A DNA stretch of 64,000 nucleotides from a gamma proteobacterium HTCC2207 (GCA_000153445.1 CH672396.1:624172-688171), one strand, 5' to 3'. Shown: positions 1-64,000, numbered from the stretch's first letter. Made by a program: numbers and translations. Notes: generated by a model from the letters alone, not told the origin.

Positions 1-118
1 CGATGAGTTTGTGCGGCATGTTAGAACGTTGTTTAATACTGTTAGTATGCGAAAACCCGATGCCTCGAGATCAAAATCTCGGGAAGTCTATATGGTTGCC
101 AAGGGCTTAAAAGCCTGA
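1..118 (+). CDS. rlmE: 23S rRNA (uridine-2'-O) methyltransferase RlmE, 3' end only
   Basis: This is the last 38 codons of a gene whose 5' part lies outside the window. The reading frame starts at base 2 and stops at the TGA at 116-118. The tail has the pattern [14 protein letters not shown] followed by a short basic end, as seen at the C-terminus of RlmE (FtsJ/RrmJ), the heat-shock methyltransferase that modifies U2552 of 23S rRNA in the 50S subunit. The gene directly upstream of ftsH in gammaproteobacteria is normally rlmE, and only 16 bases separate the two here, so co-transcription is likely. The SAM-binding domain is not visible in this window, so the call rests on the tail and the neighbour. 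Confidence 0.85.
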
Positions 119-134
119 TTATGAGGATAATAAC

Positions 135-2084
135 TTGAACGATTTGGTTAAAAATTTGGTTGTGTGGTTGGTTCTGGCCGCCATTCTGATGTCAGTTTTC
201 AACAGCTTTACGCCAAAGGAAGTGGAAAACGAGATCATTTATTCGGAATTCGTGACCGAAGTGCAAAATGAGCGCGTCTCAAGTGTTGCCATCAACGGCT
301 TGATTATCGAAGGCACCCGTCGTGATGGTTCAAGCTTCAGGACTGTGCGTCCCAATGTTCAGGATCCCGGTTTGATGGATGACCTGCTCAATCATAATGT
401 TCAGGTGATAGGTAAAGAGCCAGAGACGCCAAGCTTGCTGTCGCAGCTTTTAGTCGCAGCCTTCCCAATCCTGTTGATTCTGGCTATTTTTGTCTTCTTT
501 ATGCGTCAAATGCAGGGCGGTGCCGGCGGCAAGGGCGGCCCCATGAGTTTTGGTAAGAGCAAAGCCAAGCTCCTTAACAGCGATCAGATCAGCACGACAT
601 TTGCTGATGTGGCCGGCGTTGACGAAGCCAAAGAAGATGTTAGCGAGCTGGTTGATTTTCTCAGTGATCCCACAAGATTCCAGCGCCTTGGTGGACGTAT
701 CCCCAAGGGCGTATTAATGGTCGGCCCCCCAGGCACAGGTAAAACCTTGTTGGCCAAAGCAATTGCTGGAGAAGCCAAAGTGCCATTCTTCTCAATCTCC
801 GGTTCTGACTTTGTCGAAATGTTTGTTGGTGTTGGTGCCGCGCGCGTGCGGGATATGTTTGAGCAGGCTAAGAAACAAGCGCCATGCATTATTTTTATCG
901 ATGAAATCGATGCTGTAGGTCGTCATCGCGGTGGTGGCTACGGTGGTGGTAACGACGAGCGCGAGCAGACATTGAACCAGCTGCTGGTTGAAATGGACGG
1001 CTTTGAAGGCAATGAAGGTGTGATCGTTATAGCTGCAACCAACCGGCCCGATGTATTAGATAAGGCCCTGTTGCGCCCAGGTCGTTTTGATCGCCAGGTC
1101 TATGTCAGCTTGCCGGATATTCGTGGCCGCGAACAAATTCTTAAAGTTCACGCCCGTAAAGTTCCCATAGATGAAAGTGTGGAGCTGAGTGTTATTGCTC
1201 GCGGAACTCCGGGTTTCTCTGGTGCGGATCTGGCTAACCTGATCAATGAAGCGGCGCTGTTCTCCGCTCGCGGTAAACGTCGTGTAGTGGGTATGGAAGA
1301 GTTTGAGCAGGCCCGTGACAAAATCATGATGGGCGCTGAGCGCCGCTCTATGGTCATGTCGGTCAAAGAAAAGGCTAACACTGCTTATCATGAAGCCGGT
1401 CATGCGATTATTGGCAAACTGGTGCCAGAGCATGACCCAGTGCACAAGGTCACTATTATTCCTCGGGGTCGTGCCCTGGGTGTAACCCAGTATCTGCCTG
1501 AAGAAGATCGCTATAGCATGAGCCGTCGTCAGATATTTAGTCAGCTGTGCAGCTTATTTGGTGGGCGCCTTGCTGAAGAAATGATTGGTGGCATGGATGG
1601 TGTCACCACTGGCGCTTCAAATGATATTGAGCGTGCCACACAGATGGCGCGCAATATGGTTACCAAATGGGGCTTAAGCGAGACTATGGGTCCGGTGCTC
1701 TACGGTGAAGATGAATCGCAAAATCCCGGTGGTGGCAATACCCATTACTCAGAGGATACCTCGCGGCAGATCGACCAAGAAGTACGGACTATTCTCGACG
1801 ACGCCTATAAGCAGGCGAAGAAATTACTTGAAGATAATCGCGATATTCTCGAGGCAATGAAAGACGCCCTAATGGAATTTGAAACCATTGATGCAGATCA
1901 GGTTGACGACCTAATGCATAGACGTAAAGTCCGCCCGCCGCAGAATTGGGACGATAATGATTCTGACAGCGGCGCTGGTAAGCAGTCTGCTGAATCGACT
2001 TCAGAGTCTGAAGAGGCTCCTAAGGAATCGAGTAAAGATTCAGGTAAAGAGGGTCCCATTGGTGGCCCAGTCGAAGAAGTCTAA
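135..2084 (+). CDS. ftsH: ATP-dependent zinc metalloprotease FtsH
   Basis: Membrane-anchored AAA+ protease that degrades unneeded or misfolded membrane and cytosolic proteins, including sigma-32 and LpxC in E. coli. Two membrane segments are visible (about residues 6-24 and 101-123) flanking a small periplasmic domain. Then come Walker A GPPGTGKT (197-204), Walker B IIFIDEID (252-259), the second region of homology (301-320) and the zinc motif HEAGH (419-423). Its 649 residues are normal for the family. The start is a TTG at 135: it has GAGGA 8 bases upstream and gives the family N-terminus [12 protein letters not shown]. The last 45 residues are a low-complexity Ser/Glu/Lys tail. A terminator follows at 2102. 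Confidence 0.97.
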
Positions 2085-2101
2085 CGCTATAGCGCAGGAA
2101 T

Positions 2102-2135
2102 AGCCTCGCTGCCGTAATGGCTGCGGGGCTTTTTA
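2102..2135 (+). terminator. Rho-independent terminator after ftsH
   Basis: The arms AGCCTCGC (2102-2109) and GCGGGGCT (2123-2130) pair over 8 bp, with one G-T pair, and run into a T tract. It lies just before folP, so an ATG at 2117 inside the hairpin is an unlikely folP start. It probably reduces read-through from ftsH into folP-glmM. Confidence 0.75.
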
Positions 2136-2140
2136 CTTTT

Positions 2141-3046
2141 ATGAATGCAATGACACTTATCTGCGGCAATAAAACACTGGACCTTTCCCGTCCCGCGGTG
2201 ATGGGCATAGTCAACATAACGCCCGACTCCTTCTCCGATGGGGGGACGCTCTATGTCGGCGAAAAAGTCGATCTTGATAAAACCCTTCAGACAGTGGAAT
2301 CTATGCTGGTCGATGGTGCCGATATTATTGATATTGGTGGAGAATCGACTCGCCCCGGTGCGTCGCCTGTCACAACTCAGCAGGAGTTAGATCGTGTGCT
2401 GCCCGTTGTACAGGCAGTGCGTACAAGATTCGATGCTCTAATCTCAGTGGACACCAGCACTGCCCAAGTGATTGCAGAGGCCTCAGAGGCCGGCGCCCAT
2501 ATAATCAATGATGTACGTGCTCTTCGGCGTGAAGGTGCTCTCGAGGCTGCTGCAGCGACTGGGCTGCCGGTCTGTCTGATGCATATGCAGAATCAGCCGG
2601 ACAGTATGCAGAGCAATCCGGTCTACACTGATGTGGTTACTGAGGTGCTAGATTTTTTACAGCAGCGCAAGCAGGCCTGCTTAGAGGCGGGGATCGCCAG
2701 TGAGCAGATACTGCTGGATCCAGGATTTGGTTTTGGCAAGACACTTGAGCACAACATCGCCTTGGCCAGTTCCTTAGAGCGTTTTGTGGATACAGGTCAA
2801 AGCCTACTGTTGGGTGTTTCGCGAAAGACGATGATCGGTCAATTAATTGATTCAGATGTGGATAATAGGCTCACTGGAAGTGTTACCATGGCGCTTTTAA
2901 TGGCCCAGTCAGTTGCACAGCGGCGAGCGCAGATAGGTTGCTCCAGTGGCATGATATTGCGGGTACATGATGTGCGTGAGACAGTGCAGGCTTTGACTGT
3001 TTGGCAGCGAACAATGGGCTTTAAGCAAGAGATAAATAACTTATGA
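2141..3046 (+). CDS. folP: dihydropteroate synthase
   Basis: Condenses 6-hydroxymethyl-7,8-dihydropterin pyrophosphate with p-aminobenzoate to make 7,8-dihydropteroate in folate synthesis; it is the sulfonamide target. The TIM-barrel signatures are in order: [11 protein letters not shown] near the N-terminus, [28 protein letters not shown] and GVSRK. ATG 2141 is chosen because the upstream in-frame ATG at 2117 lies within the ftsH terminator hairpin and family members begin at about this point; ATG 2150 is also possible. No strong ribosome binding site is seen. The stop overlaps the glmM start by 4 bases (ATGA), indicating translational coupling, the usual folP-glmM arrangement. Confidence 0.95.
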
Positions 3047-4398
3047 CAAGAAAGTATTTTGGTACCGATGGTATTCGCGGACGTGTTGGCGAAGCCCCGA
3101 TTACAGCAGATTTTTTTCTAAAACTGGGATGGGCTGCCGGTACAGTTCTAACGCGAAATGCCGTGGGTAAAAAACGTGTATTGATTGGTAAGGACACCAG
3201 AGTTTCCGGTTATATGTTTGAATCTGCTCTCGAGGCCGGCCTTATTGCAGCAGGTGTAGATGTCGATATGCTTGGACCTATGCCGACACCTGCAATAGCT
3301 TATTTGACGCGGACCTTTCGCGCAGCTGCGGGTATTGTGATCAGCGCATCGCACAATGCAGTGGAAGACAATGGCATTAAATTCTTCGGTGCCGACGGTT
3401 ACAAATTGCCAGACGAAATCGAACTTGAAATTGAAGCCTTGCTCGACCAGCCACTGGTCACCAATGGATCTAATGATCTCGGTAAAGCACGGCGTATTGG
3501 CGATGCCGCTGGTCGCTATGTAGAATTCTGTAAGGGCAGTCTACCCTCAGGTTTTAACCTGCGGGGAATGAAAGTGGTGCTCGACTGTGCCCACGGCGCA
3601 ACCTACGACGTGGGGCCGAAAGTATTTAAAGAGCTGGGCGCCACAACTACTACCATGGGCAATCAGCCCAATGGGTTTAATATCAATGATCAATGTGGGT
3701 CTACCCATACTGTAGGGCTCTCTGCGGCAGTGTTGGATCAGCAGGCAGATCTAGGCATCGCCTTTGATGGCGATGGCGATCGTGTTCTATTTATCGATGA
3801 TAAGGGTGACCTGGTTGATGGCGATGAATTATTATTTATTATCGCTCAGCACCGCCATGAGTTTCAGGGCGGCTGCAATGGTGTCGCTGGCACTCAGATG
3901 AGTAACCTAGGGCTCGAGTTGGCCCTAGCCGATATGAATATTCCCTTTGTACGCACTAAAGTCGGTGACCGCTATGTGGTCGAAGCGATGAAGGAGCATA
4001 ACTGGATGCTCGGCGGAGAAGGCTCTGGTCATGTCCTCTGCAGTGATCTGAATACCACAGGTGATGGCATTGTTTCGGCACTTCAAGTTTTGAGAGCTGT
4101 GGTTGATAGCGGCAAGTCACTGCGTGAACTCAAGAATGGCATGAGTAAGCTGCCAATGTTAATGATCAATGTTCGTCTGACTCAAAAGATCGATCTCAGC
4201 GGTGATGAGGCAATAAATCGTGCCGTTGCCGAGGCCGAAGAAAAGCTTGCTGGTCGCGGCCGTGTTTTGCTGCGGACCTCGGGAACCGAACCCTTGATAA
4301 GGGTAATGGTCGAAGGTGAAGATAGCGCGCTGGTGGAGAGTTCAGCAGCGGCTATAGCTGAAATCGTTAAACAGCGCGTTGAAGAACTTAAAAGCTGA
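3043..4398 (+). CDS. glmM: phosphoglucosamine mutase
   Basis: Converts glucosamine-6-phosphate to glucosamine-1-phosphate, the step before GlmU on the route to UDP-GlcNAc for peptidoglycan and LPS. The active-site serine motif SASHN is at residues 101-105, with Ser103 as the phosphorylated residue. The metal-binding DGDGDR loop lies near residue 243, and the phosphate-binding [11 protein letters not shown] segment is close to the C-terminus. Its 451 residues are slightly longer than the E. coli protein (445). The start overlaps the folP stop. Confidence 0.97.
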
Positions 4399-4476
4399 TT
4401 TGCTTATTGTATCTTAGCCTGCAGTCGGGTAGGATTTGCGCCCTTTTGCGGGACTGCACTCAAGGGAGTACTCAGG

Positions 4477-5220
4477 ATGGGTAAACCGCTGATAGCGGGC
4501 AATTGGAAAATGCATGGCACAGCTGAATCGGCGCGAAAGCTAGCGACCGAAGTCAGCCATCATAACGCCCAAGAAACCGCCGCAGAGATAATTATTTTTC
4601 CGCCGTTAGTGCACATATCGGCGGTTAGCGATGCTCTTTCGGATAGCAGTATTAGCGTAGGCGCGCAAAATGTTTCCCAGTACTCCAACGGTGCTTACAC
4701 CGGTGAAGTTTCCGCGGAGATGTTGTTAGACCAAGGGTGCAAGTATGTTTTGGTTGGGCACTCAGAGCGCCGAGCAATATTGGGAGAGAGTGACCAAACG
4801 GTTGCTGAAAAATTTAGAGCAGCACAGAATGCGGGATTGATACCCATACTCTGTGTTGGAGAAAGCCTTCAACAGCGCCAACAAGATGCGACGCTTGAAG
4901 TAGTAGCAAAGCAGATTAGTGCGGTGATTGACCTCGTAGGACTAGATAGGGTCTGCCAGTCGGTGATTGCCTATGAGCCAGTTTGGGCAATAGGAACCGG
5001 CGAGACAGCAAGCCCAGAGCAGGCCCAGGATGTGCACGCTGTTATACGCACACAGCTTGGCGAAGCGGGGAGATCGACTACATTGCTCTATGGTGGCAGC
5101 GTCAACAAGAGCAATGCAGCAGAGTTATTTAAGCAACCAGACATCGATGGTGGACTGGTTGGTGGGGCCTCGCTTGAGGCGGACGAGTTTTTGAATATTG
5201 CACAATTGGTAGAAGCGTAA
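4477..5220 (+). CDS. tpiA: triosephosphate isomerase
   Basis: Interconverts dihydroxyacetone phosphate and glyceraldehyde-3-phosphate in glycolysis and gluconeogenesis. The catalytic residues are all present: Lys11 in NWKMHG, His95 in VGHSERR and Glu167 in YEPVWAIGTG, plus the phosphate-binding YGGSVN loop. At 247 residues it is of standard length. Its position between glmM and secG is typical of pseudomonad-type genomes; in E. coli tpiA is elsewhere. The start codon follows a GGGAGTACTCAGG stretch, and the gene ends 2 bases before secG. Confidence 0.97.
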   Translation: MGKPLIAGNWKMHGTAESARKLATEVSHHNAQETAAEIIIFPPLVHISAVSDALSDSSISVGAQNVSQYSNGAYTGEVSAEMLLDQGCKYVLVGHSERRAILGESDQTVAEKFRAAQNAGLIPILCVGESLQQRQQDATLEVVAKQISAVIDLVGLDRVCQSVIAYEPVWAIGTGETASPEQAQDVHAVIRTQLGEAGRSTTLLYGGSVNKSNAAELFKQPDIDGGLVGGASLEADEFLNIAQLVEA

Positions 5221-5222
5221 TC

Positions 5223-5573
5223 ATGGAAAATTTTATTTTAATCTTTCACTTTCTAGTTGCCGTATTTTTGATTGGACTTATTTTAGTCCAGCAGGGTAAA
5301 GGCGCAGAAGCGGGAGCCTCATTTGGCGCCGGCGGATCGCAGACAGTGTTTGGCAGTGGCGGCAGCTGGAACTTTTTCAGCCGCATGACCGCCATACTGT
5401 CGACAATCTTTTTTGTCACCAGTGTTAGCCTTGCGGTAATTGCAAAAAATAAAACAGTGGTCGATGCTGACCTGTTGCCGGAAATGGAAGTGATTCCTTT
5501 TGAGACACCAATTGACACGGATGTACCAGCAGTAGAAAGAAGATCAGAGCCAGGCTCTGAAATCCCTCAGTAA
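5223..5573 (+). CDS. secG: Sec translocon subunit SecG
   Basis: Small inner-membrane subunit of the SecYEG channel that assists SecA-driven export. Two hydrophobic helices (about residues 3-22 and 54-74) are joined by the family's Gly/Ala/Phe-rich loop GASFGAGGSQTVFGSGGS. At 116 residues it has an acidic-proline tail of the usual type. It is closely coupled to tpiA. The position just upstream of a leucine tRNA gene is conserved in gammaproteobacteria. Confidence 0.95.
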   Translation: MENFILIFHFLVAVFLIGLILVQQGKGAEAGASFGAGGSQTVFGSGGSWNFFSRMTAILSTIFFVTSVSLAVIAKNKTVVDADLLPEMEVIPFETPIDTDVPAVERRSEPGSEIPQ

Positions 5574-5590
5574 CAAAAATTTTGAGACAT

Positions 5591-5614
5591 GCCCAAGTGG
5601 TGGAATTGGTAGAC
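5591..5614 (+). pseudogene. isolated 5' half of tRNA-Leu (partial duplicate)
   Basis: These 24 bases are identical to the first 24 bases of the intact tRNA-Leu at 5727, and the two bases before them also match. The copy stops within the D arm. No matching variable arm, T arm or 3' acceptor strand follows, so it cannot fold as a tRNA. The 112 bases between the copies contain two hairpins: GTCGC/GCGAC (5634-5662) and CACGC-TCA-GCGTG (5663-5675). The second is followed by a T-rich run and may terminate secG transcripts. The copy looks like the scar of a tandem duplication or an insertion at the tRNA. Confidence 0.8.
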
Positions 5615-5726
5615 GATGGACAGGAGTCCGAGTGTCGCGATAGGCAGGACGCCGGTAGCGACCACGCTCAGCGTGTTTCTGATTTTGGCGCTAAGTATTT
5701 AAGTTTAGAGAGTTAAGATGATATAT

Positions 5727-5811
5727 GCCCAAGTGGTGGAATTGGTAGACACGCTATCTTGAGGGGGTAGTGGCGAAAGCTGTGCCGGTTCGAGTCCGGC
5801 CTTGGGCACCA
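5727..5811 (+). tRNA. tRNA-Leu (anticodon GAG)
   Basis: Class II tRNA with acceptor stem GCCCAAG (5727-5733) pairing with CTTGGGC (5801-5807), discriminator A5808 and an encoded CCA (5809-5811). The anticodon arm has stem CTATC/GGTAG around loop TTGAGGG, giving anticodon GAG for CUC/CUU codons. The T loop GTTCGAGTC is standard and the long variable arm is present. This corresponds to leuU downstream of secG in E. coli. Confidence 0.95.
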
Positions 5812-5851
5812 TACAAAGACCAGTAAGATTCTTCGTTACTGGCACTCTTAA

Positions 5852-5876
5852 AGCTCCGCTAGTCGGGGCTTTTTTT
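5852..5876 (+). terminator. terminator after tRNA-Leu
   Basis: AGCTCCG (5852-5858) pairs with CGGGGCT (5864-5870) with one G-T pair, followed by six further T residues. A second small hairpin, CCAGTAA/TTACTGG, lies just upstream (5820-5842). Together they should end the secG/tRNA-Leu transcript before the PhoB-controlled gene. Confidence 0.85.
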
Positions 5877-5907
5877 GTGCCCGCCAAAACCTGCTGTTGC
5901 AACACAA

Positions 5908-5952
5908 TTGTCATTTTTATGTCACGTCAATGTCACCTCAAAGCGCTATTTT
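5908..5952 (+). promoter_or_regulatory. three-unit PhoB box and -10 element
   Basis: Three heptamers, TTGTCAT (5908-5914), ATGTCAC (5919-5925) and ATGTCAC (5930-5936), are separated by 4-base spacers, giving an exact 11-base period. This is the geometry of the Pho box (CTGTCAT repeats). A TATTTT hexamer at 5947-5952 lies 10 bases beyond the last unit, the normal distance in PhoB-activated promoters, where the box replaces the -35 element. The next gene start is at 5988. Binding by PhoB is inferred. Confidence 0.8.
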
Positions 5953-5987
5953 CGTCGGACTAAATTTTTAGCTCTCTGGTGAGAATA

Positions 5988-8474
5988 ATGAATAAATTAA
6001 CCTTAAGTATTGCCATACTTGCCGCGACTAACGCAATGGTTGAGTCAGTTGTTGCGCAGGACAGTTCGACGCTTGAAGAAATAACTATAGTCGGCAGTAA
6101 GGCTACCTTGATCTCTGCTATTGAAAAACAGCGTGAATCGAATAGTCTTATCTCTGTTGTCGATTCAGATGCCATGGGTAGCTTTGCTGATACCACTGCT
6201 GCTGAGGCAATTAGAAGACTTCCTGGCATCTCGATTGAAAACGATCAGTCAGAAGGTCGCTACGTCACTATTCGTGGTTTGAGCTCAGACCTAAACTCCA
6301 TCGCCGTGAACGGCGCATCCATGGTGGCACCAGAGAACGGGCGCAGCGTTATGCTCGATGGTCTGCCCACTGAGTTGTTAGACTCTATTACAGTCGCCAA
6401 GTCCCTGACCCCTGATATGGATTCAGATTCAATCGGCGGACGTGTTGATTTCAAGACTAAAAAGCCCTTAGAGCTGGACGACAGACTGCTGGCGCTTAAA
6501 GTACAAAATAATTTTGGTCAATATGCCGCTGAAAAGCTTAACCCTAAGCTGGCATTGACCTACGGCGATAAAATCAATGACATGGCCGCGCATGTCTTAG
6601 GTGTTACCTACTCGAGCAAAGATATAGTCGCATTTAATAATGAGACCGGTTTTGGTTGGGAAGATGGTGCATTGAACGATGATTATGAAATGCGTTATTA
6701 CGAACTCACAAGAGAGCGTTTAGGGATAACTTATGACGTTGATTTTCTCCTTGATGATGACCGTCTATTCGCTAACCTGTTTTGGAATCAGTACAACGAT
6801 TCAGAGCTTCGCTGGAAAGACGAGTACGGTGATATTGGCGACCAAGTGATTTCAACCTCAGAAAATGGCATGGTGGTTAACGAAATCAAACACGATGCCG
6901 AGACCCGTGTTCGTGAAGAGACTCGGACTATTGCAGCGTTCAATTTGGGCTATGAGACTGCAGTTTCTGGTTGGTTTGTCGATACCATGGTCAGTTACTC
7001 ATTTGCTGAAGAAGATGACAGCAATAACGCAGAAGCTAACTTTCGCACCAAATATCGAAATGACGAAAAAATTACGACTATCAATTGGGCCGATTCACAG
7101 CGCCCTTACCTGACGCCTGCTGATGCTTCACTTTACGATCCGGCTGAAATGGGATTTGATGGTTTTGAAGTAACCGCTAATGTCTCTCAGGATTCTGAAG
7201 TCGCTTTTGTCTTCAATGCTGAAAAAGAGTTCGATTTCGGCGTTATAAAAACCGGTGTCAAAGTGAAGAGCCGCGAGAAAGATGTCGACGATTACATCAT
7301 TGTCTATGATGGTTGGGGCGATAACACCCTTGCAGATATGAATCCACAGACTAACAGTGATTGGTTCTTTGCAGACCAAACCTTTAGTCAGCAGGCAGAT
7401 CCAAGCCTAGTATGGGCTATGAAAGATCAGGTTGACGAAATGGATGTCGACTTTGAAGACGATATTAGCCGGGACTTTACCACCACTGAAGATATCTTCG
7501 CGGCATATGTTCAGAATACTTATACCTGGGACAAAGGTGTTGTGGTCGGGGGGATGCGCTACGAAGATACCTCTGTTGACTCCCAAGCTCACGATCAGGT
7601 TACGCTTGCGCAGACCACGGCTTCAAGTGATCACTCGTTCTTTGCACCAAGTGTTAATGTTAAATACTTCTTCAATGATCAACTTCAGTTGCGAGCAGCA
7701 ATTTGGAAAGGTCTGTCACGTCCAGGCTTCGCCAAAACAGCGCCTAAGTTAAATGTTGATTATGACGACGGCGGCGCAAGAGTTAGCGGCTCAGCGGGCA
7801 ATCCACTACTGAAGCCCTACGAAGCAGTTAACTATGATCTATCCATTGAGTTCTATGGCGAGGGCATGACCTTTATTAGCGCCGGTCTGTTCAGAAAAGA
7901 TATCAAGAACGCCATTTATCCGACTATCCAGGAAAATGCCACGATCTTGGGTATTGCCTTCAATGACGGTGTTGAAACCTGGATCAACTCAGGGGATTCG
8001 ACTATTGATGGTTTTGAATTGAATGGCCAGTATGGTTGGGATAACGGCATTTATGTTGCGGCCAATATGACTTTGACTGATGGCGAGAGCAGCTTCGCAG
8101 TTGAAGACGACAAGAGCTTCACTACACCGTTCAGAAAATTGGCTGATGAAGCCGCGAATATCAGTATTGGTTATGACAAAGGCCCTTGGGATGTCCGTGT
8201 AGCGGCTAACTACCGCAGCGAATACCTCGACTGGCTCGCCGACGAAAACGGCAGCATTGATGATCTTAGCGAGAATAATATTCGCTGGGTTGATGCCTAT
8301 GTTCAAGTCGATCTGACCGCCAAATATAAGGTTAATGAAGCCCTTTCAATCAAATTTGAAGCCGTAAATCTGGGCAATCGTGCCGAATATTACTACTGGG
8401 GTGATGATTCACAATTGTCGCAGTATGATATTTTTGGCAAGAACTACTCCTTGGGTATGACCTACAGCTTTTAA
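5988..8474 (+). CDS. TonB-dependent outer-membrane receptor
   Basis: Outer-membrane receptor that would import a ligand energised by TonB-ExbBD. A signal peptide covers about residues 1-24, followed by a TonB-box-like EEITIVG segment. A plug domain contains RRLPGISIE and the TIRGLSSDLN motif typical of the TIGR01782-type receptors of Caulobacter, Xanthomonas and marine gammaproteobacteria. A long beta-barrel ends in the aromatic TYSF. At 828 residues it appears complete. ATG 5988 is preferred over the GTG at 5979 because GGTGAG (5978-5983) lies 4 bases upstream of it. The gene follows a three-unit PhoB box, and the next gene is a phytase. The ligand is therefore inferred to be a phytate-like organophosphate, but the sequence does not prove this. 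Confidence 0.9.
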   Translation: MNKLTLSIAILAATNAMVESVVAQDSSTLEEITIVGSKATLISAIEKQRESNSLISVVDSDAMGSFADTTAAEAIRRLPGISIENDQSEGRYVTIRGLSSDLNSIAVNGASMVAPENGRSVMLDGLPTELLDSITVAKSLTPDMDSDSIGGRVDFKTKKPLELDDRLLALKVQNNFGQYAAEKLNPKLALTYGDKINDMAAHVLGVTYSSKDIVAFNNETGFGWEDGALNDDYEMRYYELTRERLGITYDVDFLLDDDRLFANLFWNQYNDSELRWKDEYGDIGDQVISTSENGMVVNEIKHDAETRVREETRTIAAFNLGYETAVSGWFVDTMVSYSFAEEDDSNNAEANFRTKYRNDEKITTINWADSQRPYLTPADASLYDPAEMGFDGFEVTANVSQDSEVAFVFNAEKEFDFGVIKTGVKVKSREKDVDDYIIVYDGWGDNTLADMNPQTNSDWFFADQTFSQQADPSLVWAMKDQVDEMDVDFEDDISRDFTTTEDIFAAYVQNTYTWDKGVVVGGMRYEDTSVDSQAHDQVTLAQTTASSDHSFFAPSVNVKYFFNDQLQLRAAIWKGLSRPGFAKTAPKLNVDYDDGGARVSGSAGNPLLKPYEAVNYDLSIEFYGEGMTFISAGLFRKDIKNAIYPTIQENATILGIAFNDGVETWINSGDSTIDGFELNGQYGWDNGIYVAANMTLTDGESSFAVEDDKSFTTPFRKLADEAANISIGYDKGPWDVRVAANYRSEYLDWLADENGSIDDLSENNIRWVDAYVQVDLTAKYKVNEALSIKFEAVNLGNRAEYYYWGDDSQLSQYDIFGKNYSLGMTYSF

Positions 8475-8490
8475 CTATTATTGCTTAGTT

Positions 8491-8518
8491 CCTCGGCAGA
8501 GCAGCGTCTCTGTCGGGG
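8491..8518 (+). other. intercistronic hairpin between receptor and phytase
   Basis: CCTCGGCAGAG (8491-8501) and CTCTGTCGGGG (8508-8518) form an 11-bp stem with two G-T pairs and a 6-base loop. No T tract follows, so this looks like an mRNA-stability or partial-termination hairpin rather than a full terminator. It could set different levels for the two proteins. Confidence 0.5.
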
Positions 8519-8559
8519 GATTTACAAATCAATCATAAAGTCTAAAAAAGGAATTGAAA

Positions 8560-9663
8560 TTGCATTTTTTGAAGCAGCTTGTTAAGCCCATTAGTTTAAA
8601 TAAAGTGATCAATAAAAAGGTCTGCATAGCGCCGGTATTTTGTTGTTTGGCTCTCATTAGTGGCTGCAGTACATTGGTTCAAGTGCCTGCACTGTATGAA
8701 ACTCCTCCGGTCATCTCACCCGATGATGCGGCAGATGACCCGGCCATCTGGCTGAATTCTGCGGTTCCTTCGCAATCGCTTATTTTTGGCACCGATAAAA
8801 AAAGCGGGGTTTATAGCTACAACCTTCAGGGTGAAACCGTCGGCTACACCGAGCTCGGTAAAATCAACAATATTGATACCCGCAGTGTCGACGCCGACAC
8901 CTATATTGTCGCGTCAAACCGCACCCAGCAGAGCGTTGATCTGTGGCGCTTTAACGATTCCGCTATGGGTGAAGCTGCTGCCAAGGGTGATTTCTCTCTC
9001 CCTGCAACGCGCTTTATGCAGGGTCAGTCGGAGATTGATATTTATGGTGCCTGCATGGGCCTGGATAAGCGGTTGGGATTACTTGCCTTTGTTACCGAAG
9101 ATGAAGGCCCGCGAGTTGAAGTGTGGAAATATACCGCCGATGGTCTCAAATTGTTACATACCTTTGATAATGGCGGTGAGTCTGAAGGTTGTGTCTATGA
9201 TGATGAAAACCGCACTCTATTGATTTCAGAAGAAGAGGTGAACGGCGTCTTGCGTGCCTACCCAGTAACCGAAGCTCTCGACTTTTCCAATCCGCTGATT
9301 ATTGATTCTCGGGAAGGCAATATTGGTGGCGATCCAGAGGGCGTCACTCTATATAAAACCAGTGCTACAGAAGGCTATATTATCTTATCGTCTCAGGGGG
9401 ACTCCAAATTCAATCTCTACAATCGCACTGCCCCCTATGCTTATTTGGGCAGCTTTGAGGTGGGTGAGGTCGGCACGGTTGATGGTGTGAGCATTACTGA
9501 TGGCGTTGCCGCCATCAACTATCCGCTCAATGAGGACTTTCCTAGAGGGCTCCTAGTGGTCCAAGACAATGACAATATCAGCAAGACCACGCGCAAGCCT
9601 AGGCGTCAGAATTTTAAGTTAATTTCATTTTCCGATGTTATTGAGGCTTTACAGCTTAAATAA
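8560..9663 (+). CDS. beta-propeller phytase, lipoprotein
   Basis: Calcium-dependent 3-phytase-type enzyme that releases phosphate from inositol hexakisphosphate. Family landmarks are in the expected order: DDPAIW near the mature N-terminus, DKKSGVYSY, NNIDTR, the acidic segment ISEEE, DPEGV, SSQGDSKFNLY, GTVDGV, VVQDNDN and RRQNFKLI at the end. A hydrophobic signal ends in the lipobox LISGC, about 36 residues in, so the protein is probably anchored to the outer membrane. The TTG at 8560 is chosen because AAGGA (8548-8552) is 7 bases upstream; the TTG at 8554 is only 1 base from it. It is 85 bases downstream of the receptor gene with no promoter seen between, so PhoB control is likely shared. 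Confidence 0.9.
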   Translation: MHFLKQLVKPISLNKVINKKVCIAPVFCCLALISGCSTLVQVPALYETPPVISPDDAADDPAIWLNSAVPSQSLIFGTDKKSGVYSYNLQGETVGYTELGKINNIDTRSVDADTYIVASNRTQQSVDLWRFNDSAMGEAAAKGDFSLPATRFMQGQSEIDIYGACMGLDKRLGLLAFVTEDEGPRVEVWKYTADGLKLLHTFDNGGESEGCVYDDENRTLLISEEEVNGVLRAYPVTEALDFSNPLIIDSREGNIGGDPEGVTLYKTSATEGYIILSSQGDSKFNLYNRTAPYAYLGSFEVGEVGTVDGVSITDGVAAINYPLNEDFPRGLLVVQDNDNISKTTRKPRRQNFKLISFSDVIEALQLK

Positions 9664-9694
9664 CATTTAGCTGATGCCCTATCAGCTGATACAG

Positions 9695-9808
9695 CTAGTC
9701 GGATTTTCCTTCAGAGCTTTTCTTGGCTCTCCTGCGATTGAGCAGATAAAGAGCCAGGAAAAGTGATCCCCAGCCAAGAAAGGTAATGACAGCTTCAGGT
9801 GTCGACAT
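9695..9808 (-). CDS. possible 37-residue single-span membrane protein
   Basis: A minus-strand frame runs from ATG at 9808 to TAG at 9697-9695 in the 318-base gap between the phytase and djlA. The product has a short acidic start (MSTPEA), a hydrophobic helix of about 15 residues with Gly, Trp and Leu (VITFLGWGSLFLALY), and then NRRRAKK and a polar end. That topology follows the positive-inside rule. A weak GAGAG sits about 11 bases upstream. I do not recognise a family. It could be a chance frame, but the composition is unusual for noncoding DNA. The rest of this gap holds only a hairpin (AGCTGAT/ATCAGCT, 9669-9687) after the phytase stop. Confidence 0.45.
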   Translation of the reverse strand: MSTPEAVITFLGWGSLFLALYLLNRRRAKKSSEGKSD

Positions 9809-9981
9809 AGTGGATTACTCTCAAATTTATCCGTGTGTTAATTGCACAAGAGAATAACAACTGCTGTCCTGTTAGTGAATGCCACAGAGGTAGTTAATCA
9901 AAAATAGATAGGAAACCCACCGCCATAAGCCATTACAATGATCATGCTTATTCGTTAAGACTCAATTAAAAGGCAGTAAAC

Positions 9982-10776
9982 ATGATCGCAGGAAAAATTA
10001 TCGCCGGACTTCTCGGCCTCTCTGTCGCAGGTCCCATTGGGGTTCTTATTGGCGTTTACATCGGTCACCAATTTGACAAAGGTCTCGGTGGCTTGCGTCC
10101 AATGTCGGCAGAGCAGCAAGCCGAGGTCAGGGAGAGTTTCTTTGAGACGGTGTTTGGCCTGTTGGGGCACCTGGCTAAAGCTGATGGTCGGGTCTCGGAA
10201 GTTGAGGTAGCTCATGCCGAGGCGTTGATGGCAAAGATGGGGTTGAACACGCCCCATCGCAAAAAAGCCATCGAACTCTTCAAGGGCGGTTCCCAGGGCG
10301 GCTTTTCCATCGATGCCACCATGGATCGATTTATGGCTGTCTGTGGCAAGCAGAATAATCTCAAGCGTGCGCTGCTGGATTATTTGGTGTCTCTGGCGAT
10401 CGCCGATGGCGAATTGCATCAGGCCGAGCAAGATGTGTTGCGTAAAATTGCCGGGCGACTGGGTTTCTCGTCGGCACTGTTCGACAAATTTATGGAGATG
10501 GTCAAAGCTCAGTCCCAGTTCAAGCAGTCTGGCGGCAGTGGTGGCTACAGAGAGTCAACCTCTCCAGGCAAGTTGCAGGCAGCGTACACGGCATTGGGTG
10601 TTGAAGCGGCTCAGACAGATGCCCAGATCAAGCGTGCTTACCGCAAATTGATCAGTGCCAATCACCCGGATAAATTGATCGGTCAGGGCATGCCAGACGA
10701 TATGGTTAAGCTGGCTACCGAGCGCACCCAAGAGATTCAGACCGCCTATGAGCTGGTCGTGGCGAGCCGTAAATAA
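9982..10776 (+). CDS. djlA: co-chaperone DjlA (TerB and J domains)
   Basis: Membrane-anchored DnaJ-like co-chaperone that stimulates DnaK ATPase and is linked to envelope stress. A glycine-rich membrane segment covers about residues 5-28, a TerB-like helical domain about 45-165, and a C-terminal J domain about 195-264 carrying the HPD triad in SANHPDKL. J-domain last, single N-terminal membrane anchor and 264 residues match DjlA. It sits between the phytase and the initiator tRNA, where relatives have no such gene, so it appears to belong to the inserted block. No strong regulatory signal is visible upstream. Confidence 0.88.
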   Translation: MIAGKIIAGLLGLSVAGPIGVLIGVYIGHQFDKGLGGLRPMSAEQQAEVRESFFETVFGLLGHLAKADGRVSEVEVAHAEALMAKMGLNTPHRKKAIELFKGGSQGGFSIDATMDRFMAVCGKQNNLKRALLDYLVSLAIADGELHQAEQDVLRKIAGRLGFSSALFDKFMEMVKAQSQFKQSGGSGGYRESTSPGKLQAAYTALGVEAAQTDAQIKRAYRKLISANHPDKLIGQGMPDDMVKLATERTQEIQTAYELVVASRK

Positions 10777-10802
10777 AAAGTGGTTTGTTTCTCAATAGTT
10801 TA

Positions 10803-10831
10803 TTGACCTTACTCGGTGGTCTACCTATAAT
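10803..10831 (+). promoter_or_regulatory. sigma-70 promoter for the initiator tRNA
   Basis: TTGACC (10803-10808) and a perfect TATAAT (10826-10831) are separated by 17 bases. A GC-rich GCGCG discriminator follows, as is common at stable-RNA promoters under growth-rate control. The tRNA starts 49 bases downstream. This is one of the best promoter matches in the window. Confidence 0.88.
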
Positions 10832-10879
10832 GCGCGTCCTCTCAAGGGAGGGCGGTTTTATTGAAAACCGTTGTGTCGG

Positions 10880-10956
<77 letters not shown>

Positions 10957-11118
10957 ATTTTCTAAGCTAATTAGAAAAAACCGATACAGTGTAAGCTGAT
11001 GTATGCAGGCGAAAAATCGTCTATGCTACTCCCAGCTAAGTGGAAAAAGGCGTTGGGTCGCAGTTGGCTCAGCAGGTTCCACTGAAAATATTCGCGTCGG
11101 GTCCGGCGCAAATCGAGG

Positions 11119-11142
11119 AGCCCCATTTTGGGGCTTTTCTTT
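11119..11142 (+). terminator. first terminator in the rimP leader
   Basis: AGCCCC (11119-11124) pairs with GGGGCT (11130-11135) around ATTTT and is followed by a T-rich run. It ends or attenuates transcripts coming from the initiator tRNA before they reach rimP. The 160 bases between the tRNA and this point hold no gene I can recognise. Confidence 0.8.
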
Positions 11143-11150
11143 AGAAGTTA

Positions 11151-11177
11151 AAAAAATGGGCCTATGGCCCATTTTTT
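11151..11177 (+). terminator. second terminator in the rimP leader
   Basis: A perfect 12-bp stem, AAAAAATGGGCC (11151-11162) with GGCCCATTTTTT (11166-11177), around a 3-base loop. The U tract is provided by the 3' arm, so the structure could work on either strand. It ends about 6 bases before the rimP ribosome binding site, so read-through or antitermination must feed the operon. Confidence 0.88.
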
Positions 11178-11195
11178 GTTTGCCAGGAGAAGCCA

Positions 11196-11651
11196 ATGGC
11201 TGCCGTCGACAGCACATTAAAAGCATTACTGCAGCCGGTTGTAGAAGCTCTGGACTGTGAGCTCTGGGGGCTCGAGCTGCAATCTGGCGGCAAGCGCAAG
11301 TTACTGCGAATCTATATAGATCGCGAAGACGGCATAGGCGTTGAAGATTGTGAGCGCGTCAGTCGACAATCGGGCAGTGTGCTGGACGTAGAAGATGTTA
11401 TAAGTGGAGAGTACATTTTAGAGGTTTCCTCTCCGGGTATGGACAGGCCGCTCTACGAGTTGGCCCAGTACGAGCGTTACATAGGTGAAGATGTCTCTCT
11501 GAGATTGCGTTTTGCCTATGATGGTAGACGTAACTTTAAAGGTCGTCTTGTCGGTGTTGACGGAGATGAGATTGTTTTGGTGGTTGCAGATACAGAGTAT
11601 CTGTTTCCGGTTGAAGGAATTGATAAGGCCAATGTGGTGCCTAGATTCTGA
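11196..11651 (+). CDS. rimP: ribosome maturation factor RimP
   Basis: Cytoplasmic factor needed for 30S subunit maturation. The 151-residue product shows the two-domain RimP layout: an N-terminal alpha/beta domain with the LLRIYIDREDGIGVEDCERVSRQ-type core (split here as LLRIYIDRE and VEDCERVSRQ) and a C-terminal SH3-like barrel with EVSSPGMDRPL and FKGRLVGVDGDE. AGGAGA precedes ATG 11196. It is the first protein gene of the nusA-infB operon and lies only 18 bases before nusA. Confidence 0.95.
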   Translation: MAAVDSTLKALLQPVVEALDCELWGLELQSGGKRKLLRIYIDREDGIGVEDCERVSRQSGSVLDVEDVISGEYILEVSSPGMDRPLYELAQYERYIGEDVSLRLRFAYDGRRNFKGRLVGVDGDEIVLVVADTEYLFPVEGIDKANVVPRF

Positions 11652-11669
11652 TCGAGTGAGGTTTGAGCA

Positions 11670-13163
11670 ATGAGCAAAGAAATTTTAATGGTCGCCGAAG
11701 CCGTATCCAATGAAAAGGGTGTGGATCAGGAAGTTATTTTTCAGGCGATCGAGCAGGCGTTGTCTACAGCGACCAAGAAGCGTTACGACGAAGGCGCAAA
11801 TATTCGCGTCGTAATCGATCGTGAAACTGGCGACTACGACTCCTTCCGCTGGTGGGATGTTGTGGCTGACGATGTCATGGCAGAACTGGGTACTCAGTTC
11901 ACCACTGAAGAAGCTCACGAAAAAGATCCGACACTGGCCGTTGGCGATACTTTTGAAGAAACGGTAGAGAATATTGCCTTCGGTCGGATTGCTGCCCAGA
12001 CTGCCAAGCAAGTCATCGTTCAGAAAGTACGTGAAGCCGAGCGTGAGCTAATTATTAGCCGCTTTGTTAATCGCATCGGTGAGATGCTGAACGGTACGGT
12101 CAAGAAAGTGACCCGCGACCATATTATTGTCGACTTCGGTGACAACGCTGAAGGTCTGTTACCGCGCGAAGAGTTGGTCGGCCGGGAAATTTTCCGTATT
12201 AACGATCGCACCAGAGTTATTTTGACTAGCATTCGCGACGACACCCGCGGACCGCAGTTGCTTGTTTCACGAGCGGCTTCAGAGATGCTGGTGCAATTGT
12301 TTCATATCGAAGTGCCAGAAATTTCTGAAGGCATTATCGAAATTAAAGGCGCTGCTCGCGATCCCGGTCAGCGCGCCAAAATTGCTGTTAAAAGCAAAGA
12401 TGCCCGTATTGACCCAGTCGGAGCCTGCGTGGGAATGCGCGGTGCTCGAGTCCAGGCTGTATCCAATGATCTTGACGATGAGCGTATTGATATTATCCTT
12501 TGGGATGATAACCCGGCACAGCTCGTTATCAATGCTATGGCACCAGCCGAAGTAGAGTCGATTGTTGTGGATGAAGACAGCCACTCTATGGATGTTGCAG
12601 TAAGCGAAGAAAATCTTGCCCAGGCAATTGGTAAAGGCGGTCAAAACGTTCGCTTGGCATCCGAGCTCACTGGTTGGACCATCAACGTGATGACCATGGA
12701 TCAGGCGCAAGAGAAGCAACAGGAAGAATCATTAAATGTCGTTGAGAACCTGATGACGGCATTGGATATTGACGAAGATGTGGCTATCGTTTTGGTTGAA
12801 GAAGGTTTCACCAGTCTTGAAGAAGTGGCCTACGTGCCCCTCGAAGAGATGATCGATATCGAAGGTTTCGACGAAGGTATAGCGACAGAATTGCGCGCTC
12901 GCGCGAAAGATGCGCTGTTGACCATGGCCTTGGCAAGTGAAGAGCAATTGGCGAATGCCCAACCAGCAGAAGATCTGCTGACAATGGATGGCATGAACGA
13001 CGCGTTAGCTAATACCCTTGCAGGTAAAGGTATTATCACCATGGAAGATCTGGCCGAACAGGCTGTAGATGATCTCATGGAAGTAGATGGAATGGATGAA
13101 GAGACCGCAGCAGCATTAATTATGACTGCACGGGCTCCTTGGTTTGTAGACCAAGGTGAATAA
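11670..13163 (+). CDS. nusA: transcription termination/antitermination factor NusA
   Basis: RNA polymerase-binding protein that modulates pausing, intrinsic termination and antitermination. The order is an N-terminal polymerase-binding domain (about 1-125), an S1 domain (about 135-200), two KH domains with [13 protein letters not shown] and [11 protein letters not shown] (about 230-345), and two C-terminal acidic helix-hairpin-helix repeats (from about 365). At 497 residues it matches the gammaproteobacterial form with both repeats. In E. coli NusA autoregulates this operon; the terminators upstream of rimP are natural targets for that. Confidence 0.97.
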
Positions 13164-13191
13164 TTAATCGGGGTGTAATAGAGGACAACCG

Positions 13192-15885
13192 ATGGCTGAA
13201 GTTACTGTAAGTGAACTGGCAAAAACCGTAGGCGCATCTGTCGAACGTTTGCTGATGCAAATGAAAGAGGCAGGACTGTCGCATACGTCTGAGGGTGCCT
13301 CGGTATCTGACGACGAGAAACAAACGTTGCTGGCCTATTTAAAAGGTCTGCATGGCGATAGTGCTCGTGAGCCAAAGAAAATTGTTTTGCAGCGCAAGAC
13401 CCTGAGCACCCTAAAGTCAGGTAATCGCAAAACGGTTAATATCGAAGTGCGTAAAAAGCGCACCTATATTAAGCGCAGCGACGAAGAGATTCAGGCCCAG
13501 GTCGATGCCGAAGCTCAAGAGCAGTTAGAAGTTGAAGACGTTGCCGCAGTTGTGGCGCCAGAGCCAGTAGTCATGCCAGAGCCGGAAGTTGTTGCCGAAG
13601 TTATTCCAGAGCCGGTTGCCGAAGTTATTCCAGAACCGATTCCAGAGCCCACGCCAGAGTCAGTTGCAGACTCACCAAAAGTCTACGCTGACCCCGAATT
13701 ACAGCGTCTGGCTGCCATTGGCGCGCGTCGCAAAGCCGCGGCAGAGGCTAAGGCGAAAGCAGAAGCAGAAGCCCTGTTTAAAGTTGAAGAAGCTGCTCGT
13801 TTAGCAGCCGAAGCTGCAGCTGCAGCCAAGGTGGCGGAAGCGAAAAAGGTTGGTAAGCCGGCCCCAGCAGCCAAGCCAGCTGTTTCAGGCGAGCCTGTAC
13901 ACGATAAGACTCGCCGTTTTGGCAAAGCAGCCCCAACTGATGACGATGATAAAGTTGGCAAGAAAGCGAAGAAGCCAATTGGCAAAGGCGGCAAGAAGAA
14001 AGGCCGTCTGGCGATGAATGATATGGATGATTCGCGACGCAAGTCACCGCGTCTCCGTTCAGGCATGCCAGCTGCATTAAAAGTCGATAACAAGCACACC
14101 TTCCAAAAGCCGACTGAAAAGAAAGTCTTGGAAGTACAGATTCCAGATGAAATCTCCGTCGGTGAGCTGGCTCAGAGAATGTTGAGCAAGTCTGGTCCGG
14201 TTGTTAGGCAGCTGATGAAGATGGGCGTTATGGCCTCCATCAATGAAGTGATTGACCAAGAGACTGCCTTCTTGGTGGTTGAAGAGTTGGGTCATCAGCC
14301 AGTTGTTGAGCAGGTTGAATCTGTCGAAGATGAACTCGCTAAGCAGTTCGCTGAGATTAAAAGCGAAGGGACCGAAGAGCCGCGAGCGCCGATCGTTACC
14401 GTTATGGGTCACGTTGACCATGGTAAGACCTCGCTCCTTGATCAGATTCGAAAATCTCGCGTTGCCTCCGGTGAAGCCGGCGGTATTACCCAGCATATTG
14501 GTGCCTATCACGTAGATACGCCCAAAGGGATGGTGACTTTTCTCGATACTCCGGGACACGCAGCATTTACTGCTATGCGTGCTCGCGGCGCGCAGGCTAC
14601 CGACGTAGTCATTTTGGTTGTCGCCGCCGATGATGGTGTTATGCCGCAGACTGAAGAAGCTATTCAGCACGCAAAAGCCGCTGGTGTTCCCATTGTTATT
14701 GCCATCAACAAGATGGACAAAGACGGTGCCGACCCCGAGCGCGTGACCAATGAATTGGCTGCTAAAGACGTTATCCCAGAAGAGTGGGGCGGTGATACTC
14801 AGTTTATTAAAGTCTCTGCTCACACGGGCGACGGCATTGATCAATTGTTAGAAGCTGTGCTGCTGCAATCTGAGCTACTTGAACTCACTGCGCCAGTTAA
14901 TGTGCCAGCTCGCGGTGTGATTGTTGAGGCTCGAGTTGATAAAGGCCGTGGCGTTATTGCTACTGCCTTGGTTCAGCAGGGTACATTGCGCAAAGGCGAC
15001 TTTATGCTAGCCGGTGAGAGCGTAGGTAAGATCCGCGCTATGACCGACGAAGCGAAAAAGCCAGCTCTTGAAGCAGGCCCATCGATTCCAGTAGAAATAC
15101 TGGGCCTAGACGAAGCGCCGAAAGCCGGCGATGAATTCTTCGTTGTTGCCGATGAGCGCAAGGCCAAAGAAATTGCTGAAACTCGTCAGACTAAGGCTCG
15201 CCAAGAGCGTATGTCTCGTCAGCAGGCTGCCAAGCTAGAAAACATGTTTAGCGACATGGGTGCCGATCAGGTGAGCAAGCTCAATCTGATTGTTAAAACC
15301 GATGTGCGCGGCTCACTGGAAGCGATTAACTCTGCCCTGCATGATTTCGCCACCAGCGAAGTTGCGGTGGATATTGTTGCCTCTGGCGTTGGTGGTATCA
15401 CTGAATCAGATATGAACCTAGCTCTCACAACTGGCGCAATTATCCTTGGCTTTAATGTTCGTGCTGGCGGTGCAGCTCGCGCCCTGGGTGAGAAAGAAAA
15501 CATTGAAGTGCGCTACTACAGCGTGATCTACAACCTTCTCGACGAAGTTAAGTCGGCTCTGTCAGGCATGTTGGCTCCAGAGACCCGTGAAGATATTGTG
15601 GGTATTGCCGAAGTGCGCGATGTCTTCCGTTCACCGAAGTTTGGCGCAATTGCCGGCTGCATGGTGATCGAAGGTACAGTGTTCCGCAGCAAACCAATCC
15701 GTGTTCTCCGTGACGACATTGTTATCTATGAAGGTGAGCTGGAATCTCTGCGTCGCTTTAAAGATGACGCTCAAGAAGTTCGCAACGGTATGGAATGTGG
15801 TATCGGTGTGAAAAACTATAACGATGTGAAGCCTGGCGATCTGATTGAGGTCTTTGACGTCACTCAGGTACAGCGCTCACTATAA
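13192..15885 (+). CDS. infB: translation initiation factor IF-2
   Basis: GTPase that delivers initiator fMet-tRNA to the 30S subunit and promotes subunit joining. The 897-residue product has an N-terminal IF2 domain (1-50), a long charged Ala/Lys/Glu/Pro-rich linker (about 100-300), a second IF2N domain, the G domain with GHVDHGKT at 406-413, DTPGHAAF and NKMDKDGA, then beta-barrel domains II-IV. GAGGA lies 6 bases before ATG 13192. The linker is repetitive at the DNA level ([11 protein letters not shown] repeats, about residues 123-160), which is usual for infB. Alternative internal starts as in E. coli are possible but not resolvable here. Confidence 0.97.
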
Positions 15886-15897
15886 GTACGGACTGAC

Positions 15898-16326
15898 ATG
15901 CCAAGAGAATTTACTCGCGCAGAACGCGTATCAGACTCTGTTCAACAGGAGTTGGCCACACTGATACGCAGCGAAGTTCGCGATCCTCGTGTTGGCATGG
16001 TCAATGTAACTGAAGTGCAGATCAGTCGCGATCTCGCCTATGGCAAAGTGTTTGTTAACTTTGTCGGTGATCGCGAGCAGGAACAGATCGACGAAGCCAT
16101 GGCTGCCCTTAACGGGGCATCCGGTTATCTGCGTAAGTTACTTGGTGCTAGCATTCAGTTGCGTATTGTCCCTAAGTTAAATTTTATCTTTGATGAGACC
16201 GGTCGTCGCGGCCAGCACCTCTCTGCACTGATTGATCTGGCGATCTCAAAAGAGATGCCTGCAGATGATGCGGGTCAACAAGACACTGATCCAAAAGACC
16301 TTGAGTCGGATAGCGAGGAAGCCTAA
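15898..16326 (+). CDS. rbfA: ribosome-binding factor A
   Basis: Cold-shock-associated 30S maturation factor that binds near helix 1 of 16S rRNA. The 142-residue protein has the KH-like fold region with RVSDSVQQELATLI, RDPRVGMV and FVGDREQ, then the conserved LRIVPKLNFIFDET close to the end of the core. A poorly conserved acidic tail of about 25 residues follows. It begins 12 bases after infB and ends 2 bases before truB, consistent with one operon. Confidence 0.95.
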   Translation: MPREFTRAERVSDSVQQELATLIRSEVRDPRVGMVNVTEVQISRDLAYGKVFVNFVGDREQEQIDEAMAALNGASGYLRKLLGASIQLRIVPKLNFIFDETGRRGQHLSALIDLAISKEMPADDAGQQDTDPKDLESDSEEA

Positions 16327-16328
16327 GT

Positions 16329-17270
16329 TTGGCTCGCAAGCGCACCCGCGGCCGTTCGGTGAATGGCGTATTCCTGCTCGATAAACCCTTTGGATTGTCG
16401 TCCAATCATGCTCTTCAGCGTGTCCGGCGTCTGTTCGATGCTAACAAAGCAGGTCATACCGGCAGTCTCGATCCATTAGCCACTGGTGTACTGCCAATCT
16501 GCCTCGGCGAAGCGACAAAATTTAGCCAGTTTTTACTCGATGCCGAAAAAGGCTATCGCAGTACCTTTAGTCTGGGATTGCGCACTGAGAGCGGCGATGT
16601 TGATGGCGGCGAAGTATCGCGCATTGATGCCTCCAATATTACTTTGGCGCAAATTGAGCAAGCCGTTGAGACTTTTGGAGGTGATATACAGCAAGTTCCC
16701 TCAATGTACTCGGCGCTCAAGCACAACGGTCAACCGCTGTATAAACTGGCCAGGCAGGGTATAGAGGTAGAGCGTGCTCCCCGAAGTATTACTATCTATG
16801 ACTACAAAATTTTAGACTTCAGGCCTGGTGTGATTGCCGAACTGGATGTCGAGGTGCGCTGCAGTAAAGGTACTTACATAAGGTCCCTAGCCGATGACCT
16901 GGGCCAGATGCTCGGATGTGGTGCCCATGTCAGCGCATTGCACCGTACCTTAGCCGGGCCGTTTCACGAGAGCGAAACCCTGACGCTTTCTGCCCTCGAA
17001 GAGATGCGCGAGAGCGGCGAGCCAGAGCAGTTAGATCACCTATTAAAGCCTATGGATATAGCCGTTGCGGACCGAATGGCGGTGGAATTGAGCGAGACTG
17101 TCGCCGCTTACTTCCAGTTGGGGCAAGAAGTAATGTCGGGCGAGGCCTTTCGCAATGGGCAAGAAGGCGATATAGTGCGCGTCTTTCGCGAGGGCGGAGC
17201 GTTTTTGGGTGTGGCTACGGTCACCGAAGACGGTCGAATAGCCCCGAAAAGATTGGTCGTTGAGACATAG
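16329..17270 (+). CDS. truB: tRNA pseudouridine(55) synthase
   Basis: Converts U55 of the T loop of tRNAs to pseudouridine. The catalytic aspartate is Asp48 in AGHTGSLDPLATGVLP. Other family motifs are KGYRS, PSMYSALKHNGQPLYKLAR and GTYIRSLADDLG. A C-terminal PUA-like region completes its 313 residues. The start is a TTG at 16329, giving MARKRTRG; its GAGGA ribosome site lies inside the end of rbfA, so the two are coupled. A small AACCTA/TAGGTT hairpin follows the stop. Confidence 0.95.
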   Translation: MARKRTRGRSVNGVFLLDKPFGLSSNHALQRVRRLFDANKAGHTGSLDPLATGVLPICLGEATKFSQFLLDAEKGYRSTFSLGLRTESGDVDGGEVSRIDASNITLAQIEQAVETFGGDIQQVPSMYSALKHNGQPLYKLARQGIEVERAPRSITIYDYKILDFRPGVIAELDVEVRCSKGTYIRSLADDLGQMLGCGAHVSALHRTLAGPFHESETLTLSALEEMRESGEPEQLDHLLKPMDIAVADRMAVELSETVAAYFQLGQEVMSGEAFRNGQEGDIVRVFREGGAFLGVATVTEDGRIAPKRLVVET

Positions 17271-17353
17271 CGGCTTAATAACCTACGTTAGGTTGTCTGT
17301 AAATATGCGCGGGCATCCTGAATTTTTTTAATTCGCATATTGGAGAAAGTAAC

Positions 17354-17623
17354 ATGGCACTGAGTGCAGAAGAAAAAGCAGCAATCGTATCCGAGCATGC
17401 AACTTGTGAAAATGACACAGGTTCCCCTGAAGTTCAGGTCGCATTGCTAACCGTAAATATTAACAAGTTGCAGGGCCACTTTGGCGATCACAAAAAAGAT
17501 CACCATTCACGTCGCGGCCTGATTCGCATGGTTAATCAACGTCGTAAATTGCTCGATTATCTAAAGGGCAAAAATATCGAACGTTACAGCCAGCTGATCA
17601 AGAAGCTTGGTTTACGTCGATAA
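17354..17623 (+). CDS. rpsO: 30S ribosomal protein S15
   Basis: Primary 16S rRNA-binding protein of the 30S platform. At 89 residues it is the exact usual length, with the conserved [25 protein letters not shown] and RRKLLDYLK segments. GGAGAAAG precedes ATG 17354. The 83-base gap after truB holds short inverted repeats; S15 commonly represses its own translation through its leader, but I cannot assign a specific pseudoknot here. A terminator-like hairpin follows. Confidence 0.97.
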
Positions 17624-17633
17624 CTGTTCTCGG

Positions 17634-17659
17634 TGCGGCCCTCAAAAGGGGCCGCATTT
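17634..17659 (+). terminator. rpsO-pnp terminator/attenuator
   Basis: TGCGGCCC (17634-17641) and GGGCCGCA (17649-17656) form a perfect 8-bp stem with a 7-base loop, followed by only three T residues. It corresponds in position to the leaky terminator between rpsO and pnp in E. coli, allowing partial read-through. Confidence 0.75.
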
Positions 17660-17747
17660 GTCTATCTGGGCTATTCAGTTTCAGGTGGGCGTCTTGATGA
17701 GCAGCTAACTAAACCGTTGGAGCTCTGACCACAGATTCGTTGATCGA

Positions 17748-17804
17748 GTTACTGATGCATATCCCCGAAGTATTAAGATGTATTAAAGGGTATTTATCAG
17801 TAAC
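17748..17804 (+). promoter_or_regulatory. long hairpin in the pnp leader (likely RNase III/PNPase autoregulation site)
   Basis: GTTACTGAT (17748-17756) pairs perfectly with ATCAGTAAC (17796-17804), and pairing continues inward with a mismatch and G-T pairs to CCC/GGG, giving about 17 bp. In E. coli the pnp leader has a long stem that RNase III cuts, allowing PNPase to repress its own mRNA. Position and size fit that role; the function is inferred. Confidence 0.6.
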
Positions 17805-17865
17805 CCGAGCAGCGTAAAAAGGCTCAGTGCGAAGACGCTAAATGGTAAATATACCAAGGTAAAAT

Positions 17866-20013
17866 ATGACTCCTATTACTAAATCGTTTCAATACGGTAA
17901 TCACACCGTCACTCTGGAAACCGGCCGCATCGCGCGTCAGGCAACCGGCGCAGTATTATGTTCAATCGACGACACATCTGTACTCTGTACAGTTGTTGGC
18001 GCACGTGAAGCTAAGCCCGGTATGGACTTCTTCCCACTGGGTGTTCACTACATTGAGAAAGCCTATGCTGCGGGTAAAATCCCCGGTGGTTTCTTCAAGC
18101 GTGAAGGCCGTCCAAATGAGAAAGAAACACTGACCTCACGTTTGATTGACCGTCCGATCCGTCCACTTTTCCCCAACGGCTTTAAAAATGAAGTACAGGT
18201 TGTCTGTACTGTTATGTCCGCTGAGAAAAATATCGATCCGGATATCGCTGCCATGATCGGCACCTCTGCCGCTCTGTCTATCTCTGGGATTCCGTTTAAC
18301 GGTCCTGTTGGTGGCGCGCGCGTTGGTTACACCGACGAGCAAGGCTACCTGCTTAACCCAACTTACAGTGAGCTGGCTGACTCTGCACTGGACATGGTTG
18401 TTGCTGGTACTAAAGATGCAGTACTGATGGTTGAATCTGAAGCCAGCGAGCTGTCAGAAGACATTATGTTGGGCGGTGTACTTTTCGCTCATCAGGAAAT
18501 GCAGTCGGTTATTACTGTTATCGCTGAACTTGCCGCAGAAGTTGGCAAGCCACGTTGGGATTGGGTTGCAGAAGTTGAAAACGCTGACCTGAAAACTGCG
18601 CTTAACGATTTGGTTGGTGCTGATCTAGATGCAGCCTACCAGACAGTTGATAAGCAAGCCCGTGTGGTCAAGATTAATGCTCTGCGCGATATTGCCAATG
18701 CTCAGCTGATTGCTGAAGACGGCCCAACTGCTGAAGACATTAAAGACTCGTTCAAGAAGCTTGAGAAAAGCATTGTTCGCGGTCGCATCATCCGTGGCGA
18801 GCCGCGTATTGATGGTCGTGACACTACTACTGTTCGCGGTATCGACGTTGAAGTTGGCATCTTACCCAAGGTTCACGGTTCTTCACTGTTTACTCGTGGC
18901 GAGACTCAGGCAATTGTTGCTGCCACTTTGGGATCTACTCGTGATGCACAGATGATCGATGCCCTTGAAGGCCGTCGTGATGATCCGTTTATGTTGCACT
19001 ACAACTTCCCTCCCTATTCAGTAGGCGAAGCCGGTCGTATTGGTTTCACTAGCCGTCGCGAAGTGGGTCACGGTCGTCTAGCCCGTCGTGGTATCAACGC
19101 GGTTCTGCCTTCTCCGGAAGAGTTCCCGTATGCCATGCGTGTTGTATCAGAAATCACTGAATCCAACGGTTCAAGTTCTATGGCGTCGGTTTGTGGTTCA
19201 AGCCTGGCGTTGATGGATGCTGGTGTTCCTTTGAAGGCGCCAGTTGCTGGTATCGCTATGGGTCTGGTTAAAGAAGATTCAGGCTACGCAGTACTGACCG
19301 ATATTCTTGGCGACGAAGATCACCTTGGCGATATGGACTTTAAAGTAGCTGGTACAGCTGCTGGTATCACTGCATTGCAGATGGATATCAAAATTGAAGG
19401 TATCACTGAAGAGATTATGGAAATTGCCCTTGAGCAAGCTATGCAGGCACGTTTGCATATCCTTGGCGAGATGAACAAGGTGATTTCTACTGGTCGTGAC
19501 GAAGTTGCTGACACTGCTCCGCGTATGGGTGTTATGCAGATCGATTCAGACAAGATCCGTGACGTAATCGGTAAGGGCGGCGCAACTATCCGTGGTCTTT
19601 GCGAAGAGCACAACTCCACTATCGATATCGATGACAGTGGTGCGGTTAAGGTTTACTCTGAAGATACTGCTGGTCTGAACGCTGCTATGGACGCAATTGC
19701 TGCCATCGTTGCTGATCCAGAGCCAGGTACTATCTACGAAGGTAAGGTTGTACGTATTGTTGAGTTCGGCGCATTCGTTAACTTTATGCCTGGTACTGAT
19801 GGTCTGGTGCATATCTCTCAGATCGCTCAAGAGCGTGTTGCCAAGGTGACTGATTACCTGAGCGAAGGTCAGACTGTTCGCGTTAAGGTTCTGGAAATTG
19901 ACAACCGCGGTCGCGTTAAGCTGTCGATCAAAGAAGCTCAGTCGGATGAGGGTACTACACCTGAAGCGCCTGCTGTTCCAGCAGCTACTGAAGAAGCAGC
20001 TCCAGAAGCCTAA
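17866..20013 (+). CDS. pnp: polyribonucleotide nucleotidyltransferase (PNPase)
   Basis: Phosphorolytic 3'-5' exoribonuclease, the core of the RNA degradosome. Two RNase PH-like domains flank an all-helical domain; the second carries the acidic catalytic segment [14 protein letters not shown] (about residue 485). A KH domain with [11 protein letters not shown] (about 566) and an S1 domain (about 622-690) follow. The 715 residues end in an Ala/Glu/Pro tail. The upstream leader contains a long hairpin suited to autoregulation. A strong terminator follows. Confidence 0.97.
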
Positions 20014-20033
20014 TCTTCAAAAGCGTTTAAAAG

Positions 20034-20068
20034 ATCCCCGGTTGCTTTGGCAGTCGGGGATTTTTTTT
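20034..20068 (+). terminator. terminator after pnp
   Basis: ATCCCCG (20034-20040) pairs with CGGGGAT (20055-20061), running into a stretch of eight T residues. It ends the rimP-pnp operon. Confidence 0.9.
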
Positions 20069-20106
20069 GTTTTAAATTCCCTGCCGGTGATTCCTAGCCC
20101 ACTGCT

Positions 20107-20392
20107 GTCATCCCGACAGAGCGAAGCGACGAGGGGTCTCGGGATTACTGTTGGCAAGGGAAGGGCCAGGGTCTATTTGAATTGTCGCAGTACAGGCGGG
20201 AGCTCGATTCTGTGAGCGTTACACTTTATCGTCATCCTGAGCGCCTTACTCTGTCATCCTATGCGCCTTACCCTGTCATCCTGAGCGCAGCCGAAGGATC
20301 TCATGCCGTCTGCAAGGAGACCCTTCGGCTGCGCTCAGGGTGACAAGCTAGGATACTGTTATCCCAGCAGAGCAAAGCGACGAGGGATCTCT
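20107..20392 (+). repeat. REP-like repeat mosaic between pnp and recN
   Basis: Three 22-base tandem units start GTCATCCT at 20231, 20253 and 20275. The third extends into a 28-bp near-perfect hairpin: arms 20275-20302 and 20317-20344 with one mismatch and one G-T pair, containing GAGCGCAGCCGAAGG and CCTTCGGCTGCGCTC. On either side are two copies of a second unit, GAGCGAAGCGACGAGG (in 20107-20144) and GAGCAAAGCGACGAGG (in 20358-20392). No coding potential is seen. The GTCATCCTGAGCG...AAGGATCT pattern is a common extragenic palindrome in many bacteria. It sits between the convergent ends of pnp and recN. Confidence 0.85.
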
Positions 20393-20401
20393 TCCTCTGA
20401 T

Positions 20402-22078
20402 TTAACGCGACGCCAAACTAAGTAATTCTGATGCATGGGAGATGGTCTGCTCAGTGACTTTGGCGCCACCTAACATTCTCGCCAGTTCTTCAATACGCTG
20501 CTGCTGATCCAGAGGCGTCATCAACGACGCAGCACTGACATTGTCTACAATCTTGCTGGCCCGATAATGGTGATGGGCATGAGCCGCCACCTGAGGCTGG
20601 TGAGTGACACTGATCACCTGACCCCGCTCGCCCAGTTTTTTCAGTAGCTGACCGACAATATCTGCGGTGCTGCCGCCTATACCCACATCCACCTCATCAA
20701 ACACCAGCGTTGGTATATCTGAGTGGGCTGCGGCCACAACCTGAATTGCCAGACTGACTCGCGATAGTTCTCCGCCAGAGGCAATTTTTGCCAGGGCTTT
20801 GTGAGGCTGCCCCGGATTGGTGGCCAACAAAAATTCCACATCCTCAAGGCCGCCACTGCGGTATCCCCCATCGCTCATCGGTGATAGTTGCACCAGCAGC
20901 TCTGCCCCTTTCATGGAAAGCTGTTGCAGTTGCTGGTTGATCTCAGCTGACATAGCTTTGGCGCCTTTCTTACGCTTGGCGCTGAGTTTGGTTGCCTTGG
21001 TTTCATAGATCGCAGCTAATTCAGCAAGCTGTTGCTGTAATGACTCAATGCTCTCTCCACCGTCTTTAAGGTCTTGTAACTCTGTATCTAGCGCCACGAG
21101 TGTGTCGCTGAGTTGATCGGCGTTAACGCGGTGTTTACGGGCTAACTGGAAGATCAGGCCGAGCTGCTCTTCAATTATCGACAGGCGCTGGGGGTCGGCT
21201 TCAAAACGGTCGATATGGTTTTCAATCTCTCGGGTCGCTTCTTCAATCTGAATCAGGCCGCTCTGAAATAATTCTTCGGCACTGCTCAGTGCCTCCGGCT
21301 TGTGCTTGAGGCCGGCCAAAATACTGAGTGCCTGATTGAGACCATCGCGAAGGTTAAATCCTTCGTTCTGATCGCAAATGCCCAGCAGGCTGTGGCTGTC
21401 TTGGAGGATCTGCTCTGCATTGGCGAGGGTTTGCTGCTCGATCTCGAGCTTCGCTAGGGACTCAGGTTCAATATCAACCTGCTTGAGCTCATTAACTTGA
21501 AAGCTGAGTAAATCTTTACGGGCAATTAACTCGTCAGACCGCTCAAGTAACGATGCCAGCTTCTTATTCGCTGCATGCCAGGCTCTGAAATGATCTCCAA
21601 CCTCGTTTGCTAGTTCTACGCCGTTGCAATATTCGTCTAGCAGGCGACGGTGAGTCTCGCGTCGCAGCAAGGATTGGTGCTCGTGTTGGCTATGAATATC
21701 TGTGAGCATCTCGCCCAGGGCCTGCAGCTGTTGCATGGTGCAGGGTTGGCCATTGATATAGCCGCGAGAGCGTCCCTCTGTAGTGTATAAGCGGCGCAAG
21801 ATACATTGCTCATCTTCAGCTTCAAAGTCCTGCTGATCGAGCCAGGTCTTAGCCTGATCAATCTTTGCTATATCAAAGGTGGCGGTGATTTCGGCGCGGT
21901 CTTTGCCATGGCGGATGGTGCCAGTATCGGCCCGATCACCCAATGCCATACCCAGGGCATCCAATACCAACGACTTTCCAGCACCGGTTTCGCCTGTAAT
22001 CGCAGTAGTGCCACTAGCGAACTCAATCTCGAGAGATTCGACCAATGTGTAGTTATTGATATGGATGGATAGCAGCAC
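20402..22078 (-). CDS. recN: DNA repair protein RecN
   Basis: SMC-like ATPase that helps hold and repair broken chromosomes. Walker A GETGAGKS is at residues 29-36, a long coiled-coil central region spans about 150-370, and the C-terminal ATPase half carries LSRVSLAIQ (signature) and LVFDEVDVGIGG (Walker B). At 558 residues it is normal. It is divergent from grpE, a conserved arrangement. RecN is usually a LexA target, but I did not find a convincing LexA box in the shared upstream region. Confidence 0.96.
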   Translation of the reverse strand: MLLSIHINNYTLVESLEIEFASGTTAITGETGAGKSLVLDALGMALGDRADTGTIRHGKDRAEITATFDIAKIDQAKTWLDQQDFEAEDEQCILRRLYTTEGRSRGYINGQPCTMQQLQALGEMLTDIHSQHEHQSLLRRETHRRLLDEYCNGVELANEVGDHFRAWHAANKKLASLLERSDELIARKDLLSFQVNELKQVDIEPESLAKLEIEQQTLANAEQILQDSHSLLGICDQNEGFNLRDGLNQALSILAGLKHKPEALSSAEELFQSGLIQIEEATREIENHIDRFEADPQRLSIIEEQLGLIFQLARKHRVNADQLSDTLVALDTELQDLKDGGESIESLQQQLAELAAIYETKATKLSAKRKKGAKAMSAEINQQLQQLSMKGAELLVQLSPMSDGGYRSGGLEDVEFLLATNPGQPHKALAKIASGGELSRVSLAIQVVAAAHSDIPTLVFDEVDVGIGGSTADIVGQLLKKLGERGQVISVTHQPQVAAHAHHHYRASKIVDNVSAASLMTPLDQQQRIEELARMLGGAKVTEQTISHASELLSLASR

Positions 22079-22192
22079 TTTTTTCAGGCCTATTTTTACT
22101 AGAAGTTTTCTACTCGATGTTTTTTACACCTAATTTTTCGTAAATAAACGCATTGATTGGTTTATACAGAACAGATTGCTGTTACGCAATCG

Positions 22193-22218
22193 CTTGAAAC
22201 TGATTAGTTTGTCCCCAT
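22193..22218 (+). promoter_or_regulatory. sigma-32 heat-shock promoter for grpE
   Basis: CTTGAAA (22193-22199) and CCCCAT (22213-22218) are separated by 13 bases, an essentially perfect sigma-32 consensus (CTTGAAA-N11-16-CCCCATNT). The next bases are AT, extending the match. grpE starts 56 bases downstream. Confidence 0.92.
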
Positions 22219-22273
22219 ATTGAGAAAGAGCCGAAAGTAATGGCCAATATAACCAACGATGTGAGGAATTGGT

Positions 22274-22861
22274 GTGTCGAAAGAAACAGAAGTGGATCAA
22301 TCAAATAACAACGATGCTGTCGACTCAGGCGCTAATGAAGCCGAGCAGACTGGGTCTGTAAGCAATGAAGAAATTGAGCAAGAGCTGCTAGAAGAAGAGC
22401 AAATCTCTGAGACCGAGCAGTTGCAACAGCAGGTTACTGAAGCCAATGATCAGGTGTTGAGAGTTCAGGCTGAGATGCAGAATGTCCGTCGCCGTGTTGA
22501 GCGCGATGTTGAAAACGCCCATAAATACGCATTGGATAAATTTTCTGCTGATTTATTGCCTGTAGTAGATAACCTTGAGCGCGCCCTGAGTTCAATCTCA
22601 GCTGATGATGAGGGTCAAAAAGCGGTAGCCGAAGGGATTGAGCTGACACTAAAAAGCTTTGTCGATGTATTGGCGCGTTTCAAAATCGAGCCAGTCGATC
22701 CAGCGGGTCAGCCCTTTGATGCCAACCTGCATCAAGCGGTATCTATGGTCCCCAATCCTGATCTCGAACCCAATACGGTTATGGATGTGTTTCAGAAGGG
22801 CTACACGCTCAATGGACGCCTAATTCGACCAGCCATGGTGATTGTATCTAAAGCATCTTGA
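22274..22861 (+). CDS. grpE: nucleotide exchange factor GrpE
   Basis: Releases ADP from DnaK to restart its cycle. The 195 residues have an acidic disordered N-terminus (about 1-45), a long coiled-coil helix with [16 protein letters not shown], and a C-terminal beta domain with [17 protein letters not shown] and [14 protein letters not shown]. The start is a GTG at 22274 with GAGGA 6 bases upstream. It is driven by the sigma-32 promoter at 22193 and followed by a second one for dnaK. Confidence 0.96.
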
Positions 22862-22896
22862 TGCACATTGGCAGCAAACAAAAAAATTGTTCTACC

Positions 22897-22925
22897 CTTG
22901 AATTTGTGCAACTAGCACCCACTTA
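22897..22925 (+). promoter_or_regulatory. second sigma-32 promoter, upstream of dnaK
   Basis: CTTGAAT (22897-22903) is followed after 13 bases by ACCCACTTA (22917-22925), matching 7 of 9 positions of the sigma-32 -10 region. It lies 75 bases before dnaK and would give DnaK a supply independent of grpE read-through. Confidence 0.72.
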
Positions 22926-23000
22926 AGAGAACAAGAACGCAAACAATTAATGACAAACCCTGGCAACAGGCTTTAAAGAAAAGTAATGGAGATATAACTG

Positions 23001-24944
23001 ATGGGCAAAATTATCGGAATCGACCTTGGAACCACCAACTCTTGTGTTGCGGTCCTTGAAGGCGATAAACCCAAAGTAATAGAAAATGCAGAAGGTGCAC
23101 GTACTACACCATCTGTTGTAGCGTACACCGACGAAGGTGAAATCTTAGTTGGGCAGTCGGCCAAGCGCCAGGCAGTGACCAACCCGCACAACACAGTCTA
23201 CGCGGTAAAGCGTTTAATCGGTCGTCGTTTTGAAGACGATGTCGTGCAGAAAGACATCAAAATGGTGCCGTACAAAATTGTTAAAGCTGACAATGGCGAT
23301 GCCTGGGTCGAAGTTAAAGGCGACAGCAAAGCAGCGCCACAGATTTCAGCTGAAATCCTCAAGAAAATGAAAAAGACCGCTGAAGACTATCTCGGCGAGT
23401 CAGTCACTGAAGCGGTTATTACCGTTCCGGCTTATTTCAACGACTCACAGCGTCAGGCAACTAAAGATGCCGGCCGTATCGCCGGTCTCGACGTCAAGCG
23501 TATTATCAACGAGCCAACAGCTGCGGCACTGGCTTATGGTATTGATAAAGCTGCTGGCGATCGTGTGGTTGCAGTTTACGATCTCGGTGGTGGTACTTTT
23601 GATATTTCGATTATTGAAATTGCCGATGTCGATGGTGAAAAGCAGTTCGAAGTTCTGGCAACTAACGGCGACACGTTCCTCGGTGGTGAAGACTTTGATA
23701 TGCGCCTGATCGAATACTTATCAGCTGAATTTAAGCGTGAGAGCTCAATTGATATTCACGGTGACCCACTGGCTATGCAGCGTCTAAAAGAAGCTGCTGA
23801 AAAAGCGAAGATCGAACTCTCTTCAAGCCAGCAAACTGAAGTGAATCTGCCTTACATCACTGCTGATGCGACAGGTCCCAAGCACTTGGTTGTTAAGCTA
23901 ACGCGTACCAAATTGGAATCATTGGTTGAAGATCTGGTTGAGCGTTCATTGGCGCCACTGAGAATCGCCCTGAAAGACGCTGGCAAATCCGTTGGCGAAA
24001 TCGACGAGATTATTCTTGTTGGTGGCCAGACTCGTATGCCCAAGGTTCAGGAGAAAGTGACTGAGTTCTTTGGTAAAGAGCCACGTAAAGATGTTAACCC
24101 CGACGAAGCAGTTGCCGTGGGTGCTGCCCTGCAGGGTGCGGTACTGGCTGGTGATGTGACCGACGTGCTGCTGCTCGACGTAACCCCGCTGAGCCTGGGT
24201 ATTGAAACCATGGGTGGCGTTGCCACTCCAGTGATCGAGAAGAACACGACGATTCCTACCAAGAAATCACAGATCTTCTCAACCGCTGATGACAACCAAA
24301 CTGCTGTAACCATTCACGTGGTTCAGGGCGAGCGCAAGCAAGCTACAGGTAACAAATCACTGGGTCGTTTTGACTTGGCTGATATACCGCCGGCCCCGCG
24401 CGGTATGCCTCAGATTGAAGTGACCTTCGACATCGATGCCAACGGTATCTTGCATGTAGGCGCAAAAGACAAGGCTACTGGTAAAGAGCAGTCGATCATT
24501 ATTAAAGCCTCTTCAGGTCTCTCTGATGAAGAGATCGATGCAATGGTTAAAGATGCTGAAGCCAATGCTGCCGACGATCAGAAGTTCGCTGATCTGGTCC
24601 AAGCTCGCAACACAGCCGACGGTCTAGCACACGCTGCTAAGAAGACTCTTGAAGACGCTGGCGACAAAGCATCAGAAGAAGAGAAGACTGCGATTGAAGC
24701 GGCTATTAAAGGTGTTGAGGAAGCTGTTCAGGGCGAAGATAGTGACGCCATTGAAGCTGCGACCAAAGTACTCTCTGAAGCCTCTGCAGCTCTGGCCCAA
24801 AAGCTCTACGCCGAACAGGCCGAAGCGGGTCAAGCTGAAGGCGGCGAGCAGGCTGCTGGTGATGACGCAATGGATGCTGAATTCGAAGAAGTGAAAGAAG
24901 AGACCGCAGAAGAAACAGCAGAAGAGAAAGAAGACAAGAAATAA
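23001..24944 (+). CDS. dnaK: molecular chaperone DnaK (Hsp70)
   Basis: ATP-driven chaperone that binds exposed hydrophobic segments. The ATPase domain starts with [13 protein letters not shown] and includes [20 protein letters not shown] (20 residues at about 139-158), [12 protein letters not shown] and the [12 protein letters not shown] loop. The substrate-binding domain begins about residue 393, and the helical lid ends in an acidic Glu-rich tail. At 647 residues it is standard. The gene has its own sigma-32 promoter, and a strong hairpin separates it from dnaJ. Confidence 0.98.
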
Positions 24945-24968
24945 GTCTTCATCTGCTTTTCTACTTTA

Positions 24969-24998
24969 ATTAGGCGCGGGCAAAGTCCCGCGCCTAAT
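24969..24998 (+). other. intercistronic hairpin between dnaK and dnaJ
   Basis: A perfect 12-bp stem, ATTAGGCGCGGG (24969-24980) and CCCGCGCCTAAT (24987-24998), with a 6-base loop and no T tract. It likely protects the dnaK mRNA 3' end or partly reduces dnaJ expression. Confidence 0.65.
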
Positions 24999-25033
24999 CA
25001 TATTGGTTACATTTGAGAATAAAGAATTAAGTT

Positions 25034-26155
25034 ATGGCTAAACGCGATTACTACGATGTATTGGGTGTGGACAAAGGTGCTTCTGCCGCTGAAATTAAGA
25101 AGGCATTTCGTCGCGTAGCGATGAAGTTTCACCCGGACCGCAACCCTGAGGGCGCGGATGCCGAAGATAAGTTTAAAGAAGCTCAAGAAGCCTATGAGAT
25201 TCTTGGCGACGATGACAAAAAAGCAGCCTATGATCGCTTTGGTCACGCTGGTGTCGATGGCAACAGCGGCGGCGGTCAGCGCGGTGGCGGCGGTGGTTTT
25301 GGCGATGTCTTTGGTGATGTTTTTGGCGATATTTTTGGTGGCGGCGGTGGTCGCGGCGGCCCAGCGCGGGGTTCGGATCTGCGCTATGACCTGCAGTTAG
25401 ATCTTGAAGACGCTGTGCGCGGTAAAACTGTGCAGATTGATGTGCCCACTATGACCACCTGTGATCCCTGTGATGGTTCAGGTGCCCGCAGAGGCTCTTC
25501 TCCAGTGACCTGTACAACCTGTAATGGTGCTGGTCAGGTTCGTATGTCTCAGGGTTTCTTCTCAGTACAGCAAGCCTGTCCCCAGTGTCGCGGTCGCGGT
25601 CAGATGATTTCTGATCCCTGTGGCAGCTGTCATGGGCAAGGTGTAATTGAAGAGCAAAAGACTCTGTCAGTAAAGATCCCAGCAGGTGTTGATACCGGCG
25701 ATCGTATCCGTCTCGGTGGCAAGGGTGAAGCCGGTCCCCAAGGTGGGCCTCCAGGTGATCTCTATGTACAGATGGTGGTGCGTGATCACCCGATATTTGT
25801 TCGCGATGACGCTAACCTGCACTGTGAAGTGCCAATTAGTTTTGCTCAGGCTGCCCTGGGCGGTGAACTTGAAGTCCCCACTTTATCAGGCAAGGTTAAG
25901 CTTAAAATTCCTGCTGAAACCCAGAGTAGCAAGCTATTTCGTCTGCGCGGCAAGGGCGTAGCCCCAGTTCGCGGTGGTGGTGTAGGTGATCTGCTGTGCA
26001 GAGTGGTACTGGAAACGCCAGTCAATCTAAGTTCTGAGCAGCGCGAGCTATTGAAAAAGTTTGAAGAAAGTCTGGCAGGCAAGAGCAAGCACTCGCCGCG
26101 CAGCAGTAACTGGTTTGATGGGGTGAAAAAATTCTTCGATAATTTGACCAGTTAA
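25034..26155 (+). CDS. dnaJ: chaperone protein DnaJ (Hsp40)
   Basis: DnaK co-chaperone that delivers substrates and stimulates ATP hydrolysis. A J domain (1-70) carries HPD near residue 33, then a Gly/Phe-rich linker with repeated FGDVFGD. Four CxxCxGxG-type zinc repeats follow ([32 protein letters not shown]; about 140-215), then the C-terminal substrate-binding domains. Its 373 residues are typical. It lies 89 bases downstream of dnaK. Confidence 0.97.
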
Positions 26156-26211
26156 AATCGATCCGCGTAATATGCAGAGCTTGTTAGAGACGCTAATAAA
26201 ACCAGTTATAG

Positions 26212-27024
<813 letters not shown>

Positions 27025-27060
27025 TCGGCTAATGGCAAGATAAAATAGTTATTTCAGTGA

Positions 27061-27089
27061 TGGACAAAATGCGCTCTTTTCACTAATAT
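27061..27089 (+). promoter_or_regulatory. candidate promoter of the carAB leader
   Basis: TGGACA (27061-27066) and TAATAT (27084-27089) are 17 bases apart, each close to the sigma-70 consensus. Transcription would start near 27096, giving a leader of about 180 bases before carA that contains a terminator. Confidence 0.65.
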
Positions 27090-27160
27090 ACCCGCCTAAC
27101 ACCACAGCCAAGATGTGGTCTCGTTCCGAGAGGTTAGAGCACAGAAGAATATTATATTTA

Positions 27161-27195
27161 GCGAGATGAGACGCAGAGTTTCATCTCGCTTTTTT
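27161..27195 (+). terminator. terminator inside the carA leader (probable attenuator)
   Basis: GCGAGATGA (27161-27169) and TCATCTCGC (27181-27189) form a perfect 9-bp stem followed by six T residues. It lies downstream of the leader promoter and 83 bases before carA. An upstream hairpin CCACA/TGTGG (27102-27118) is also present. This layout suits attenuation of carAB, or a short independent RNA ending here. Confidence 0.75.
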
Positions 27196-27278
27196 ACAAA
27201 TATTCACAAGCTACTGATGCCGTAATCGGAGATGCCTGACTTCAGGTCTACGTTACACGTAAATAATTAGGAGGTTGT

Positions 27279-28421
27279 GTGAATTCCCAGACTCACCGGG
27301 AAGCCGTACTTGCGCTAGCAGACGGAACAATTTTCAGAGGAACTGCCATCGGTTCGGATGGAATCTCTGTTGGTGAAGTAGTCTTCAATACTGCCCTCAC
27401 TGGGTATCAAGAAATTCTTACTGATCCCTCATACGCTCAACAAATCGTTACCTTAACCTATCCCCATATCGGCAATGTCGGCGTCAACGACGAAGATGCT
27501 GAGTCGGATAGAATCTGGGCGTCTGGTTTGGTGATTCGTGACTTACCTTTGGTGTTGTCAAATTTCCGCAGCCAGCAAGCACTAGATGACTATCTCAAGG
27601 ACAGCAATATCCTTGGAATAGCGGATATAGACACGCGTAAGCTGACACGCATTCTGCGTGAAACTGGTGCTCAGAACGGCTGTATTATGGCTGGTGATGT
27701 GGACGATGAGACTGCCCTAGCAGCAGCTCGTGGTTTTGCTGGTCTCAAAGGTATGGACCTCGCAAAAGAGGTCACTACCGAAACCACCTACCAATGGTCT
27801 GAGCATAGTTGGGAGCTGGGCGAAGGTCATAAGCCTCAGGATCCAGCCACGACCAAATACAAAGTGGTTGCCTACGACTTTGGTGTGAAGCGCAATATCC
27901 TGCGCATGTTGGTTGATCTGAACTGTGAACTGATTGTTGTTCCGGCGAAAACCCCTGCCAGCGAAGTCTTGGCCATGCAGCCAGACGGAATTTTCCTCTC
28001 CAATGGCCCAGGCGATCCAGAACCCTGTGACTACGCCATAGATGCGATCCGCGAAATTCTCGAAACCGATATTCCGGTTTTTGGAATCTGCTTGGGCCAT
28101 CAGCTGTTGGCACTGGCCTCAGGTGCCAAAACGGTGAAGATGAAGTTTGGTCACCACGGCGCCAACCACCCAGTTGAAGATCTCGCCGGCAATGTTGTGA
28201 TGATCACCAGTCAGAATCATGGTTTTGCCGTGGATGAAGAGAATCTTCCTGCTAACCTGATCGCCACGCATCGCTCATTGTTTGACGGTAGCCTGCAGGG
28301 TGTCCAGCGCACGGATAAGCCTGCATTCAGCTTCCAGGGTCACCCTGAAGCTAGCCCCGGCCCACACGATGCAGCATCCCTATTTGACCACTTTATAAAG
28401 TTAATGGAAGATCGACGCTAG
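27279..28421 (+). CDS. carA: carbamoyl-phosphate synthase small subunit
   Basis: Glutamine amidotransferase subunit that supplies ammonia to CarB for carbamoyl phosphate, the precursor of arginine and pyrimidines. The N-terminal CarA domain includes [18 protein letters not shown]; the C-terminal class I amidotransferase has nucleophile Cys271 in GICLGHQ and the GHPEASPGP His/Glu pair. The start is a GTG at 27279 with AGGAGG 4 bases upstream. carB follows 17 bases later. A terminator-containing leader suggests control by attenuation. Confidence 0.96.
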
Positions 28422-28438
28422 TCACTTTCGGAGAAGAC

Positions 28439-31400
28439 ATGCCAAAAAGAACTGACATAAAAAGCATTCTCATCTTGGGCGCAGGACCGATTATTATTGG
28501 TCAGGCCTGTGAGTTTGACTACTCCGGCGCTCAAGCTTGTAAGGCGCTGCGCGAAGAGGGTTTCCGGGTAATCCTGGTGAACTCCAATCCAGCAACGATC
28601 ATGACTGATCCCGCCATGGCCGATGCCACCTATATAGAGCCGGTGGAATGGCGCACGGTTGAACATATTATTGCTCAGGAAAAGCCTGACGCGCTGCTAC
28701 CGACTATGGGTGGCCAGACCGCTCTGAACTGCGCATTGGATTTGGCCAAGCACGGCGTGCTGGAAAAGTATGGCGTAGAAATGATTGGCGCCAATGCCGA
28801 TGCCATCGACAAAGCCGAAGATCGTGAGCGCTTTGACAAGGCCATGAAAGCTATTGGTTTGGATACACCGAATTCCGGTATTGCCCACAGCATGGAAGAG
28901 GCCATTCAGGTCTCCGATCGCTTTGGTTTCCCCTGTGTAATTCGCCCGTCGTTCACCATGGGTGGCTCCGGCGGTGGTATTGCTTACAACCGTGAAGAAT
29001 TTGAAGAGATCTGCCGTCGCGGTTTAGACCTTTCACCAACCAATGAGCTATTAATCGATGAGTCGCTGATTGGTTGGAAAGAGTTTGAAATGGAAGTGGT
29101 CAGAGACCGCAAAGATAACTGCATTATTATCTGCGCCATTGAAAACCTCGATCCCATGGGCATCCACACTGGCGACTCGATTACCGTTGCCCCAGCCCAG
29201 ACCTTGACTGACAAAGAATATCAAATCATGCGCAACGCCTCGATCAAGGTATTGCGTGAGATCGGTGTAGAAACCGGCGGCTCCAATGTACAGTTTGCGG
29301 TGAACCCTGAAGATGGACGCTTGATTGTTATTGAGATGAACCCGCGGGTTTCACGCTCTTCAGCTCTGGCCTCAAAAGCCACCGGCTTCCCCATTGCTCG
29401 TGTAGCGGCCAAGCTGGCTGTAGGTTATACCCTCGACGAATTGCAGAACGAAATCACTGGCGGCGCAACCCCAGCTTCCTTTGAGCCGAGCATAGATTAC
29501 GTCGTCACTAAAATTCCACGCTTTGCCTTTGAGAAATTTGAGCAGGCTGATCAGTCACTGACCACCCAGATGAAGTCTGTGGGTGAGGTGATGGCTATTG
29601 GCCGCACCTTCCAAGAGTCTCTGCAAAAAGCCCTTCGTGGCCTCGAAGTGGGTGCCTCTGGTTTTGATCCAAAGATCACTGATGAGACTGAAAACCCAGA
29701 AGCGGTTCTGAACAGCGAACTGGCCGTGGCCGGTCCCGACCGAATCTGGTATCTGGGAGATGCCTTTAGACATGGCATGAGCCTAGACGATGTCTTTGCT
29801 CGCACCAAGGTCGACCCCTGGTTCCTTGTGCAGATCGAAGACCTGATTAAAGATGAACTCGTTCTGGCGCAACACAGTCTGAGCGATTTGGATGAGAAAA
29901 GCCTCTATCGCTTAAAGCGCAAAGGCTTCTCCGATCGCCGTATTGGCGATGTACTAGGCTGTGGCGAAACCGCCGTGCGCGAACTGCGTTACGACTTAGG
30001 TTTGCACCCAGTTTATAAGCGCGTCGACACCTGTGCTGCAGAGTTTTCTACAGATACTGCCTATATGTACTCCACCTATGAAGAAGAGTGCGAGGCACGC
30101 CCCAGTAACCGCGACAAGATTCTCGTTCTCGGTGGCGGCCCCAACCGCATTGGTCAGGGTATTGAATTTGATTACTGCTGTGTGCACGCGGCCCTGGCAA
30201 TGCGCGAAGACGGTTACGAAACCATTATGGTCAACTGTAATCCAGAGACCGTATCCACAGATTACGACACCTCAGATCGACTGTTCTTTGAACCCGTTAC
30301 TCTGGAAGATGTATTGGAAATTGTGCGCATCGAAAAGCCCAAAGGTGTAATCGTTCAGTTCGGTGGCCAAACGCCGCTTAAACTGGCCCGTGCACTTGAA
30401 GCTGCCGGCGTACCCATTGTTGGCACCACGCCAGATGCCATCGATCGCGCGGAAGATCGCGAGCGTTTCCAGCAGATGATTCAAAAGCTTGGCCTGCTGC
30501 AGCCGCAGAATGCCACCGCCCGCAGTGCTGATCAAGCCGTGGAACTGGCCAAAGAAATTGGCTACCCACTGGTCGTGCGTCCCTCCTATGTACTAGGCGG
30601 AAGAGCCATGGAGATTGTCTACAAAGAAGACGAGCTGCGTCACTATATGAAGACCGCCGTACAGGTCTCTGATGACTCTCCTGTGCTTCTCGACTTCTTC
30701 CTGCCCAATGCCATTGAAATGGATGTGGATGCAGTCAGTGACGGCGAACAGGTAGTGATTGGCGCCATCATGCAGCATATTGAACAGGCTGGTATTCACT
30801 CCGGTGATTCTGCCTGCTCGCTGCCGCCTTACAGCCTCGGCGAAGATATCCAGAATGAAATGCGTGAAGTGTGCAAAAAAATGGCATTGGAGCTGGGTGT
30901 GCGCGGTTTAATGAATGTGCAGTTAGCGCTTCAGGACGGCCTGATTTACGTAATTGAGGTTAATCCTCGCGCCTCGCGAACGGTACCCTTTGTCTCCAAA
31001 TGTATCGGCACCTCTCTGGCGAAAATTGCTGCACGATGCATGGTCGGTCAGAGCCTTGAATCTCAGGGTTTCACCAAAGAAATCATCCCGCCTTACTTCA
31101 GTGTTAAAGAAGCGGTATTCCCATTCAATAAATTCCCCGGCACTGACCCGATTCTTGGGCCAGAGATGAAGTCCACCGGCGAAGTGATGGGCGTGGGTGC
31201 AACCTTTGCTGAGGCCTATGGCAAAGCAGAGCTTGGCGCCAGCGACGAAATTCCTACCAGTGGCACGGCTTTCGTTAGTGTTCGTGAGCGCGACAAGCAC
31301 CAGGTCGCGGCACTGGCGACTCAACTCTCAGATCTTGGCTTTAAACTGGTCGCTACCGCAGGGACAGCAAAGCTGATTAAGCAAGCTGGCCTGGCCGTAA

Positions 31401-31657
31401 CCATAGTCAACAAGGTAAAAGAGGGTCGTCCGCATATTGTCGATATGATTAAGAGCGACAAAATAAACCTGATTATTAATACTACTGAAGGTCGTCAGGC
31501 GATTTCCGATTCCTCTGCCATTCGTTACAGTGCCGAGCAGCATCGCGTCTATTACACTACAACCATGGCGGGTGGTAATGCGGTTTGCCAGGCTCTCAAC
31601 TTTGATGGTGAAACTACCGTTCGACGTATTCAGACCTTGCATGAGGAGATAGCGTAA
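28439..31657 (+). CDS. carB: carbamoyl-phosphate synthase large subunit
   Basis: Makes carbamoyl phosphate from bicarbonate, ammonia and two ATP through two homologous ATP-grasp halves. The first half starts [20 protein letters not shown] and the second repeats this as [19 protein letters not shown]. The last 130 or so residues form the MGS-like allosteric domain, where UMP and ornithine bind in relatives. 1072 residues is standard. The stop overlaps the greA start (TAATG). Confidence 0.97.
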
Positions 31658-32133
31658 TGCAAAAGGCCCCAATGACAGTTGAAGGTGAAATCGCTCTGCG
31701 TGAAGAGTTGCACCACCTGATTAAAGAAGTGCGTCCAACTATTATTGAGGCCATTGCCACTGCTCGTGAACACGGCGACCTCAAAGAGAACGCAGAATAC
31801 CACGCTGCCCGCGAGCAGCAGAGTTTTACTGAAGGTCGGATTCAAGATATCGAAGGCAAGTTGTCGAATATTCAGGTGATCGACATCAATAAGATTCCCC
31901 ACGGCGATCGCGTGGTGTTTGGTACCACTGTGACCATTATTAATCTTGATCTCGACAAGACCGTTACTTACAAAATTGTCGGCGATGATGAGGCGGATGT
32001 AAAAGCGTGTAAAATCTCTTACCAGTCGCCGATTGCGCGAGCTCTGATGGGTAAAGAGATCAGTGAAGTGGTAGTGGTTAAAGCGCCGAGTGGCGATGTT
32101 GAGTATGAAATAGACAATGTAGAGTTTATCTAG
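31657..32133 (+). CDS. greA: transcription elongation factor GreA
   Basis: Rescues backtracked RNA polymerase by stimulating cleavage of the nascent RNA. The N-terminal antiparallel coiled coil contains the acidic tip in [16 protein letters not shown], and the C-terminal FKBP-like domain ends in [18 protein letters not shown]. 158 residues is exact for the family. It overlaps carB by 1 base, so the two are translationally coupled; carAB-greA is a common gene order. Confidence 0.96.
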
Positions 32134-32182
32134 CAGCACTACTAGCGTCACCTCAAAGGAACGTGTCCCCAGCAAAAAGCCC

Positions 32183-32244
32183 GTCGCCCCAGCGAAGGCT
32201 GGGGTCCAGCTTCTCACAAATGGATGCCAGCCTCCGCCGGCGAC
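32183..32244 (+). repeat. REP-like inverted repeat between greA and argF
   Basis: The arm at 32183-32208 (starting GTCGCCCCAGCGAAGG) and the arm at 32221-32244 (ending CCGCCGGCGAC) are imperfect inverted copies that both contain the AGGCTGG core or its complement, around a 12-base loop. The CCAGCGAAGGCTGG palindrome type is widespread in intergenic regions. It lies between the convergent stops of greA and argF and could act as a bidirectional 3' end. Minus-strand translation gives the WTPAFAGAT string often mis-annotated as protein. Confidence 0.8.
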
Positions 32245-32254
32245 AGGATTACTG

Positions 32255-33169
32255 CTAACTGCTGGCACCTAACAAAAACACCATCAGCGCTTTCTGCGCA
32301 TGTAAGCGATTCTCTGCTTCATCCCAGACCACCGAAATAGCCTCATCTTCCATCAATTCCCCAGACACTTCTTCATCCCTATGAGCGGGCAGGCAGTGCA
32401 TAAATAGCGCGTTGTCTGCGGCGTGAGCCATCAGCGCATGATTCACTTGAAAGCCAGCAAAGTGCTTGAGGCGCTCTTCCTGCTCGGCTTCCTGCCCCAT
32501 TGAGGCAAATACATCTGTCGTCACCAAGTCGGCACCAGTCGCGGCTGCTACAGGATCATTTGAGACACTGAGACGCTTACCCGCCTCTGCCACCAGGGCG
32601 GCATTGGGTTCATAGCCAACTGGCGTGGCGATCTGTAATTTAAAATCAAACTGAATAGCTGCATTGATCCACGAGCTACACATATTGTTGCCATCGCCAA
32701 TCCAAGCAACTGTTTTGCCTTGGATAGAACCGCGATGCTCGACAAAGGTTTGCACATCGGCCAATAACTGGCAGGGGTGATATTCATTGGTCAGTGCATT
32801 GATCACTGGTACTTTCGAATTTGCCGCAAAACGTTCGACGATCTCCTGACCATGGGTTCGGATCATAACAATATCCACCATGCGCGAGATCACGCGAGCA
32901 GAGTCTTCAACAGGTTCGCCACGGCCAAGCTGCGTGTCATTGGATGACAGAAATATCGCATCGCCGCCCAGTTGGGCCATACCGGCTTCAAAGGAAACGC
33001 GGGTTCGGGTGGATGATTTCTCAAAAATCATACCCAGTACTTTGCCCTCAAAAATAGGTTCTTGGCGGCCTTCACGTTTGGCTGCTTTCATTTCAATGGC
33101 TAGGTCGATGACCTGGGATAGTTCCGCAGGGCTCAGGTCGCGCAAAGAGAGAAAATGTCTAATAGCCAT
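32255..33169 (-). CDS. argF: ornithine carbamoyltransferase
   Basis: Makes citrulline from ornithine and carbamoyl phosphate in arginine synthesis. The carbamoyl-phosphate motif [10 protein letters not shown] lies near residue 53, with [11 protein letters not shown] mid-protein and the ornithine-site [13 protein letters not shown] near the C-terminus. 304 residues is typical. It lies 6 bases downstream of argD, forming an argD-argF unit. It uses the product of the nearby carAB genes. Confidence 0.96.
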
Positions 33170-33175
33170 AATCGG

Positions 33176-34354
33176 TTAGTCCTGTGTAAAGTCTTTGATA
33201 AGGGGTGCAAGAATCGCCACCACCTGATCGGCTTCATCGTCGGTCATAATAAATGACGGCAATAATCGAATCACCGAGTCCGCTGTAACATTAATAATTA
33301 AACCCGCTGCCATAGCCGCAGGAAATAGGGATTTGCAGGGCTTGTTAAGTTCAATACCAATCATGCAGCCTTTACCGCGAATATCAACAACATGTTCGAC
33401 ACCGGCTAGCGCAGTTCTGAAGCCAGCCATAATGCGGTCGCCCAATGCTTCGGCTCTGGCGCTAAGATTTTCATCTTGCAGAGTCGTAATAGTGGCCAGT
33501 GCCGCGGCACAGGCCAGTGGGTTGCCGCCAAAGGTTGAACCATGGTTGCCGGGCTTCATAAGCTCTGCAGCTTCGCCATGGGCCAGACAGGCACCAATGG
33601 GAACCCCATTGCCTAGACCTTTGGAGGTGGTCACCACGTCGGGCATAATGCCGCTGTGCTGATAATAAAAATATTTTCCGGTACGGCCATTGCCGGTCTG
33701 CACTTCATCGAGCATTAGCAGCCAACCGCGTTGATCACAAAACGCACGTAGCTGTTGCAGATATTCCGGGCTGGCCACGCGAATTCCGCCTTCACCCTGG
33801 ATTGGCTCGACAAAAATGGCACAGATACTGGCGTTGTTGTCGGCTACGGTAGTCAGCGATTCCATATCATCAAAAATTGCACGGGCAAAGCCTCGCACTA
33901 AGGGCTCAAAACCCGCTTGAACTCTTCGTCCACCGGAAGCACTTAGGGTTGCTAGAGTGCGGCCATGAAACGCATTATCCATAACCAAAACTGTAGGCAG
34001 TTTGATACCTTTTTTACGGCCGTGGAGACGGGCCATTTTTATCGCCGCTTCGTTCGCTTCAGCGCCGGAATTACCAAAAAACACGTTATCCATACCAGAG
34101 GCGGTACATAATTTTTCCGCCAATAGTTCCTGGTTTGGAATAGTGAAAAAATTGGAACAATGCGTCAGTGTTGTGGCCTGTTCAGCTACAGCTTTGGCTA
34201 CTGCAGGATGGGAGTGACCGAGACCACAGACAGCAATACCTGAGAGAGCATCCAAATAGCGATTGCCATCTGCATCCCACAGCCAGGCGCCATCGCCTTT
34301 AACAAGGGTAGCGGCTCTAGTGCCGTAGGTGTTCATCAGTGCCTGGTCGGTCAT
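33176..34354 (-). CDS. argD: acetylornithine aminotransferase
   Basis: PLP enzyme that converts N-acetylglutamate semialdehyde to N-acetylornithine; related enzymes also serve the lysine pathway. Seen are SGIAVCGLGHSHP, FFGNSGAEANEAAIK, AFHGRTLATLSASG, LMLDEVQTGNGRTG and the PLP-lysine segment TTSKGLGNGVPIG. The start is taken at ATG 34354, giving MTDQALMNTYGTRAA. The frame stays open to an ATG at 34471, but that extension crosses a terminator hairpin and begins at the predicted transcription start, so it is unlikely to be coding. The protein is then 392 residues, normal for ArgD. Confidence 0.93.
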   Translation of the reverse strand: MTDQALMNTYGTRAATLVKGDGAWLWDADGNRYLDALSGIAVCGLGHSHPAVAKAVAEQATTLTHCSNFFTIPNQELLAEKLCTASGMDNVFFGNSGAEANEAAIKMARLHGRKKGIKLPTVLVMDNAFHGRTLATLSASGGRRVQAGFEPLVRGFARAIFDDMESLTTVADNNASICAIFVEPIQGEGGIRVASPEYLQQLRAFCDQRGWLLMLDEVQTGNGRTGKYFYYQHSGIMPDVVTTSKGLGNGVPIGACLAHGEAAELMKPGNHGSTFGGNPLACAAALATITTLQDENLSARAEALGDRIMAGFRTALAGVEHVVDIRGKGCMIGIELNKPCKSLFPAAMAAGLIINVTADSVIRLLPSFIMTDDEADQVVAILAPLIKDFTQD

Positions 34355-34390
34355 TGTCTCTATTGCATCCTTTGCATATTCAAAAATAAT

Positions 34391-34412
34391 AAAAAAAGGC
34401 AGCGATGCTGCC
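34391..34412 (-). terminator. terminator in the PepSY-argD gap
   Basis: Read on the minus strand, GGCAGC-ATC-GCTGCC (34412-34398) is followed by seven T residues. It ends the porin-FMN-PepSY transcript coming from upstream. Because it lies only 36 bases before argD and downstream of the candidate argD promoter, it could also attenuate argD. Confidence 0.75.
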
Positions 34413-34477
34413 CCTGATTGATCTTGTATTTGTTTGGATTGTCTTTGGAGTAAGGCTTTTACTCCTGACATAACTAA

Positions 34478-34506
34478 ATAGTAGCGCGGTTTATTTAAGC
34501 TGGCAA
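34478..34506 (-). promoter_or_regulatory. candidate argD promoter
   Basis: On the minus strand, TTGCCA (34506-34501) and TACTAT (34483-34478) are 17 bases apart. Transcription would start near 34471 and pass a GGAGTAA/TTACTCC hairpin before the terminator at 34412-34391. The match is 5 of 6 and 4 of 6. Confidence 0.5.
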
Positions 34507-34535
34507 CGCTGGATTGCAGTCTTTAAGCGGCTGAA

Positions 34536-35285
34536 CTAGCGGCGCTTGATCCACGCAATCAAGCCAGTGATTGAAAGAAAACACACCAGCAAGCCAATAA
34601 GGTCGATAAAGAGCACCCCAAATTGACCAAAGAAGCGCCCGCTATGCAGATCGAGAATCACAGTTTCCAGCGAAACACTGGGTCCTGATGCTTGTTCCTT
34701 TAACTTTTCCTGGAGAGACTTGGGCAGTGGTTTCGCCATCTGCCGACTATCTTTTATCGTTTCAAATGCTATATCAGATGCCGTAACGCCTAGGGTAAAA
34801 ACGTCGAATTCCAGTGTTGCGTTATCGGTGGCCAGATAAATTCTGTCGTCGAGTACGGTGAGGGACTGAATACCCGCGGGGAGCCCATCGACAGTGCCAA
34901 ACTGTTCGACGAACTGCCCATCACTGGTGAGCACAACTACGCTATCGGCACAGAGTGCGAGAATACTGTCTGCAGTTTGGACAAGATCGCTAAGTGGCGC
35001 AGTGCAGGGTGCAATGCTGTCACCATCAACTAATAGTGCTTGATTACCATCCTGATAAAACCATTTCTCTCCCACTTTAAATCCTTCGGCGGCCTGTACT
35101 TCAAAGCCATACCAACTGAGCAGCCAGTTACTGGAAAGATTAATTTGATTAAGCTTCAGACCCGGTGAGTGGTTCAGGGCAAAACCACTGATAGCGAGAA
35201 AAATTAATACTACAAAGGTCGACAGGCCAAGACGGCGATGCCAGAGACTATTGATTTTGATACTGTTGATCGATTTGCTGTTCAC
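34536..35285 (-). CDS. PepSY-associated transmembrane protein
   Basis: Inner-membrane protein of 249 residues with an N-terminal helix (about 20-39, after LWHRRLG) and a C-terminal helix (about 222-245). They flank a periplasmic domain with repeated beta-like strands. The His residues near both helices (LWHRRLG, LNHSPG, DLHSGRFFG) resemble those of PepSY-TM proteins, which carry haem or pass electrons to substrates such as ferric chelates. It follows the FMN-binding gene by 7 bases. Together with the Fur operator upstream of the operon, a role in extracytoplasmic electron transfer or iron reduction is inferred, not shown. Confidence 0.75.
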   Translation of the reverse strand: MNSKSINSIKINSLWHRRLGLSTFVVLIFLAISGFALNHSPGLKLNQINLSSNWLLSWYGFEVQAAEGFKVGEKWFYQDGNQALLVDGDSIAPCTAPLSDLVQTADSILALCADSVVVLTSDGQFVEQFGTVDGLPAGIQSLTVLDDRIYLATDNATLEFDVFTLGVTASDIAFETIKDSRQMAKPLPKSLQEKLKEQASGPSVSLETVILDLHSGRFFGQFGVLFIDLIGLLVCFLSITGLIAWIKRR

Positions 35286-35292
35286 GTTGGGT

Positions 35293-35871
35293 TTATTTCG
35301 CTTGTATGAAATTGTCGGTCGCGGCTGAACTCTCTACTGCAAGGCTATGATAATACAAAGCCAAGGCTGTGGCCTTATTAACTGCCCATACTGAAAGTGT
35401 AGCGCCAGTAATGCCATCGATATTCTTACTTAAGCGGTAATCTTCGCGCAGGGTTGCGCCGCGATATTGCTTTGTATAAGCCGGGTAGCGCACTTCGCCT
35501 CCGCGGCTCTCGCGATAGGCGAGAATTTTAACCTGCTGGATAGCATTGTCTTCAACCACTATGCCTATAGTGATCGGCATCTCTTTGCCAATCTCCTCGA
35601 GAATCCAGGCGCTTTTGTTGTTGATCTGGTGGTAGCGTACACGCAATCCACGCACCGGCCGATCCATTATTACAGCGGCTTGGGAACGGATCTCTGGGCT
35701 TAGCCAAAGTACCTTAGGCTCTGCTTGCAGGGGGGCAAACACCTCGGCGACAAAATCTGGCCCAGACTGAAAAACCCCCTTGGCACTCACTGGAAATGAG
35801 GCCGCGGAGGCGATTGCAACAAGAGCCACTGCAGCGGTTGCCACAGCGACTCGGTAAACTTTACTAAGCAT
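35293..35871 (-). CDS. exported FMN-binding protein (covalent flavinylation motif)
   Basis: A 192-residue protein with an N-terminal signal sequence (hydrophobic to about residue 28). The C-terminal FMN_bind domain contains DGITGATLS (152-160), the target where ApbE attaches FMN to the threonine (Thr158). It is related to RnfG/NqrC domains. It should carry flavin outside the cytoplasmic membrane and pass electrons to or from the PepSY protein encoded next. No apbE gene is in the window. The middle gene of a three-gene operon, it starts 14 bases after the porin stop. Confidence 0.85.
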   Translation of the reverse strand: MLSKVYRVAVATAAVALVAIASAASFPVSAKGVFQSGPDFVAEVFAPLQAEPKVLWLSPEIRSQAAVIMDRPVRGLRVRYHQINNKSAWILEEIGKEMPITIGIVVEDNAIQQVKILAYRESRGGEVRYPAYTKQYRGATLREDYRLSKNIDGITGATLSVWAVNKATALALYYHSLAVESSAATDNFIQAK

Positions 35872-35885
35872 TTAGGTTAACGCCA

Positions 35886-37169
35886 TTAGAAGGAATAACC
35901 GACACCCATATTGATACCGTCGTAGCCTTTACTACTCGAGGTATCTTGATTTTGATAGTCTATTTTAAACACTACAGTGGGGTGCAGCCAGTAGTTGAGT
36001 CCAATATCAAATTGCTCAACAGCGGTGTCAGCTGAATTTCCGGCAAGATTATCATACTCGCTGTAGCGCGCAAACAGACCTATTTTGTCAGTGATACGGT
36101 AGCTAGGCTCTATATAGAAGCCAGTTTGTTTGTCTGCGCCGGTGACAATTTGAGCGTCTGCAGCTTCAATCGCGAGATTGAACTCATCGCCCGGAGTGTA
36201 GTCGACAGCAGCTGTGCTGGCGTAGGCATTGATAGCACTGTCAAAATCCCACTCAGCGTAGAGTGCGCGGAGTTGGAAATCATCACGCTGCCAGGCAATA
36301 TGAGTTTCAAATAACGTCCCAGAGACAGCTTCCGAACCTTCGCCCTGTGTCATATCAACCTGATGCTGAACTGATGCAGCCAACTCTAACCCGGGAATGG
36401 CGGTATATTTTAAGCGGCCTGTGAAGGCTATATTGTCGGCTTTGGCCTTGCCGACTTTCTGTCGACCATCCCGAGGCTTGTATTGGCCAGACTCTAAAAA
36501 GAGACCAGAATGAGCTGCGACATCATAGGAAAGCCCTTCATTAATCTCGCCGCTAAATGCTGCGCCACCTTCCCACCAAGTAGCAGGAATAATATTTTTT
36601 TCGACACTATTGCGCTCGGTGCCATAGAAAGTATTTGGCTCGTGAGTCTCATTAATCATACCTACAGGTATTAAGAACAGGCCCGCTTTGAGGCTGTGCT
36701 GACTGGCGAAATCCCACTCGATATAAGCCTGTTCTAATTCAACTTCACCTGGCTGACCTTCGCCGGCAATGCTGTGTTCAACTTCTAGCTCGGAGAAGAA
36801 GCGAATATCATCTGAGAATTGGTGTCCGGTAAACATCACGAAACGGTGAAAATCCATCGCGTCTTTGCTGCCGGCGGAATCATCACGATCTAAGCTGTTG
36901 TAGTGCAGCTCACCGTAACCACCGAAAGTCGTTTTGGCGCTTGCGCTGGGAGCGATTGAGATTTCTTCCACGGCGCTAATAGTCGCTTCGGCAATCACTT
37001 CAGTTTCTTGAATTCGCGCATCGTTGTCGCGCAGTTGCTCTTTCAGCGTGGCGATCTCGCCCTGCTGCTGTTGAATGAGTTGCCACATTTCCTCCAGACT
37101 AGGAGTTGCTGCCTGTACTACAGCAGTAATATTCAAGCCGATAATGGTGGCGAGAAGTTGCTTCTTCAT
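35886..37169 (-). CDS. outer-membrane porin with N-terminal coiled coil
   Basis: A 427-residue barrel protein. The signal peptide ends at VQA (about residue 20). A periplasmic coiled coil follows (EEMWQLIQQQQGEIATLKEQ, 26-45). Then come beta strands beginning FGGYGELHYNSLD and ending with the aromatic GVGYSF. It resembles phosphate-selective porin O/P-like proteins. The promoter overlaps a Fur operator, so its substrate is more likely linked to iron than to phosphate; this is an inference. It is the first gene of the operon with the FMN-binding and PepSY genes. Confidence 0.82.
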   Translation of the reverse strand: MKKQLLATIIGLNITAVVQAATPSLEEMWQLIQQQQGEIATLKEQLRDNDARIQETEVIAEATISAVEEISIAPSASAKTTFGGYGELHYNSLDRDDSAGSKDAMDFHRFVMFTGHQFSDDIRFFSELEVEHSIAGEGQPGEVELEQAYIEWDFASQHSLKAGLFLIPVGMINETHEPNTFYGTERNSVEKNIIPATWWEGGAAFSGEINEGLSYDVAAHSGLFLESGQYKPRDGRQKVGKAKADNIAFTGRLKYTAIPGLELAASVQHQVDMTQGEGSEAVSGTLFETHIAWQRDDFQLRALYAEWDFDSAINAYASTAAVDYTPGDEFNLAIEAADAQIVTGADKQTGFYIEPSYRITDKIGLFARYSEYDNLAGNSADTAVEQFDIGLNYWLHPTVVFKIDYQNQDTSSSKGYDGINMGVGYSF

Positions 37170-37268
37170 GTCTTTTTCCCTTGCAATGGTTTAATCAAAA
37201 GATGACTGGTTTCGCTTTTCCCGCTAGGGAATACGTTTGCGAGTGGGTCATGGGTTAAATCAGGCGTC

Positions 37269-37315
37269 ACTATAACCATATGCAAACGCAAATGCAAATC
37301 ATTCTCATTTGCATT
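37269..37315 (-). promoter_or_regulatory. Fur operator over the porin operon promoter
   Basis: AATGCAAAT (37291-37299) and ATTTGCATT (37307-37315) form a perfect 9-bp inverted repeat around CATTCTC. The core, GCAAATGAGAATGATTTGC on the minus strand, matches 13 of 19 positions of the Fur consensus. The minus-strand promoter TTGCAT (37297-37292) and TATAGT (37274-37269), 17 bases apart, places its -35 element inside the repeat, so repressor binding would block polymerase. Confidence 0.8.
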
Positions 37316-37456
37316 CAATAGAAAGTCTCTCGAAATACACTTAGAGGTAGGAATATAGGGTAAATAAATTCGTTTGTGCGGTGTTGTCGGTGAGACTAAA
37401 CAGGTAAAATGCCGCTTAAATTCAGCCCAACTACTAAATTCAGAGGATTTTTCTCT

Positions 37457-37783
37457 ATGGACATTATGGAAACCATTCGTGAACAGGTAGAGAACAACGC
37501 AATTATTCTCTATATGAAAGGTTCACCCAATCAGCCGCAATGTGGCTTTTCTGCTCGTACAGTTCAGGCATTGATGGAGTGCGGGCAGCGCTTTGCCTAT
37601 GTGGATATTCTGTCTAACCCAGAAATTCGTGCCAACTTACCAGCCTATGGTAACTGGCCCACATTTCCGCAGCTTTGGATCAAAGGCGAGTTGATTGGCG
37701 GGTGCGATATTATTGCCGATATGCACCAGAAAGGTGAGTTAAAGCCAATAATGGACGAGGCAGCTCCAGCACCAGAAGCCTAA
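37457..37783 (+). CDS. grxD: monothiol glutaredoxin, Grx4 family
   Basis: Monothiol glutaredoxin that binds and transfers [2Fe-2S] clusters with glutathione and BolA partners. The active-site CGFS is in PQCGFSART, and the glutathione-binding segments WPTFPQLWIKGELIGGCD are present. ATG 37457 gives 108 residues, the family length, and has GAGGA 9 bases upstream. The in-frame ATG at 37409 overlaps a TAAAAT -10-like hexamer (37405-37410), so it is rejected as the start. A terminator follows. Confidence 0.94.
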   Translation: MDIMETIREQVENNAIILYMKGSPNQPQCGFSARTVQALMECGQRFAYVDILSNPEIRANLPAYGNWPTFPQLWIKGELIGGCDIIADMHQKGELKPIMDEAAPAPEA

Positions 37784-37805
37784 AGTCGCAGCCTTAGCTG
37801 TTGAT

Positions 37806-37844
37806 AAAAAACGCCGCGGGTTGAAGCTCAGTGGCGTTTTTTTT
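37806..37844 (+). terminator. terminator after grxD
   Basis: AAAAAACGCC (37806-37815) pairs with GGCGTTTTTT (37833-37842), giving a 10-bp stem with a 17-base loop and a T run. Confidence 0.85.
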
Positions 37845-37987
37845 CGTCTTGATTTTAAGCTGTTAGATATTGATCTCGAACTTATTTTTGCGTCTTAGTC
37901 GAGATCTTCGACCCTTAGCAGAGACTACAATGCACAGCACCGTGATTATCACAGCGGTTTAACTCTATCAAAAAAGGATTTTGTTTT

Positions 37988-38737
37988 ATGAGCCTCTTTC
38001 GTCTCGGTCTTTTGGCCACCTTAACTACTGCACCTCTCGCCGTTAGTGCTGACATTATTGGTCTTTATGGCGGTACTGGCATCTGGCAATCAAGTCCCTC
38101 TGGCACCCTGGGTAATACCGGTATTAGTCTTGAAAATACGCTTAATTTTGACCAAGAAAATAGCAACTACCTATTTATCGCTCTAGAGCATCCAATTCCC
38201 CTGCTGCCGAACCTGCGTCTTGCGCGCACAGATTTGGAGTGGGCCGGGCAGGGCACGGTGCCTGCGGGAACCCGTCTTGATGAAGTGGTGTTTCCAATTG
38301 AGCAATCTGTTACTGCGGATCTCGACCTTAGCCATACCGAGATCACCCTCTACTACGAGGTTTTAGACAATGTTGTTGATCTGGATTTGGGTCTAACGGC
38401 TCGAATATTTGACGGTGAGGCCAGCCTTATCGGCGCAGCTCAACAGGAGCGTGTCGAATTGGATGCAGTGGTTCCAATGTTATATGGCAAGGCTGGAATC
38501 GATATGCCATTTAGTGGTCTCTCTGCTGCCGTGAGTGGCAATTGGATTAATGTCGATGAATTTCATCTGATCGATTGGAGTGCTCAGCTTAACTATGATT
38601 TCAGTATTGCACCGACTCTTGAGGCGGGACTTAGTATTGGCTACCGCTCAATGTTAATTGAAATTGATGATCAGGATGAACTGCAATCAGATGCTGAATT
38701 TGATGGTCTGTTCGTGGGTCTGCGACTGCTGTTTTAA
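37988..38737 (+). CDS. TIGR04219-type outer-membrane beta-barrel protein
   Basis: A 249-residue exported protein with signal peptide to about residue 21 (AVSA), then alternating strands: GLYGGTGIWQSSPSG, ENTLNFDQENSNYLFIALEHP, and a C-terminal strand ending FVGLRLLF. These features match the small outer-membrane barrel family found in marine gammaproteobacteria. Its function is unknown. It is a single gene between the grxD terminator and a convergent Nudix gene; AAAAAGGA lies about 9 bases before the ATG. Confidence 0.82.
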   Translation: MSLFRLGLLATLTTAPLAVSADIIGLYGGTGIWQSSPSGTLGNTGISLENTLNFDQENSNYLFIALEHPIPLLPNLRLARTDLEWAGQGTVPAGTRLDEVVFPIEQSVTADLDLSHTEITLYYEVLDNVVDLDLGLTARIFDGEASLIGAAQQERVELDAVVPMLYGKAGIDMPFSGLSAAVSGNWINVDEFHLIDWSAQLNYDFSIAPTLEAGLSIGYRSMLIEIDDQDELQSDAEFDGLFVGLRLLF

Positions 38738-38750
38738 CAGCAGTCTGACA

Positions 38751-39302
38751 TTACGATCTAAGGCTTTTCCACGGGCGACGAATCTCGTCATGGCGGATAA
38801 GGTATTCACCGTTTTGACGGTCGTTAAAGAAATGATGCAGGGCCAGTTCGACAACAGGAAAAGCCAGCTCCTTCCAGGGAATATCGGCTTCATCAAACAG
38901 CGCTACCTCGGAGGACTCAAAAGTAGCGTTAAACTTAGGCTTTTCAAGGCGGGCGCGGTAAAAAATATACACCTGATTGATCTGCGGAATGTCGAACAGA
39001 GCATAGAGGTTTGGCTCGACGACCTGAGCATTAGCCTCTTCTTCGCACTCCCGCAGTGCCCCAGTGAGCGATGACTCGCCATTTTCTAAAAAGCCTGCCG
39101 GTAGCGTCCAGAAGCCATGACGTGGTTCGATCGCTCTGCGACAGAGTAGAACTTTATCCCCGTATACCGGTAATACGCCAGCAATCACTTTGGGGTTTTC
39201 ATAGTGAATAGTTACGCAATGCTCACACACGTGGCGTTCGCGATTATCCCCTTCGGGAATTGCTTTGATAACGGATTTACCGCAACTAGAACAAAAGTTC
39301 AT
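38751..39302 (-). CDS. Nudix hydrolase with N-terminal zinc ribbon
   Basis: Nucleoside-diphosphate-linked pyrophosphohydrolase of unknown substrate. The N-terminus holds two CxxC pairs (CSSC, CEHC), a zinc ribbon seen in Nudix_N_2 proteins. The Nudix box GFLENGESS...GALRECEEEANA lies about residues 70-92, with Ala instead of the usual final Gly. ATG 39302, giving MNFCSSCGK, is preferred over 39341 because the longer form would run into the divergent Nudix gene and GAG lies 6 bases upstream. The product has 183 residues. Confidence 0.85.
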   Translation of the reverse strand: MNFCSSCGKSVIKAIPEGDNRERHVCEHCVTIHYENPKVIAGVLPVYGDKVLLCRRAIEPRHGFWTLPAGFLENGESSLTGALRECEEEANAQVVEPNLYALFDIPQINQVYIFYRARLEKPKFNATFESSEVALFDEADIPWKELAFPVVELALHHFFNDRQNGEYLIRHDEIRRPWKSLRS

Positions 39303-39343
39303 GAAAGTCTCAGAAAATGAAGAGACCTGAGTATAATGCACAA

Positions 39344-39994
39344 ATGTTAGAAACTATTATAAATAGCTTAAAAAATTTCCCGCTGCAACGTCATCAGCCT
39401 AGCCCGCAAGAGCGAGGCTTAACGGCCGCTGTGCTGGTTGCGCTTCACGGTGACAATTCAGACCCCCAGGTTATTTTGACGCAGCGCGCATTGCACCTCA
39501 ATAATCATGCTGGTGAGGTCGCCTTTCCCGGTGGGATGTGGGACAAAACCGACAGTGATTTATTGCACACAGCACTTCGAGAGGCAGATGAGGAAATAGG
39601 CCTAGCTCCGAGTCTAGTGCAACCGATAGCAACATTGCCGGTCTCCACACCCAGACGCCGTAACCTCAACGTCACACCCTTTGTTGGTTTGGTTGACGGC
39701 CCGCTAGACTTGGTGGCAGACCCAGGGGAAATTGGTGCGCTATTCGATGCACCGTTGCGCCTGTTTATGAATGTCGAAGATTATGACTATTTTGAAATGA
39801 AAACCGAATACGGTGCACTGACTTTTCCCTTCCTGCCGTATAAAGGCTATAAGATTTGGGGCTTTACCTTAAAGGTGCTCACCGATATGTTGAACACCAC
39901 CGTAGATGCCAACATCCACCTCGAGTATCCGAGTGATGAACGCATTGAAGAGCTGCGCCAGATGACTGAGTTACAAAAGAGAGTACAACAATGA
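39344..39994 (+). CDS. nudL: CoA pyrophosphatase-type Nudix hydrolase
   Basis: Member of the NudL/YeaB group that cleaves coenzyme A to 3'-phosphoadenosine and 4'-phosphopantetheine. LTQRALHLNNHAGEVAFPGG is the group signature, followed by the Nudix box ALREADEEIGL. ATG 39344 is chosen because a perfect TATAAT sits at 39332-39337 just upstream, while the alternative ATG at 39317 would precede that -10. If both are right the mRNA would be nearly leaderless; no ribosome site is seen for either start. The stop overlaps the start of the carbonic anhydrase gene. Confidence 0.85.
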   Translation: MLETIINSLKNFPLQRHQPSPQERGLTAAVLVALHGDNSDPQVILTQRALHLNNHAGEVAFPGGMWDKTDSDLLHTALREADEEIGLAPSLVQPIATLPVSTPRRRNLNVTPFVGLVDGPLDLVADPGEIGALFDAPLRLFMNVEDYDYFEMKTEYGALTFPFLPYKGYKIWGFTLKVLTDMLNTTVDANIHLEYPSDERIEELRQMTELQKRVQQ

Positions 39995-40515
39995 TTTACC
40001 GAATTGGCGATCGGGCCCCCAGTATTGATTCCACCGTGTTTGTTGCACAGAGCGCAGATGTGATTGGTCAGGTGACGCTCAAAGAACATTCCAGCGTCTG
40101 GTTTAATGCTGTAATCCGCGGCGACTGTGATCATATTGAAGTGGGTGCACGAAGCAATATTCAGGATGGCGCTGTGCTCCATTGCGATCCAGGTCAACCG
40201 TTGACCATTGGTGAAGACGTCACTGTTGGTCACAACGCCATGATTCACTGTGCTGAAGTGGGTGATCGCACATTAATTGGAATCAACGCGGTAATTCTTG
40301 ATGGAGCGAAAGTTGGCAACGATTGCATTATTGGCGCCAACACACTGGTTAAAGCGGGCAGTGTGATTCCAGATGGATCATTGGTTGTAGGTTCGCCTGG
40401 AAAAGTTGTTCGACAGCTAGATGATCAGGCTCGAGCCATGTTGCTTGCCTCAGCGGCGAGCTATGTCCATGAAGGAAAAGTTATGTTGAATGAGCTTGTT
40501 GAGGTTCAGCGCTAA
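39991..40515 (+). CDS. gamma-carbonic anhydrase family protein
   Basis: Left-handed beta-helix hexapeptide-repeat protein of 174 residues, similar to YrdA/CaiE-type gamma-carbonic anhydrases that form trimers with metal at subunit interfaces. The core RSNIQDGAVLHCD, VGHNAMIHCAEVGD and IGINAVILDGAKVG shows the I/V-G-x-x repeats and candidate His ligands. It may hydrate CO2, but many relatives have no demonstrated activity. It overlaps nudL by 4 bases and the next gene by 1, so the three form an operon. Confidence 0.9.
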   Translation: MIYRIGDRAPSIDSTVFVAQSADVIGQVTLKEHSSVWFNAVIRGDCDHIEVGARSNIQDGAVLHCDPGQPLTIGEDVTVGHNAMIHCAEVGDRTLIGINAVILDGAKVGNDCIIGANTLVKAGSVIPDGSLVVGSPGKVVRQLDDQARAMLLASAASYVHEGKVMLNELVEVQR

Positions 40516-40700
40516 TGGCGGATAAACCGGTCAAATCACCCTGTAACTCTGTGTGCATGCTAAACGATGAGGACGTCTGCGTTGGCTGCTATAGAACGTC
40601 GGAAGAAATCCGAATCTGGTCTGTGCTGAATAACGATCAGCGTCGCGATGTGGTGATTGCTTGCGGTGAGCGCAATCGCAAGGTCAATCCGTTTTACTAG
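40515..40700 (+). CDS. DUF1289 domain protein
   Basis: A 61-residue protein with the family Cys pattern CNSVCMLN and CVGCYRT, which looks like a small metal- or cluster-binding site, followed by SEEIRIWSVLNNDQRR. Its function is unknown. The start overlaps the carbonic anhydrase stop by one base (TAATG), so it is translated from the same mRNA. Confidence 0.88.
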   Translation: MADKPVKSPCNSVCMLNDEDVCVGCYRTSEEIRIWSVLNNDQRRDVVIACGERNRKVNPFY

Positions 40701-40746
40701 GCTCTAAAGTCCAAGAAACCCAGAAAATTTCAGAAGGCCTGATAGA

Positions 40747-42027
40747 TTATTCGTCACTTTCTATAGGCTTTCTCTTCATCGGCGTAACCACTATCTTCTT
40801 GATCATGGTGCCATTAATTTCTTCGGTTTCAAATCTATAACCATTCACCACAAAGCTAACATTCCCGTCGGGAATACTCTCAAGTTGTTCAAGTGCTAAG
40901 CCATTGAGCGTCTTTGGGCCGTCGGTTGACAGGCTCCATCCAGTTGCTTTGTTTATCTCGCGAATTGTTGCGACACCATCAATCAGGTAACTGCTATTGC
41001 CACGAGCCAAAATTTCATCGGCTTCATCTGCGGTATTGGTAGTGAAATCGCCAACAATTTCCTCGAGAATATCTTCTAGTGTAACCAGTCCTTTAACATC
41101 GCCGTACTCGTCTACAACCACCGCAAAACGATTGCGAGTCTTTTTGAAATTCAGTAGCTGGGTTGTGAGCATAGTGCTCTCGGGAATATAGTACGGCTCT
41201 TCGGCAAAGCGTTTAATCGCAGCATGAGTGACTTTCTCCGCGCGAGCTAAATAGTTGGCCTTACGGATATGAAAGATACCAATAATATTATTGATATCGC
41301 CGTCATAGATCGGCATGCGGGTATATTCACACTTAAATAGCTTGGCCATTAAAACATCAGGATCGTCTTGGATATCTAGTCCATTGATCTCGCTACGAGG
41401 AATCATAATATCCTCAACCGCTACGTTTTCTAGATCAAGAATGCCTTTCAGCATGCCCTGGTGACTGTCGGACATTTTATGCCCAGAAAGGTCGACTACC
41501 GAGCGCAATTCCTCAGTATCAAGGCCATCATCTCGTGAAGAGTTTGGATCAAAGCCAAGCAGCTTTACCAGTCCGTTAGTGAGCTTGTTGATTGCCCACA
41601 CCAATGGCCAGAAAATCGTCAGCAGAGGCTTGAGAATATGGCTGGCTTTAAAGGCAAACCATTCAGGATACTGGGCGGCAATGGTTTTCGGAGTAACCTC
41701 AGCAAAAACTAGCACCAAAATGGTTAGGGTTGCAGTCGCCACCCAGGGTGCTGCGGCTTCGCCTACATAAATTATCGCCAGAGCATTGGCGATAATTGCC
41801 GCGAGAATATTAACCGCATTATTGCCAATTAAGATTAGCCCGATAAGTCGGTCTGGTGTGGCCAGCAGTTTCGCTGCGCGCCGGGCGCCAGCACTTTTTT
41901 TACGTTGATGTCTCAGCCTGTAGCGGTTGAGCGACATCATGCCGGTTTCAGAGCCAGAGAAAAATGCAGACACAAGCAGAAGGATGAAGAGTGTTAACCA
42001 CAACATCGACGAATCAGAAACGTCCAA
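40747..42027 (-). CDS. CNNM/CorC-HlyC family membrane protein
   Basis: A 426-residue protein with an N-terminal DUF21/CNNM membrane domain of about four helices (residues 8-150; FFSGSETGMMSLNR near the start). Two CBS domains (about 195-320) and a C-terminal CorC_HlyC domain follow. It resembles E. coli YfjD. Family members are implicated in Mg2+ or Co2+ export, but the ion is not certain here. It ends convergent to DUF1289 and is followed upstream by ypjD, a conserved pairing next to ffh. Confidence 0.88.
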   Translation of the reverse strand: MDVSDSSMLWLTLFILLLVSAFFSGSETGMMSLNRYRLRHQRKKSAGARRAAKLLATPDRLIGLILIGNNAVNILAAIIANALAIIYVGEAAAPWVATATLTILVLVFAEVTPKTIAAQYPEWFAFKASHILKPLLTIFWPLVWAINKLTNGLVKLLGFDPNSSRDDGLDTEELRSVVDLSGHKMSDSHQGMLKGILDLENVAVEDIMIPRSEINGLDIQDDPDVLMAKLFKCEYTRMPIYDGDINNIIGIFHIRKANYLARAEKVTHAAIKRFAEEPYYIPESTMLTTQLLNFKKTRNRFAVVVDEYGDVKGLVTLEDILEEIVGDFTTNTADEADEILARGNSSYLIDGVATIREINKATGWSLSTDGPKTLNGLALEQLESIPDGNVSFVVNGYRFETEEINGTMIKKIVVTPMKRKPIESDE

Positions 42028-42131
42028 AAATTAGAAGCCTTTAATAAACAGGAAGGTCATGTTGAAGTAGTTTTTTGCTTTTAGCAATAGGGTTTTATCC
42101 CCACCCTGACGAGTAATTGGGGTAGCTTGGC

Positions 42132-42923
42132 CTATATTAGTAGGAACTCTAAAACCACTTTGCTGCCCACATAGCCCAAAACAATCGCTATAAAGCCCGC
42201 CCAGGTCCAACGGATAGCGGTCTTGCCGCGCCAGCCTTGAACCTGCCTTCCCCATAGCAGAACCCCAAAGAAAACCCAGGCCACTAGGCTAAATACCACC
42301 TTGTGTAATAGTTTTTGGGCAAAAAAGTCATCGTAGAAAATAAACCCACTGAGCAGGGATAGGGTGAGTATTAACTCGCCAGCCCAAATCAGCTCAAATA
42401 GCAGGGCTTCCATACTCTGTAATGGCGGGAAAGTGCGCATCAATAAGTTTTGGTGCTTATGTTTTAGCTGCCAGTTTTGATAGCCCATCAGGGCCGCCTG
42501 CAATGCTGCGATCGCCAGTAGGCTATAGGCCAGAATAGAGAGGAGGACATGCAGCTGCATGCTTGGCGCTAGCATTACCGCGCTTTTGGTACTGGAGCTA
42601 ACAAGCGCGGCAGTGATACTCAGTGCAGAAATCGGAAAGAGGAGGAGATTGAGACTGTGTATAGGCTTCTTTAGGCCGCTACAAAATACCACCACATTGA
42701 TGATTAGCGAAATCAGCGCAAAAATTTTCAGCAGGCTCAGATCTAAGCCCTCTGAGCTAAACAGAAAATCAGCCACTGCCTGGCTGTGCAGCACAATCGC
42801 CAACGCCGTCACTAACTGAAGAGTTAGGGTCGGAATATTGATCTGTTTACGCAGCTGCAGAACCTGATAGCCAAAAGCTAAGAGATAAACCGCGGTCGCT
42901 GCACTGGCAAGAAGGCTGGTCAT
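42132..42923 (-). CDS. ypjD: inner-membrane protein YpjD (cytochrome c assembly-like)
   Basis: A 263-residue membrane protein with about eight helices, matching the CcsA/CcmC-like cytochrome c assembly family. The conserved His is in SMQLHVLLSILAYSLLAIAALQ (residues split: SMQLHVLLSI and LAYSLLAIAALQ). Its exact role is unclear; it may handle haem. The location divergent from ffh and beside the CNNM gene is the standard gammaproteobacterial context. Confidence 0.86.
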   Translation of the reverse strand: MTSLLASAATAVYLLAFGYQVLQLRKQINIPTLTLQLVTALAIVLHSQAVADFLFSSEGLDLSLLKIFALISLIINVVVFCSGLKKPIHSLNLLLFPISALSITAALVSSSTKSAVMLAPSMQLHVLLSILAYSLLAIAALQAALMGYQNWQLKHKHQNLLMRTFPPLQSMEALLFELIWAGELILTLSLLSGFIFYDDFFAQKLLHKVVFSLVAWVFFGVLLWGRQVQGWRGKTAIRWTWAGFIAIVLGYVGSKVVLEFLLI

Positions 42924-42997
42924 TAAAGTAGGGTCGCTATTAATTTAAAAGAGTGTGGCATATTCAGGCAGCTGGGTGAAGAGTTGCGGCAATTAAT

Positions 42998-43006
42998 TGC
43001 TATAAT
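42998..43006 (+). promoter_or_regulatory. extended -10 promoter for ffh
   Basis: TGCTATAAT is a perfect extended -10 element (TGNTATAAT), 35 bases before ffh. No good -35 hexamer lies at the right distance, which extended -10 promoters do not need. Confidence 0.65.
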
Positions 43007-43040
43007 GCTGCGCATCCATAAATAGTCGGACAAAATTCTC

Positions 43041-44465
43041 ATGGCAATGTTTGAAAATCTCAGCGATCGGCTATCCGATACTCTTAAAAAAATATCCGGT
43101 AAAGCCAGTCTAAGCGAAGCCAATATTCAGGACTCCCTGCGCGAAGTGCGCATGGCGCTGCTGGAAGCGGACGTCGCCCTGCCGGTGGTCAAAGATTTTA
43201 TTGAACAGGTCAAGCAGCGTGCCTTAGGTCAAGAAGTTAACCGCAGCCTTAATCCCGGGCAACAGTTTCTAAAGATTGTTCAGGCTGAACTTGAAAAGGT
43301 CATGGGCGAGCAGAATGAAAGCCTGAATCTGGCGGCACAACCGCCGGCGATCATCTTGATGGCGGGTTTACAGGGTGCGGGTAAAACCACATCTGCAGCT
43401 AAGCTGTCGCGCTATTTGGGTGAGCGAGAAAAGAAAAAGGTTATGGTTGTCTCTGCGGATGTGTACCGTCCTGCAGCGATTGAGCAGCTCAAAACGCTGG
43501 CCGGCGAAGTGGGTGCCGAGTTCTTCCCCAGTGATATCAGTCAAAAGCCGGTTGCCATTGTCAACGCTGCTATAGATAGCGCGAAGAAGAAATTTGTCGA
43601 TGTACTGATTGTTGATACTGCCGGTCGTCTGGCGGTCGATGATGAGATGATGGCCGAGATTAAACAGATCCATGCCGCCGCCAACCCCATTGAAACTCTG
43701 TTCGTGATCGACGCCATGATCGGTCAGGATGCGGTGAACACCGCAAAAGCCTTCAACGACGCATTACCTTTAACGGGCGTTATCCTTACTAAAGTTGATG
43801 GTGATGCCCGCGGCGGTGCTGCACTTTCAGTGCGTCAGATCACCGGTAAGCCGATTAAATTCCTCGGTGTCGGTGAAAAGACCGATGCTTTAGAACCTTT
43901 CCATCCCGAGCGTATTGCCTCACGTATTCTTGGTATGGGTGATGTAATGTCGCTAATCGAAGATGTAGAGCGCAAGGTTGATAAAAAGAAAGCCGACAAA
44001 CTTGCGCAAAAGATCGCCAAGGGCAAAGGCTTTGATCTTGAAGACCTGCGTGACCAGCTGCAGCAGATGAACAATATGGGTGGCATGGCCGGTTTGATGG
44101 ACAAGCTCCCGGGTATGGGTAATATGGCGCAGATGGTACAGCAGCAGAATGTCACCAGTCAGTTTGACCAGATGGATGCGATTATCAGTTCCATGACGCC
44201 AAAAGAACGGCGCAACCCCGATATATTAAATGGCTCGCGCAAACGCCGCATTACTGTTGGCTCCGGTACCACCATTCAGGATCTCAATCGTCTGCTTAAA
44301 CAGCATAAGCAGATGGGCAAGATGATGAAAAAGATGAAGGGTAAGGGCATGCAAAATATGATGCGCGGCCTCGGGGGTGCTATGGGCGGCGGAATGGGTG
44401 GTGGCCCCGGCGGTTCTATGCCGCCAATGGGTGGACTGCCTCCAGGTGGTTTTCCGCGTCGCTAG
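43041..44465 (+). CDS. ffh: signal recognition particle protein Ffh
   Basis: SRP54 GTPase that binds signal sequences of nascent membrane proteins and delivers ribosomes to FtsY. The N domain covers about 1-90. The G domain has G1 GLQGAGKTT (about 110), DTAGR, and TKVDGDARGGA. The C-terminal M domain is Met-rich (MGKMMKKMKGKGMQNMMRG) and ends in a Gly/Pro/Met tail. 474 residues is normal. The 4.5S RNA gene is not seen in this window. Confidence 0.97.
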   Translation: MAMFENLSDRLSDTLKKISGKASLSEANIQDSLREVRMALLEADVALPVVKDFIEQVKQRALGQEVNRSLNPGQQFLKIVQAELEKVMGEQNESLNLAAQPPAIILMAGLQGAGKTTSAAKLSRYLGEREKKKVMVVSADVYRPAAIEQLKTLAGEVGAEFFPSDISQKPVAIVNAAIDSAKKKFVDVLIVDTAGRLAVDDEMMAEIKQIHAAANPIETLFVIDAMIGQDAVNTAKAFNDALPLTGVILTKVDGDARGGAALSVRQITGKPIKFLGVGEKTDALEPFHPERIASRILGMGDVMSLIEDVERKVDKKKADKLAQKIAKGKGFDLEDLRDQLQQMNNMGGMAGLMDKLPGMGNMAQMVQQQNVTSQFDQMDAIISSMTPKERRNPDILNGSRKRRITVGSGTTIQDLNRLLKQHKQMGKMMKKMKGKGMQNMMRGLGGAMGGGMGGGPGGSMPPMGGLPPGGFPRR

Positions 44466-44664
44466 ATAGCGCTGATAGTCAGGCGCTGTCTGGCTGCAAG
44501 GGTAAATTTACGGGCTCGTCAGCTTACTGTTTAAAGGTGTTTCCTTTTAGTCTCTTATGGCGTAAGATACCGCGCCTTTCGGGGAGCTGCGCCTATTATT
44601 GCGCGAACTTTTTAAAAGCATCAAATCTGGCGATTGTGCCAGTTTGAACACAGGATTTTAGTAC

Positions 44665-44925
44665 ATGGTCACAATTAGATTGGCACGTGGTGGCGCAAAG
44701 AAACGCCCTTTTTACCACATCACAGTTTCTGACTCACGCAACGCGCGCGACGCACGTTATATCGAGCGTGTAGGCTTTTTTAACCCGGTTGCTCGCGGTG
44801 CTGAAGAGCGTCTGCGTATGGACATGGACCGCGTTAGCTACTGGCAGGGCCAGGGTGCTCAGGTCAGTGATCGCGTTAAGTCGCTGATCAAAGAAGCTGC
44901 CAAGGCTCAAGCAGTAGCTGCCTAA
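44665..44925 (+). CDS. rpsP: 30S ribosomal protein S16
   Basis: Early-assembly 30S protein. The 86 residues start [19 protein letters not shown], the family signature, with [19 protein letters not shown]. First gene of the rpsP-rimM-trmD-rplS operon. The 199-base gap after ffh contains a weak TTTCCT-N17-TAAGAT promoter candidate (about 44550-44578) and no gene. Confidence 0.97.
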
Positions 44926-44968
44926 TCTACCTGCATCTGTTGCTGAACACATCTGGAGATCATGATTG

Positions 44969-45490
44969 ATGAAAACTCTGGTTGTGGGTCGCATAACAGC
45001 TGTATTCGGTGTTCGTGGCTGGGTGAAAGTCCATGCCTACACCGAAAAGGTCGAGACGCTCTGCTCTTATCAGCCTTGGTTGATAGACACCCCTGCTGGC
45101 GTCAAGCCGATACAGATCGATGAATGGCGTAGGCACGGTGAGAGCTTGGTTGCGCATATTGCTGGTATTGATGACCGCGATATAGCGCAGACTTGGTGTG
45201 GTAACGATATTCTGGTCGAGAAAGATAAGCTCCCTGAGCTGAAAAGCGATGATTATTACTGGCATCAGCTCGAAGGGCTATCAGTGGTAAGCCACTACGA
45301 AGGTGAGCAGATTCGCCTTGGCACAGTTAAGTCGCTTCTCGAAACCGGCGCCAACGATGTGTTAGTGATTAAAGGCGATGCCGAGAGTATCGATCGGGAA
45401 GAAAGATTAATCCCCTACGTTGATCAATTTGTCACCAGCATTAGCATGGTGGACAGAAGGATCGACGTCATCTGGGATCCGGCTTTTTAG
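44969..45490 (+). CDS. rimM: ribosome maturation factor RimM
   Basis: 30S maturation factor that binds S19 and the 16S head. The N-terminal RimM domain has VVGRITAVFGVRGWVKVHAYTE-like sequence (VGRITAVFGVRGWVKV), and the C-terminal PRC barrel has YYWHQLEGLSVV and ANDVLVIKG. ATG 44969 is chosen, with GGAGA about 9 bases upstream, giving 173 residues. The TTG just before it is also in frame. Confidence 0.95.
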   Translation: MKTLVVGRITAVFGVRGWVKVHAYTEKVETLCSYQPWLIDTPAGVKPIQIDEWRRHGESLVAHIAGIDDRDIAQTWCGNDILVEKDKLPELKSDDYYWHQLEGLSVVSHYEGEQIRLGTVKSLLETGANDVLVIKGDAESIDREERLIPYVDQFVTSISMVDRRIDVIWDPAF

Positions 45491-45541
45491 AGACGCGATA
45501 ATTAAGGGTTTCAAAAAGAGCAGTAGCAGAGGAACAGGCAC

Positions 45542-46294
45542 ATGAAAATCGCACTGATTACCCTGTTCCCGGAAATGTTCAGTTCGCTGACCGAATACGG
45601 TATTAGCGGACGCGCAGTAAAGAATGGCTTGTTGGCGTGTCAGAGCTTCAATCCAAGAGACTTTACTGAAGACCGACATCAGACCGTCGACGCACGCCCT
45701 TACGGCGGCGGCCCCGGCATGGTGATGATGGTAGAGCCCCTACGCAGGGCAATAACTGCTGCTAAGCAGTGGGCTGGTGATGACGCCAAAGTGGTGTATC
45801 TATCGCCCCAAGGACAGGTCCTTAATCAGGGCGCAGTAAACAAATTTGCTACACAGCAGTCACTTGTATTGATTGCTGGCCGCTACGAAGGAATTGACGA
45901 GCGGCTAATAGAGCAAGAGGTAGATGAGGAGTGGTCCATAGGTGACTACGTACTCAGCGGCGGTGAATTACCTGCCATGGTGTTAATGGATGCGTTGATC
46001 CGTCAAATACCAGGAGCCCTAGGACACAAGGACTCCGCTGACCAGGACTCGTTTGCCGAAGGCTTATTAGACTGCCCGCACTATACGCGGCCAGAGGATT
46101 ACCAGGGACAAGAGGTGCCGGAAGTACTGTTGTCAGGCAATCATGAAAAAATTAGACGTTGGCGTTTGCAGCAAGCACTGATGCGAACCCAGCAGCGAAG
46201 ACCAGATTTACTGGACCGCCTCGAGCTCAACCCTGAGCAACAGGCTCTACTCAAGGAAATGAGTGCTGCGCTGGCAGATGATGGCAAAGGATAG
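45542..46294 (+). CDS. trmD: tRNA (guanine37-N1)-methyltransferase
   Basis: SPOUT methyltransferase that makes m1G37, which prevents frameshifting. Motifs are ITLFPEMF, the knot segment [13 protein letters not shown], and [16 protein letters not shown]. 250 residues matches the family. After its stop, the gap to rplS contains the palindrome GGTGGCATGCCACC (46327-46340), a possible RNA hairpin. Confidence 0.96.
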
Positions 46295-46366
46295 TGACCA
46301 TCCTCTCTGTACAGAGCTCTAAAACAGGTGGCATGCCACCAACCAATGAAAATTGAGGAGCAAGAA

Positions 46367-46726
46367 ATGACTAACAAAGTATCGATAATTGCTGCGCTTG
46401 AAAAAGAGCAGATGAGTAAAGAAATTCCTGATTTCAGCCCCGGTGATACCGTTGTTGTACAGGTAAAAGTAAAAGAGGGCACTCGCGAGCGTCTGCAGGC
46501 ATTTGAAGGCGTAGTACTAGCCAAGCGTAACCGTCAGCTGAACTCTGCCTTTACTGTTCGCAAAATCTCCAATGGTATTGGTGTAGAGCGTACGTTCCAA
46601 ACTTACAGCCCACTGGTCGACAGCATTGAAGTTAAGCGTCGCGGTGCAGTTCGTCGCGCCAAGCTTTACTACTTGCGTGAGCGTTCAGGTCGATCTGCGC
46701 GTATTAAAGAAAAGCTCAATAAATAA
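46367..46726 (+). CDS. rplS: 50S ribosomal protein L19
   Basis: 50S protein at the 30S-50S interface. ATG 46367 gives 119 residues starting [16 protein letters not shown], the normal size, with GAGGAG 6 bases upstream; an in-frame ATG at 46328 overlaps the palindrome and is rejected. Family core: [29 protein letters not shown] and [13 protein letters not shown]. Confidence 0.96.
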
Positions 46727-46758
46727 GTATTGGTTTCAAACCAGTATTTGTTGTGCAG

Positions 46759-46789
46759 AAAAAGGCGGCTCCGAAAGGGCCGCCTTTTT
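46759..46789 (+). terminator. terminator after rplS
   Basis: AAAAAGGCGGC (46759-46769) and GCCGCCTTTTT (46779-46789) form an 11-bp perfect stem with a 9-base loop and a further T. It ends the rpsP operon. Confidence 0.92.
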
Positions 46790-46895
46790 TAATGCCCGCA
46801 ATACTCTTAAGTCTATACGCCAGTGAATATTTGTTCCGTCCTAAACCTTGACAGCGCATTGCCATAGTCTATCTTTTAACTTACCACTATAAGAA

Positions 46896-46911
46896 TGTGA
46901 TTCAGATCACG
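46896..46911 (+). promoter_or_regulatory. CRP-family binding site
   Basis: TGTGATTCAGATCACG matches the CRP/Vfr consensus TGTGA-N6-TCACA with one change at the end. It lies 79 bases before the ATG at 46990. If it acts as a class II site, transcription would start near 46945, and an AT-rich CAATAA at 46932-46937 could serve as -10. The regulator is inferred. Confidence 0.7.
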
Positions 46912-46989
46912 ATTAAATCAGAAATAATTCACAATAAGTTCTTGAGATGATTTGTGAATCGTTAGGGAATGACCTCCAAGGAAGACATC

Positions 46990-47787
46990 ATGAAAATAAC
47001 AGTATTAGCGACCCTCTTTTTAGGCTTATTGGCATTGAATCCAGCCCATGCAGGAACCGTTGACCTACTTAGCATATGGTCTGCGGACAAGGGTAAGAAG
47101 ACGAGCGGTGGTGTCGATGAGAAATTGGGGAATACGCCGTTTGGAGACGGTGTGATCGATCAATTCTTCCCTGATAGCTGCACAACATGCGCTGTGACAA
47201 CCGGCAGTATCGCCGATATCACATCCGGTGATTTTTGGTCCACAGGAACAGCTCATGACCAACCGGCCGATATGGCTAATATGTTGGCATTTGAAGGGGT
47301 GGTTATTCCCGGCTTAACAGGCAATAAAGACCCCGCGAGTTTTAGTGGGCAGAAGTTACTGACCACCGCAGATTTCACCATGGTGGAGCAGGAGCGAATT
47401 ACTAAGGCCGGCGCGGCAATGTTACTGCTCAAGCCAGTCGATGAGAGTAAATTGATCAATAGCCTGACTCAAGTTATTGCTAATTCTACAGATGCCCCGG
47501 TGTCTGAGGGTGCTGGGCTGCTATCTACGGTGGTTCCCATAGAAGAACTTAGAAAGCCGCTGTATCAGAGTCTCAACAAGCTCGATGAGCAATTAAAAAA
47601 CAATGAGAATGGTAGTTTGCGTGAAATAGTTCACGATCTCATGGGTCTCTCCGGCCTCTACGGAATGACTGAACTGCGGGGCTTGGTGTTGGCCTTTATA
47701 GCTGACTACGGTTCTCTTGATGCAGAGAAGAACCTTATGCGTGTAAAGCAGATTCGTCAGCATATCGAAGACTTCCTAAGCACTTGA
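46990..47787 (+). CDS. exported chimeric protein: signal peptide, unknown domain, receiver fragment and HPt-like domain
   Basis: The 265-residue product starts with a clear signal peptide (MKITVLATLFLGLLALNPAHA). About 100 residues of unrecognised sequence follow, with a CTTC pair near residue 64. From about residue 123 it resembles the last third of a response-regulator receiver: ERITKAGAAMLLLKPVDESKL, with the conserved Lys148-Pro149 (in LLLKPVD). The receiver Asp and first strands are missing. Residues 180-265 look like an HPt domain with phospho-acceptor His215 in IVHDLMGLSG. These are cytoplasmic modules behind an export signal, so the gene may be a fusion left after deletion in a hybrid histidine kinase, or a real secreted protein. 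ATG 46990 has AAGGAAG 5 bases upstream. Confidence 0.6.
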   Translation: MKITVLATLFLGLLALNPAHAGTVDLLSIWSADKGKKTSGGVDEKLGNTPFGDGVIDQFFPDSCTTCAVTTGSIADITSGDFWSTGTAHDQPADMANMLAFEGVVIPGLTGNKDPASFSGQKLLTTADFTMVEQERITKAGAAMLLLKPVDESKLINSLTQVIANSTDAPVSEGAGLLSTVVPIEELRKPLYQSLNKLDEQLKNNENGSLREIVHDLMGLSGLYGMTELRGLVLAFIADYGSLDAEKNLMRVKQIRQHIEDFLST

Positions 47788-48146
47788 ACGGATGCGCCGT
47801 GCTTCCTCAGATCAAAAACTAATCCTTTAGTACTAGTTCGTCAGTGTAATTTTCTTTCATAAAACACAGGCTTATTATACACCCCTGTATTGGCTCCCTA
47901 GCATGATGCGTTCAAAGGGATGGTAGTGGTGAATAGACAACAGTCCTACACTGCTTTTTATACAGACGGCGCTAATAAGCAGGACGCTTGAGGCATAGCT
48001 GACAGGGAGTTGGCTAGTTAAGGAAACAGGCCAAATTAGTACTAGCCGTTTGATACTAACGATGTTGTGATAAATACATCGAGAATGGAAGGTTGGGCGC
48101 CAAGGATGACGTAAGTTAACATTTATCAATATCACTGGTACCCCTT
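47788..48146 (+). other. noncoding stretch before rnr, possible small RNA
   Basis: No convincing gene is seen on either strand in these 359 bases. A TATACA hexamer (47876-47881) could be a -10 element, and the region ends in a strong terminator with no annotated gene to serve. A transcript of up to about 300 bases is possible. Two copies of TTAGTACTAG lie near 47827 and 48039. Confidence 0.3.
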
Positions 48147-48186
48147 AAAACCCGGACATGGCACTTGCCAAGTTTGGGTTTTTTTT
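48147..48186 (+). terminator. strong terminator upstream of rnr
   Basis: AAAACCC (48147-48153) pairs with GGGTTTT, with an internal TGGCA/TGCCA stem and a run of eight T residues. It is 360 bases from the previous gene end, so it may end a noncoding RNA or a long 3' UTR. Confidence 0.85.
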
Positions 48187-48220
48187 AGCTGTCGAATTTC
48201 TTTTACTCCATAGCCTATAA

Positions 48221-48266
48221 GACATAGACTGCCTGTCTATTAACTCGATACTAAACAGTCTATGTC
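48221..48266 (+). promoter_or_regulatory. palindrome spanning the rnr start codon
   Basis: GACATAGACTG (48221-48231) and CAGTCTATGTC (48256-48266) are perfect 11-base inverted copies, with the rnr ATG (48262-48264) inside the second arm. A TATAAG hexamer (48216-48221) touches the first arm. It could be an RNA hairpin hiding the start codon if transcription begins upstream, or a DNA operator if it begins near 48228. No Shine-Dalgarno sequence is visible. Confidence 0.6.
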
Positions 48267-50739
48267 CCGAAAAGAAAAACCGACAGATCCCTACGCTAGT
48301 CGTGAAGCATCCAAATATCAGAGTCCTGTGCCGAGCCGAGAATTCGTCCTCGATTATCTCCGGGACAGTGTTGGGCCGCTGACTCACGAGGAAATTTGCG
48401 CGGGATTGGAATTAGTTGATGAAGAGCAGATCGAAGCAATGCGTCGGCGTCTTCGTGCTATGGAGCGGGATGGTCAGGTTGCTCGCAATCGGGCTGATGG
48501 CTACGGCACTTTGGATAAGCTAAATTTGGTTAAGGGCCGTGTTATAGGTCACCCGGAAGGTTATGGTTTCGTCTCACCTCTGGAAGCGGGTGAGCAAGAC
48601 ATCTATCTTTCTAGCCGTCAGATGCGCCGCGTATTTGACGGTGATGTTGTACTGGTGAGAATCTCCGGTCGAGATCGTCGCGGACGTCCCGAGGGTACTT
48701 TGGTGGACGTTGTTGAGCGCAAGACTACAGAATTAGTTGGGCGTTACTTCTGCGAAAGCGGTATCCACTTTGTGCGCCCTGATAATCCTCGAATCAGTCA
48801 GGACATCCTCATTGCTGCTGACCAGCTTAACGGCGCTGCGGCCGGTCAGATTGTTTTAGTGGGTATCACTGATGCGCCATCGCGCAATAGAGCGCCCAGT
48901 GGACACATCGCCGAAGTGTTGGGCGACCACTTGGACCCGGGTCTTGAAATCGAAGTGTCGATTCGAAATTATGGCATTCCCCATCAGTGGAACGATGAGG
49001 TTCAAGCGGAAACTGATGCCATACCAGACCAGGTTACGGATAAAGAATTTCGTGTTGATCTGCGGTCTCTACCCCTGGTTACTATCGACGGCGAAGATGC
49101 CCGAGATTTTGATGATGCGGTTTACTGTCAGCCCAAACCTAGGGGTGGCTGGAAGTTAATTGTTGCGATTGCGGATGTTTCGCATTATGTAAAACCTGGC
49201 AGTGCCCTCGATATTCAAGCGTTTGAGCGAGGTAACTCAGTCTATTTCCCCAATCATGTTGTGCCTATGTTGCCGGAAAAACTGTCCAATGGCCTCTGCT
49301 CTCTAAATCCTCGGGAAGATCGTCTCTGTATGGTTTGCGAGATGCAGATCAGTCGCGAGGGCGATGTTACCAAATATCAGTTTTATGAAGCTGTTATGTA
49401 TTCCCATGCGCGCATGACCTACACCCAGGTAGCGCAAATTATTGAAGAGCGAGGGTCTCCAGAAGACGCTAATATCCGCGACCAGTTTGCCGCCATACTG
49501 CCGCAGATTGATTCGTTACATGATCTTTACCGTGTTTTACACAAACGCCGCAGCGAGCGAGGTGCCATCGATTTCGATACTCAGGAAACTCGTATCCTAT
49601 TTGATAGTCAGCGCAAGATAAGTCAAATTATTCCGGTTAAACGCACCGAGGCACACCGACTTATTGAAGAGTGTATGCTGGCCGCCAATGTCTGCACCGC
49701 GAAATTTCTTGAGAAATCTAAACTACCTGCACTCTATCGCGTCCACGAGGGTCCCAGCGAAGATCGTCTGACCTCGGTGCGCGATTTTCTCGGTGAATTA
49801 GGTATGGGTTTGGGCGGGGGTGATGATCCCCAGCCAGAGGACTACCAGCGTGTTTTGAGGTCGGCTAAAAATCGCGATGACGCCTCGGTTATTCAGTCCG
49901 TATTGTTGCGCTCCATGAGCCAAGCGGTTTATCAGGCGGAAAATCTAGGTCATTTTGGACTCGCCTTTGAGGGTTACACCCACTTTACCTCACCGATTCG
50001 TCGCTATGCCGATCTATTGGTTCATCGGGCCATTCGCAGCCTTATTCGCAGTAGTAAAAAAGTGTCAGGTGTGGTGCGAATTGAGGGTGCCAAGGAGCTG
50101 ACAAAAGATAAAATATATCCCTATGAACTTCCCAGTCTAGACGACACTGGAGCGCACCTCTCCGTCACTGAGCGCCGCGCCGATGAGGCGACTCGCGATG
50201 TAGTGAACTGGCTTAAATGTGAGTACTTAGTTGATCGAGTCGGTCAGGAATACTCTGGTGTAGTTACTGCTGTGACCGGCTTTGGCTTGTTTGTTATGCT
50301 CGACGAACTCTATGTCGAGGGACTGGTTCATGTCACTGGATTGCCGAAGGATTATTACAATCATGAGGCGGCTCAGCATCGAATGGTTGGTGAGCGCACA
50401 GGCCGCGTATTCCGTCTAGGCGAAAAACTCAGAGTAAAGGTAGTGCGGGTCAATCTAGATGAACGAAAGATTGATTTTGAATTGGCGGGAGAAGAGACAT
50501 CTAACGACCATTCTGGCTCTAAACGGCCCCCGGGGAAATTTACTCGAAAAGCCGTTGGCAAGGGGCGCGAGCAAGATTCCAAGAAGGGCCCCAAAAGTAA
50601 AAAGAAGCGTGGAGCTGGCGCTAGATCTGGCGGTAAGGATTCCGGGCCGGGTTCGAAGCGCCGTCGCAATGCGCCCAAATCTGCTGGACAGAGCAAAAAA
50701 GCACCTGGTGCGGCGCGTAAGAAGAAACCTAAAAGCTGA
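48262..50739 (+). CDS. rnr: ribonuclease R
   Basis: Processive 3'-5' exoribonuclease that digests structured RNA and matures rRNA and tmRNA; it is cold-induced in E. coli. The N-terminal helix-turn-helix-like region covers about 20-75, then cold-shock domains (LVKGRVIGHPEGYGFV). The catalytic RNB domain has the acidic motif DGEDARDFDDAVY (about 276-288). The S1 domain is near 650, and a long Lys/Arg/Gly-rich basic tail follows (about 740-825). The start agrees with E. coli RNase R alignment from the N-terminus (YxxPxPSREF). The stop is followed by a convergent DUF484 gene. Confidence 0.96.
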   Translation: MSRKEKPTDPYASREASKYQSPVPSREFVLDYLRDSVGPLTHEEICAGLELVDEEQIEAMRRRLRAMERDGQVARNRADGYGTLDKLNLVKGRVIGHPEGYGFVSPLEAGEQDIYLSSRQMRRVFDGDVVLVRISGRDRRGRPEGTLVDVVERKTTELVGRYFCESGIHFVRPDNPRISQDILIAADQLNGAAAGQIVLVGITDAPSRNRAPSGHIAEVLGDHLDPGLEIEVSIRNYGIPHQWNDEVQAETDAIPDQVTDKEFRVDLRSLPLVTIDGEDARDFDDAVYCQPKPRGGWKLIVAIADVSHYVKPGSALDIQAFERGNSVYFPNHVVPMLPEKLSNGLCSLNPREDRLCMVCEMQISREGDVTKYQFYEAVMYSHARMTYTQVAQIIEERGSPEDANIRDQFAAILPQIDSLHDLYRVLHKRRSERGAIDFDTQETRILFDSQRKISQIIPVKRTEAHRLIEECMLAANVCTAKFLEKSKLPALYRVHEGPSEDRLTSVRDFLGELGMGLGGGDDPQPEDYQRVLRSAKNRDDASVIQSVLLRSMSQAVYQAENLGHFGLAFEGYTHFTSPIRRYADLLVHRAIRSLIRSSKKVSGVVRIEGAKELTKDKIYPYELPSLDDTGAHLSVTERRADEATRDVVNWLKCEYLVDRVGQEYSGVVTAVTGFGLFVMLDELYVEGLVHVTGLPKDYYNHEAAQHRMVGERTGRVFRLGEKLRVKVVRVNLDERKIDFELAGEETSNDHSGSKRPPGKFTRKAVGKGREQDSKKGPKSKKKRGAGARSGGKDSGPGSKRRRNAPKSAGQSKKAPGAARKKKPKS

Positions 50740-50780
50740 TTGAACTGCCTTCAGTTTTTAGGCTTATCTCGTTTAGCCTG

Positions 50781-51467
50781 CTATTTTAAATGATTCGGCA
50801 AAACCCGATTGAGGATTTCAGCTATGTAGCTGAGGAAGAGCGTGCCCATGCTGCTCTTGTAAAAGTTGGGGTCGCTATTGCCGACAGCCAAAATGCCATA
50901 GAGACTGTCGTAGCGCAGCGGTACCGCGGCTACTGATCCTACCTGACGACCGCGCTCACCAAACAAAAACACCATTTCGTCTTCGCGAAGGATGCCGCAG
51001 ACTGCGCGATTGGCGCCGATCAACGTACCAACACGCTCATTGGCTTTCTCGGTGCTGGCAATACGTGCCATGGTGCGGGGTAGCTTTTTCTCATCGCCAA
51101 ACAGGGTCAGGCTGTAAAACTCGATTCCATGGTCTTTGCCGAGGCTGTCATAGACGGCTTCGACTAATGCGCCAAGCGTTTTTGCTTCGAGGAGGTTGAG
51201 GACCAGGCGCTTGGTTTTTTCGAATAGCAGATCATTATCCTTGGCGGTCTGGAGTATATTTTCTAATCGTGAACGCATCTCACGGTTGCGATCGCGCATC
51301 ACACCGACTTGACGTTCGACCAAAGAAACTGCCTTACCACTAATGTGGGGAAGAACCATGGTTTCGAGAATGTCTGTATTCTTGTCCAAAAAGTCTGGGT
51401 TATCGCGCAGGAACTCACCCACTACTTTTTCGATTGGATCGACTTCTGTTTCTATCTCATTGCTCAT
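50781..51467 (-). CDS. DUF484 family protein
   Basis: A 228-residue cytoplasmic protein with an N-terminal helical segment (VVGEFLRDNPDFLDKN), a coiled coil (about 65-100) and a GAF-like C-terminal half. The function is not established. It starts 4 bases before the dapF stop, so it is translationally coupled to it. dapF-DUF484 (often followed by xerC) is a conserved gammaproteobacterial order; xerC is not found here. Confidence 0.9.
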   Translation of the reverse strand: MSNEIETEVDPIEKVVGEFLRDNPDFLDKNTDILETMVLPHISGKAVSLVERQVGVMRDRNREMRSRLENILQTAKDNDLLFEKTKRLVLNLLEAKTLGALVEAVYDSLGKDHGIEFYSLTLFGDEKKLPRTMARIASTEKANERVGTLIGANRAVCGILREDEMVFLFGERGRQVGSVAAVPLRYDSLYGILAVGNSDPNFYKSSMGTLFLSYIAEILNRVLPNHLK

Positions 51468-52294
51468 ATTCTTATACGTCCGTGAAAAACTGTCTTAGCA
51501 GGTCCACTCATTATCAGTGGGGAGCCGGAACCTTTCCAGTCAATCTTTAGCGGGCCTCTGGTTAGGTGAACGGTTACCGGTGAATCGACTAGCTCTTGTT
51601 GAATAGCTGCAACTGCGGCCGCACAGGCACCAGAGCCACAGGCGTCAGTTTCGCCGACGCCACGCTCGAACACTCGGAGCTTAATTTCACTGCGATCGAC
51701 AATCTGCATAAACCCTACATTGACACGGTTTGGGAAGCGTTCATGGGACTCCAGAGCTGCGCCCAATTCGGCTACTGTGGCTGTATTTATATCAGCCACG
51801 GTTAGCACAGCGTGGGGATTGCCCATTGATACGGCAGCAATCCGCTGAACCTGCCCATTAACGTCTATGTCATAGAGCGATGCTGCTTCGGTGGCCTGAA
51901 AGGGAATAGCCGGTGGATCCAGTTCTGGAACCCCCATATCTACGGCAACCAGATTCTTGTTAATCAAATTCAGTGTCATAACGCGATTTGAGGTCTGTAC
52001 CTGAATAGACTTTTTACCGGTCAGTTGACGGTCGTGGACAAAGCGCGCCAAGCAGCGAGCGCCATTCCCGCATTGTTCAACTTCGGCACCGTCGCAGTTA
52101 AAAATGCGATAGTTAAAATCAATATCCACAGCAGACGGCGGCTCAATAACCAACACTTGATCACAGCCGATGCCGGTCTTGCGATCGGCCAAGCGGCGGA
52201 CCATGGAGGCGGTAATTCGGACATTCTGCGTAACCGCATCAATGACCACAAAATCATTGCCGAGTCCGTGCATTTTTGTGAATTTCATTAACAT
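51464..52294 (-). CDS. dapF: diaminopimelate epimerase
   Basis: Converts LL- to meso-diaminopimelate without cofactor, for lysine and peptidoglycan. The two catalytic cysteines are Cys75 (EVEQCGNGARC) and Cys219 (ETDACGSGAC). 276 residues is normal. GGTGAG lies 9 bases before ATG 52294; the ATG at 52288 is also in frame. It is 5 bases after lysA. Confidence 0.96.
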   Translation of the reverse strand: MLMKFTKMHGLGNDFVVIDAVTQNVRITASMVRRLADRKTGIGCDQVLVIEPPSAVDIDFNYRIFNCDGAEVEQCGNGARCLARFVHDRQLTGKKSIQVQTSNRVMTLNLINKNLVAVDMGVPELDPPAIPFQATEAASLYDIDVNGQVQRIAAVSMGNPHAVLTVADINTATVAELGAALESHERFPNRVNVGFMQIVDRSEIKLRVFERGVGETDACGSGACAAAVAAIQQELVDSPVTVHLTRGPLKIDWKGSGSPLIMSGPAKTVFHGRIRI

Positions 52295-52299
52295 CAGTG

Positions 52300-53565
52300 T
52301 TATCTCACCACTGCGGGCAGCAAGCTTTCGCCGCTGAGCAGATCTTCGATAGTTTCCCGCTGTCTGACTAAATGAATCTGATCGCCATCAACCATCACTT
52401 CTGGGGCCCGCGGGCGACTGTTATAGTTGGAGCTCATCACAAATCCATAGGCACCGGCTGACATCAGGCACAGATAATCTCCGGCACAGATCGATAGAGG
52501 TCGGTCTTTAGCAAGAAAATCCCCGGTCTCACAGACAGGTCCAACCACATCGTAAACAGCGCTCTCAGAGTTGCCAGTTGAAATCGATTGGATATCCATC
52601 CATGCCTGATATAGAGCAGGCCGAATCATATCGTTCATGGCGGCATCGACAATGGCAAAATTCTTCTCACCATTGCTTTTCAAATACTGTACTTGAGTCA
52701 ACATTACTCCGGCATTGGCGGTAATCGAGCGGCCCGGCTCCAGCACCAGAGTTTCACTGCGGTCCATTAAGAGCGGCAAAATTGCTGACATATAACTCTG
52801 GGGAGTTGGCGGCTCTTCGTCGTCGTAGCGCACGCCAAGGCCGCCGCCAATATCAATATGCTTTAGAGCTATGCCCAGTCCGGCCAACTCATCTACCAGT
52901 GCAAGTAAGCGCTCCAGTGCCGAAACAAAAGGTGCTATATCCACCAGTTGCGACCCTATATGGCAATCTACACCCACCACATTGATATGTGCCATCTGCG
53001 CGGCGCGCTGATAGACCTGAGCGGCCAGATTGATATCTATACCAAACTTATTTTCCTTCAAACCCGTGGAAATGTAGGGGTGAGTCTGTGCATCCACATC
53101 GGGGTTTACCCGCAGGGACACCGCCGCAGTCGCGCCACAGCTGGATGCGGTACTGTTTAGTAGCTCAAGCTCGGCCTCAGATTCGACATTGAAGCAGTGA
53201 ATACCCAATTCAAGGGCACGTTGCATCTCGCTGGCGGTCTTGGCGACACCAGAAAAAACCACTTTGGCTGGATCACCGCCGGCGCGCAGCACGCGCTCAA
53301 GCTCACCAATAGAGACAATATCAAAGCCCGCACCCAGCTCGGCCAGAGTTTGCAGCACGGCAATATTGGAATTGGCTTTTACCGCGTAGCAAATTAGATG
53401 CTCTTTATCGACCAGCGCTGATTGGTAGGCGAGAAAATTATTGCTGATGGCGGCTTTACTATAGACGTAACAAGGCGTGCCCAATTGACCGGCAATGGTG
53501 GAAAGCGCAGTGCTCTCAATAAACAGGTTCCCATCCTGGGAACTAATGGCGTGATGCATAATCAT
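52300..53565 (-). CDS. lysA: diaminopimelate decarboxylase
   Basis: PLP enzyme making L-lysine from meso-diaminopimelate, the last step of the pathway. The PLP lysine is Lys63 in CYAVKANSN. GVDCHIGSQ and LEPGRSI match the fold III decarboxylases, with GPVCETGDFLA near the C-terminus. 421 residues. It begins directly after the lptM stop, so the two are coupled. Confidence 0.96.
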   Translation of the reverse strand: MIMHHAISSQDGNLFIESTALSTIAGQLGTPCYVYSKAAISNNFLAYQSALVDKEHLICYAVKANSNIAVLQTLAELGAGFDIVSIGELERVLRAGGDPAKVVFSGVAKTASEMQRALELGIHCFNVESEAELELLNSTASSCGATAAVSLRVNPDVDAQTHPYISTGLKENKFGIDINLAAQVYQRAAQMAHINVVGVDCHIGSQLVDIAPFVSALERLLALVDELAGLGIALKHIDIGGGLGVRYDDEEPPTPQSYMSAILPLLMDRSETLVLEPGRSITANAGVMLTQVQYLKSNGEKNFAIVDAAMNDMIRPALYQAWMDIQSISTGNSESAVYDVVGPVCETGDFLAKDRPLSICAGDYLCLMSAGAYGFVMSSNYNSRPRAPEVMVDGDQIHLVRQRETIEDLLSGESLLPAVVR

Positions 53566-53829
53566 TTAGTCTTTATTGTGGTTAGCTAATCTTTGGATAT
53601 TAGATGTTTGGTTGTTAGATGCTTTGTAACTAGGGGCTTGGTAACTAGAGGATTTGTAGCTAGAGCCCTGGTAAGTCGTTGAGACATCTTCCGGAAGATA
53701 TAAATCGCCCTTATTGCCGCAACCCGAGATAGCTATGGCGACCAGAATGACGCTGGCAGATCCAAATGTTGTCCCGACATTGATTCGCGGTCGATTACTC
53801 AATAAATGCGCAAGTAAATAACGATACAT
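53566..53829 (-). CDS. lptM: LptM/YifL-type small lipoprotein
   Basis: An 87-residue lipoprotein with lipobox AISGC followed by GNKGDLYLP, the signature of LptM (YifL), which helps mature the LptDE LPS translocon at the outer membrane. The N-terminal extension before the signal is unusual, and an internal start is possible. The tail has near-repeats YQGSSYKSSSYQAPSYKAS, matched by repeats in the DNA. It lies directly before lysA and divergent from cyaY, the normal context. Confidence 0.86.
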   Translation of the reverse strand: MYRYLLAHLLSNRPRINVGTTFGSASVILVAIAISGCGNKGDLYLPEDVSTTYQGSSYKSSSYQAPSYKASNNQTSNIQRLANHNKD

Positions 53830-53978
53830 GGTTTATAATTCCTGCCGTTGATGCGACGGTATGCCTATCTAACGTGAGGACGTAAGTATAGCGGCAGTGG
53901 CGGATGACACTCAAACAAATATGCGGCGCGAGCCCAATCTAACACGCACTTGGCAGTGGCCAAGCATGGATGTAATAA

Positions 53979-54299
53979 ATGAATGAAGCGCAGTTTAATC
54001 AGTTGGTAGACGAGCTAATGTTTTCTATTGAAGAGAGCATTGATGACAGCGGCGCGGATATGGACTACGAGAACAGTGCGGGTATGCTTACGATCACCTG
54101 CGAAACCAATGGCACACAGATTATTCTGTCACGGCAAGCGGCGGTGGGTGAAATTTGGCTAGCGGCGAAATCCGGTGGATATCACTTCAAGCTGCAAGAA
54201 GGCGTCTGGTGCAATACCGTCAGCGGCGAACCGCTGATTGATATGCTTAATCAAGCTTGCCTAGCTCAGTCAGGAGAAACCATCGGCTTCGATTTTTAA
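53979..54299 (+). CDS. cyaY: iron-sulfur assembly regulator CyaY (frataxin)
   Basis: Bacterial frataxin that binds iron and modulates IscS. The 106-residue protein has the acidic first helix FNQLVDELMFSIEESIDD, then strands MLTITCETNGTQIILSRQ and the conserved EIWLAAKSGGYHF. Length and location beside lptM-lysA are typical. Confidence 0.94.
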   Translation: MNEAQFNQLVDELMFSIEESIDDSGADMDYENSAGMLTITCETNGTQIILSRQAAVGEIWLAAKSGGYHFKLQEGVWCNTVSGEPLIDMLNQACLAQSGETIGFDF

Positions 54300-54373
54300 G
54301 CGGTTTTTACTCTCTTATTAGTGGCACCCAGCCTTTTGGGTATAGGGGGCTTTAGGCGCCAGATCGCACTATT

Positions 54374-55801
54374 TTAACGCTCACCAAGCCGCGCCTTGGC
54401 GCGACTAGCCGCGGCTATAACCTGAGCAGGTGCTGTGCCGCCAAGATGATCGCGCGCAGCAACTGATCCCTCTAGTGTGAGAACATCAAACACATCAGCA
54501 CTGATTTCAGTGGAAAACTGTTGCAGCTCCTCGAGTGACATTTCTGATAGATCTTTATTTTCAGCCAGTCCATAGGCAACGGATTTTCCGACAATCTCAT
54601 GGGAATCCCTAAAGGCAATACCTTTGCGAACCAGATAATCAGCCAGATCCGTGGCGGTTGAGAATCCACGGCGGGCTGCCTCATACATCATGTCCGGGCG
54701 CGACTCGATGGCCGGGATCATATCGGCGAATGCGCGCAAGCAGTCACGCACTGTATCCACGGTATCAAACAGCGGCTCTTTATCTTCCTGATTATCTTTA
54801 TTGTAAGCCAGAGGTTGGCTTTTCATTAACGTCAGAAGAGAAATCAGATGACCATTGACCCTGCCGGTTTTACCGCGCACCAGTTCAGGCACATCGGGAT
54901 TTTTCTTCTGCGGCATAATTGATGAGCCAGTGCAGAAGCGGTCAGGCAGATAGATAAATTGAAATTGCGCTGAGGTCCAGAGGACTAATTCTTCAGACAT
55001 GCGTGACATATGAGTCATCAAGATACTGGCAAAGGCGCAGAACTCGATGGCAAAGTCGCGATCGCTAACAGAGTCCAGAGAGTTCTCTGTAGGCTTGTCA
55101 AAGGCCAGGGCCTGAGCGGTAAATTGCCTGTCGATTGGATAGGTTGTTCCCGCTAGGGCCGCTGCACCCAAAGGGCTCTGGTTGAGTCGCTTGCGGCAAT
55201 CCTGCAGACGGCTGAAATCTCTTTCGAACATTTCATTCCAAGCCAGAAGATGGTGTCCAAAGGTTACCGGCTGAGCAGTTTGCAAGTGCGTGAAGCCCGG
55301 CATAATAGTGTTGGCCTCTTGCGCTGCTAGTCCGATCAAGCCATCTTGTAAGCGCGTCAAAATCGGCGCTATATGGTCTATTTGATCACGCAGCCAGAGA
55401 CGAATATCGGTTGCCACCTGATCATTTCGTGAGCGACCCGTGTGCAATTTCTTGCCGACAATGCCAATTTTAGCCGTGAGAGCTGCTTCGATGTTCATAT
55501 GCACATCTTCCAGAACCACTGACCAGGGGAAATCACCGGCCTCTATCTGCGCTTCAATCTCCTGCAGCCCGAGTATTATTTGATCGCGCTCGACGTCGGT
55601 TAGCACGCCCGCTTCGCAGAGCATGCTGGCATGAGCCACAGAACCTTGAATATCTTGGCGATAGAGACGCTGATCAAAATTCACCGAGGCAGTAAAGCGG
55701 GCGACAAAATCATCCACTGGCTCATTAAAACGGCCACCCCAAGCCTGATTGGTTTGCGTGGCTGCAGTTTTGTTGGTTTCGCTGTTTTCGTTTTTACTCA
55801 T
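54374..55801 (-). CDS. argH: argininosuccinate lyase
   Basis: Cleaves argininosuccinate to arginine and fumarate. The catalytic-serine loop [12 protein letters not shown] is present, with [13 protein letters not shown] and [13 protein letters not shown]. 475 residues, including a short Asn/Thr-rich N-terminal lead. It is divergent from the algZ-like kinase, as in Pseudomonas. Confidence 0.96.
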
Positions 55802-55871
55802 CGACTTGTTTGCTCAGTGGTTATATCGCGACTAGGATTATAGCTAATCACAGGGATGAGCAATAACTCGA

Positions 55872-56936
55872 ATGAGTGATTCAGGGAAAAATCCGACTCA
55901 AATAGGCGATTATTTTATTCCTGACCTATGTCGCGGGCAGGGTTTGTTGGGATTATCTGCAATTGCAGCCTTATCGGCGGTTTTAATAGCATTGCTTCAC
56001 AGTGGCATTGGCGACTTCGATTTCCTCTGGCTCGGCAAAATCGGCCTGTTCGTATGTTGGATTGCGCTGATCAGTGCGCTGTTTTTATGCCGAGCAAGAC
56101 CCTATTTGACAAACCTATCGCCGCCTCAGGTAGCACTGATTAACTATCTGTTAGTTTTATTGGCCGCAGCTCTCTGTGCCGTCGCCGCAGAATACTGGAA
56201 CAGCTACTCTGCCAGTGGGATTTGGCAGGCGGATCCGATATCAATTTTGAATACTGTTCTGATCACGGCGATTCCCGCCGGCGTAATCTTACGGCTTTAT
56301 TATCTGCAGCAGCGCCTGTACCAGCAACAGAGTGCCAGTCTTGAAGCGCGACTTGCGGCCTTACAGGCGACCATCCGGCCGCACTTTTTATTCAACAGCA
56401 TGAATAGCCTAGCTACCCTAATTCGAATTGACGCGGACAAGGCGGAAAGAATCGTCGAGAATCTCTGTGATCTGTTTCGCTATGCCCTTAAAGACAGTAA
56501 ATCAGTAACCTTGAAGGAAGAAGTGGATGCCTGTGAGCGCTATTTGGAAATTGAAAAACTGCGTCTCGACGAACGTCTTGAGTACAGTTGGGATATTAAA
56601 ACTGCGCTAAGTGATATTCGCGTTCCCCCCTTGATCCTGCAGTCATTAATTGAAAATGCGGTTTTCCATGGCGTGCAGCCTGCTATTCAGGGCGGCTCAA
56701 TCTATATTGTCATTTATCGCTGCGGAGACTGGCTCACCATAGACCTGGTGAACAGTCTCCCTGAGCCGACTAACAACCATGCGGCGCTTTCTGAAATAAC
56801 GTCCGGCCATCAATTGGCCTTGGATAATTTGCGCTGCAGACTCGATGCCTTTTTTAGTGGCGGCGCCGAGTTACAGGAAACTGTATTCAAAAATCACTAC
56901 CATACGAGGATTCTACTTAAACCATTGGAGGGTTAA
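55872..56936 (+). CDS. algZ: LytS/AlgZ-type sensor histidine kinase
   Basis: Membrane kinase of 354 residues with four N-terminal helices (about 23-45, 53-73, 88-107, 124-141). A His_kinase-family domain follows, with phospho-acceptor His171 in RPHFLFNSMNSLATL, and an ATPase region with PPLILQSLIENAVFHG. It pairs with the LytTR regulator starting 2 bases later. The location between argH and hemC corresponds to fimS/algZ of Pseudomonas; the signal sensed is unknown here. Confidence 0.9.
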   Translation: MSDSGKNPTQIGDYFIPDLCRGQGLLGLSAIAALSAVLIALLHSGIGDFDFLWLGKIGLFVCWIALISALFLCRARPYLTNLSPPQVALINYLLVLLAAALCAVAAEYWNSYSASGIWQADPISILNTVLITAIPAGVILRLYYLQQRLYQQQSASLEARLAALQATIRPHFLFNSMNSLATLIRIDADKAERIVENLCDLFRYALKDSKSVTLKEEVDACERYLEIEKLRLDERLEYSWDIKTALSDIRVPPLILQSLIENAVFHGVQPAIQGGSIYIVIYRCGDWLTIDLVNSLPEPTNNHAALSEITSGHQLALDNLRCRLDAFFSGGAELQETVFKNHYHTRILLKPLEG

Positions 56937-56938
56937 AG

Positions 56939-57658
56939 ATGATCAAGGTATTGATCGTAGATGATGAATCGCTGGCGCGGATTCGCCTGCAGCGTTTGCT
57001 CGGAAAAAAATCGGATATCGAGCTTGTGGGCGAAGCGAGAAATGGCCTTGAAGCGGTCCAGATGGCCCATCAATATCTGCCCGACATTGTACTGATGGAT
57101 GTGCGAATGCCAGAAATGGACGGGCTAGAAGCCGCGCGCCAGATCGCCAAAATGATACCGCCTCCGGCGGTGATTTTCTGCACCGCCTTTGAAGACTTTG
57201 CGCTGCGTGCATTTGATGCCAAAGCCTTTGCCTACTTACTGAAACCGATTAAAGACAATGAGCTGGATGCGGCACTTCAACGCGCCGCGAGCGCAACCCG
57301 CGCCCAGCTTAATGGTCAGACACCGAGTCATAGGCGGCACCTCTGCAGCAGAACTCACAACGGCCTCGAATTGGTCGCAGCAGAACATATTCGCCTGCTT
57401 CAGGCCGACCAAAAGTACGTCACCGCCTATACCGCTGAAGGCGAAACCTTACTCTCAGATACGCTCAAGGATATTGAGAAGGAATTCTCGCAGTTCTTTG
57501 TGCGTGTGCATCGCAGTGCATTGGTTGCCCGCGATGCGATTGAAGGGTTGACCTACGCAGAGGGTCATCTGGCGGTTAAACTAAGGGATATAGCGATTCA
57601 GCCGATTGTCAGCCGTCGTCTGGAGCCCAAACTACGGCAATTGTTACCCCAGCTTTAA
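56939..57658 (+). CDS. algR: AlgR-type LytTR response regulator
   Basis: Transcription regulator of 239 residues. The receiver domain carries the phospho-acceptor Asp54 in DIVLMDVRMPEMDG and Lys103 in LLKPIKD. The C-terminal LytTR DNA-binding domain contains FVRVHRSALVARDAIEGL. GGAGG lies 7 bases before the ATG. It probably controls targets elsewhere, such as pili or exopolysaccharide in Pseudomonas; none is shown here. Confidence 0.92.
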   Translation: MIKVLIVDDESLARIRLQRLLGKKSDIELVGEARNGLEAVQMAHQYLPDIVLMDVRMPEMDGLEAARQIAKMIPPPAVIFCTAFEDFALRAFDAKAFAYLLKPIKDNELDAALQRAASATRAQLNGQTPSHRRHLCSRTHNGLELVAAEHIRLLQADQKYVTAYTAEGETLLSDTLKDIEKEFSQFFVRVHRSALVARDAIEGLTYAEGHLAVKLRDIAIQPIVSRRLEPKLRQLLPQL

Positions 57659-57747
57659 GGCCGTCCTAGAGCGATAAAATTCAGCTGCCCAAGCGCAGCC
57701 AAATGGTCGATAATGTCCACTTAGTCAATCACAGCGATGGAATTTCA

Positions 57748-58683
57748 GTGCCCCAGACGATCCGAATTGCGACGCGAAAGAGCCCCCTGGCTCTTTGGCA
57801 GGCCGAGTTTGTAAAAGCTAAGTTACTTGAGAACCACCCAGATCTTGATGTCCAGCTGGTGGCCATGACCACCCGTGGTGATGTGCTGCTGGATACGCCA
57901 CTGGCGAAAGTTGGCGGCAAAGGTCTGTTTGTGAAAGAGTTAGAAGTGGCAATGTTGGAAAATCGCGCCGATATTGCCGTGCACTCAATGAAAGATGTAC
58001 CTATGGAATTTCCTCCGGGCCTAGGCCTAACGGTTATCTGTGAGCGCGAAGACCCCTTAGATGCATTTGTCTCTAATCGCTACGCCAATCTTGCCGAGTT
58101 GCCTCCTGGATCTGTGGTGGGAACTTCTAGCCTGCGTCGACAGTGTCAGATTCGCGCTGCCTTTCCAGACCTGCAGATTAAAGATCTGCGCGGCAATGTT
58201 AATACTAGATTGGCGAAACTGGATTACGGCGACTACGACGCAATTATCCTTGCCAGTGCCGGGCTGATTCGACTGGGTATGGAGGCGCGAATTGCCTCGC
58301 GCCTCGAATCCGAACTCTGCCTGCCTGCTGGCGGCCAGGGTGCAGTAGGTATCGAATGCCGTCTCGATGATCAGGCCACTATCGAATTATTGAAACCCTT
58401 AGAGCACAGTCAGACGCGCATACGAGTCACTGCCGAGCGCGCACTTAATCGACGCCTTGAGGGCGGCTGTCAGGTGCCGATTGCCTGTTATGCTGAGTTG
58501 GATGAGGCTGGCGAATCACTGCAGTTGCGCGGTTTGGTCGGTAGTGTCGACGGCTCCCTAATTCTGCAAGATCAGCTCTCCGCTCCGGTCGCACAAGCAG
58601 AGCAGCTGGGTATTGAGCTAGCCGAACGTTTGCTGGCTGCAGGTGCGGGTGAAATTCTCGCAGAGGTTTACGGGGCAGACTAA
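57748..58683 (+). CDS. hemC: hydroxymethylbilane synthase
   Basis: Joins four porphobilinogen units to hydroxymethylbilane in haem synthesis. The dipyrromethane-binding cysteine is in [10 protein letters not shown] (Cys241 from this start), and the family start [17 protein letters not shown] is present. The GTG at 57748 has GATGGA 6 bases upstream and gives the usual N-terminus and 311 residues. An ATG at 57703 is also in frame but lacks a ribosome site and adds 15 residues. The stop overlaps hemD (TAATG). Confidence 0.94.
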
Positions 58684-59414
58684 TGTCGCAACGCATCCTG
58701 GTGATCAGACCCCTGAGGCAGGCAGATCAGTTTATTGAACTGCTAGAGCGAGCTGGTAATCAGGTCTGCCATATCCCAGTGATGGCTATTGAACCTGTAG
58801 TGGATGGTCAGTCGATTAAAAACCTGATCTTGGAAGTGGATAATTTTGATAAGGCCATCTGTGTCAGTGGCAATGCTGCCGAATTGGCCATTGAATGGTT
58901 GGATCGCTATTGGCCAATGCAGCCTGTGGGCATAGAGTATTTTGCTATTGGGCAGCAGACGGCGCACATTCTTGGCGCTGCTGATATTGTCGCCCTGTCA
59001 CCGAGTGGCCGACAAAATAGTGAGGCCCTGTTAGCGCTGCCTGAGTTACAGGACTTGAGCGATCAGCGGGTGATTGTTTTTCGCGGCCGGGGTGGTCGAG
59101 AGATTCTTGGTGATACTCTTATTGAGCGCGGTGCACGAGTCGATTACTGCGAGCTTTATGAGCGCGTAATCAATCCCCAAAAGGCGCTGTTGGCGCGTAA
59201 ACAGATGTTGGAAAGTGATTGTCTTGTGGCTCATAGTGGCGAGTTGCTAACTGCATTGGGTGATCAGTCCGGAGAGTCTGGGGCTGAGACGGCCGTTGTG
59301 GTTCCCAGTGAGCGAGTGGCGGAGATTGCCTGGAAGTTAGGTTATAGAAATATTGTCAGTGCCGAGAATGCGCTGCCAGAGGCAATGTTAGCTGCGGTAC
59401 AGAAGGCGCTGTAA
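58683..59414 (+). CDS. hemD: uroporphyrinogen-III synthase
   Basis: Cyclises hydroxymethylbilane with inversion of ring D. The family is poorly conserved; here RILVIRPLRQADQF at the start, IAVSG-like ICVSGNAAELA, and VIVFRGRGGREIL are visible. 243 residues. The overlap with hemC and the following hemX support the call. Confidence 0.9.
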   Translation: MSQRILVIRPLRQADQFIELLERAGNQVCHIPVMAIEPVVDGQSIKNLILEVDNFDKAICVSGNAAELAIEWLDRYWPMQPVGIEYFAIGQQTAHILGAADIVALSPSGRQNSEALLALPELQDLSDQRVIVFRGRGGREILGDTLIERGARVDYCELYERVINPQKALLARKQMLESDCLVAHSGELLTALGDQSGESGAETAVVVPSERVAEIAWKLGYRNIVSAENALPEAMLAAVQKAL

Positions 59415-59546
59415 TTTATTGCGTTAAAACCGGTTGACGAGCTATTCTTTGATTAATAAATAATTTTTTGGCGTTTGATGAGTGCGCGATAACTGCTTAA
59501 TTGGTGTTCAATAGGCGTTTAATTGGCGCGCAACAAAAGAGAGGAA

Positions 59547-60803
59547 ATGGTGACTGAGAAAAAACCTGCTACGCCTGTGGCAAGCGACAAGAGCGGTTCT
59601 GCGAAGGCCAGTTCTTCTGCAGCGGATAAATCAAGCTCAGTTAAACCATCTACCAAGAGCAAGGCCACCGAAGCGTCTAGTAACAGTGCGCCTAGAAATA
59701 AAGCTTCTGAAAACAAAGCTCCTATCAATAAAGCTCCTAACAATACAGCTCCTAATAATACAGCGCTTGATACTAAAACCCCGAGGAAATCCGTCCCCTG
59801 GTTTAAAACAATTCTTTTATTGTTACTGGTCGCTGCACTGGCGGGGTCGTCTTGGTTTGGTTGGATGCAGTGGCAGCAGCGCGCGGTTTTAGCTGAGAGT
59901 CTGCAAGCCAGATTAACGGCCTTTGAGGGGCAGATTGAGAGACAGCAGCAAGTGACCGTTCGCGCGGGCCAGCAGCAGTCGAAAGCCATTAAAACTCTGC
60001 AGGACCAAGTCTACTCTCTGCGCCTGCTGACTAACCGTCAGGCCGAGCAGATATTAACTCTGGGCACCGCGACCCGGGGTGATTGGCTATTGGCAGAAGC
60101 TGCCTATCTAGTGCGTTTGGCCAATCAGCGTCTTCAGGTGGAGCGCAGCGTCGATAATCCTCTGGCGATTTTGGAAAGTGTCGACGGCATTTTTGTTCAA
60201 ATCAATGATCCTGAATTACTGGCGGTGCGCAATGCCTTGGCAGTTGATATTGCCGCTTTGCGCATGGTTGAAAAAGTCGATCCTGAGGGGATCTACCTGG
60301 AGTTACAGGCAATCTCGGCGGCCCTTGAAACACTGTCGATACTTGAGCCTCATGCTGACCCTGAAGCTGTTCAACTTGCTCAAGCTGGACAAGATAGCGA
60401 GCAGCCACCGAGTTCTCTAGCCGAAACGCTTCAGCGCTTTAGTGACAATTTTGGCAACCTAATTGTTTTGCAGCGACGTCAACAACCGATTGAGCCTTTA
60501 CTCAACGGTGCAGAACAAACCATGGTGCGTCAGAATCTCTACCTGCTACTTGAGCAAGCGCAGAGTGCTTTGCTCCGTGAAGAGCAGAGAATTTACAGCA
60601 GTAGTCTCACAAAAGCCGAGGCATTACTGCGCCGCTACTTTCAGTTAAACAGTGAATCCGAAGCCTCAATTGTACGACTGCAGATTCTCGCCGAACGTTC
60701 AGTGAACCAGACACTACCGGATATCTCCGGCTCGCAGAATGCTATTCAAACAGCGCTTAATTTGCGCAATAGCAGCGCTACCGACGAGGGAGCCGAACAG
60801 TGA
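59547..60803 (+). CDS. hemX: HemX-like uroporphyrinogen-III C-methyltransferase family protein
   Basis: Inner-membrane protein with a Lys/Ser/Ala-rich cytoplasmic lead (about 1-85), one membrane helix (about 90-108, ILLLLLVAALAGSSWFGW), a coiled coil and a helical periplasmic domain. It matches PF04375 (HemX); despite the name, methyltransferase activity is not supported for this family. The lead contains tandem NKAP/NNTA repeats, also visible in the DNA (59697-59765). The start is uncertain between ATG 59547 and GTG 59550. It overlaps hemY by 4 bases. Confidence 0.87.
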   Translation: MVTEKKPATPVASDKSGSAKASSSAADKSSSVKPSTKSKATEASSNSAPRNKASENKAPINKAPNNTAPNNTALDTKTPRKSVPWFKTILLLLLVAALAGSSWFGWMQWQQRAVLAESLQARLTAFEGQIERQQQVTVRAGQQQSKAIKTLQDQVYSLRLLTNRQAEQILTLGTATRGDWLLAEAAYLVRLANQRLQVERSVDNPLAILESVDGIFVQINDPELLAVRNALAVDIAALRMVEKVDPEGIYLELQAISAALETLSILEPHADPEAVQLAQAGQDSEQPPSSLAETLQRFSDNFGNLIVLQRRQQPIEPLLNGAEQTMVRQNLYLLLEQAQSALLREEQRIYSSSLTKAEALLRRYFQLNSESEASIVRLQILAERSVNQTLPDISGSQNAIQTALNLRNSSATDEGAEQ

Positions 60804-62017
60804 GAAAGCTATTGTTGTTGCTAGTGCTGGCCTTGCTTGTTGGCGCGCTGGCAGTCTGGGTATTACAATTTGGCAGTGGCTATGTGCTGCTAAGTTTTGC
60901 TGAATTGACGATTGAGATGAGTGCTTGGACTGGACTAATAATCTATTTGGCTGCCACCGTACTGCTGTTTTGGTTGTTGTTAACTTGGCGCTGGATCGTG
61001 AGCGCTGGCGGTTTTAGATCTTGGTGGCGCAATCGCCGTAGCGCGCGTAATCAGAATCAGACTGCTGAAGGGTTGTTACTGTTTGCTGGTGACGATTGGC
61101 AAGAAGCGGCAAAGCTGTTATCCCAGTCTGCTGATAAGTCATCAATGCCAGTGGTTAATTTGCTGTTTGCAGCCCGAGCTGCTGCGGACAATGAACAGTT
61201 TGATCAGGCCCGTCAGATTCTGCAGCGATTAAAAGTATCCTATCCGAAAAGCCGTTTTGTCGCCGATAAGGCCCTTGCCGAAACGCACTTACTACAAGAG
61301 CGGCCCGAAGAAGCACTGAAAATCCTGCAGGCTGTCTATGCTGAAAACCCGCGTGATAAAGGGCTTTTGCGGCTCTTAGCCGATGCTCATTACCTATCTG
61401 AAAATTGGACTGCTGCGCAAAAAATGCTGGGGGATTTGAAGCGCTTTCAGGCTGTCAATGATCAGGATCTGGCTAATCTTGAGCAGGACGTTTACTGTAA
61501 CTTACTCGACAGCTCAGGGCTGAATAGTAGGGGCACAATAAGTGAAAAGCGAGTTCAGCTTGAGGATATTTGGTATCTGATTCCCAGAAAACACCAGCGA
61601 GAACCGCAGATTATTGCCTGCTATGCTGCCAGTCTAGGTAGAGTTAAGTTAACCGACAAACAGCAGGTGCTATTGACCAAATCGCTCAACAGGCAGTGGC
61701 ATCCACAGTTGGTCACACAGTTTGGCGAGCTTGAATCGGAGAGTCCAGAAAAGCAGCTGATGGTGGCTGAAAAATGGTTGGTGCAGCACGGCGAAGATGC
61801 CGATCTACTCTTGGCGCTGGGACGAATCTGCCAGCGTCTGAAGTTTTGGGGCAAGGCCAAGGACTATTTTACAACTGCCGTTAAGTTACGTCCCTCGGTT
61901 CAGGGCTCTATCTACTTGGCCAGCGTGCTGGAAAAAATCGGCGACAGCAACGCTAGTGCTGAGGCTTACAAACAGGGGTTGCTCGCCGCACTTGAGCAAG
62001 AGCCGCTAAACGACTAG
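60800..62017 (+). CDS. hemY: haem biosynthesis-associated TPR protein HemY
   Basis: 405-residue membrane protein with two N-terminal helices (about 3-22 and 40-63), then tetratricopeptide-type helices through the C-terminus (such as PEEALKILQAVYAENPRDKGLLRLLADAHY in part: EEALKILQAVYAENPRD). It is the HemY_N/TPR protein of gammaproteobacterial hem operons, not protoporphyrinogen oxidase. The GTG start overlaps the hemX stop. Confidence 0.9.
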   Translation: MRKLLLLLVLALLVGALAVWVLQFGSGYVLLSFAELTIEMSAWTGLIIYLAATVLLFWLLLTWRWIVSAGGFRSWWRNRRSARNQNQTAEGLLLFAGDDWQEAAKLLSQSADKSSMPVVNLLFAARAAADNEQFDQARQILQRLKVSYPKSRFVADKALAETHLLQERPEEALKILQAVYAENPRDKGLLRLLADAHYLSENWTAAQKMLGDLKRFQAVNDQDLANLEQDVYCNLLDSSGLNSRGTISEKRVQLEDIWYLIPRKHQREPQIIACYAASLGRVKLTDKQQVLLTKSLNRQWHPQLVTQFGELESESPEKQLMVAEKWLVQHGEDADLLLALGRICQRLKFWGKAKDYFTTAVKLRPSVQGSIYLASVLEKIGDSNASAEAYKQGLLAALEQEPLND

Positions 62018-62037
62018 CTGCCACTAAGACGACAGTG

Positions 62038-62886
62038 TCAGGCTGCCTGTTGAAAGCTACGCAGCAACTCTATTTCATCCGCCCAAATCGATGGATCTAT
62101 GGTTTCCAGAACCAGGGGAATTCCGTCAAAGCGCTCGTCCTGCATAATAAATTGAAAGACATTTAGTCCCAGATTGCCATGCCCAAGACTGTGGTGTCGA
62201 TCGACGCGACTGGCATATTCTGAGCGCGAATCATTCAGATGCATGCCGCATAGATAGTCAAAGCCGACAATCCGCTGAAAATCATCAAAGACTTTTTCAC
62301 AGCCATCTGTACTGCGCATATCGTAGCCCGCGGCAAAGGCATGACAGGTATCGTAGCAGATACCGACACGGCTCTTATCTTCGACGCCATCGATCATGGC
62401 TGCCAATTGCTCAAAACTAAAGCCAAGATTACTGCCCTGGCCAGCAGTATTCTCAATCACGGCAGTGACTCCAGACGTTACGTCCAAGGCCAAATTGATC
62501 GATTCTGCGATCTTGGTTATGCATTGGTTCTCCGTGATTTTGCGCAGATGACTGCCGGGATGAAAGTTAAGATATTTGAGTCCTAGCTGCTCACAGCGAC
62601 GCAATTCATCGACAAATGCCTCACGAGATTTTTCAAGCCCCTCGGTCTCAGGATGGCCAAGATTAATCAGGTAGCTGTCGTGGGGCAGAATCTGCTCCGG
62701 CGAAAAATCATAGCGTTCACAGTTCTCTCTAAACTTCTCAATGCTTTCTTGGCTAAGAGGTTTGGCCTGCCATTGACGTTGATTTTTGGTAAAGAAAGCA
62801 AAGGCTGTGGCGCCTATTGCCTGGGCATTCAGTGGTGCATTTTCGATGCCGCCAGCCGCACTAACGTGGGCGCCAATATATTTCAT
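62038..62886 (-). CDS. nfo: endonuclease IV
   Basis: Zinc-dependent AP endonuclease for base excision repair. Metal-ligand motifs are [36 protein letters not shown] and [12 protein letters not shown]. 282 residues is standard. It is convergent to hemY. Confidence 0.96.
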
Positions 62887-63040
62887 AGGGGACTATTCTC
62901 TGGAGGTGAGAGTAGATGCTTATTAGTCTCAGAATAATAATGTAAAAGGGAATAATCTCCAACGGCCTTGATAGTTATCAACAGGCCTGAAGTCAAAAAC
63001 TGCTAGTCTTATAGGTCACTATGATAACCGTCAATGCTTT

Positions 63041-63565
63041 ATGACTGATTTTGAATGCACTCCCCAAGTCGCTCTAGATTTTATGAATCGCGAGCATCGC
63101 AAAGCGTTTGATGATGCTAATGCCTTAAAGCGTCTCTTGGATAAGGCCTTGGCGCTGAAACTCGACAGTGCCCTTAAATCTGAAACTAAATCTCCAGAGC
63201 CTGAAGCGTTGGGTGAATTCGAGACTGAGGAAGAGGCCAAGACGAGCCAGTCCGACAGCACCAAAATTGAACTACTGATGCAGACCCTGTTACTGGACAC
63301 TGTTACCCACTTTAAACTGGAAGAGCAGTGTATGGAGCAATACGAATTTCCTGCGCGGGAGGCGCATAGTCAAGAGCATCGACTGGTATTGCAATGGATG
63401 GACAGGGAACACAGTCTCTGGAGTAGAGATTGCAATATTGAAACCATCAACCATCTGAGCATTTACGCAGCAGACAGATTTCCCAAATGGTTGCTCAATC
63501 ATATAGTCACCATGGATACGGTGATGGCCAGCTATATTCACCGCCATGGCGGTACTTCTTTTTAA
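63041..63565 (+). CDS. bacteriohaemerythrin with acidic insertion
   Basis: 174-residue four-helix protein with all seven diiron ligands in register: His19, His90, Glu94, His109, His113, His154 and Asp159. The spacing from the second ligand onward is exactly that of haemerythrin. The gap between the first two ligands is about 42 residues longer than usual, filled by a Glu/Ser/Lys-rich stretch (about 43-75). It may bind O2 or sense redox or iron. No signal peptide or fused domain is seen. Confidence 0.85.
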   Translation: MTDFECTPQVALDFMNREHRKAFDDANALKRLLDKALALKLDSALKSETKSPEPEALGEFETEEEAKTSQSDSTKIELLMQTLLLDTVTHFKLEEQCMEQYEFPAREAHSQEHRLVLQWMDREHSLWSRDCNIETINHLSIYAADRFPKWLLNHIVTMDTVMASYIHRHGGTSF

Positions 63566-63593
63566 ATACAGCTCTCTTTAAACACAGCTCTTT

Positions 63594-64000
63594 TTAGATA
63601 CGGTTTCTTTTTAGATCTCGAATCAAAAATCGCACCGGATGCATGGCCTGACAGAGCTCTTCAGGCAAAGTGTCATTCAGTATTGTTTTCTCGCCGGCAA
63701 TCTCCGCCGCCAACAGTTCGGCCGTTAACGGCGCATAGCTCAGGCCTCTGGAACCCATACCGCAATTAACATAGAGGTTGGGTAGATAGGCTCCGAGAGT
63801 CGTCATGGGAGTCTTGGCATCGCGGCGCAATTTGGCGTAATCCTCAAGCATGGCCCCTCGGTCCGGCACCGGGCCGGCAATGGGCAGATAATCTGAGGTG
63901 GTGCAGCGAAAGTTAGCTCGCCCAGTTAATTTTTCATTGGTCGGGTTGCCCAGTACTGCCGCTAGTCCGGCATCGGTCGCCGCTATTTGCGCCAGATTGG
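63594..64000 (-). CDS. mnmC: tRNA 5-methylaminomethyl-2-thiouridine modification protein MnmC, C-terminal part
   Basis: The 3' end of a minus-strand gene whose start lies beyond the window; the frame is open to the edge. Visible motifs are FRCTTSDYLPIAGPVPD and GMGSRGLSYAPLTAELLAAEI, which match the FAD-dependent oxidase half of MnmC that completes mnm5s2U at the wobble position of tRNAs. The N-terminal methyltransferase domain is not visible, so a separate FAD-only protein cannot be excluded. Confidence 0.85.
   Translation of the reverse strand, partial: NLAQIAATDAGLAAVLGNPTNEKLTGRANFRCTTSDYLPIAGPVPDRGAMLEDYAKLRRDAKTPMTTLGAYLPNLYVNCGMGSRGLSYAPLTAELLAAEIAGEKTILNDTLPEELCQAMHPVRFLIRDLKRNRI

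Follow-up and report, generated by a model that had tools for sequence, protein, structure and literature searches.

The marine gammaproteobacterium HTCC2207 belongs to the SAR92 clade and has a genome of 2.63 Mb. The DNA considered here is a stretch of 64,000 nucleotides (contig 5, 624172-688171), which as a whole is referred to as the window. In it a gene for a TonB-dependent receptor is followed by one for a beta-propeller phytase lipoprotein, and the pair is flanked by a tRNA-Leu(GAG) gene and a TerB-DnaJ gene (Table 1). The surroundings are of a housekeeping kind, with secG upstream of the pair and rimP-nusA-infB downstream (gene names from translations). The idea that the pair occupies a site otherwise empty was rejected. 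The stretch adjoining the TerB-DnaJ gene is occupied by other genes in three congeners (G023, G039, and G044), and the tRNA-Leu side of the site is also kept in the first two of these. Within the genus, nine of the 50 genomes sampled have the phytase.

Table 1. Features of the receptor-phytase locus (window coordinates).
Feature	Position	Strand	Remarks
tRNA-Leu(GAG)	5727-5811		
Terminator-like hairpin, 3' of tRNA-Leu(GAG)	5850..5880	+	upstream limit of locus
Pho unit 1, TGTCATT	5909..5915	+	
Pho unit 2, TGTCACG	5920..5926	+	
Pho unit 3, TGTCACC	5931..5937	+	
-10 element, TATTTT	5947..5952	+	spacer of 9 nt from unit 3
TonB-dependent receptor, phosphatase-linked receptor group	5988..8474	+	828 aa; ATG start at 5988
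Intercistronic RNA stem-loop, receptor/phytase gap	8487..8522	+	z -3.6
Beta-propeller phytase lipoprotein	8560..9663	+	TTG start most likely; alternative TTG at 8554
Lipobox cysteine codon, LISG-C	8665..8667	+	

The two proteins and the hairpin between their genes

Both proteins are what the initial annotation took them to be. The receptor scores 468.5 bits against TIGR01782 (cut-off 310) and has the plug (PF07715) and barrel (PF00593) domains. The phytase matches PF02333 at 1.6e-47 (162.8 bits against a cut-off of 21) and the solved Bacillus phytases (1POO, 3AMR) at ~1e-36, and is the only beta-propeller phytase in the genome. It resembles these Bacillus enzymes in family, in propeller motifs and in its catalytic and calcium-site positions. 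Published consensus motifs for such phytases are DA[ATE]DDPA[ILV]W and NN[VI]D[ILV]R (PMC4017775). Here, DAADDPAIW is exact and NNxDxR, SSQG, and TDG are also found, with NNxDxR reading NNIDTR and so having Thr at the variable hydrophobic position.

What if this protein looks like a phytase without working as one, being a non-catalytic beta-propeller or some other hydrolase? The phytases of SAR92 and SAR86 form one fully supported branch, and it is a divergent one, with a stem of 1.7 changes per site. In addition, the alignment places Asp at the position of Bacillus Lys179. However, most catalytic and calcium positions are retained, namely the equivalents of Bacillus Asp55/56, Lys76, Arg122, Tyr159, Glu211, Glu227, Asp258, and Glu260. 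Furthermore, marine beta-propeller phytases of three other clades were active as recombinant enzymes (PMC12406696). A protein without phytase function is considered improbable, and the protein is predicted to act catalytically on phytate.

The Bacillus beta-propeller phytase is secreted and soluble, whereas the HTCC2207 phytase is a lipoprotein. It has an export signal and a lipobox, and most close relatives keep the lipobox. Some SAR86 homologues lack it, so the family can do without anchoring. The enzyme may be exposed at the surface, its membrane face being a further prediction. The initial annotation spoke of a complete system for inositol phosphates. Beta-propeller phytases commonly stop at InsP3, which makes complete use by this locus doubtful.

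The gap between the two genes folds into a strong stem-loop. When the corresponding gaps of 11 relatives were folded, ten gave z values of -2.3 to -5.1 and one was weak (-1.3). The position of the hairpin is conserved, and where the stem varies between close relatives the changes compensate each other. A U-run comes after it in two lineages, making the structure terminator-like. The hairpin probably holds phytase mRNA, and with it phytase expression, below that of the receptor.

A Pho box with fixed geometry

The initial annotation described three TGTCA units in exact 11-bp register, with a correctly placed -10 element, ahead of the receptor gene. This description was borne out at the positions given in Table 1. 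The arrangement is that of a Pho regulon promoter, which is expected to have two or more 7-bp repeats in 11-bp register and a constant distance from these to the -10 element; here there are three units. The exact triple TGTCA-N6-TGTCA-N6-TGTCA would be expected by chance ~0.005 times per 2.63 Mb genome (both strands) and ~0.0001 times per window, in which one was found. A pattern of two units plus the -10 element matches once in the whole genome, at this locus. Less stringent searches were less telling. Two-unit near-matches with at most one mismatch numbered 129 genome-wide against 153 in a reversed control, i.e., there was no excess. Exact two-unit pairs numbered ten genome-wide against five expected, and they are informative only because seven of the ten fall at phoB, pstS, a porin, a Pho lipoprotein, and the present locus. 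Since the looser counts are no better than the reversed control, weight is placed on the exact triple, together with where it lies, how it is spaced, and how far it is conserved.

A PhoB weight matrix had been proposed as a check. When one was trained exclusively on the phoB, pstS, Pho-lipoprotein, and porin promoters of this genome, with the present locus excluded, the three units scored 10.2, 8.3, and 9.2, like the genome's own Pho promoters. The genome has PhoB (TIGR02154, 335 bits, above cut-off), PhoR, PstSCAB, and PhoU: phoB is followed by the gene for a PhoR-like kinase, and pstS, two permease genes, an ATPase gene, and phoU lie nearby. Pho boxes are present at phoB, at the divergent pstS/porin pair, and at a lipoprotein gene 3' of phoU. 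The -10-like hexamers of phoB (TTAAAT), pstS (TAGTCT), and the Pho lipoprotein (TAAATT) all follow the last unit after 9 bases, a spacer that these promoters have in common with the present locus.

The next question is whether the pair and its promoter occur together elsewhere. PF02333 is found in 31 of 194 related genomes, and a same-strand adjacent receptor was present at 25 of the 30 phytase loci fetched from the order (the window's own left out). One of the exceptions (G007) is a locus cut by a contig end, where the receptor lies on another contig behind a Pho box. The pair is also present among 80 named loci of other genomes, in SAR86, Pseudomonas, Thalassolituus, Oleibacter, Alteromonas, Marinibactrum, Pseudohongiella, Euryhalocaulis, Aquisalinus, and others. 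According to public annotation, a Sphingomonas plasmid carries it as well. In a plasmid protein search the phytases were all below 60% identity, with 35% the best among the matches listed, and one that was inspected is paired with a receptor. This adjacency across relatives and named genera supports the proposal that receptor and phytase form a functional unit.

A search for upstream boxes had also been called for, and conservation is strong there as in the pairing. With p-values taken from a length-matched null for each locus, a Pho box was found at 42 of 51 paired loci but at 7 of 54 unpaired phytase loci (p ≤ 0.05), and 34 of the paired loci still had one at 0.01; these counts are partly non-independent, with several congeners among the loci and the window itself counted, and the pattern spans many families. 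Spacing is fixed too. Of 37 promoters with a score of 9 or more, 26 have a TANNNT hexamer exactly 9 bases past the last unit, whereas all other spacings from 3 to 16 gave one match in total. A genome-specific Pho box whose spacing is conserved across families supports the suggestion that PhoB controls the locus. PhoB would be expected to bind there, and phosphate limitation to induce the genes.

The receptor group and its changing partners

In a FastTree phylogeny a single branch (support 81) separates the 51 phytase-paired receptors from 27 unpaired ones, a sample chosen by family score from the same and related genomes. The pairing label needs one change on this tree, compared with a mean of 22.6 after shuffling, and none of 500 shuffles was as low. 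Receptor phylogeny had been set beforehand as a test that could refute the phytate-locus reading. It did not do so: the companions of the receptor on the tree are other phytase- and phosphatase-linked receptors, not unrelated ones.

A search of the same relatives with the window receptor yielded seven more good matches that have no phytase next to them, all of which place inside or beside the paired group on the tree. Three of them adjoin another phosphatase. The first (G163), 60% identical to the window receptor, is divergently oriented to PhoA, with a Pho box ahead of the gene between them. The second (G152) adjoins a purple acid phosphatase with an overlapping start, and the third (G189) is convergent with a metallophosphatase, with Pho boxes on both. 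No phosphatase neighbour was recognised for the other four (G155, G076, and two in G187), one of which has a strong Pho box. Having members beside phosphatases, the group is probably dedicated to phosphorus, and its ligand range may extend beyond phytate.

Perhaps, then, the receptor is a general Pho-regulon receptor for organophosphates (sugar, nucleotide, and inositol phosphates), and the phytase is one interchangeable phosphatase. The three phosphatase neighbours just described are what such a receptor would lead one to expect. However, most members of the group adjoin a phytase. The genome with the PhoA neighbour is only a 75% complete MAG in which receptor and phosphatase are divergently oriented, and purple acid phosphatases can act on phytate too (PMC12406696). 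A general receptor is thus possible but rather unlikely, and phytate is the presumed exact ligand of the HTCC2207 receptor.

A different kind of cargo can also be imagined. The AlphaFold model of the receptor (mean pLDDT 82) resembles solved TonB receptors, and a structure search found no close solved receptor; the nearest ones, at 11-16% identity, have the folds of siderophore and heme receptors. Metal chelates are a frequent cargo of TonB receptors, and phytate is a binder of metals. Might the receptor import iron or another metal bound to phytate, with the phytase freeing the metal? Such similarity in fold is common to all TonB receptors, however. What lies upstream is a Pho box and not a Fur box, the best match to the Fur consensus there being 11/19 and overlapping the Pho box, and the neighbours are phosphatases or phosphate transporters rather than metal genes. 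Metal import is considered very improbable. Extra basic residues were considered as a sign of polyanion specificity and rejected: positions specific to the group include 10 basic against 27 acidic ones, so there is no simple basic pocket in the receptor.

The phytase and its receptor have not always stayed together. In a sister genus (g10, three genomes) the phytase belongs to the local branch as usual, but the receptor is only ~35% identical to the window receptor and groups with Pseudohongiella-type receptors. The gap between this new receptor gene and the phytase gene holds a stretch of 63 codons, interrupted by an in-frame stop, with a 56% match to the C-terminal end of the local receptor. 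The old receptor was thus exchanged in place for another phytase-paired one, leaving a decayed remnant.

Some SAR86 carry phytases of the same branch next to a PHO4 phosphate transporter and a porin, with no receptor. This porin has a relative in the window's genome, namely the PhoB-box porin next to pstS, and in one SAR86 locus (L124) a Pho box (score 19.7) lies ahead of the transporter. These observations allow a broader idea, which is tentative and somewhat short of probable: there would be a large phosphorus-dedicated receptor family with a fixed-geometry Pho promoter, importing phosphate esters before their hydrolysis, in which both enzyme and outer-membrane partners have been swapped. 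The enzyme partners would be phytase, purple acid phosphatase, and PhoA; the outer-membrane partners of the phytase would be a different receptor at the same site, or PitA together with a porin.

Probable inositol phosphate use and comparable systems

The preferred reading of the HTCC2207 locus, which we regard as quite probable, is a two-gene Pho-regulon operon with which the cell obtains phosphorus from inositol phosphates (phytate and lower esters). What the DNA itself contributes to this reading are the genes, the promoter architecture, the conservation, and the receptor grouping. Scarcity of phosphate would lead to phosphorylation through PhoR-PhoB, and PhoB would then occupy the three direct repeats. 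The repeats would stand in for a -35 element and recruit RNA polymerase to the -10 element nine bases downstream, and both genes would be transcribed. The receptor would bind inositol phosphates, possibly as calcium salts, for TonB-driven passage through the outer membrane. The phytase, anchored in the outer membrane, would release phosphate, to be collected by the PhoB-controlled porin and PstSCAB. Entry before cleavage is the favoured order, because a dedicated receptor is present and by analogy with glycan systems.

The receptor-phytase arrangement is already published and is not new (PMC8115612, PMC3400609). In Flavobacterium johnsoniae the phytase Fjoh_1367 and the TonB-dependent transporter Fjoh_1368 are strongly induced by Pi depletion, and uptake of organic P has been proposed for them (PMC8115612). 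Compared by published description, this locus is like that of HTCC2207 in that a PF02333 phytase gene adjoins a TonB-dependent transporter gene, but Fjoh_1368 is a Bacteroidetes receptor with a PF13715 domain. Citromicrobium bathyomarinum JL354 is marine, as is HTCC2207, and also has adjacent genes for a TonB-dependent transporter and a phytase, with phytic acid the proposed substrate (PMC3400609). However, it is an alphaproteobacterium, and the part of its published account considered here is without Pho box analysis. The PhoB regulon of Caulobacter crescentus includes a phytase and several TonB receptors, which makes it comparable, although the portion of the account consulted does not say that any one receptor is paired with the phytase (PMC11208175). 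The four Caulobacter-type phytase loci fetched (L162, L164, L178, and L187) have no adjacent receptor.

The locus is therefore a good example of an arrangement known from other bacteria. What is new is the SAR92/SAR86 phytase branch, the in-place receptor replacement with its decayed remnant, and the SAR86 alternative of PitA plus porin. Lim et al., in 2007, reportedly mentioned receptors near phytases. In the literature found there is no description of a single group for these receptors, of a spacing held constant across many families, of the remnant left by the replacement, or of the porin alternative in SAR86. SAR92 and SAR86 are abundant surface-ocean bacteria, and the locus points to a testable receptor family in them, marked by a clear promoter signature and offering natural swap experiments. 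Metagenome work indicates that beta-propeller phytases dominate marine inositol-phosphate breakdown, and its main text does not mention TonB receptors (PMC12406696), so the route of phytate to the enzyme is rarely addressed.

The pairs of Pseudomonas, Thalassolituus, Alteromonas, Sphingomonas, and others (L173, L157, L161, and L265) have the gene order of HTCC2207, and the first three of these loci, which are gammaproteobacterial, have a Pho box with the same 9-nt spacer. The receptors of these genera are ~30% identical to that of HTCC2207. Many gammaproteobacterial phytases have 600-700 aa and, where found, a second, partial phytase match.

Lipoprotein-receptor pair and porin near the pst genes

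Immediately 3' of the pst-phoU genes in G000, the genome carrying the window, lies the gene for a 547-aa lipoprotein without a Pfam match, preceded by a four-unit Pho box. The TonB receptor encoded next is the sister of the group of receptors paired with beta-propeller phytases. Related lipoprotein-receptor neighbours occur in two other genomes (G158 and G166). The G000 genes possibly encode a second, uncharacterised phosphorus-uptake pair. Beside pstS, in the opposite orientation, is a porin gene that has two pairs of Pho units; its product is likely the PhoE/OprP counterpart. The exact two-unit TGTCA repeat 18 bases upstream of rpsA is probably due to chance.

Coordinates of features in G000
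Feature	Position	Locus
Lipoprotein	contig 5 413309-414952	L065 14810-16453
TonB receptor	contig 5 about 415287-417815	
Lipoprotein and TonB receptor		L104, L105
Porin		L065 7871-8842 and 8898-9020 (porin and Pho units)
TGTCA repeat		L067 2440-2455
tRNA-Leu(GAG) 5' part and its 26-bp copy	window 5589-5614 and 5725-5750	
Intercistronic hairpin	window 8487-8522	

Phytase-paired receptors and their replacement

Conserved charged residues alternate at three sites in the window receptor (E-x-R-x-Y, 234-238; D-x-E-x-R, 271-275; K/R-x-R-x-E, 307-311). These motifs sit in predicted barrel strands and are specific to phytase-paired receptors. In sister genus g10, what is left of the local receptor, a degraded C-terminal piece, persists between the replacement receptor and the phytase (L080 5671-5859; also L081 and L079). 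In SAR86 (L121, L124, L126, L130), a PHO4/PitA transporter and a porin adjoin the phytase in place of a TonB receptor.

RNA elements in the window

The hairpin between the receptor and phytase genes shows compensating changes, and in some relatives a U-run makes it terminator-like. Elsewhere, the 5' part of tRNA-Leu(GAG) has an exact copy of 26 bp, the two stretches lying at 5589-5614 and 5725-5750; the matching region of congener G023 is a five-copy array with a period of 135 bp.
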